Shown one piece after another: positions 1 through 29,396 of a stretch of 29,396 bases of DNA (within the stretch, counting starts at the first letter, position 1; the number at the start of each line of letters is the position of its first letter). The stretch covers positions 1 to 29,396 of the forward strand of contig CANCSY010000017.1 in the NCBI GenBank assembly GCA_947380915.1. The letters are read 5' to 3'. The notes beneath the pieces are model-generated. The model ran no database searches, was not told the DNA's origin, and was given only the letters and a program-made list of their open reading frames with translations. Source of the DNA: Beijerinckiaceae bacterium. GTDB taxonomy: Bacteria; Pseudomonadota; Alphaproteobacteria; Rhizobiales; Beijerinckiaceae. The position numbers and the translations under genes are program-made.

Positions 1-186
1 CAGCGCGTCGCCAAGACCACCGATGTCGTCAAGGAAGGCGACAAGGTCAAGGTGAAGCTCATGGGCTTCGATGATCGCGGCAAGGTGCGCCTGTCCATGC
101 GCGTCGTCGACCAGCAGACCGGCGAAGACCTCGAGGCCAAGCAGAAGGCTGAAGGCAAGGCCGACGGCGAGCAGCCCGCCGAATAG
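1..186 (+). CDS. pnp: Polyribonucleotide nucleotidyltransferase, C-terminal end (partial)
   Basis: Frame 1 is open from the first base and gives 61 residues before TAG at 184-186. The readable part is the end of an RNA-binding S1 domain ([22 protein letters not shown]) followed by a charged tail ending in GEQPAE, the usual C-terminus of PNPase. PNPase degrades RNA 3' to 5' by phosphorolysis and works in the degradosome. The catalytic RNase PH domains and the KH domain lie outside the window to the left, so the identification rests on the S1 end alone; another S1 protein such as RpsA is less likely because of the short acidic tail. A strong terminator follows directly. Confidence 0.85.
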
Positions 187-210
187 GGCTCGCACGCATC
201 AGGAAATGGA

Positions 211-241
211 AAAGCGCCCTCTCGGGGGCGCTTTTTTTTTT
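211..241 (+). terminator. Rho-independent terminator of pnp
   Basis: The 9-bp arms AAAGCGCCC (211-219) and GGGCGCTTT (226-234) enclose a 6-base loop and run into an uninterrupted T tract to 241. It starts 25 bases after the pnp stop codon, so it ends that transcript. Confidence 0.92.
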
Positions 242-341
242 ATGGTGCGGCTTTGCAAGTCATCCGCGCCAGGGATTGCAAGACATTTCCGTCGATGTCA
301 TTTTTGGAATGGAGATGCGGGGATTGACGCGCTCATTTCGG

Positions 342-368
342 AGCCCACGCTATCGTGTAGCGTGGGCT
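342..368. repeat. Perfect 11-bp inverted repeat (hairpin)
   Basis: AGCCCACGCTA (342-352) and TAGCGTGGGCT (358-368) are exact reverse complements around a 5-base loop. No T tract follows on either strand, so a classical terminator is unlikely. It lies in the 242-605 stretch, where I see no convincing gene. Confidence 0.7.
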
Positions 369-410
369 TCCGAGTTTCCTGAGGTCGCAAAGGCGCTCAT
401 GTCAGAGATG

Positions 411-548
411 CCGCGACCCCCACCCCGCACACCTCCCCACAGGGGGAAGGGGAAGCGGCTGGCATTTCGCGATATAATTCAGATCGTTGGCGCACCCTCC
501 CCCTGTGGGCAGGGTCGGCCGCGCCAGCGGACGTGGTGGGGGTCTGCG
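411..548. repeat. Imperfect palindromic intergenic element
   Basis: The outer arms GACCCCCACC (415-424) and GGTGGGGGTC (535-544) are exact reverse complements. Inner C-rich and G-rich arms (432-452 and 495-514, including CCACAGGGGGAAGGG against CCCTCCCCCTGTGG) also pair with one base difference. The whole could fold into one long hairpin with an AT-richer tip near 468-482. Its form resembles the short palindromic intergenic repeats common in rhizobial genomes; family membership is inferred because only one copy is visible. Confidence 0.6.
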
Positions 549-605
549 CATGCTGGTCGTGAGGGCGGTTCAAGGCGGCATCGATCAAAACGCGGCCACC
601 TCCCC

Positions 606-1397
606 CTAATCGAACAAACCGCCAATCGTCTTCCCGACGGACGTAACCCCGTCCATGACGGTTGAGAGGACGGGGATGCGGCTGTCCTCCGGGTCTTTCT
701 CCGTCATGGCGGGGGGCGGGGGGACGGGTTCGGGCGGGCGGGTCTGAACGGTTTTGGCCGCCGCGGGGGCGCGTTTGGGCGCCTGGGCTTGCGATGGCTT
801 GCTTTCGGCCGTCCTGGCTGGCGCAGGCTTGGCCTTCACCTCTGTTTTTGGCTTGGCCTCAGCTGTTCTGGGTTTTGCGGTGGTCTGGGCCTCGGCGGGT
901 TTTTTCGCAGCCTGTTTGGGCGCCGGTGTGGCTGCGGGCGGCGCAGTTGCGGCGACAGGCGCAGGCGGCGCCGCGGCGACGGGCGCGGGCGCAGCCAGAG
1001 GCGCAGGCGGTTGCAGGGTCATGGGCATGGTGACCGATGGCGCCAGAAGGGATGGCGTCTCAGGCGGGGCGGGCGCGGGGCTCGCGGCTTGCGCGGTTTC
1101 CTGGGGCTCCGAAGGGGTGGGCTGGGCCACCGAGCGAATGACCGGGGCGCCGCCAAAGGGATTGGGCGCTTCCGCAGGGGAGGGGGCGCTGGCGGGCGCG
1201 GGCGCCGGGGACTGCGCAGGGGCGTTCGACAGATGAGGCGGCGGCGGCAGGGTCCACCGAACCTCTTCATCTTCTTTTTGGGGCGCGGCGGTCTGGGCTT
1301 GCAGGGCGCTGGCGCCCATGGTCCCCGCGATCAGCAGCGCCGCAAGGGCGACTTCGCGGATCCTGATGAGCATGGGTCCTGAGTTGATGGGGGCCAT
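606..1397 (-). CDS. Secreted Pro/Ala-rich protein of unknown function
   Basis: 263 residues. The N-terminus is a Sec signal peptide (RIREVALAALLIAGTMG, then ALQAQ at the likely cleavage site). The rest is almost wholly low-complexity Pro, Ala, Thr and Lys up to about residue 235, and a short non-repetitive tail (IPVLSTVMDGVTSVGKTIGG) closes the protein. I chose ATG at 1397 because AGGA at 1410-1407 sits nine bases upstream; GTG at 1400 and an internal ATG at 1373 are alternatives. The composition suggests an extended linker in the periplasm or envelope, perhaps spanning peptidoglycan, with the conserved-looking tail as the functional end. No family is recognised. It is transcribed alone, convergent to pnp. 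Confidence 0.65.
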   Translation of the reverse strand: MAPINSGPMLIRIREVALAALLIAGTMGASALQAQTAAPQKEDEEVRWTLPPPPHLSNAPAQSPAPAPASAPSPAEAPNPFGGAPVIRSVAQPTPSEPQETAQAASPAPAPPETPSLLAPSVTMPMTLQPPAPLAAPAPVAAAPPAPVAATAPPAATPAPKQAAKKPAEAQTTAKPRTAEAKPKTEVKAKPAPARTAESKPSQAQAPKRAPAAAKTVQTRPPEPVPPPPAMTEKDPEDSRIPVLSTVMDGVTSVGKTIGGLFD

Positions 1398-1563
1398 CAC
1401 GTTTATTCCTGCACGTTTCTTCTTGGGCGAATCAGTCTGCCTTTAACTAGAGCTTTTGTGGCCTAAATTGAACCAGATAAGCGCTAGATCTCTCTATTTG
1501 AACGCGTTTTTCGTCACAAAGCCTGTCCGGGCCTTGCTTGAACACGCAATAGAGGGCCTTCGC

Positions 1564-1599
1564 GGCGCCAGTGGGGCCTGTCCATGGCCCCAAGGCGCC
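1564..1599 (-). terminator. Hairpin after tal, possible terminator
   Basis: Nested arms GGCGCC (1564-1569) with GGCGCC (1594-1599) and GGGGCC (1573-1578) with GGCCCC (1586-1591) enclose a 7-base loop. It begins 5 bases beyond the transaldolase stop. There is no T tract, so intrinsic termination is uncertain; it may instead protect the 3' end. Confidence 0.45.
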
Positions 1600-1603
1600 C
1601 GGC

Positions 1604-2560
1604 TCAGCCCGCCGCGTCCATCTTCTTGGAGACGAGTTCGCGCAGCTGGGTCAGATCGCGGGCGAAGATGCGGATGCCCTCGGCCAGCTTCTCGGTCGCC
1701 ATGGCGTCCTCGTTGAGCATGAAGCGGAAGGCCTTTTCATCCAGCGTCATGCGCGCGGGCGCGCTGGCTGCGGCTTGCGCGGGGTCGAGGCGGCGAGTCA
1801 GCGTCTGCTCGCTCTTCGCCAGCTCCTCCAGCAGTTGCGGCGAGATGGTCAGGCGGTCGCAGCCCGCCAGCGCCTCGATCTGGCCGAGGTTGCGGAACGA
1901 GGCGCCCATGACCACCGTGCTGATGCCGTGGGCCTTGTAATAGCTGTAGATGTTGCGCACCGAGAGCACGCCGGGATCGAGCTCGGGCGTATAGGTCTTG
2001 CCCTCGTTCTTGACGAACCAGTCATAGATGCGCCCCACGAAGGGCGAGATGAGAAAGGCCCCCGCATCCGCGCAGGCTGCGGCCTGGGCGAGGTTGAAGA
2101 TGAGGGTCATGTTGCAATCGACCCCCTCCTTCTGGAGGATCTCGGCGGTCCGGATGCCCTCCCAGGTGGCGGCGAGCTTGATAAGGATGCGCTCGCGCCC
2201 GACGCCCCGCGATTCGTAGTCCGCGATCAGCGCCCTGGCCTTGGCGAGGGAACCCTGCGTGTCGAAGGAGAGGTCCGCATCCACCTCGGTGGAGACGCGC
2301 CCGGGCACGATGCGCGACAATTCCGCGCCAAAGCTCACGGCGAGCCGGTCGGTGACGGCGCTGGTGAGGGCCTTGCGGCTGACGCCCCATTCGATGGCCT
2401 CGTCCACGATGGCCTTGTAGGCCTCCATCTGGGCGGCCTTGAGGATCAGGGTGGGATTGGTGGTGCAATCGGTCGGCTTGAAAGCGCCAATCGCCTCCAT
2501 GTCCCCGGTGTCGGCGACCACGGTGGTCATGGTCTTGAGCTGATCGAGTTTCGAGGTCAT
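1604..2560 (-). CDS. tal: Transaldolase
   Basis: 318 residues, the length of the TalB class (E. coli TalB has 317). It moves a dihydroxyacetone unit between sugar phosphates in the non-oxidative pentose phosphate pathway, in the cytoplasm. The start [20 protein letters not shown] is typical of the family. Expected active-site residues are present: Asp17, Asn35 in CTTNPT, Glu92 in STEVDAD and the Schiff-base Lys128 in [11 protein letters not shown]. The ATG at 2560 has GGAG at 2570-2567, six bases upstream. The open frame runs on to 2986, but the extra N-terminus overlaps the toxin-antitoxin operon and has no family similarity, so it is rejected. It appears to be transcribed alone. Confidence 0.95.
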
Positions 2561-2672
2561 GGGAGGCTCCGTTGGTTGCGGGCAATATAGGCCCTGCGCG
2601 GGCCGCCGCAATTCGGAAGATGGCGTCAGCCACAGGGGAAGTGGGGGGCTTGAGCAATCGGATAGCTTAGGT

Positions 2673-2690
2673 GCAATGCGTTTGCATTGC
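2673..2690. promoter_or_regulatory. Palindromic candidate operator of the prlF-yhaV operon
   Basis: GCAATGC (2673-2679) and GCATTGC (2684-2690) are reverse complements around GTTT. Further GCAT and TGCATTA half-like motifs follow at 2699-2710. It lies 60 bases before the prlF start, where such operons are normally autorepressed by the antitoxin or the complex. The palindrome is seen; its role as operator is inferred. Confidence 0.5.
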
Positions 2691-2749
2691 CAAATAAAAG
2701 CATCTGCATTACCATCATATTCCATCCTCCTCCTTGCGCGGAGCGCCCG

Positions 2750-3079
2750 ATGACCGGCATCCTCGACGTCGAATCCACCCTGACCGACCGCTACCAGACC
2801 ACGGTGCCAGAAACAGTGCGTCGTGCGCTTGGGCTCGGCAAGCGCGACAAGATCCAATACACGATCCATCCTGGCGGGGAGGTGGTGCTGACCCGGGCCG
2901 CCAGCCCCGGGGATGATGACCCTGCGCTCGGGGCGTTCCTGAACTTCCTGACGCGCGATATCGCAGCACATCCCGAGCGTCTGCAAGCCGTGGACGCCGC
3001 GCTCGTGGAGCGCCTGCGGTCCCTTGTGGGCGAGGTTGAGGTCGATCTCGACGCAGCCCTGTCGGAAGATGATGAATGA
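2750..3079 (+). CDS. prlF: Type II antitoxin PrlF (SohA), AbrB-like
   Basis: 109 residues, close to E. coli PrlF (111). The N-terminal half is a swapped-hairpin AbrB/SpoVT DNA-binding domain: [19 protein letters not shown], then [18 protein letters not shown]. The C-terminal part, rich in acidic residues and ending ALSEDDE, should wrap the toxin. It neutralises the YhaV ribonuclease and probably represses its own promoter. The ATG at 2750 is preceded by GGAG at 2740-2743 with a six-base spacer; a longer frame from 2687 begins inside the promoter palindrome and lacks an SD. The stop overlaps the yhaV start in ATGA, so the two are translationally coupled. Confidence 0.9.
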
Positions 3080-3582
3080 GCGCGGGCAAGCCTGCGCCCT
3101 TCGTCGTTCACGGCTGGACCCTATTCGCCCATCCCTTGTTTCTCGCTCAGATTGAAGCTCTCGCAGGGCAGGTGGAGGAACTCAAGCTGAAGGACGGGGT
3201 CGGCTATGTGAAGAAGAACGCCAGCAAGCGGCTGGCGGCCATCATCCGGCTGGCCTTCGACGTGATCCCGCAAGATCCCGCGCGGCCGGACTACCGCCAG
3301 GGCGGGACCCTCGGCGAGGATCGCAAACATTGGTTTCGGGCTAAATTCTTCCAGCAATACAGGCTGTTCTTCCGCTACCACGCGCAAAGCAGGATCATCG
3401 TGTTGGCTTGGGTCAACGACGAGAACACCAAGCGCGCCTATGAGAGCGGCGACGACGCCTACCGGGTGTTCCGCAAGATGCTGGACAGCGGGAACCCGCC
3501 AGATGACTGGGATCAGATGCTGGAAGAGGCCCGGGCCGAGGGGCGCCGCCTGCTGGACTTCGCGTCGAAAAGAAAGCCCTGA
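3076..3582 (+). CDS. yhaV: Type II toxin YhaV (ribonuclease)
   Basis: 168 residues; E. coli YhaV has 154. The family signature is clear: an N-terminal [10 protein letters not shown], the Lys-rich [12 protein letters not shown], and the RelE-superfamily core [18 protein letters not shown] followed by [18 protein letters not shown] and [11 protein letters not shown]. YhaV is a ribosome-associated mRNA endonuclease that slows growth when free of PrlF. It starts inside the prlF stop codon (ATGA overlap), which fits co-production of the complex. No frameshift or missing core segment is visible, so the pair looks intact. It ends 39 bases before the convergent gene at 3622. Confidence 0.9.
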
Positions 3583-3621
3583 GGGCTGGCTTGTCAGGGA
3601 GCTGTTGACGCCCCGCAACGC

Positions 3622-3996
3622 TCACGCATGCACGCCAATATCAACAGCGTCGATGTAGCCGAGCACATCGTCAGCCCTTCCGCTTCGCACAAGCTGCATC
3701 GCCGTCTGGCCGGAAAATCCGGGCAGGGGCTGCGAGCGATACCAGGCATAGGCCATCAGGGCCGAGCCGAAGCGCGGCTCCACCTTGTTGATGACTTCGA
3801 CCAGTTCGCGCAGGCGTTCTTGGGTTTTGTCGGACGCGATCCCGTCTTTCCGCTGAACAGCGTCCTTTTCGAGCCCTGCGCTGCGGGCGAGCTCTTCAAT
3901 GGTCGTGCGGAGCGTTTGCGCGATCCTGCGCGGGGCGAAAAGGCCGCTATTGGCGCATTGGGTCAGGCCCATGGCGCTCTCCAGCCCCTCCCCCAT
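3622..3996 (-). CDS. MbcA/ParS/Xre-type antitoxin-like protein (DUF2384)
   Basis: 124 residues. An N-terminal helix-turn-helix-like stretch (APRRIAQTLRTTIEELARSAGL) is followed by the toxin-binding fold of this family: RLRELVEVINKVEPRFGSAL, then the WYRSQPLPGFSGQTAMQLVR region and a closing DDVLGYIDAV. In classical systems this protein neutralises a RES-domain NAD-consuming toxin and binds its own promoter. No RES gene is present here. Its ATG at 3996 overlaps the TGA of the upstream membrane-protein gene (TGATG), so the two are co-translated; GAGG lies five bases upstream. A second ATG at 3972 also has a good GGAG, and the true start could be there. Confidence 0.75.
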   Translation of the reverse strand: MGEGLESAMGLTQCANSGLFAPRRIAQTLRTTIEELARSAGLEKDAVQRKDGIASDKTQERLRELVEVINKVEPRFGSALMAYAWYRSQPLPGFSGQTAMQLVRSGRADDVLGYIDAVDIGVHA

Positions 3997-4373
3997 CACT
4001 CCCTCGCGTCGACATTCCGGAACACCAGCCAACCGAACCAGAACATGGAACCCAGCACCACTATGGAGCCCGCAGCCGCGCCCGGCTCAGCCGCCGTGTT
4101 ACCCAGCAGCAGGGCCGCCAGGGAGGCGTTCAGCACCACCGCGCCGATGGTGTAGATGATCACCTGCCAGCGGGCGCCCGCGCTTTTGTCGAGCTGCGGG
4201 CGGCGCTCGTAGAAGAGGCCGATCAGGAACAGCGACACCCAGCCGATGAGATTGATATGGGCATGGCCCGGCGCGAGGGCGTGGTTGTGGGACGCGGCCA
4301 TGTAGACGCCCACGATCATGCCGACCAGGGCGAAGAGGACGGCTATTCTGAAGCTGAGGGATGAAGCGGACAT
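3996..4373 (-). CDS. Small four-helix membrane protein, His-rich, heme-copper-oxidase-like segment
   Basis: 125 residues with about four hydrophobic helices (near residues 8-26, 40-56, 70-92 and 101-118). Between helices 1 and 2 lies a His-rich stretch, SHNHALAPGHAHINLIGW, resembling a piece of heme-copper oxidase subunit I and seen in short proteins related to that subunit. It is far too short to be an oxidase. A metal- or heme-binding role is a guess from the histidines. ATG at 4373 was preferred because AAGG lies seven bases upstream; the in-frame ATG at 4388 has no SD. It is first in a two-gene unit with the antitoxin-like gene and is divergent from mmsA. Confidence 0.65.
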   Translation of the reverse strand: MSASSLSFRIAVLFALVGMIVGVYMAASHNHALAPGHAHINLIGWVSLFLIGLFYERRPQLDKSAGARWQVIIYTIGAVVLNASLAALLLGNTAAEPGAAAGSIVVLGSMFWFGWLVFRNVDARE

Positions 4374-4578
4374 TTGAAGCCTTTCCATTAATGAATATGA
4401 AAATTTCGTTACTAATAAACACAAAAATTGTAAATATTTGAATCTTGCAATGCAGCATAGGATTTCTGCAAGCCGAGGCCCTGCCATCAAAATCTTCGCA
4501 CAGAGGCGCAAACGCCTTCCCCAACCGAGCAGAATGGGACAATCTGTCACCCAACAACGGGACCCCGGAGGAAACATC
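4374..4578. promoter_or_regulatory. AT-rich divergent promoter region (membrane gene and mmsA)
   Basis: The 205 bases separate two divergently transcribed genes. Bases 4385-4450 are markedly AT-rich in a GC-rich setting, as expected for promoters. I could not assign convincing -35/-10 pairs or a dyad operator. No gene is seen here. Confidence 0.4.
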
Positions 4579-6075
4579 ATGCAGGAGCTCACCCATTTCA
4601 TCGGCGGCAAGCATGTCGCGGGAACTTCGGGACGTTTCACCGAGGGCTGGCAGCCCATGACCGGGGAGCAGATCTCCCGCGTGCCGCTCGCCTCCAGAGC
4701 CGAAGTGCGCGCGGCGGTGGAGAACGCCAGAGCCGCCCAGCCCGCCTGGGCCGCCACCAACCCCCAGCGCCGCGCCCGCGTGCTGATGAAATTCCTGCAA
4801 TTGCTGGAGCGCGATAACGAAAAGCTGGCCGAGGTTCTCGCCCGCGAGCATGGCAAGACGATCCTCGACGCCAAGGGCGACATCCAGCGCGGCGTGGAAG
4901 TTGTGGAGTTCGCCTGCGGCATTCCGCATCTCATGAAGGGCGAGTTCACCGACGGCGCCGGGCCGAATATCGACGTCTATTCCCTGCGCCAGCCGCTCGG
5001 CGTGGTGGCGGGCATCACGCCCTTTAACTTCCCCGCCATGATTCCGATGTGGAAATTCGCCCCGGCCATCGCCTGCGGCAACGCCTTCGTGCTGAAGCCC
5101 AGCGAGCGCGACCCCTCCGTGCCCCTCATGCTGGCCGAGCTGTTTCTGGAGGCGGGCTTGCCGCCGGGCATTCTCAATGTGGTCAATGGGGACAAGGAGG
5201 CGGTGGACGCCCTGCTCGACGATCCCGACATTCAGGCCATCGGCTTTGTCGGCTCGACCGCCATCGCCGAATATGTCTATGCGCGCGGCTGCGCCACGGG
5301 CAAGCGGGTCCAATGTTTCGGCGGCGCCAAGAACCATCTGGTGGTGATGCCCGATGCGGACATGGACCAGACCGTGGATGCGCTGATCGGCGCTGGCTAT
5401 GGCTCGGCGGGCGAGCGCTGCATGGCCGTCTCGGTGGCGGTGCCTGTGGGCCAGAAAACGGCGGATGAACTCATGCGCCGCCTGATTCCGCGGGTGGAGA
5501 GCCTCAAGATCGGCCCCTCCACGGATTCCTCCGCCGACTATGGCCCGCTGGTGACGGCGCAGGCGCTGGAGCGGGTGCGCGGCTATGTGGATCTGGGCAT
5601 CGAGGAGGGCGCGACGCTTGCGGTCGATGGGCGCGGCTTCAAGATGCAGGGCTACGAGAAGGGCTATTATCTCGGCGGCTGCCTCTTCGACAACGTGACG
5701 CCGGATATGCGCATCTACAAGGAAGAGATCTTCGGTCCGGTTCTGTCCGTGGTGCGCGCCAACACCTATGAAGACGCGTTGAAGCTCTGCAACGATCACG
5801 AATACGGCAATGGCGTCGCCATCTTCACCCGCGACGGGGACGCCGCCCGCGATTTTGCGGCGCGCGTGCAGGTGGGCATGATCGGCGTGAATGTGCCGAT
5901 CCCCGTGCCCATCGCCTATTACACCTTCGGCGGCTGGAAACGCTCCGCCTTCGGCGACCTCAACCAGCACGGCCCCGATTCCATCCGCTTCTACACCCGC
6001 ACCAAGACGGTGACGGCCCGCTGGCCCAGCGGCGTGAAGGATGGCGCGAGCTTCGTGATTCCGACCATGGAGTGA
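4579..6075 (+). CDS. mmsA: CoA-acylating methylmalonate-semialdehyde dehydrogenase
   Basis: 498 residues, the family's normal length. It oxidises (methyl)malonate semialdehyde with NAD and CoA to propionyl- or acetyl-CoA, in valine, beta-alanine or inositol catabolism. Landmarks in order are PFNFPAMIPMWKFAPAIA, LKPSERDPSVP, the NAD-site GFVGSTAIAEYVY, FGGAKNHLVVMPDADMD and the catalytic Cys281 in GERCMAVS. FGGAKNH in place of the ELGGK of ordinary aldehyde dehydrogenases marks the MmsA/IolA subgroup. GGAGGAA (4567-4573) precedes the ATG by five bases; the longer open frame from 4438 lacks an SD. It may finish a pathway begun by the oxygenases next door, but no valine or inositol genes are visible. 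Confidence 0.93.
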   Translation: MQELTHFIGGKHVAGTSGRFTEGWQPMTGEQISRVPLASRAEVRAAVENARAAQPAWAATNPQRRARVLMKFLQLLERDNEKLAEVLAREHGKTILDAKGDIQRGVEVVEFACGIPHLMKGEFTDGAGPNIDVYSLRQPLGVVAGITPFNFPAMIPMWKFAPAIACGNAFVLKPSERDPSVPLMLAELFLEAGLPPGILNVVNGDKEAVDALLDDPDIQAIGFVGSTAIAEYVYARGCATGKRVQCFGGAKNHLVVMPDADMDQTVDALIGAGYGSAGERCMAVSVAVPVGQKTADELMRRLIPRVESLKIGPSTDSSADYGPLVTAQALERVRGYVDLGIEEGATLAVDGRGFKMQGYEKGYYLGGCLFDNVTPDMRIYKEEIFGPVLSVVRANTYEDALKLCNDHEYGNGVAIFTRDGDAARDFAARVQVGMIGVNVPIPVPIAYYTFGGWKRSAFGDLNQHGPDSIRFYTRTKTVTARWPSGVKDGASFVIPTME

Positions 6076-6099
6076 GGGGCGGCCCCGAAGGAGGCGACC

Positions 6100-6294
6100 A
6101 TGAATGAGCCTGGCGCTGAGCAAGCGATCGCCTGCGACCAGGCGACCGCCCCCCGCTTGCAAGGTTCTGCGGCATGGGTTCTAATCCCCACAAATAAAAT
6201 CGGGGGGAAACATGTTCATTCGCACTTTGGCGGCCATCTTTTCAGGCGCCGCGTTTTTAGTTCTGTCTCTGGCGGGCGCGGTTCAGGCCGCTGA
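6100..6294 (+). CDS. Doubtful short ORF with a strong ribosome-binding site
   Basis: 64 codons. The start has a very good AAGGAGG (6088-6094) five bases before the ATG, which is why it is listed. The product is compositionally unremarkable, matches no family I know, and its last 83 bases overlap the start of the SGNH gene in another frame. It could be a translated leader that couples to the next gene, or a remnant. Confidence 0.18.
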   Translation: MNEPGAEQAIACDQATAPRLQGSAAWVLIPTNKIGGKHVHSHFGGHLFRRRVFSSVSGGRGSGR

Positions 6295-7021
6295 AAAGGC
6301 GCCGCCGGCCGCCCTCCTGTGGGTTGGCAACAGCTTCTTTTACTACAACAACAGCATGCACAATTTCGTGCTCGGCTTCGCCCGGGCTGACGGGCGCACG
6401 GATGGGCGCGGCACCTCGGTCACGATCAGCGGCTCGGGCATCGAGTGGCATGACATGAAATCCTACCTCCGGCCCAATGGCATCGGGCGCTATTCCTTCG
6501 TCGGTGACAATGAAATCGTCTTCAACAAGCCTGGCAGGCAGTTTGATGGCGTGATCCTCATGGATTGCAGCCAATGTCCCATCCATCCCAAGTTGCAGGA
6601 CACATTCTACAAATATGCGAAGAAGCATATGCAGACCATCCGCGCCCATGGGGCGGAGCCGATCCTGTTCATGTCCTGGGCCTACAAGGACAAGCCGGAT
6701 ATGACCCAGCAACTGGCGGACGCCTATGGCAAGGCGGGCGCGCAGAACAAGGCGCGGGTGATTCCGGCGGGCCTCGCTTTCGCCAATGCGGTGAAGGCGC
6801 GTCCCGATCTGGAACTCTACCAGCGCGACAAGCGCCATCCCACTCTGGCGGGCACCTATCTGGCGGCGGCGACCACCTATGCGACGCTCTATGGCAAGAG
6901 CCCCGTGGGCAACAGTTTCATCTCCGGGCTTGATGCGGCGACCGCCACCTTCCTTCAACAGATCGCGGCCGATACGGTCGCCGCCTACAAGCCGGTGAGT
7001 CTCGCGGCAGGTGCAAAATGA
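6212..7021 (+). CDS. Secreted SGNH/GDSL-like hydrolase
   Basis: 269 residues with a Sec signal peptide (MFIRTLAAIFSGAAFLVLSL, cleavage near AVQA-AEK). Block I is LWVGNSFFYYNN with the candidate nucleophile Ser41. Block V is YQRDKRHPTLAG with Asp206 and His209, three residues apart as in SGNH hydrolases. The Gly and Asn blocks between are not obvious; the GVILMDCSQCP stretch stands where one would be. The variant GNS block resembles DUF4886-type members. Such enzymes cleave esters or acetyl groups in the periplasm; the substrate is unknown. An AT-rich spacer and GGGGGG precede the ATG by four bases. Its stop overlaps the next start (ATGA), tying it to the solute-binding protein. Confidence 0.72.
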   Translation: MFIRTLAAIFSGAAFLVLSLAGAVQAAEKAPPAALLWVGNSFFYYNNSMHNFVLGFARADGRTDGRGTSVTISGSGIEWHDMKSYLRPNGIGRYSFVGDNEIVFNKPGRQFDGVILMDCSQCPIHPKLQDTFYKYAKKHMQTIRAHGAEPILFMSWAYKDKPDMTQQLADAYGKAGAQNKARVIPAGLAFANAVKARPDLELYQRDKRHPTLAGTYLAAATTYATLYGKSPVGNSFISGLDAATATFLQQIAADTVAAYKPVSLAAGAK

Positions 7022-8022
7022 CGAGCCTTCGCAATCTGCTGGTCGCTGGCGTCGCCTGCCTTGCATCCTTCGCAGCGCAGGCGGAGGATTTCTACAGGGG
7101 CAAGACCATCACGATCCTCGTGGGCTTTGCGCCCGGCGGCGGGTTCGACCTCAATGCGCGATTGCTGGCGCGCCATATGGGCAAACATATTCCGGGCAAT
7201 CCCGATATGGTCGTCTCCAACATGAATGGGGCGGCCAGCCTCACCGCCGTGCAATATCTCGATACCCGCGCGCCGAAGGATGGCACGGTCATCGACACAT
7301 TCAACTTCGGCCTCATCACGGATTCAAAGCTCTTTCCTGAGCGGGTGAAGGTCGATCTGCGCAATTATGGCTGGATCGGCAGCATCAGCGTCGACATCAC
7401 GTCCTGCTACACTTGGGGCGCCCTTGGCCTGAAGACCCTGGACGACGTGCGCAAGCGGCCCATCGTGCATATGGGCGATGTGGGGCCGGGCACTTCGGCC
7501 TATGTGAACCAGAACATTCTCAAGAAGATCTTCGGCGTGAATGTGAAGCAGATCATTGGCTATCCCGGCAGCGCCGAGCAGCGCATCGCCATCGAGCGCG
7601 GCGAGCTGGATGGGGATTGCGGCGCCTGGGCCAGCCTGCCCGCCGAATGGGTCGAGGGCGCCAAGGTCAATCCGCTCATGCGGTCGCGGCCGACGCTGGC
7701 GCCGGGCATGCCCGCCGATGTGCCCTATATGGGCGACATCGCGCCCGACGCCCATGCGCGCGCCCTGATCGAATTGCTGACCGCATCGGGCAGCGTGGGC
7801 CGACCCTTCATCGTGTCCAGCGCCGTTCCGGAGGATCGTCTTGAAATCCTGCGCACGGCTTTCAACGCCACCATGCGTGACGTCGATTTCAACGACGAGG
7901 CCAAGCGCCTGCGCTTTCCGGTGACGCCCAAGACCGGTCCGGAGGCTCTCAAGGTGGTCGAGGAAATCTACGCCGCGCCGCCTGATCTGGTGAAGGAGGC
8001 GCGGGAGATCGCGGGGGGCTGA
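7018..8022 (+). CDS. TTT-family (Bug/TctC) periplasmic solute-binding protein
   Basis: 334 residues with a signal peptide ending near FAAQA-EDFYRGK. The segment ITILVGFAPGGGFDLNARLLARHMGKHIPG is diagnostic of Bug receptors of tripartite tricarboxylate transporters, which bind carboxylates and other small acids. Next come the SNMNGAASLTA and DTRAPKDGTVI regions, and later IIGYPGSAEQRIAIERGELDG. No membrane TctA/TctB partner is present, which is common for Bug proteins since many are orphan receptors. It starts inside the stop codon of the SGNH gene, so the two are co-translated. A secreted hydrolase paired with a binding protein suggests capture of a released acid; the ligand is unknown. Confidence 0.88.
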   Translation: MTSLRNLLVAGVACLASFAAQAEDFYRGKTITILVGFAPGGGFDLNARLLARHMGKHIPGNPDMVVSNMNGAASLTAVQYLDTRAPKDGTVIDTFNFGLITDSKLFPERVKVDLRNYGWIGSISVDITSCYTWGALGLKTLDDVRKRPIVHMGDVGPGTSAYVNQNILKKIFGVNVKQIIGYPGSAEQRIAIERGELDGDCGAWASLPAEWVEGAKVNPLMRSRPTLAPGMPADVPYMGDIAPDAHARALIELLTASGSVGRPFIVSSAVPEDRLEILRTAFNATMRDVDFNDEAKRLRFPVTPKTGPEALKVVEEIYAAPPDLVKEAREIAGG

Positions 8023-8034
8023 CAGCCCCCCGTT
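8013..8034. terminator. Bidirectional GC-rich hairpin between convergent genes
   Basis: GGGGGGCT (8013-8020) and AGCCCCCC (8024-8031) pair exactly over a 3-base loop spanning the solute-binding-protein stop codon, and a short GTTT follows. With the convergent cupin gene ending at 8035, it probably serves as terminator for both strands, although the T tract is short. Confidence 0.55.
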
Positions 8035-8619
8035 TCAGACCGCGAGGATAAAGGGAATCTGCTCCGGACCCGAGCGCTGGATGACCGTGTTCGCCACGGG
8101 ATCGTAATTTTGTTGCAGCACTTTGCCCACCAACCGCTCGCTGCGGATGATGACCGCGCAGGAGCGACCCGTGCCGCCCTGTTCCGCATGGATGGCCCAC
8201 GGCGGCACCAGATCCACCACGCCCGCCGAGCCGACCGTGGTTGATGTGTGCTTGATCTGCGCAAAGCCGGGCTTGCTCTTGTCGTCGAGGCGCTCGTAAC
8301 GCTCCAGATATTCCTCGCCATAGCAGACCCCATAGGCCGTATAGGCATGGGCGTGATCATGCACGCTGCCAGTGCGGCCGGGCACGCGCACCACGGCGTT
8401 GACCACAAAGCCGAATTCCTCGTCTTCATGGAGCAGAAGGTTCTTGCGTCCCTCGGTCGAGGGCCAGGATTCCGAATGTTTCTGCAAGGCGGGGTCGCGC
8501 ACGAGCACCTCGAGCCGGTCGCGCGAGAGCTCCATGCGGCGCAGGGTGTCCGTCTCGCGCGCCCAGATGGCGCGCATGTCGGCGATGAAGGCGTCGAAGG
8601 CGGGAAGCGTCGCGGTCAT
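8035..8619 (-). CDS. Cupin protein, cysteine-dioxygenase-like fold
   Basis: 194 residues. Cupin motif 1 is GSVHDHAHAYTAYGVCYG with candidate metal ligands His87, His89 and His91 region; motif 2 is VPPWAIHAEQGG with His144. An N-terminal helical segment precedes the barrel, as in cysteine-dioxygenase-type thiol dioxygenases. The length (about 190-200) also fits, but the substrate cannot be read. The ATG at 8619 overlaps the TGA of the upstream TauD-type gene (TGATG), with GGAG eight bases before; a TTG at 8622 is less likely. Coupling to a second iron oxygenase suggests successive oxygenation steps on one substrate, or a sulfur-containing substrate. Confidence 0.72.
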   Translation of the reverse strand: MTATLPAFDAFIADMRAIWARETDTLRRMELSRDRLEVLVRDPALQKHSESWPSTEGRKNLLLHEDEEFGFVVNAVVRVPGRTGSVHDHAHAYTAYGVCYGEEYLERYERLDDKSKPGFAQIKHTSTTVGSAGVVDLVPPWAIHAEQGGTGRSCAVIIRSERLVGKVLQQNYDPVANTVIQRSGPEQIPFILAV

Positions 8620-9503
8620 CAAACTTGCTCCAGATTTTCAAAGACGGGCGTGCCCTCGACGGTGCAGCGGCGCATGAGACGACGCTGCTCGCGCGGGAAA
8701 TCGGTGCGGGCGTGGATCAGTGCGAGATTGTCCCACATGATGAGATCGCCGAGCTGCCACTTGTGCTCATAGACGAACTGGCGGCTCTCGCCGATTTCAT
8801 AGAGCTGGGCCAGAATCTCGTCGCTCTCCGCATTGGAAAAGCCCTCCAGCCGCGCCGTCATCAGGCGATCCACGAAGAGGGATTTCTTGCCGGTATAGGG
8901 ATGGGTGATGAAGACCGGATGGAACCAGTGGGGAACCGCGCTGATGTCGGTCGACAGATCCACTTTTTCCGAACGCTTGTATTCGTGGATATGCAGGGCC
9001 TTGCGTCCCGCGAGCTTATGCTTCAGCTCCTCGGGCAGGGCCTCATAGGCCTTGTACATGTTGGAGAAGAGCGTGTTGCCGCCCTCGTTGGGCAATTCGA
9101 CCCCATAGAGGAAAGTGTATTTGTAGGGCCGTTCCGAATAGCCGGAGTCGATGTGGAACCACATGTCCCCATCGCCAAAGGCGCCGACGGGAATGCCGTC
9201 CACCTTGATATTGGAGACCAGCAGGATCTTGGGGTCGAGCTGCCAGACGCCTTCCGACCGCTCGCGCAGGGGCTCGGGAGCCTGCTTGCGGGCGCCCAGC
9301 GGGCCAAAGCGGGCGGCGAAGCGGAGCTGGTCTTCCTGGGTCAGGTCCTGCCCGCGCACGCACAGCACGAGATGCTCGTTCCAAGCTTGCTGGATCTTGG
9401 CCACGACTTCGTCGGAAAGCTCTTTCTTGAGGTCGACGCCACGGATTTCCGCGCCGCAGGCTTCGCCAAGGGGAATGACTTCCACATCATTTGCGTCAAA
9501 CAT
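8619..9503 (-). CDS. TauD/TfdA-family Fe(II)/2-oxoglutarate dioxygenase
   Basis: 294 residues. Fe(II) ligands are His117 and Asp119 in MWFHIDSGYSE and His264 in DNLALIHARTDFP; the 2-oxoglutarate arginine lies in RRLMRRCTV (about 275-279). The N-terminus (EVIPLGEACGAEIRGVDL) is typical of the family. Enzymes of this type hydroxylate next to a leaving group, as in taurine, 2,4-D and alkylsulfate breakdown; the substrate here is unknown. AGGGGA lies seven bases before the ATG. A palindrome 34 bases upstream suggests its own promoter, separate from the Rieske genes 121 bases away. It is translationally coupled to the cupin gene. Confidence 0.9.
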   Translation of the reverse strand: MFDANDVEVIPLGEACGAEIRGVDLKKELSDEVVAKIQQAWNEHLVLCVRGQDLTQEDQLRFAARFGPLGARKQAPEPLRERSEGVWQLDPKILLVSNIKVDGIPVGAFGDGDMWFHIDSGYSERPYKYTFLYGVELPNEGGNTLFSNMYKAYEALPEELKHKLAGRKALHIHEYKRSEKVDLSTDISAVPHWFHPVFITHPYTGKKSLFVDRLMTARLEGFSNAESDEILAQLYEIGESRQFVYEHKWQLGDLIMWDNLALIHARTDFPREQRRLMRRCTVEGTPVFENLEQV

Positions 9504-9536
9504 GTTCGTTTCCCCTGTGCGTGGCGCTGGCGCGAT

Positions 9537-9549
9537 ATGATCAGATCAT
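9537..9549. promoter_or_regulatory. Palindromic candidate operator upstream of the TauD-type gene
   Basis: ATGATC (9537-9542) and GATCAT (9544-9549) are exact reverse complements about a central A. It lies 34 bases before the dioxygenase start, the right place for a repressor site, and its form fits GntR-family operators. No regulator gene is present in the window. Confidence 0.4.
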
Positions 9550-9624
9550 TCGCACTCTAAGTTCGAGAATTTAGGCCGAGACCGGGCGAGGGTCAATGGA
9601 TCGGCCATGCCCGCGCTCGCGCGC

Positions 9625-10101
9625 CTAGATCGGGACCACCAGCAGGGTTTCGATCTGCCGGGAGTCGAGGATCACCGTGCGGTCGATGAATTTCGGCCCC
9701 GCCTCGCTCAGCACGATGCGATCGCGCGTGCGCCCGCACACGAAGACGCACATGTCCCCGTGGTTGGTGGTGCGGATGATGGTGAAGGTGCTTTCGCTCT
9801 CGATCACATCGCCATTCATCCCGGTGATGCGCAGGGCGCCGGGAATGTGGCAATAGACATGGGGCTCGAAGATATTGGCGGTGCGCAGGGCCGTGATGCG
9901 GTCCTTGAACATGCCATGGCCCCGGCAGGACATGAGGTTGAGCGGCAGGCCGAGTTCCTCGTTCTCGCGGGTGGTGACGCGGTAGGTTCCATCCGGCGTG
10001 AAGAAGTCGCTCCACTCCTCCAGGCGATCCCCATCGATTGCGAGCATGTAGTCCGCAAGAAAGGCCTCGACCGTAAGGCGGGCCATGAGCTTGTCGTTCA
10101 T
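9625..10101 (-). CDS. Aromatic-ring-hydroxylating dioxygenase, beta subunit
   Basis: 158 residues with the SnoaL/NTF2-like fold of Rieske oxygenase beta subunits: LTVEAFLADYMLAIDGDRLEEWSDFFTPDGTY at the N-terminus, RANIFEPHVY-like and RTTNHGDMCVFVCGR in the middle, and a hydrophobic end after FIDRTVILDSRQIETLLVVPI. It has a structural role in an alpha3beta3 oxygenase. It follows the alpha gene by 43 bases on the same strand. A GGGGGT lies about ten bases before the ATG, a weak SD. No ferredoxin or reductase gene is nearby, so electrons must come from partners elsewhere. Confidence 0.85.
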   Translation of the reverse strand: MNDKLMARLTVEAFLADYMLAIDGDRLEEWSDFFTPDGTYRVTTRENEELGLPLNLMSCRGHGMFKDRITALRTANIFEPHVYCHIPGALRITGMNGDVIESESTFTIIRTTNHGDMCVFVCGRTRDRIVLSEAGPKFIDRTVILDSRQIETLLVVPI

Positions 10102-10144
10102 TGTGTCGTGACCCCCATGGGGAAGCTGCGTCTCATGGCCAGCG

Positions 10145-11392
10145 TCAGAGTTTCATACATTCGCGCCAGCCCTTCCAGAAGCCGCGCACGGCCGATTCGG
10201 TGACGCGCGAGCCTGCGCTGGGCTCGATGCCGCGCCCGCCCATGGGCATGATGGTCTGCGCCTGCGGATCGGCCTTGGCCGCGCGCTGCACGAAGCCGCC
10301 CACACAGCCATCCTCCATGGAGATGAAGCCGGCGGGACCAACCAGATTATTGGCGTTGAGGCGCAGCTCAAGCATGTCGGGCGTGTCGTCTTCGAAGCCC
10401 AGCACGGTCCAGACGAGTTCGCTGCTATCGACGCCGCGCGGGATCAGCTGGCGGACGGCGAGGCAGTTCAGGATCTGCTGAACGACCAGATTGGGGAAGA
10501 CGGTCTGGATCGAATTGGTGACAAAGTCGCCCAGCTCCAGCCGATGCTCCATCATCGAGGAATCATTGAGCTTGTATTGATCCTTGAGGGAGCGAACCTG
10601 CTCCCGGCCGGTCGCATCATCATTGGGCGGACTGCGTTCCGTATAGCTCAGATGGTGCCAGCCGTTGGCGCTCAGCTTGATGCCGCCGCCCATGTTGGGG
10701 CGCACCACGCCGAAGGTGTTGTGGAACACATGCAGCAGGCTCGCGTGGTAGGAGTCCTTGTTGTTCTCCGCATAGAGCTTCCAGTTGTTGGGCAGCATCT
10801 GGCTGTGATAGCCCAGCACTTTCAGAGGCTTGATGAAGACGCGATCGATCGAGGCGATGAGTTCGGCGCCGATATAGTCCCTGAACGCCGGCGTCTCTTC
10901 GCTGAAGGAGCCGAAGACGAGGCCGCGATAGACATCCACGCGCAGGCGCACCAGATTGTGCTCGCTGGCGTCGAATTCCGGCCCCACGCCCCCCTTGCCG
11001 CCCACGCCCTTGCGGAAGGCGACGCCGGTCAGCTTGCCCTCGAGGTCATAGACCCAGTTGTGGTAGACGCAGGTGAGTTCGCGCACATTGCCGCGCGGCT
11101 TGTAGCAGATGAGCGAGCCCTTGTGGGCGCAGCGGTTCATCAGCGCATTGATTCCGCCATCCAGGGTGCGCACCACGATGATCGGCGCATCGCCGACGAA
11201 GGTGGTCTTGTAATCGCCGGGGTTGGGAATCTCGACGTCAAGGCAGAGAAAATTCCACGTCGGCCCCTGAAACAGACGGTTCTGCTCCAGCGCGTAGATC
11301 TGCGGATCGGTGTAGACCCGATAGGGCGCCCGCGACGTATCCTCGCCCGGCCAGATGAAAGTCGCCTCGTCCCGGCTGGAAACCTCTGTCAC
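10145..11392 (-). CDS. Rieske aromatic-ring-hydroxylating dioxygenase, alpha subunit
   Basis: 415 residues from the GTG start. The Rieske [2Fe-2S] ligands are Cys88-x-His90 and Cys108-x2-His111. The catalytic domain has the bridging Asp213 and iron ligands His216 and His221 in NNKDSYHASLLHVFH, with the third acidic ligand likely in LGFEDDTPDM (about 335-336). It would dihydroxylate or hydroxylate an aromatic acid; the look is closest, by eye, to salicylate/anthranilate (NagG, AndAc)-type alpha subunits, which is tentative. I chose GTG at 11392 because GGGGAG (11403-11398) stands five bases before it; ATG at 11425 has no good SD and would add 11 residues. Confidence 0.9.
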   Translation of the reverse strand: MTEVSSRDEATFIWPGEDTSRAPYRVYTDPQIYALEQNRLFQGPTWNFLCLDVEIPNPGDYKTTFVGDAPIIVVRTLDGGINALMNRCAHKGSLICYKPRGNVRELTCVYHNWVYDLEGKLTGVAFRKGVGGKGGVGPEFDASEHNLVRLRVDVYRGLVFGSFSEETPAFRDYIGAELIASIDRVFIKPLKVLGYHSQMLPNNWKLYAENNKDSYHASLLHVFHNTFGVVRPNMGGGIKLSANGWHHLSYTERSPPNDDATGREQVRSLKDQYKLNDSSMMEHRLELGDFVTNSIQTVFPNLVVQQILNCLAVRQLIPRGVDSSELVWTVLGFEDDTPDMLELRLNANNLVGPAGFISMEDGCVGGFVQRAAKADPQAQTIMPMGGRGIEPSAGSRVTESAVRGFWKGWRECMKL

Positions 11393-11714
11393 AATCGCTC
11401 CCCGTATCGCGGCGTTCACACGCATGGGAATCAACCAGAGATGGCCCCCTTTGGCAAGGCGCAGGGCGGGGCGACAGACTCAGGGGCCTGTGGCGATGCT
11501 GGCTATGAGCCCCGTGCAAAGGTCGCCCAACGCCTCGCGAGCATTGGGAGCCCGCCGGTTTGCGGCATTTGTCCGGCAATAGCTTCCTTGCTTTGACGCC
11601 AGGCTCCCGGACTCACCAAGGTTGATCGCCGCTAACCTCGAGATGCGGCATGAAACATTCGCTGATGTAACTTGGTATAAAAATTGCTGTTGCTCCTCAG
11701 GAAGGGGTTTACAC
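11393..11714. other. Divergent intergenic region between the Rieske and DUF4422 genes
   Basis: 322 bases with no supported gene. It must hold promoters for both flanking genes. A TATAAA at 11676-11681 is a possible -10 for the plus-strand gene, but no good -35 was found. This is the junction between the catabolic block and the glycan block. Confidence 0.4.
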
Positions 11715-12455
11715 GTGACGATCTACATTATGACCCATAAAGAATCCGTGCTTCCGCGGTCACCACTCTATGAGGCGGTGGGCGTGGGGGGATTCTCCTC
11801 CCGGCATGTTGCGCATGTGGATAGCGCGGCCGCCGACAATATATCGCATCTGAATCGCTTCTATTGCGAGTTGACCGGATTGCATCATGTCTGGCGCCAT
11901 ACACGTTCCGCGCAGGTGGGTATTTGCCACTACCGTCGATACTTCAATCTCGTCCCTTTGGCGTCTGACACGGCGGACTTTTTAATGGCGCCTATGAGCG
12001 ATCAGGTCTTGCAGTTGCTTGAGCATCCGCAACAAGAGGCGCGAGCTACCGAGTTGCTGCGCACCTACGACGTGATTCTGCCAAAAGCCGTTTATTGCCA
12101 GATGGGAGTGGGCCATGAATATAATTCCGCAGTGGGCTCTGGAGGGGAGTGGGAGGTGTTCCTGCAGGTGCTCGATGATTATTACGGGCCAAATGCGCAT
12201 GGAATGCGTGACGAACGCCGTGTTTTCTACTGGAACTTGATGTTAACGCAGCGCAGCTTTTTCGATCATTATTGTTCTCATCTCTTTGCTGTGATTGACC
12301 GGGTCTTTGATCGCGTAGGCCAACTCCCCGCTATGGCAGGGGCCCGTTACCAGCCATACAGATACCCGGGATATCTGGCTGAGCGTTTCATGGCCGCCTT
12401 CATCAATGTCAATCGTATCCGTTATTACGAAACAAGCGTGATTTCCACAGAGTAA
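11715..12455 (+). CDS. DUF4422 protein, probable glycosyltransferase
   Basis: 246 residues from GTG. It opens with a strand typical of DUF4422 (VTIYIMTHKES) and has the family hallmark HYRRYF at 72-77 after the QVGIC strand. The later YDVILPKAVYCQMGVGHEY and the closing PYRYPGYLAERFMAAFI region are also family-like. DUF4422 proteins sit in capsule and O-antigen clusters, frequently beside or fused to UDP-galactopyranose mutase, and are thought to be sugar transferases. Here glf follows on the same strand after 318 bases, which supports a role in galactofuranose glycans. AGGAAGGGG (11699-11707) gives a strong SD seven bases before the GTG; the longer frame from 11622 is not supported. Confidence 0.85.
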   Translation: MTIYIMTHKESVLPRSPLYEAVGVGGFSSRHVAHVDSAAADNISHLNRFYCELTGLHHVWRHTRSAQVGICHYRRYFNLVPLASDTADFLMAPMSDQVLQLLEHPQQEARATELLRTYDVILPKAVYCQMGVGHEYNSAVGSGGEWEVFLQVLDDYYGPNAHGMRDERRVFYWNLMLTQRSFFDHYCSHLFAVIDRVFDRVGQLPAMAGARYQPYRYPGYLAERFMAAFINVNRIRYYETSVISTE

Positions 12456-12773
12456 TCGAAACTTGTGGTAAGCGACGTTTCTGTTAAGTCTCTTTTTATT
12501 AGTGATGAGATGACATGGTCGCAAACGTGACAGGCGATTTATGGGCCCGATGTTTGCAGCCCTGTTGCGGTCATCATTGCTTTTTGGCTCCGACCCGACA
12601 ACACCGTCACGCCGATGGGGCGTGGGAAAAATACAAATGAATGTCTCGGTGCGCCTGGCGCAGATTGTTCGTGCACCGCCAAGCACCCAAAATTTGCGAC
12701 CGCCGGAATAGAAACGGTTCGGTGAATATTGAAGTCTATGTTCGGCGGTTGGTAGGAAATAAGGGGGACGGTG
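12456..12773. other. Spacer between DUF4422 gene and glf, no gene seen
   Basis: 318 bases without a convincing ORF on either strand. A short frame at 12641-12835 runs into glf out of frame and is not supported. The length suggests that glf has its own promoter or that a gene was lost here. Confidence 0.35.
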
Positions 12774-13778
12774 ATGAGGTTGCTGGTGGTCGGTGCAGGC
12801 TTTTCAGGTGCGACGATTGCACGGTTGCTGGCTGAAAACGGCCATCAGGTCGATATTATCGACCGGCGTTCTCATGTCGCCGGCAATGCTTATGACTATG
12901 TCAACGAGTTGGGCATTCGCATGCATAAATATGGTCCTCATCTTTTCCACACGTCAAATGAAAAGGTTTTCCGATTTCTGTCTCGATTTACCGAATGGAT
13001 TTTTTATCAGCACAAGGTAAAGGCGATGCTCGCAGACGGCCGGCTCGTCACTTTGCCGGTCAACAAGGAAACATCTGAAATTGTTGGTAAAGAAAACGTG
13101 TTGGATGTTTTTTTCAGGCCTTATACAAAGAAGATGTGGGGGCTTTCCCTTGATGAACTGGATCCGGGCATCCTCAACCGCGTTCCCGTTCGCGATGACA
13201 TGAACGAATTTTACTTTCCGAATGACCAATTTCAATTTCTTCCAAATGGGGGTTATACGAACTTGATCGAAAACATGTTGGACCATCCGTCAATAAAATT
13301 GAAATTGAATATCGAGTATCAAAAGTCACTCAGCCTCTCGTATGTCCACACCTTCAATTCCATGTCGATTGATGATTTTTTTGGGCATGTCCACGGCACC
13401 CTTCCGTATCGCTCCATTAAATTTCATACGATCAATGTTCCTTGTCCGACAATTTTCCCTGTAGCCACAGTGAATTTCACTCATAAGGAAAAATACACAC
13501 GCGTCACCGAATGGAAAAATCTGCCCGATCACGGTTCGAATCCGGCATACACCACTCTTACTTTTGAGGAACCATGTGACTTCGCAGAAAACAACTTCGA
13601 GAGATATTATCCCGTGAAAGACCTCGAACAACGCAATAGAAATCTGTTCAGGAAATACCAGGAAATGACGCCCCCGAATACAACGTTCATAGGCAGATGT
13701 GGATTGTATGCATATCTGGACATGCATCAGGCGGTCAGTTCAGCCCTGGCGATTGCCGAAAGGTTTCTGGAGCAATAA
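12774..13778 (+). CDS. glf: UDP-galactopyranose mutase
   Basis: 334 residues (E. coli Glf 367). It interconverts UDP-galactopyranose and UDP-galactofuranose with reduced FAD. The FAD-binding VVGAGFSGATIARLLAENGH begins the protein, followed by IDRRSHVAGNAYD, the active-site loop GIRMHKYGPHLFHTSN, PYTKKMWGLS, and the closing FIGRCGLYAYLDMHQAVSSAL. All family landmarks are present, so it looks functional. AGGGGGA (12762-12768) precedes the ATG at 12774; GTG at 12771 is an alternative. The gene is much more AT-rich than the flanks: 13201-13260 has 21 G+C out of 60. That points to horizontal transfer. Confidence 0.95.
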   Translation: MRLLVVGAGFSGATIARLLAENGHQVDIIDRRSHVAGNAYDYVNELGIRMHKYGPHLFHTSNEKVFRFLSRFTEWIFYQHKVKAMLADGRLVTLPVNKETSEIVGKENVLDVFFRPYTKKMWGLSLDELDPGILNRVPVRDDMNEFYFPNDQFQFLPNGGYTNLIENMLDHPSIKLKLNIEYQKSLSLSYVHTFNSMSIDDFFGHVHGTLPYRSIKFHTINVPCPTIFPVATVNFTHKEKYTRVTEWKNLPDHGSNPAYTTLTFEEPCDFAENNFERYYPVKDLEQRNRNLFRKYQEMTPPNTTFIGRCGLYAYLDMHQAVSSALAIAERFLEQ

Positions 13779-13791
13779 AATCAGATGTCCA

Positions 13792-13834
13792 CAGCCGGTG
13801 GTGACGAAGTCAAACTGTCTTCGCACCACCGCTG
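13792..13834. terminator. Long hairpin between convergent glf and methyltransferase genes
   Basis: CAGC-CGGTGGTG-ACGAAG (13792-13809) pairs with CTTCG-CACCACC-GCTG (13819-13834) with two small mismatches over a 9-base loop. It starts 14 bases after glf. There is no T tract, so it may be a Rho-assisted or bidirectional terminator. Confidence 0.5.
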
Positions 13835-13885
13835 TAATCCATGACACCCTACAGAGGTTTCAAAATGGAAGCGATTTTAGGATTA

Positions 13886-14623
13886 CTAGAATTTCCTTAT
13901 AACGACGAGCGAATTGTCGCCCAAGCGCATGTTTTTCCTCCACAGATTAACAAAGTCATAGTTATAGTTTCTGGACAGAAAGTACTCTTTATAGGACATC
14001 AAATCCTGAATTCCTACATCTTCAATGATGTATACGCCGCCTTCGCGGAGCCTGTGAAAAGAGTTTTCCAGGAGCGTCGCGCCGGCCGCGAATGTATGCA
14101 AGCCATCATCGATCATCAAATCGAAGTCTTTATCGCCAACGCTTTTCCAGAGATCGCCGATGGAATCTGGTGATGTCTGGTCACAATAAAAAGTCTTTAT
14201 GCGATCTTCATTGAACAAGACATTTCTATCAATGTCCGCGCCAATAATTTCCGCTCTCGGGAAATAATCACGCCAGACCCTCAAAGAAGCGCCGGGACGG
14301 CCAGAGGCGGTCATATTGGATGGCAAACCGGGATTGTTCGTACCCAGGCCACATTCAAAAACGTGCTGAATGAAACCGCGGCAGTGCCCGAAGTGTCGCT
14401 CAATGAAATCTGCGTAAGTATGCGAAGGCCAGGGATAGGGATGTCCCGTTTTCTCGATCTCGCCCTTGTCTGATCCATACTTGTCGCAGAGAAAATTCAA
14501 AAGGCTGGGCGAATTGCGCTTGTAATAAACGCTATAGTGATTATCAAAATTTTCCTCGAATACCTCATCTATTTTAACAGGTAACTTTATCGCTCCTAAG
14601 CCATATAAAATTTTCTCGGTCAT
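13886..14623 (-). CDS. SAM-dependent methyltransferase, SDKG type of glycan clusters
   Basis: 245 residues. The protein shows the order typical of this class: CDKYGSDKG (46-54), HTYADFIERHF, motif I VFECGLGTNNPGLPSNM (from 88), GASLRVWRDYFPRAEIIGADID with Asp130, then FYCDQTSPDSI and the acidic LMIDDGLH (Asp172, Asp173). Such enzymes occur in capsule and O-antigen loci and probably O-methylate sugars. Metal dependence is suggested by the paired aspartates. AAGGG lies eight bases before the ATG. It is the most AT-rich gene here: 14521-14580 has 17 G+C of 60. It is transcribed toward glf and separated from the glycosyltransferase upstream by 312 bases. Confidence 0.85.
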   Translation of the reverse strand: MTEKILYGLGAIKLPVKIDEVFEENFDNHYSVYYKRNSPSLLNFLCDKYGSDKGEIEKTGHPYPWPSHTYADFIERHFGHCRGFIQHVFECGLGTNNPGLPSNMTASGRPGASLRVWRDYFPRAEIIGADIDRNVLFNEDRIKTFYCDQTSPDSIGDLWKSVGDKDFDLMIDDGLHTFAAGATLLENSFHRLREGGVYIIEDVGIQDLMSYKEYFLSRNYNYDFVNLWRKNMRLGDNSLVVIRKF

Positions 14624-14935
14624 TGTAACACCCTTGAGGTGAGGAGACTGTGGACCATCTTTGTAATTTTTAGTACTAAAATATTAAAGAAAGATTTCGG
14701 ACTGGTGCTTCCGTTCGCCCCGTCAATATCTAGCGAATTGGCGGATGAACGCATCTGTGAACACTGAATGGGAAAGTCGGCTTTCCGGCGTCCGCCCTCA
14801 AGTGGCGCAGGCTATGAGCGTATGGGGGCGCCGGACGATCATCGGGGCTTTTTCGTTCAACGGATCTGGCGGCGTCATGCCCAAAGGATGGCGGAAGCAT
14901 TCTCGCGTAAGAAAAGAAAACGGGGGCCGCTTTGG
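14624..14935. other. Spacer, no gene seen
   Basis: 312 bases. The first part (14640-14700) is AT-rich and may carry the methyltransferase promoter. The second part holds two overlapping short frames (from 14745 and 14768) whose products match nothing I recognise; they may be a remnant of a lost gene. No transposase end is identifiable. Confidence 0.35.
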
Positions 14936-15913
14936 TTAAACACGCCTGGTCGCTTTGATCCTGTCATTCAGACGGCGCAAGCACTCGACCTCCGCTTCCA
15001 GGGAATAGCGTTCGCGAAGTCTGCGGATGCCGGGCGCCAGATCGCTTGATGTCAGAACCCCCGCATCGATCAATTTCATTGCGCGCGTGGTTTCCGTGAC
15101 GAAGGAGCGTATGTCGCCCTGATGAATCTCGATGAAATTGGAGCGGTCCCAATATTCGTTGGCGCCCTGGCCTGTGTAGCCGATCACCAGATTGCCAGCC
15201 AAAGCGGCCTCCAGGGGCGGCAGGGGGCAGCCCTCGAATTCACTGAAGGACAGAAAGATGCTTGAATTGGACAGGATGGTGGCGACCGTGGCTTCGCTGA
15301 CATTGTCGATGGGAACGATGCTCCACGTAGGCGGAAGATAATGCCTCAGCGCATAGACCACCCGGGTCGCATGCGTCGCCATTTTCCGTGGCATGAAGGA
15401 GATTGTCCGACCAGCCTGCGCCGCAGCGGGGCGATGATCAGCCATGAAGCGCTCGTTGATCGACCATTGCATGGGCACGATGCGCGCCGGATCGATCTGC
15501 GGATAGTTGAGCATGACCATGCGGGCGCTGTCGTCGGAAATGGTCAGGACAAGTTGGGCCGCCTGATAGACCGCGCTGAACAATTCGTAGGGTTGCTCGG
15601 CCAGAACCTGGTGTGTGTGGTAGCCGTTCTGCACGAATATGCCGAAGCGGATGCCCATGGCCATGCATTGCGGTCCGAAGGAGGCCGCCCATATTTCAGG
15701 AATGATGACGAAGTCCGCGTTCACATCCATCAGGTTGTTGCGGGCGATTTGCGTCTTGTGTTCGAACCAGTCACAGGTGAACTCGGGTTCGTATAAATGC
15801 AGGACACAGGCGTCCGCCCCGATCGACGTCAGCAATTCGGCGTGTCGATAAATGACCTTCACGCCGCCAGTGGGCGTGTTGTCCGCTGGGCAAAGATAAA
15901 TGATCCGGCTCAT
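14936..15913 (-). CDS. Glycosyltransferase, GT4-like
   Basis: 325 residues. The N-terminus has the glycine-containing loop of GT-B enzymes (YLCPADNTPTGGVKVIYRHAELL) and the C-terminal domain has the acceptor/nucleotide signature SEFEGCPLPPLEAALAG, with Glu227 and Glu235 forming the E-x7-E pair of retaining GT4 enzymes. SFMPRKMATHATRVVYAL marks the start of the second domain. No signal peptide or membrane helix is seen, so it acts in the cytoplasm or at the membrane face. Donor and acceptor are unknown. It follows the GT41-type gene by 95 bases on the same strand, so all three minus-strand genes from 24344 down may form one operon. Confidence 0.85.
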   Translation of the reverse strand: MSRIIYLCPADNTPTGGVKVIYRHAELLTSIGADACVLHLYEPEFTCDWFEHKTQIARNNLMDVNADFVIIPEIWAASFGPQCMAMGIRFGIFVQNGYHTHQVLAEQPYELFSAVYQAAQLVLTISDDSARMVMLNYPQIDPARIVPMQWSINERFMADHRPAAAQAGRTISFMPRKMATHATRVVYALRHYLPPTWSIVPIDNVSEATVATILSNSSIFLSFSEFEGCPLPPLEAALAGNLVIGYTGQGANEYWDRSNFIEIHQGDIRSFVTETTRAMKLIDAGVLTSSDLAPGIRRLRERYSLEAEVECLRRLNDRIKATRRV

Positions 15914-16008
15914 GGGGCGCTTTCTTGAAACTGTGCCTTTCCATCGTGCACGAAAGATCTGAATGGCTCCTTAAAACATGTATCGGTTTCGAGCGCCGCG
16001 CTATGCCC

Positions 16009-18183
16009 TTATCCTGAAGCGGTCACCAGTTCGCTGAGGCGTCCCTCGAACCGGGCGCAGAAATTGCTGGTGTTGAACAGCCAGCCCTGCGCTTTTCGTT
16101 GCGCGAGAGCCGCCGAAGCCGTCGCCGCTTCTGTCCGGTTGATCGACAGCTTGATGGCTTTGGCTTCGTAGTCCTGCAGGGTGTGACAAATGAAATAGGA
16201 CAGGCCGGCGCTGGTGAGCAGGCTGCCCGCCATGCGCGAAACATAGGTGCGGCCAGAGAGCGTCAGAATGGGCAGGCCCGCCCAAAGGGCATCGTTGGCG
16301 GTTGTTCCGGCGTTATAGGGCGTTGTGTCAAGAAACAGATCCGCGACCTGGAATCGCGCCAGATAGTCCTTCGGGTCGATGCGGCCTGCAAAATGGAGGC
16401 GATTGACGTCGATCCCCTGATCCGCCGCAGCCCTGCGCAGGTTTTCCTTTGCCCAGGGATTATCCTCCAGAAGCCAGAGCACGCTCTGCGGGCTGGCTTT
16501 GAGGATACGCAGCCAGCTCTCGAACATGGGCTGGGTGATTTTATGGCTGTTGTTGAAGGCGCAAAAGACAAAGGCGCTATCTGGAAGACCGAACTGCGCG
16601 CGGATCGGTTTTGCTCCGAACACGCGTTTGGAATCGCTGACCTGAAAACCACTGTCGACAAACAGCGGCTTTTCGCTGAAATGCGGCTGCAATTCATCAG
16701 GAAAGATGAATCTGTCCGCCACCACATAATCCACATGGGGAAGGCAGCTTGTGCCGGGATAACCCAGATAGGCGATCTGAACCGGCGCAGGTCCGCGCGC
16801 AACGATATTGGGTCGCGCATTGCCTGTCAGGCCCTGCAGATCAACAAGCACGTCTATTTCGAGGTCGCGGATCAATTGGGCTGCGGCCCCATCGTCCAGA
16901 TCACCGATCTTGTGAAAATGATCGAAAGCCCGGCGCACGCGTTCGCGGAACCCTGTGCCGTCTTCCCTGCTCCAGCAAAAGGCGTGAACCTCGAAGCGCG
17001 AGCGGTCATGGGTCTCGAAGAGCTCCACCGTCAGAAGCGAAACCGCATGCATCGAAAGATCTGATGACAGATAGCCGATCCGGATCTTGTCATGCTGATA
17101 TCGCGTCGACGCGGGCGCCATTCGTTCGAAGACGCCGACCTTTTCGTCGACGAACTTTTCCGCTGCGCGCCTTTGCAGCGCAGGATCATCCGTCATTCCC
17201 AGCATGGCGAGGGGAGAGGCATGTTCCAGAACAGCGTCGATATTGGTGGGCAGTCCATCGATCACCGGCCATTTGCATTGCTTCTGGCGCAGATGAATCC
17301 AGTGATGGAGCACAGGGCTCTGGTCTATGTCGAGCAGCAGGCTGTCATGCAAGGCTTTCTCGGCGCCGTCATAGTCGCGCAGTTGCTCCTTGAGCCTGCC
17401 GATATTGTTGAGAAGACGGGTCTTATGATCGAGATTGCCCGGCACATGAATGGTCGAATTGGCGAGCGCCAGGTTCCAACGCGCCAGGGCGTGGTCGGTC
17501 CTGCCCATTTTTTCAAGGATGGTGCCCAGATTGAGATGGGCTTCGAAGAAGTCCGGGTTGAGGCTCAACGCAGTGAGCAGATGATTTTCCGCGACGCCCA
17601 GCAGCTCCAGCTTGTTGTAGATGACGGCGAGGTTGAACATGAGCACATGGATATAGGCTGGATCGCAATGGAGCAGGCCTTCCTTGTACGTCGTGATCGC
17701 GTCCACGTCCTTGCCGGCTTCCGACTGGAGGTTCGCCTGATCCAGTATGTCGACAAGGGTTCTGCTGGGGATGGGCAGGTTGGGAAAAAGTTTTTTGATT
17801 TCGCGCCAATGGGCCAGGACGCCATTGGTTGTAGGGTCGAGCACGATGGCTGTTTGCGCATCATTGATGCATTCGGCGAAGCGCCGCAGGTTCATGTTGA
17901 TCAGGGAGCGCGCATGGTAGGAGGGCGCAAAGGCGCTGTTGGCCCTTATCGCCTCGGAGATATGTTCGAGGGCTTCCTGATCTCTGCCGAGACCCGAGAG
18001 GGAACACGCCAGCGAGTAACGGGCGACCACGTTGGTCGGATCGACCGCGACGATGCCGAGGAAGGCGGAGACCGCTTCCTCGGCATGTGCTGATGCTTGC
18101 AACCCCAGCGCCGTCCCCAGATCTCCTGCGATCTGGATCAGGCTGCGGGGTGCGGGCGACGCTTCGGCTTGTTGTTCGATCAT
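16009..18183 (-). CDS. TPR-containing GT41 (OGT/SPINDLY-type) protein glycosyltransferase
   Basis: 724 residues. Residues about 30-290 are TPR helices (for example SLACSLSGLGRDQEALEHI and HLNLGTILEKMGRTDHALA), a superhelix used in this family to hold polypeptide substrates. The catalytic half starts near 366: IRIGYLSSDLSMHAVS with His379 (aligns with human OGT His498), DLQGLTGNARPNI, PAPVQIAYLGYPGTS, FCAFNNSHKIT with Lys548 (OGT Lys842) and DTTPYNAGTTANDALWAGLP with Asp631. GT41 enzymes add sugars, often GlcNAc or glucose, to Ser/Thr or Asn of cytoplasmic proteins. It starts inside the stop codon of the giant repeat gene (ATGA), making that Ser/Thr-rich protein its likely substrate. The donor sugar cannot be read. 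Confidence 0.92.
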   Translation of the reverse strand: MIEQQAEASPAPRSLIQIAGDLGTALGLQASAHAEEAVSAFLGIVAVDPTNVVARYSLACSLSGLGRDQEALEHISEAIRANSAFAPSYHARSLINMNLRRFAECINDAQTAIVLDPTTNGVLAHWREIKKLFPNLPIPSRTLVDILDQANLQSEAGKDVDAITTYKEGLLHCDPAYIHVLMFNLAVIYNKLELLGVAENHLLTALSLNPDFFEAHLNLGTILEKMGRTDHALARWNLALANSTIHVPGNLDHKTRLLNNIGRLKEQLRDYDGAEKALHDSLLLDIDQSPVLHHWIHLRQKQCKWPVIDGLPTNIDAVLEHASPLAMLGMTDDPALQRRAAEKFVDEKVGVFERMAPASTRYQHDKIRIGYLSSDLSMHAVSLLTVELFETHDRSRFEVHAFCWSREDGTGFRERVRRAFDHFHKIGDLDDGAAAQLIRDLEIDVLVDLQGLTGNARPNIVARGPAPVQIAYLGYPGTSCLPHVDYVVADRFIFPDELQPHFSEKPLFVDSGFQVSDSKRVFGAKPIRAQFGLPDSAFVFCAFNNSHKITQPMFESWLRILKASPQSVLWLLEDNPWAKENLRRAAADQGIDVNRLHFAGRIDPKDYLARFQVADLFLDTTPYNAGTTANDALWAGLPILTLSGRTYVSRMAGSLLTSAGLSYFICHTLQDYEAKAIKLSINRTEAATASAALAQRKAQGWLFNTSNFCARFEGRLSELVTASG

Positions 18184-21100
18184 GAATTTTCCGGACCAAG
18201 GACTGCTGCGTTGGCGGCTGTCATCGCGCCGATCTGGGTGCTGGAAAGCCAGGAAATCTGTGTCGTGCTGAGCGCATCCGCCTGTTCGGTGGTGAGCAGT
18301 CGGATCTGATCCAGAGTGAGCGCGTTCAGGTTCGCAGATGTCATGCTGGCGATCTGCACCGTGGTGATCGCATTCTCCTGACCGGCGGTCAAGTTCGAGA
18401 TTTGCGCGGTGGTCAGAGACTGGATCTGCGCTGTGGTGAGAGCTGCGATCTGATAGCCGTTGAGCGCCATGATCTGATCGGTTGTCAGTGCGCTGACGTT
18501 CGTGCCCAAGCTGACGATCTGTTCGGGCTGCATCGCCTGGAGATCGATATCCTCGAAGCCCTTGATCTGCGCGGTTGTCAGCTTGCTCATCTGGAATGTG
18601 GTCAAGCTGGCCGCATGCTCCGTCGTCAACGCGGCGATCTGCTCCGTGTTGAGGCCCGACAGCTGCACGCTGCCCAAGGACTCGACCTGAGCCGCCCAGA
18701 GGTTGGAGATCTGGTCGGGCGTCAGCAAGCGAACCCTGTCAGACGTGAGCGCATTGAGTTGCTCGGTGGTCAGGTTGCGGACCTGATCGGTGGTGAGGGC
18801 CGCGATGAAGTCCGTTCTCAGGGCCGCGATGCGACTTGTGTCGAGCGTGGTGATCTGGCCGTCATCGAAGGTGACGATCTGGTCGGTCGTCATCGCGTTG
18901 ATCTGGGCCACGGAGAACAAGGCGGTGTTGTTGCCCAGAGCCGCGATCTGATCCCCGGTCAGCGCCTTGATCTGCGGATCCGTGAGGTATGTGTTCACGG
19001 CTGTGGCGATCGCCGGGATCTGGGTGTCAGGGGTCAGCGCCGCTATGGCCTGGGTCGTGAGTTCTTTCACGCCAACCGTGCCAAGCGCGACGATATTCTC
19101 AGCCTTCAGGAAGCCGATCTGATCCGAGGTCAGCGCTTTGATCTGTCCTGCGGTCAGCACTGCGGCCTGTTCGGTGTTGAGAGCGGCGACCTGGTCCGGC
19201 GTGAGGATGGAGATCTGAGCCGTGTTCAGGCCCCTGATCTGGTTCGTTTGCAGAGCGTTGACATTCTCTGTCCTGAGGAAGGGCAGCTGATTGCTGGTGA
19301 GATAGGCGATCTGCGTGCCGTTCAGGGCGGTCGCCTGAGTGCTGGTCAGCGAGTCGATCTGCTCTGCGGTCAGCGCGGCGACCTGGCCCGTCGTTCCGGT
19401 TGTGAGCGCGTTGATTTGCGATGAGGTCAGGGCCTTGAACTGTTCGCCCGTCAGCCATGTCAACTTGGAGCCCAAAGCGGGGATCTGAAGGGTGGGATCG
19501 AAGGCTGCGATGGCGGTGGTGCTGAGAGCGGCGAACTGATCCGTCGACAGGACGTTGATCCGGTCGGTTGCCAGCGCCGGGATCTGCAGGGATGTCAGAG
19601 CGCCGATCTGCGTGGGGGACAGAGCCTTGATCTGGGTCGATGTCAGGTAGGTGACCTTGGTCGCCCCGAAGCTTTGCAGGTCAGCGGTTTCCAGACCCAC
19701 AAGCTGTGTCGCGGTCAGGGTCTTGATCTGGAATTCCGTGAGACCGGCGATCTGTTTGGAGGTAAGGCCGGCGACCTGATCTTGCGAGAGCCCCCTGATG
19801 GCGTCGGTTTTCAACACGTTGATCTGGGCGGAGTCCATGGCTTGCAGGTCAACCACCTCCAGACCAGCGATCTGCACCGAGCTCAGAACAGCGATCTGGT
19901 CGACTGACAGGTTCTTGGTCTGGGCCGTGTTCAGGGCGGTGATCTGGTCCGAGGTGAGCGAGGCGGTCTGGCCGGTCGTCAGCTGCGTGATCTGCACTGA
20001 GGTGAATGCGTTGATCTGGGTCGAGGTCAAGCCATAGATCTGGCGTGACTTGATGGCCTTGAGATCGGTCTCCTCCAAGGCTGCAATATGGTCGGTCCGC
20101 AAGGCGCTGATCTGTGTCGCGCTCATGGAGGCGTAGTGTTCGACGCCAAGCGCCACGATCTGTCCCGTGGTCAGCGACCGGATCTGGTCTTCCTTGAGGG
20201 CGGAGATCTGGTTGGTCTTCAGCCAGGAGATCTTCGCGGTGCCTAGGGCGGCGAGATGTTCCGTGGGCAGGGCGGCGATCTGGTTGCCGGTCAATGCCTT
20301 GATCTGGATGGACGTCATGGCTCCGATGTCTTCGGATTCCAGGAAACCGATCTGGTCCGGCTCCAGCTTGACGAGTTGCGCCGTCGTCAGGGAAGACGTC
20401 TGCTTCGTGGTGAAGGCGCGGATTTGCGCTGAAGTCAGGGCGGCGAGCTGCGAGGTTTTCATCGCTTGAATGTCGCCGGATTCGATGGCGGCGATATGCG
20501 CAGTTGTCAGGTCCACCATCTTGTCGGCGCGCAGCGCGCCGATCTGGCCAGAGGTCATCGTGATGATCTGGGCTGTCGTCAACGCCAGCACCTGATTATC
20601 GGTCAGGCTGTCGATCTGCGAGGCCCTCAGGGCCTGGAGATCGTCATTCGCCAGAGCCTTGATCTGCCAGGTCTCCAGGCCAGCAACCTGTGAGGTGGTG
20701 AGGGCGGCGACCTGACTGGTTGTCAGGGCGACGATCTGGTCGGTGTTGAGGGTCGAAAGCTGATCATTACGGAGGGCGCTGATCTTCGAGGCGTTCAGGG
20801 TCTGCATGGCGTTCGTCTTGAGCGCCGCAAAGCTTTCGACCGACAAGGCGGCGAGTTGCGACGTCTTCATGGACACGAATTGGCCGATTTCCAGAGCATT
20901 CGCCTGATCGGTGCTCAGCGCGAAGACGTGGTCTGTGGTCAGGGCCTGGATCTGGGCCGTCGAGAGCTTGTTGACCTGGTCAGTCTTCAGAGCGACCACT
21001 TGCGACACGTCAAGGGCGCTGACCTGCGTGAGCGTCAGGGCGCTGACCTGATCCGCGCGCAGCGCGCGCACCTGGTCGCTCGACAGGGTGAGAACCTGGT

Positions 21101-24100
21101 CCTTGCTCAGACGTGCGATCTGCGCAGTGCCCATGGCCGCGATGTTGGTCGCTGAGATGGCCCCGATCTGGTCCAGGGTCAGGGCGGCGATCTGCGGCAA
21201 GGTGAGCACGGAGACCTGTCCGGTGCTCAAAAGCTTGATGCGATCTGGCAGAATCTGGGTCAGCTGGGCGGTTTTCAAGACTTGAAAATCCGTCGACTCC
21301 AGCGATGTGATCTGTGCTGTGGTGAGGGCCGCCGCCTGGGCTATGGTCAGGGCGCCCACCTGCGTGGCGGTAAGCGCTGTGATCTGATCCGAGGTCAAGG
21401 CGACAAACTGGTCAGCCGAGAGAGAGCTGATCTGCGCGGCGCTCAACGCGGGAATATCCACGCTTCCAAGAGCCACGATCTGATCGGTCCTCAGCACGCT
21501 AAGTTGCAGGGTGCTGAGGGCAGCCACCTGTTTCGTGGTCATGGCTGAGATCTGCGTCGAGGGCAGGGCGCTCAGCTGATCCGTGGTCAGTGCGCGGATC
21601 TGCGGCACCGACATGGCGGCCAGATCCTCTGTGTCCAGCGCTGCGAGTTGCGCGGTGGTCAGCGACGCGACCTCGGCGGCCGTCATGCTGATGACCTGGG
21701 TCGAGGTGAGGGCCTTGACCTGTTCGGTTTTCAGGGCGCTGACCTGATCGCCGGTGAGGGCGGCGATGAAGGTCGGATTCAGAACTTTGATGTCTGTGCC
21801 CAGCGCTTTCAACTGATCAACCGAGAAAGCGGCGATCTGCGGCTTGGTCAGGCGAACGATATTGTTTGTGCCCAACCAGGTGATCTGGTCGGTGGTGAGG
21901 CCCGTGATCTGGTCGGCCGTCAAGGCGGCGACCTGCTCGGGCAGAAGCGCCGCAGTCTGCTTGCTGTCAAGCTTCGCTATCTGGGCGCCCGAAAAAGCTT
22001 TCACCTGGCCCAGGGTCAGTTTTTGGATCTGCTCCGTTTTCAACTCGGCGACCTGAGTGGTTTTCAGCGCCAGGATCTGATCGGTGATGAAGGCCGCGAT
22101 CTGTGTGACCTGAAGCTTGTCCACCATGCCCGTGGTGAGATTGTTGATCTGATCGACCGTCAGGCTCGCGATTTGCGCAACGGTCAAGGCGCTCAGCTGT
22201 GTGCCGCTCATGGCGTTGAGATCAGAGGTCTCGATGGCGCTGATCTGTTGGGTGCTCATCGCCACCAGCTGGTTGGTGCCCAGGGCCGCGACCTGCGCGT
22301 TGGACAGGGCCGCAATCTGATCGGTCGAGAATGCCTTGATCTGGAGGGCGCTCATGGCCCGAAGGTCTTCGGTCTCGAAAGCGTTCACCTGGCTTGTGTA
22401 GAGCGCAGCGATCTGTGCGCCGGTGAGGCTGGCGGTCTGCTTGGTGGAAAGAGCGACAATCTGCTTGGTATTGAGGTTTTGCACTTGGGCTGCAGACAAG
22501 GCGCTGATCTGCGTGGACGTGAATGAGGCGATGGTTTGACGGGACGCCAGCTCCAGATCTCGGACCTGCGCGGAGGCCAGTTGGTCGAGTTGGCCCATCG
22601 GGGTTGTGGTCAATTTGACAGTTTGTGATGACGTCAACGGGCCTACGTATTGCATGAACAAGGCATTCTGGGCGGCGGTGCTCGTGGGTATTGCCGCCTT
22701 GACTGTGGAAAAATTGGCCGTGTAAAAGGCAGCTTGGTCGATAGCGGACATTTTTTCAAATCTGCTCAAGCCCATCGCCGTGATCTGCAGGGCGGTGAGG
22801 CCCTTGACCTGGGAGGCCGATAACTGGCTGAATTGGGAGTCGCTCAACCATGTGATCTGCGGGGTGGTCAGAAAGCTGATCTGGGCTGACGTGAGAGACG
22901 TGAGCGCCTTCGTAGACAGGTTCTGGATCTGGCCCGACTCAAGGCTCTGGATCTGGGATGGCGACAGGGCCGAGATCTGCCCAGCGCTCAAGGCATTGAT
23001 GCTGTTCGAATTCAGCAATCCGATCTGGTCTGTGGTGAGGGCGATGATCTGATTGGTGGTCAGAGCGGCGGCCTGAGCTGTGGTGATGGCCTTGACCTGA
23101 TCATCGCTGAGATTCGCAATCTGCGTACCCTTCAGGGAGCGGATCTGCGAGGCGGTCAATTTGACGAAATCCGGCACTTCGATCGCCTGGAGCTTGTCCG
23201 AGGTCAGTGAAGCTAACTGAGCCGTCGTCAGAAGCGGCGCCTGGTCTGTCGTCAGGGCTGCGATCTGGCCGACGCTCAAGGCGCCGAAGACGGAGGCCTT
23301 GACCCTCTGCAGATCGCCCGCCTCGATGGAACCAAATTCGGTGGCGCCAAGGTTGTTAAGTTGCTCAGCGGACATGGCGGCGACCTGCGTCGCCGTTAGC
23401 GCCTTGATCTGCTCAGTTTTAAACAACGAGACCTGATCGCTCTTGAGCCATGTGATTTGGGTCGAGGTCAAGGATTGGATACGGTCGGTGCCAAGTCCCT
23501 TCAAATGCTCATCGTCAAGGGATTTGACCTGGTCTATGTTCAGGGCGCGCAGGTTGCTGACGCTGAGGGCGTTGAGCTGCTTGGATGTCCATCCCGCCAT
23601 CTTTGTGGTGAGGGCGGTCAATTGGCGGGTGGTCAGCAGCTTGATCTGATCTGTCGTCAGGGCCTCGACCCGATCGGAGCTCAACACGCTGAGTTGATCG
23701 ACCGACAAGCCTGAAATGGTCTGGGTCTGCAAAGCCGAAATGTCTTCGGCCTCAAGGCCGGCCACCTGGACGGTGAGAAGATTCATGGCCTGAAGGCGTG
23801 TCAGCGCGTGGACCTGATCGCTTGTGAGGTTGGTGATCTGGCTGGATTCGAGGCTTCGGAGTTGATCAGTCTTCAGCGCAGCGACGAGATCGGTTCGGAT
23901 GACCGACAGTTGCGTCGTCAACGTGTCCAGTTGTGTATTGCTCAGTCCCTTGATCTGGGAGACGGTGAAGTAATTGACGTTTTGATCACCGTCGGTGTTG
24001 TCCGCAAAAAGCCCCTTGATGGCGTCGGTTGTCAGGGCGGCGATTTGGGCGGTGGTGAGCGCGGCGACCTGGGCGGAGCTCAGGTTGAGGACGTCAGCGG

Positions 24101-24344
24101 ATTCAAGACCTTTGATGGCGCTGGCGCTGATGTAGGAAATGTCGCGCGCTTCGAGCGCTGCGAGTTGCGCTGAGTCCAAGGCTCTGACTTGTCCGCTATC
24201 CAATCCCTTCACCTGGGTCGCGGTCATCGCGACCATCTGTTCTGTGGATATCAGGGCGATGTCGGGTGTCGTCAACTGCGATATATATGCGGAAGGGAGC
24301 ATCGAAAACGCAGAAGGGGAGTAGTTTGTGATCGAATTAGCCAT
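18180..24344 (-). CDS. Giant octapeptide-repeat protein, 2054 residues, Ser/Thr-rich
   Basis: Almost the whole protein is a tandem 8-residue repeat, consensus T-T-x-Q-[IV]-x-A-L; I parsed it by hand (see the repeat entry). The first 16 residues and last 5 are the only non-repeat ends. There is no signal peptide, no membrane helix and no cysteine, and no RTX or autotransporter domain. The reading frame is intact throughout, which argues for selection. I do not recognise an established family. A surface or secreted adhesin, scaffold or S-layer-like fibre is possible. Its stop overlaps the GT41 gene start. The ATG at 24344 has only a weak GGTGGG upstream; the AT-rich stretch 24420-24610 probably holds the promoter. 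Confidence 0.85.
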   Translation of the reverse strand: MANSITNYSPSAFSMLPSAYISQLTTPDIALISTEQMVAMTATQVKGLDSGQVRALDSAQLAALEARDISYISASAIKGLESADVLNLSSAQVAALTTAQIAALTTDAIKGLFADNTDGDQNVNYFTVSQIKGLSNTQLDTLTTQLSVIRTDLVAALKTDQLRSLESSQITNLTSDQVHALTRLQAMNLLTVQVAGLEAEDISALQTQTISGLSVDQLSVLSSDRVEALTTDQIKLLTTRQLTALTTKMAGWTSKQLNALSVSNLRALNIDQVKSLDDEHLKGLGTDRIQSLTSTQITWLKSDQVSLFKTEQIKALTATQVAAMSAEQLNNLGATEFGSIEAGDLQRVKASVFGALSVGQIAALTTDQAPLLTTAQLASLTSDKLQAIEVPDFVKLTASQIRSLKGTQIANLSDDQVKAITTAQAAALTTNQIIALTTDQIGLLNSNSINALSAGQISALSPSQIQSLESGQIQNLSTKALTSLTSAQISFLTTPQITWLSDSQFSQLSASQVKGLTALQITAMGLSRFEKMSAIDQAAFYTANFSTVKAAIPTSTAAQNALFMQYVGPLTSSQTVKLTTTPMGQLDQLASAQVRDLELASRQTIASFTSTQISALSAAQVQNLNTKQIVALSTKQTASLTGAQIAALYTSQVNAFETEDLRAMSALQIKAFSTDQIAALSNAQVAALGTNQLVAMSTQQISAIETSDLNAMSGTQLSALTVAQIASLTVDQINNLTTGMVDKLQVTQIAAFITDQILALKTTQVAELKTEQIQKLTLGQVKAFSGAQIAKLDSKQTAALLPEQVAALTADQITGLTTDQITWLGTNNIVRLTKPQIAAFSVDQLKALGTDIKVLNPTFIAALTGDQVSALKTEQVKALTSTQVISMTAAEVASLTTAQLAALDTEDLAAMSVPQIRALTTDQLSALPSTQISAMTTKQVAALSTLQLSVLRTDQIVALGSVDIPALSAAQISSLSADQFVALTSDQITALTATQVGALTIAQAAALTTAQITSLESTDFQVLKTAQLTQILPDRIKLLSTGQVSVLTLPQIAALTLDQIGAISATNIAAMGTAQIARLSKDQVLTLSSDQVRALRADQVSALTLTQVSALDVSQVVALKTDQVNKLSTAQIQALTTDHVFALSTDQANALEIGQFVSMKTSQLAALSVESFAALKTNAMQTLNASKISALRNDQLSTLNTDQIVALTTSQVAALTTSQVAGLETWQIKALANDDLQALRASQIDSLTDNQVLALTTAQIITMTSGQIGALRADKMVDLTTAHIAAIESGDIQAMKTSQLAALTSAQIRAFTTKQTSSLTTAQLVKLEPDQIGFLESEDIGAMTSIQIKALTGNQIAALPTEHLAALGTAKISWLKTNQISALKEDQIRSLTTGQIVALGVEHYASMSATQISALRTDHIAALEETDLKAIKSRQIYGLTSTQINAFTSVQITQLTTGQTASLTSDQITALNTAQTKNLSVDQIAVLSSVQIAGLEVVDLQAMDSAQINVLKTDAIRGLSQDQVAGLTSKQIAGLTEFQIKTLTATQLVGLETADLQSFGATKVTYLTSTQIKALSPTQIGALTSLQIPALATDRINVLSTDQFAALSTTAIAAFDPTLQIPALGSKLTWLTGEQFKALTSSQINALTTGTTGQVAALTAEQIDSLTSTQATALNGTQIAYLTSNQLPFLRTENVNALQTNQIRGLNTAQISILTPDQVAALNTEQAAVLTAGQIKALTSDQIGFLKAENIVALGTVGVKELTTQAIAALTPDTQIPAIATAVNTYLTDPQIKALTGDQIAALGNNTALFSVAQINAMTTDQIVTFDDGQITTLDTSRIAALRTDFIAALTTDQVRNLTTEQLNALTSDRVRLLTPDQISNLWAAQVESLGSVQLSGLNTEQIAALTTEHAASLTTFQMSKLTTAQIKGFEDIDLQAMQPEQIVSLGTNVSALTTDQIMALNGYQIAALTTAQIQSLTTAQISNLTAGQENAITTVQIASMTSANLNALTLDQIRLLTTEQADALSTTQISWLSSTQIGAMTAANAAVLGPENS
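18198..24296 (-). repeat. Tandem 24-bp coding repeat (octapeptide array, residues 17-2049)
   Basis: Parsed by hand, the array contains 236 units of exactly eight residues plus six seven-residue units (143-149, 246-252, 849-855, 1625-1631, 1804-1810, 1947-1953). Longer interruptions lie at 113-126, 533-570, 598-608, 1616-1624, 1648-1658 and 1771-1787, with a 3-residue slip at 587-589. The longest unbroken run is 95 octads (856-1615; bases 19500-21779). Adjacent 24-base units differ at many bases while the amino-acid pattern holds, so the array is old and kept by protein-level selection. It is not a CRISPR: no unique spacers alternate with constant repeats. Confidence 0.93.
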
Positions 24345-24864
24345 CTGACACCCACCATAGGAACCCGCGGGCTCGCCTAGCCCCCGACTTGGTAAGAAAC
24401 GGGTGGTCGGCGAAAACCTTGAGTCATTTCAATACTTTTAGGGGACAGAAATGAATAATGCGTTGCGAATGACCTAGATTAAGCTGCCTTTACAAAGATA
24501 TAGACACATAATCTTGGCTTTATATATTAGTAATGTGTTAAGTATATGGTTAATTGCGGCGCTTATTTCTAAAAAAAGAATATTTATTACTTAAAATATT
24601 ACATTCTGTTTCCAGACGCTTATTGCCCCTGTATACAGGGCGCTGCGATGCTGACGCATCAGCGTCCTGGGCGGTCCATCATGGGTCGGATTGTGCGATT
24701 GTTCGGCGCCTTGGTTGCGCTGCGCCCTGATTTTGGGCGGGTTGTCCAAAAAGCGCGCAGGCGGGTGCGCGGCGCGGGCTGATCGTCCGGCCTGTTCGCG
24801 CAAAGGGCTTGGCTGGCACATGCGTTGCTCTGGCCTGTCCCTGAAATCGACGAGGAGATGCATG
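24345..24864. other. AT-rich divergent intergenic region (giant gene and atzF)
   Basis: 520 bases without a supported gene. Bases 24420-24610 are strikingly AT-rich and should hold the promoter of the giant gene and perhaps of atzF. A small hairpin, GGGCT (24369-24373) with AGCCC (24379-24383), lies in the 5' leader of the giant gene. Two dyads nearer atzF follow: the palindrome at 24627 and an imperfect hairpin around 24641-24664. Confidence 0.45.
24627..24640. promoter_or_regulatory. 14-bp perfect palindrome, candidate operator of atzF
   Basis: CCCTGTATACAGGG is a perfect 14-base palindrome. Its TGTATACA core resembles operators of FadR-type GntR regulators (TTGTATACAA-like). It lies about 225 bases before the atzF start and beside the AT-rich stretch, so it could control atzF. 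The regulator is not in the window. Confidence 0.4.
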
Positions 24865-26667
24865 ATGTTGCCGAAAGTCCTGACCCTCGCCGGTTTGCAG
24901 ACTCTGTATCAGAAGGGTGAGGCGAGCCCCGTCGAGGTCGTGCAGGCGGTGCTGGACCGTATCGAGGCCTCCGGCGACAAGGCCGTGTGGATCTCGCGCC
25001 GCTCGCCCGAGGAGCTGATGGGCGAGGCGCAGGCCTTGCTCGCGCAGGGGCCGAGCCCCGACAGGCCCCTGTGGGGCGTTCCCTTCGCAGTGAAGGACAA
25101 TATCGATTTCGCCGGTCTGCCCGTCACGGCGGCCTGCCCGGCCTTCGCCCACGAAGCGTCGTCGGACGCCTTCGCCGTGGCGCGGTTGCGGGCGGCGGGC
25201 GCCATTCTCATCGGCAAGACCAATCTCGATCAATTCGCCACGGGCCTCAACGGCACGCGCTCCCCCTATGGGGCGCCGCGCTGCGTGTTCGATGCGGACT
25301 ATGTGTCCGGCGGCTCCTCCTCGGGCTCGGCGGTGGCGGTCGCCTCGGGCCAGGTCGCCTTTGCGCTGGGAACGGATACGGCGGGGTCGGGGCGCATTCC
25401 CGCGGCCTTCAACAATCTGGTGGGCGTCAAGCCGACGCGCGGGCTCGTCTCCAACAGCGGCGCGATCCCCGCCTGTCGCAGCCTTGATTGCATCACGGTT
25501 CTGGCGGGCTCGGTGGGGGACGCCGATTGCGTGCGGCGGGTCATGCAGGGCTTTGACCCCGCCGATCCCTACTCGCGGCCCATGCAGGCCCGCGCCCTGC
25601 CCAATCATGGCCTGCGCTGCGGCGTGCTGGCCGGCGCCGAGCGCGAGTTCTTCGGCGACGCGGCCACCGCCGCCCTTTATGACGCCGCCATCGACCGCAT
25701 GAAGGCTCTGGGCGCGGTGATCGTCGAGATCGATTACGCCCCCTTCCGCGAATGCGCCGCCTTGCTTTATGGCGGCCCATGGGTCGCCGAGCGTCTGGCG
25801 GCCATCGAGGCCTTCGCTTTGGCCCATGGGGCGGACATGGACCCGACCGTGCGCGAGATCGTGCTGGGCGCCAAAGAGATGAGCGCGGTGGACGCCTTCC
25901 GCGGCGCCTATGCGCTGGAAGCGTATCGCCGCCGCACGGATGCGGAATGGGCGAAGATGGACGTGCTGCTGCTGCCAACGGCGCCCACCATCTACAAGGT
26001 GGCCGATATGCTGGCCGATCCGGTGCGGCTCAATTCAAATCTGGGTCGCTACACCAATTTCGTGAATCTGCTGGATTGCGCCGCCATCGCCATTCCGGCA
26101 GGCTTTCGTCCGGACGGCTTGCCCGGCGGCGTGACGCTGGTCGGTCCGGCCTTCTGCGACGACGCCCTCGCGGCTCTGGGCCAGCGGTTGCACCAGGCGG
26201 GCTTCTTCGGCATGGGCTGCGACCGGGCCGCGCCTGCGCCTGACGAGGCTCCGGTGGATGGTCAGGGGCCGCTGATTCTGGTGGCGGCGGTTGGCGCCCA
26301 TCTCACGGGCATGCCCCTCAACCGGGATCTCATCGCGGGCAATGGGGTGCTGCTGCGCACCTGCCGCACGGCGCGGGATTACCGGCTCTTCGCCTTGCCC
26401 AATTCGGTTCCGCCTAAGCCGGGCCTGCGCCGGGAGCCCGGCTTTGAAGGGGAGGGGATCGAGGTCGAGGTCTGGGGCCTCAAGCCCGCCGCCTTTGGCG
26501 TCTTCACCCAAAGCATTCCCGACCCCCTGGGCATCGGCAATGTGACACTGGAAGACGGCAGCAGCGTCAAGGGCTTCATCTGCGAACCCTATGGGTTGGT
26601 CGGCGCCGAGGAGATCACCCGTTTCGGCGGCTGGCGTCCCTATGTCGCCTCGAAGAAAAGCGGTTAG
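24865..26667 (+). CDS. atzF: Allophanate hydrolase
   Basis: 600 residues, the length of AtzF. It hydrolyses allophanate to ammonia and carbon dioxide, the last step of urea-amidolyase and cyanuric-acid breakdown. The amidase-signature triad is Lys77 (FAVKDNID), Ser151 (GGSSSGS) and Ser175 (DTAGSGRIP); the spacings of 74 and 24 equal those of AtzF Lys91-Ser165-Ser189. The C-terminal domain of the family follows from about 470 (LILVAAVGAHLTGMPLN, then RDYRLFALPNSVPPKPGLRR). GAGGAG (24852-24857) lies seven bases before ATG 24865; ATG 24862 is possible. No urea carboxylase or cyanurate gene adjoins it. It ends 4 bases inside the convergent small gene. Confidence 0.93.
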   Translation: MLPKVLTLAGLQTLYQKGEASPVEVVQAVLDRIEASGDKAVWISRRSPEELMGEAQALLAQGPSPDRPLWGVPFAVKDNIDFAGLPVTAACPAFAHEASSDAFAVARLRAAGAILIGKTNLDQFATGLNGTRSPYGAPRCVFDADYVSGGSSSGSAVAVASGQVAFALGTDTAGSGRIPAAFNNLVGVKPTRGLVSNSGAIPACRSLDCITVLAGSVGDADCVRRVMQGFDPADPYSRPMQARALPNHGLRCGVLAGAEREFFGDAATAALYDAAIDRMKALGAVIVEIDYAPFRECAALLYGGPWVAERLAAIEAFALAHGADMDPTVREIVLGAKEMSAVDAFRGAYALEAYRRRTDAEWAKMDVLLLPTAPTIYKVADMLADPVRLNSNLGRYTNFVNLLDCAAIAIPAGFRPDGLPGGVTLVGPAFCDDALAALGQRLHQAGFFGMGCDRAAPAPDEAPVDGQGPLILVAAVGAHLTGMPLNRDLIAGNGVLLRTCRTARDYRLFALPNSVPPKPGLRREPGFEGEGIEVEVWGLKPAAFGVFTQSIPDPLGIGNVTLEDGSSVKGFICEPYGLVGAEEITRFGGWRPYVASKKSG

Positions 26668-26909
26668 CGGCGGGCGGCGAGGTTCTTGATCCGCCAGGCC
26701 ACGACTTCGCCTTCCAAGGGGTCGCCGGTCTGGGCGTTGCGCCAGTGATCGCCCGCCCAGGCGCATGCAAAGGGCAGCCGATAGGTGCCCACATGGTCCT
26801 CGCAGAGCACATCGCAGGGAGTGTCCACAGGGGGCGCGCCTTCGCCGGGGAAATCATCGAGGCGAAATTGTCGGGCTTGCGCTTGATTGCGCGAAGGGGG
26901 ATAGGGCAT
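26664..26909 (-). CDS. Small Cys-containing protein of unknown function
   Basis: 81 residues, no signal peptide or membrane helix. The centre reads CDVLCEDHVGTYRLPFACAW, with three cysteines (C-x3-C and one more) and a His that could bind a metal. NAQTGDPLEGEVVAWRI follows. Similar small proteins seem to occur in rhizobial genomes, but I know no function. The SD upstream of ATG 26909 is poor, so the start is uncertain. Its stop overlaps the end of the convergent atzF. Confidence 0.55.
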   Translation of the reverse strand: MPYPPSRNQAQARQFRLDDFPGEGAPPVDTPCDVLCEDHVGTYRLPFACAWAGDHWRNAQTGDPLEGEVVAWRIKNLAARR

Positions 26910-27117
26910 GGGAAAATCTTTTAATGGATGCCGGAAACTAGGGTTAACGGCGTCATATTTCCATCATTTTTGAACATAAAGCAAGCAATTCGCATCGGGT
27001 CGGTCATGGCCGAAAAGCCGTTGGCGGAATCTGTGCAAAGGCAATAGATTGAGCCCCGTTGGCGATGTGGCTCCTGCTTCGTTCCCTGACGCAGTGGGCA
27101 TGGGTGGTGCTGTAGAG

Positions 27118-28323
27118 ATGACGACGATCACGATGAAGGAAGATCTGCGCGGCGAGTTTCAGGTCGTGGGCCTCGTGTCCTTCGCCCATCTCCTCAGCCA
27201 TCTCTACATGCTTGTGCTGCCGCCCTTTTTCTCGCAACTGCGGCAAGATCTCGGGGTCGACTATATCCAGCTTGGCCTGACGGTCACCGCCCTGTCGGTC
27301 ACCACGGGCCTGTTGCAGACCCCAATGGGGTTTCTCGTGCAGCGGTATGGCGGCAGGCGGGTGCTGATCGGGGGCCTGTTCGTGAATTCGCTCGCCATCG
27401 GGCTGGTCGGGTTCGTCACAACCTATTGGCAGTTGATGGGTCTGATGCTGCTCGCCGGGGTGGGCTCCAGCGTCTTTCATCCGGCCGATTACGCCATCCT
27501 GAACGCGCGGGTGGATACGAAGCGGTTGGGCCGCGCCCTGTCCGTGCACGCGCTCGGGGGCAATCTGGGCTTTGTGGTCGCCCCGCCCATCATGGTCTTG
27601 CTGGCGGTCGCCATGGACTGGCGCATGGCCACTATCGCCATTGGCGGGGTGGGCGTCCTGCTGGCGGTCATCATGCTGGCGCTCTCCTCCGTGCTGGGGG
27701 ATAGCGGCAAGACCAAGGGGCGCGAAGGCGATAGCTGGAAGAAGCTCGTCACCTCCCCCAAGGTCATGCTGCTCTTCGCCTTCTATGCCCTGTCCTCGGC
27801 CGCCAATTCCGGCATGGTCTACTTCTCCGTGGTCGCCTTCACGGATATTTACGCGATCCCTGCCGCCGTCGCCGCCAGCGCGCTCACCGCCTATCAACTG
27901 CTGGCCATGATGGCGGTGCTGCCCGGCGGCTGGCTGGCCGACCGCGCGAAGAATCCCGAACTCCTGCTCTGCGTCTGTTTTCTGGCGTCTGGCGCCCTGA
28001 TCGTGATCTCGGGCCTTGGCGTTGCGCCCTTCTGGCTGGTCGTCGTGCTCATCGGCGCTGCGGGAGCCATGCGTGGACTGGTCAACGCCTCGCGGGACGT
28101 CTCGGTGCGTCATGCGGCGACGGATGTGAGCGTGGGCACCCTGTTCGGCTTCGTCACCATGGGCTATTCCGGCGGGCAGATGCTGGGTCCGGCGCTCTAT
28201 GGCTGGTTGCTCGACAGTGGCCATCCCCAGCTGGTGTTCTGGGCCTCCGCCGCTTTCTCGACCCTCGCCATCGGCACCATGGTGACCGGGCGGATCTGGA
28301 GGCTGCGCGCGGCCGCGGCGTGA
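27118..28323 (+). CDS. MFS transporter
   Basis: 401 residues from ATG 27118, with about 12 hydrophobic segments in the 6+6 layout of the major facilitator superfamily. The first helix is preceded by MKEDLRGEFQVVGLVSFAHLLSHLYMLVLPPFFSQL, and the loop after helix 2 reads GFLVQRYGGRRVLIGG, the superfamily's G-x3-D/R-R-x-G-R motif in variant form. The start is uncertain: the frame is open to a TTG at 27049, and ATGs at 27100 and 27133 are alternatives, none with a good SD. The substrate is unknown. It is downstream of atzF but separated by a convergent gene and 208 bases, so it is probably a separate unit. Confidence 0.85.
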   Translation: MTTITMKEDLRGEFQVVGLVSFAHLLSHLYMLVLPPFFSQLRQDLGVDYIQLGLTVTALSVTTGLLQTPMGFLVQRYGGRRVLIGGLFVNSLAIGLVGFVTTYWQLMGLMLLAGVGSSVFHPADYAILNARVDTKRLGRALSVHALGGNLGFVVAPPIMVLLAVAMDWRMATIAIGGVGVLLAVIMLALSSVLGDSGKTKGREGDSWKKLVTSPKVMLLFAFYALSSAANSGMVYFSVVAFTDIYAIPAAVAASALTAYQLLAMMAVLPGGWLADRAKNPELLLCVCFLASGALIVISGLGVAPFWLVVVLIGAAGAMRGLVNASRDVSVRHAATDVSVGTLFGFVTMGYSGGQMLGPALYGWLLDSGHPQLVFWASAAFSTLAIGTMVTGRIWRLRAAAA

Positions 28324-28632
28324 CAGGCCCCGCCCTGACGGCTTGTCTGTGGCGGGCTTCGCCGCCCGTGATCGGCCCTGAAACATTCAATAATCAAATT
28401 TTATATTACATTCGTAATTAAGTTATAAATAATCTTATTATTAACATTACTTTTGCTGGAGCAGAATAAATAAACGCGTTTGTCGTTTCAGCCGGTCGAA
28501 ACCCCCGACCTTTAGGCTCGTATTGCCTGCAAATATATGCTAGGTGCCGCGCTAATCTGAAAGCTGAAACGCAGCGATGGATTATCCAATCAATACACGC
28601 TGACATGAACTGAGCATTGCGGGGCGATGGTG
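28324..28632. other. Intergenic region upstream of kup, no gene seen
   Basis: 309 bases. The GC-rich start holds a weak hairpin (GGCGG at about 28352 with CCGCC at 28363) that may end the MFS transcript, and 28384-28460 is very AT-rich and probably carries the kup promoter. A short minus-strand frame at 28418-28669 overlaps the kup start and is not supported. Confidence 0.4.
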
Positions 28633-29396
28633 ATGAAACACGAGAGCAGGCAGGACCATTCTGCGTCATCGAACTTGATGGTCGCCGCCCTGGGGGTCGT
28701 TTATGGCGACATCGGAACCTCCCCCCTCTACGCCTTCAAGCAATCCATCGAGGCTATCGGCGGACCCAGCGAGACCAATATCTTCGCGATCCTGTCGCTG
28801 ATGATCTGGTCGCTGATCATGGTCGTCACCATCAAATATGTCTTCGTGATCCTCAAGGCCAACAATAACGGGGAGGGGGGCACCATCGCCCTCACCTCCA
28901 TTGCGCTGGGCCTCGTCAAAACAAAGAAGGGCCATTGGGCGGTTCTGGCCGCAGGCCTGTTTGGCGTCTCCATGTTCTACGGGGACTCAATCATCACCCC
29001 CGCCATCTCGGTTTTGAGCGCGGTCGAGGGATTGAAGATTCTGGCCCCGTCGCTGGAGGCCTATGTGATCCCGATCACGATGGTGCTGATCGCCGGCTTC
29101 TTCGCGATCCAGCGGTTCGGCACGGGGGCGATCGGCAAATTCTTCGGCCCGATCATGATCGTCTGGTTCCTGACCCTTGCAGGGCTTGGGCTGATGTCGA
29201 TTGTGCAAAACCCGCAGGTGCTGCGCGCCATCAATCCCCTCTATGGTCTCGGCTTTCTGGCGGCCCATCCAGTCATCGGCTTTGCGGCCCTTGGGGCGGT
29301 TGTTCTGGCGGTCACGGGCGGCGAGGCGCTCTATGCGGACATGGGTCATTTCGGCATTATCCCCATTCGCCGCACATGGCTCTGGATCGTGCTGCC
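28633..29396 (+). CDS. kup: Kup-type potassium uptake protein (N-terminal part, truncated by window end)
   Basis: 254 codons are present and the frame is still open at the end. Kup is a proton-coupled potassium importer with about 12 helices in the inner membrane. Signatures seen in order are ALGVVYGDIGTSPLYAFK, NNNGEGGTIAL, SMFYGDSIITPAISVLSAVEG, FGTGAIGKFFGPIM and GGEALYADMGHFG, all typical of the family. I chose ATG 28633 because GGGG (28621-28624) lies eight bases upstream; ATG 28627 in the same frame is too close to it. The cytoplasmic C-terminal domain lies beyond the window. AT-rich DNA upstream suggests its own promoter. Confidence 0.93.
   Translation, partial: MKHESRQDHSASSNLMVAALGVVYGDIGTSPLYAFKQSIEAIGGPSETNIFAILSLMIWSLIMVVTIKYVFVILKANNNGEGGTIALTSIALGLVKTKKGHWAVLAAGLFGVSMFYGDSIITPAISVLSAVEGLKILAPSLEAYVIPITMVLIAGFFAIQRFGTGAIGKFFGPIMIVWFLTLAGLGLMSIVQNPQVLRAINPLYGLGFLAAHPVIGFAALGAVVLAVTGGEALYADMGHFGIIPIRRTWLWIVL

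Follow-up and report, generated by a model that had tools for sequence, protein, structure and literature searches.

Giant repeat adhesins may have dedicated glycosylation, as in the serine-rich repeat adhesins, which come with their own glycosyltransferases, and in AIDA-I and TibA, which are served by heptosyltransferases. These systems differ from the locus described here in their enzyme families, their repeats and their export routes. In Caulobacter crescentus, the flagellins are modified in the cytoplasm by FlmG through TPR binding and a GT-B domain, as described in PMC7591256. FlmG is a cytoplasmic protein whose substrate is exported after modification, and it shares its layout, N-terminal TPRs followed by a C-terminal GT-B domain, with the GT41 enzyme of our window (the whole 29,396-nucleotide stretch of Beijerinckiaceae DNA that was analysed). 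On the other hand, FlmG puts pseudaminic acid on flagellins (PMC7591256), while the window enzyme adjoins a giant repeat gene.

The GT41-family enzymes HMW1C and EtpC are encoded beside the giant exported TpsA adhesins HMW1 and EtpA, which are modified in the cytoplasm (PMC3983070). The window pair resembles them in that a GT41-family gene adjoins the gene of one giant protein, and the cytoplasmic modification described there for the HMW1C substrate would be a further likeness. In contrast, HMW1C has an AAD domain in the TPR position and makes N-links on two-partner-secretion proteins (PMC3983070), whereas the window encodes a TPR-GT41 and no TPS domain. The locus is best read as a putative cytoplasmic system of the FlmG/HMW1C kind, by which a giant repeat protein destined for export would be O-glycosylated.

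The gene pair and its surroundings

The preliminary description had reported a giant repeat gene followed by a TPR-GT41 gene, the two overlapping in ATGA, and a re-reading of the sequence reproduced their coordinates, strand, lengths and overlap exactly (Table 1). A GGA stretch six bases upstream of the GT41 ATG, read by eye, is a possible ribosome site. The four-base overlap is peculiar to the window among the pairs measured: the two genes are separated by 43 to 904 bp in ten other pairs from nine loci, some of them divergent, and by 4 to 8 kb in three further loci. A scan of the window for promoters and terminators gave a weak signal, with 9 promoter-like sites against 5.7 expected and 18 terminator-like sites against 12.6 expected. 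A distant glf lies less than 1.5 kb from GT41 in five Rhizobiaceae repeat loci; in the window, the glf-like gene is 2.2 kb from GT41.

Table 1. Positions of the gene pair and of neighbouring genes in the window, with profile scores
Feature	Coordinates	Strand	Remarks
Giant octad-repeat gene	18180..24344	minus	ORF, 2054 aa; PF20080 999.5 bits (cut-off 26.4), 61 stretches
TPR-GT41 glycosyltransferase gene	16009..18183	minus	724 aa; catalytic domain PF13844 262.5 bits (cut-off 25); TPR_2, TPR_1 and TPR_8 above cut-off
ATGA stop/start overlap of repeat gene and GT41 gene	18180..18183	minus	Four bases, read from the sequence
GT-B-like glycosyltransferase, candidate second-sugar enzyme	14936..15913	minus	Downstream of GT41; PF13692 20.2 bits (cut-off 27) and PF00534 18.3 bits (cut-off 26.4), both below cut-off
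SAM-methyltransferase-like protein	13886..14623	minus	PF13578 20.2 bits, below cut-off (26.3)
glf-like UDP-galactopyranose mutase	12771..13778	plus	PF03275 172.9 bits; TIGR00031 285.9 bits, under cut-off (303.75)
Protein with DUF4422; putative glycosyltransferase belonging to this island	11622..12455	plus	PF14393 125.5 bits

The octad-repeat protein

The repeat is far above chance: the octad profile finds 209 octads in the protein, whereas 20 shuffled sequences with its composition yield 11 on average and 18 at most. Self-identity of the chain reaches 0.29 at lag 8 and, lag 16 aside, stays at 0.04-0.09 elsewhere between lags 4 and 23. The octad is already named in Pfam as the "ALTTAQ repeat" (PF20080), of which the window protein is a long member. 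The octad itself is thus not undescribed. Its pairing with GT41, of which the preliminary description knew no earlier account, is described in no title or abstract that we found in the open-access full-text literature; a text search of the same kind of literature for the letters of the repeat found no paper on the ALTTAQ repeat. At an E-value of 0.1, Pfam families gave no match on the window repeat protein for the ice-nucleation profile, for PF05860 (TPS domain) or for PF00353 (RTX repeats), so the protein does not show the marks of these types, among them the HMW1 type. Among the 120 homologues listed, PF05860 is present in 19 and PF00353 in 9 (counted by hand).

In the preliminary description, almost every octad offers Ser or Thr at its first two positions. 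At least one of these places is so occupied in 188 of the 209 octads, but both are in only 79. The chain has 267 such residues at the first two octad places and 462 in the 2054 residues overall. The Ser/Thr-bearing fraction of octads is the same (0.92 against 0.91) for repeat proteins paired with GT41 and unpaired ones (n=15 and 9), in a comparison that left out L001, L013, L017 and L029-L043, dropped L004 and L009 as near-copies, and in which the L010 row includes an antisense frame and L021 is a weak 720-aa match. Ser/Thr density was thus rejected as a signature of glycosylation, being the same with and without GT41, and for the same reason the pattern probably reflects helix N-capping.

Predicted models of the repeat contain helices and no strands. 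In the AF2 model that covers residues 863-1006, with a mean pLDDT of 84.9, a short helix recurs every 8 residues, and the fold predicted for the octads is a helical-screw solenoid; the octapeptide proteins of ice nucleation have a beta-solenoid fold. The first Ser/Thr of the octad directly precedes the predicted helix starts, and because of this placement it looks structural. The repeat sequence also matches PDB 9zem (HeliScrew4) over 107 residues without gaps (E 1.7e-14), with a period of 8 residues common to both, although HeliScrew4 is 120 residues long and its octads carry TPE/SPD in place of TTx. The name suggests that HeliScrew4 is a designed protein; no paper on it was found in an open-access full-text search.

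The enzyme and the recurrence of the pair

The window enzyme matches XcOGT and OGT at about E 5e-78. Its H379 and K548 align with H218 and K388 of XcOGT (positions counted along the printed alignment), which are catalytic positions corresponding to human H558 and K842, and both positions are invariant in 36 aligned GT41s. The GT41s linked to repeat genes do not form a single clade.

The main role of the TPR-GT41 could be that of a chaperone, holding the giant chain competent for export, with its transferase activity secondary or directed to a few terminal sites. TPRs bind extended polypeptide chains, and a chain as large as this would have to remain unfolded as a type I secretion substrate; moreover, the N-terminal 30-40 residues appear alike, by eye, in several repeat proteins. 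However, the invariance of the XcOGT H218/K388 counterparts across the 36 GT41s suggests selection for activity, and we consider a mainly chaperone role very improbable. The enzyme likely modifies the repeat protein.

The earlier proposal that the enzyme is dedicated to the repeat protein, together with the check suggested for it, the nearness of the repeat profile to GT41, was examined in a survey of gene context covering plasmid records and IMG/VR contigs. Where a plasmid record was found with both genes, they lie at most 10 kb apart in 26 of 27 cases; after collapse to 17 strain/genus labels, which are not fully independent, this holds for 16 of 17, where placing the genes uniformly at random would give 1.7 (P ~7e-19). 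Eight named bacterial genera have plasmids with close pairs, and among the best 20 listed plasmid records by GT41 bit score, 19 are at repeat loci. In all 12 of the plasmids that were fetched through the repeat and hold a GT41, the latter is near the repeat, a closeness not shared by the control families, which are near it in 1/10 (PF00534) and 1/8 (PF00535) of the records holding each among those 12. One IMG/VR contig has a GT41 gene flanked on both sides by giant repeat genes, and beyond these come a sugar-nucleotide epimerase and an FkbM methyltransferase. Dedication is favoured by the recurrence and specific closeness of the pair, whereas the 33 of 60 repeat-bearing records for which no GT41 is listed speak against strict dedication; a PF13844 search of 10 whole records among these 33 gave zero matches. 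A record of Hyphomicrobiales UR115, with its GT41 genes ~360 kb away from its repeat gene, also counts against it. Elsewhere, PF20080 and PF13844 are both present in the control Caulobacter vibrioides, and a profile search of genome contigs returned one weak Dependentiae locus, in a genome where PF20080 was not matched.

These records also bear on two other explanations. The repeat protein may be an unglycosylated exported solenoid whose Ser/Thr residues are helix N-caps, with GT41 travelling alongside in glycan islands for unrelated reasons. The Ser/Thr content independent of GT41, the helix starts after the first Ser/Thr and the absence of GT41 from records in which Shinella, Thioclava, Pararhizobium and others carry the repeat all agree with this. 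Yet the common glycosyltransferase families PF00534 and PF00535 are seldom near the repeat, so that the nearness of GT41 is not accounted for by a glycan island of a general kind, and we regard this explanation as unlikely. Alternatively, an FlmG-like GT41 would modify another surface protein, such as flagellin, and the repeat gene would share only a surface/motility island with it. FlmG has the same TPR and GT-B layout and acts on flagellin (PMC7591256), and flagellar genes adjoin the pair in Rhodovastum (L002), as do flagellins in Pseudorhizobium flavum (L018). However, in 14 records searched, flagellin is near the repeat in one of the five that hold any; a Pfam scan of 20 window ORFs gave no flagellar gene, several gaps between repeat and GT41 are below 300 bp, and the GT41 flanked by two repeat genes speaks against it too. 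There is little chance, in our judgement, that another surface protein is the substrate.

Proposed glycosylation and export

From these sequence features, the TPR-GT41 of the window probably O-glycosylates the giant ALTTAQ octad protein while the latter is still in the cytoplasm, ahead of its predicted export. With the repeat chain, nascent or unfolded, held by the TPR part (about residues 20-280), the GT-B domain would put one hexose or HexNAc on octad Ser/Thr residues. The adjacent genes, for the GT-B, DUF4422, Glf and methyltransferase proteins, may then provide for lengthening and capping of the glycan, for which galactofuranose is the probable sugar. A type I secretion system, whose genes would lie elsewhere in the genome, would carry the chain out of the cell, and outside it would fold into a long helical screw with one short helix per octad, as the computed fold suggests.

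Genes for sugar-nucleotide enzymes, for methyltransferases or for type I secretion are often present in paired loci, with HlyD and ABC-transporter genes in those of two Pseudomonas, Niveispirillum, Pseudoroseomonas and Cereibacter (five lineages). In Cereibacter sphaeroides 2.4.1, a plasmid has the repeat gene next to a GT41, and in this species the HlyD/ABC pair is beside the repeat. In the window, Pfam and tblastn detected no type I secretion locus beside the substrate, the ABC, HlyD and TolC sequences of two related loci giving no match as tblastn queries, and no secretion domain is among the Pfam matches of the repeat protein.

Since close pairs recur on plasmids of eight named genera, the two genes together would build a sugar-coated secreted protein. 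More tentatively, there may be a widespread, previously unrecognised class of dedicated O-glycosylation systems in which TPR-GT41 enzymes sugar-coat giant ALTTAQ helical-screw proteins at hundreds of regular Ser/Thr residues. The genes would be transferred along with a varying set of others, for sugar nucleotides (glf, GDP-mannose or UDP-glucuronate pathway), for methyltransferases and for type I secretion. The product would be a glycan-studded screw fibre, and the octad would determine how its sugars are spaced. To our knowledge, the substrates of many bacterial TPR-GT41 enzymes are unknown, and the recurrence of the pair offers a concrete substrate candidate for them. With its regular octads, the scaffold would also provide a simple model of site choice by TPR-GT41 enzymes.

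The gene pair and its octad repeat

The repeat gene and the GT41 gene overlap in ATGA on the minus strand, as the preliminary description had it and as ORF coordinates and sequence reading bear out. The GT41 product aligns with XcOGT and with human OGT, with E-values of about 5e-78. Its H379 and K548 align with XcOGT H218 and K388 (positions counted by hand along the alignment), which we take to be functional residues of GT41, and both are invariant across 36 aligned GT41s. The scanned genes farther from the pair are metabolic or transport genes, plus one toxin gene, and no export gene was found within the window by tblastn with ABC, HlyD and TolC queries or by a Pfam scan of 20 ORFs.

Features of the window
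Feature	Position	Strand	Evidence
ALTTAQ repeat ORF, 2054 residues	18180-24344	minus	PF20080, 999.5 bits in 61 stretches
TPR + PF13844 (GT41) ORF, 724 residues	16009-18183	minus	Pfam
GT-B-like protein	around the pair		score under Pfam cut-off
Methyltransferase-like protein	around the pair		score under Pfam cut-off
UDP-galactopyranose mutase	around the pair		Pfam
DUF4422 protein	around the pair		Pfam
YhaV-type toxin of toxin-antitoxin system	3076-3582		PF11663, 201.9 bits

The octad is already named in Pfam (PF20080, ALTTAQ repeat). An octad profile finds 209 octads in the repeat protein, whereas 20 shuffles that keep its composition average 11, and self-identity at lag 8 is 0.29. Ser or Thr had been described at both first places of nearly every octad; at least one follows the leucine in 188 of the 209, but both places are so filled in only 79. 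Rank tests compared 15 paired loci with nine unpaired ones, "unpaired" meaning that GT41 is absent near the repeat on that plasmid (one, L047, has a distant GT41). The means are alike for octads with any Ser/Thr (0.913 paired vs 0.923 unpaired, p = 1.0), octads with both places filled (0.600 vs 0.530, p = 0.68) and total Ser/Thr fraction (0.243 vs 0.245, p = 0.86), while Ser/Thr is lower in paired loci at the first place alone (0.74 vs 0.81, p = 0.02) and higher at the second (0.77 vs 0.64, p = 0.11). The octad Ser/Thr pattern is independent of GT41 presence.

AF2 single-sequence models place a short helix every 8 residues in residues 863-1006 (mean pLDDT 84.9, pTM 0.76) and short helices at the same spacing in residues 1295-1534, where confidence is limited to about residues 21-140 of the 240. 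The predicted helices mostly begin right after the first Ser/Thr place, and that residue is therefore probably the N-cap. Together with a gapless match over 107 residues to HeliScrew4, a solved chain (9zem), these models make a helical screw the most likely fold.

Association of the repeat gene with GT41 on plasmids

By tblastn, the repeat protein has matches in 63 of 72,556 plasmid records and GT41 in 96; co-occurrence counts cover the matches listed, which come from 60 records in each case. GT41 is also among the matches listed in 27 of the 60 repeat records, at most 10 kb away in 26, the lone distant case being Hyphomicrobiales UR115. Near pairs span eight genera (Pseudomonas, Rhodovastum, Niveispirillum, Pseudoroseomonas, Cereibacter, Shinella, Pseudorhizobium and Rhizobium). 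After collapse to strain or genus labels, 16 of 17 are near vs 1.7 expected under uniform placement (P ~7e-19, which overstates independence, since CCGE531/532 and ACO-34A/daejeonense resemble near-copies and functional islands cluster regardless).

Against a strict form of the dedication proposed in the preliminary description, 33 of the 60 listed repeat records have no listed GT41. The ten of these searched by profile all lack PF13844 throughout the plasmid record (six from a set of 18, four from a set of 6). Records without a listed GT41 include 12 of 13 listed from Shinella, both from Thioclava and several from Rhizobium, and GT41 is therefore an optional partner of the repeat gene.

The whole-record PF13844 search covered 26 repeat-bearing plasmid records (18 + 6 + 2; L021, L022 and L026 fetched via GT41). 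Sixteen of them hold GT41, and in 15 it lies near the repeat. Among the 18, all fetched via the repeat, 12 hold GT41, near in 12/12, these including two Cereibacter loci and two very similar Rhizobium loci. In the same 12 records, the control glycosyltransferase families PF00534 and PF00535 lie near the repeat in 1/10 and 1/8 holders, respectively (1/12 and 2/10 with L022 and L026 added). Nearness to the repeat is therefore a property of GT41, not of PF00534 or PF00535 glycosyltransferases at large.

Among the best 20 listed GT41 records by bits (548 to 328), 19 are at repeat loci and one is a Collimonas plasmid (350 bits) with no PF20080 match; at 323 bits or below, Azospirillum and other repeat-free records are interspersed among the listed matches. 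GT41s at repeat loci do not form a single clade.

In the region L020 4883-11884, the Collimonas GT41, which scores highest among the listed relatives that lack the repeat gene, has a YadA-like autotransporter gene, itself of a giant-adhesin class, about 2.8 kb away. Two Azospirillum plasmids (L023, L024) each carry two GT41-like genes in one glycan-gene-rich region, and PF20080 has no match on either record. The Shinella record L021 (NZ_CP069303.1), labelled plasmid, is chromosome-sized at 4.6 Mb. The Rhizobium anhuiense GT41 adjoining a repeat gene (L026 10001-11758; NZ_CP098801.1 112149-113203) has PF13844 matches in two reading frames and may therefore be broken.

Neighbouring genes and other settings of the repeat

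HlyD and ABC-transporter genes lie within the paired loci of two Pseudomonas, Pseudoroseomonas, Niveispirillum and Cereibacter. The UDP-galactopyranose mutase gene, glf, lies at most 1.5 kb from GT41 in L007, L018, L021, L022 and L026; in L018 and L022 a single gene separates the two. A PF03275 search of 22 repeat-bearing records finds one glf each in six, namely these five and a sixth about 14 kb from GT41; glf is widespread on plasmids (319 records). The glf of the window shares only about 30% identity with the glf genes of the five loci, and co-location with GT41 may therefore have arisen twice. The gene between GT41 and glf in the two Rhizobiaceae loci encodes a PF12248 protein (L018 15682-16968; L022 14004-15257), and curlin and csgH genes (L022 16862-23214) follow a few kb past the repeat-GT41-glf group of Rhizobium sp. 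CCGE532. Only one of ten GT41-bearing IMG/VR loci, L028, holds a repeat gene, in the order epimerase, repeat (2723 aa), GT41, repeat (2856 aa) and FkbM methyltransferase.

Many of the 120 listed repeat homologues join ALTTAQ repeats with TPS, RTX, calpain-type protease or G8 domains. By hand count, PF05860 (which we take to be the TPS domain) occurs in 19/120 and PF00353 (presumably RTX repeats) in 9/120, and ALTTAQ therefore seems to be a unit reused across several classes of exported protein, combined with different export modules. A long protein with PF20080 matches is also found on a plasmid of Spiroplasma, a host distant from Proteobacteria (L017 9764-13216). On the plasmids of Pseudomonas asturiensis (L006 6819-14260) and Pseudoroseomonas cervicalis (L011 9313-14433) the repeat gene is broken up over several frames, a pattern that would fit gene decay or sequencing error.

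Possible glycosylation before export

No pairing of this octad with a GT41 was known to the preliminary description, and searches of an open-access full-text library turned up none among the titles and abstracts listed. Cytoplasmic O-glycosylation before export is described for FlmG acting on flagellins (PMC7591256), as is cytoplasmic glycosylation before export for HMW1C/EtpC acting on TpsA adhesins (PMC3983070). The mode proposed for the repeat protein would be like both: most economically, the neighbouring GT41 would O-glycosylate the repeat protein in the cytoplasm, and the glycosylated protein would then be exported.
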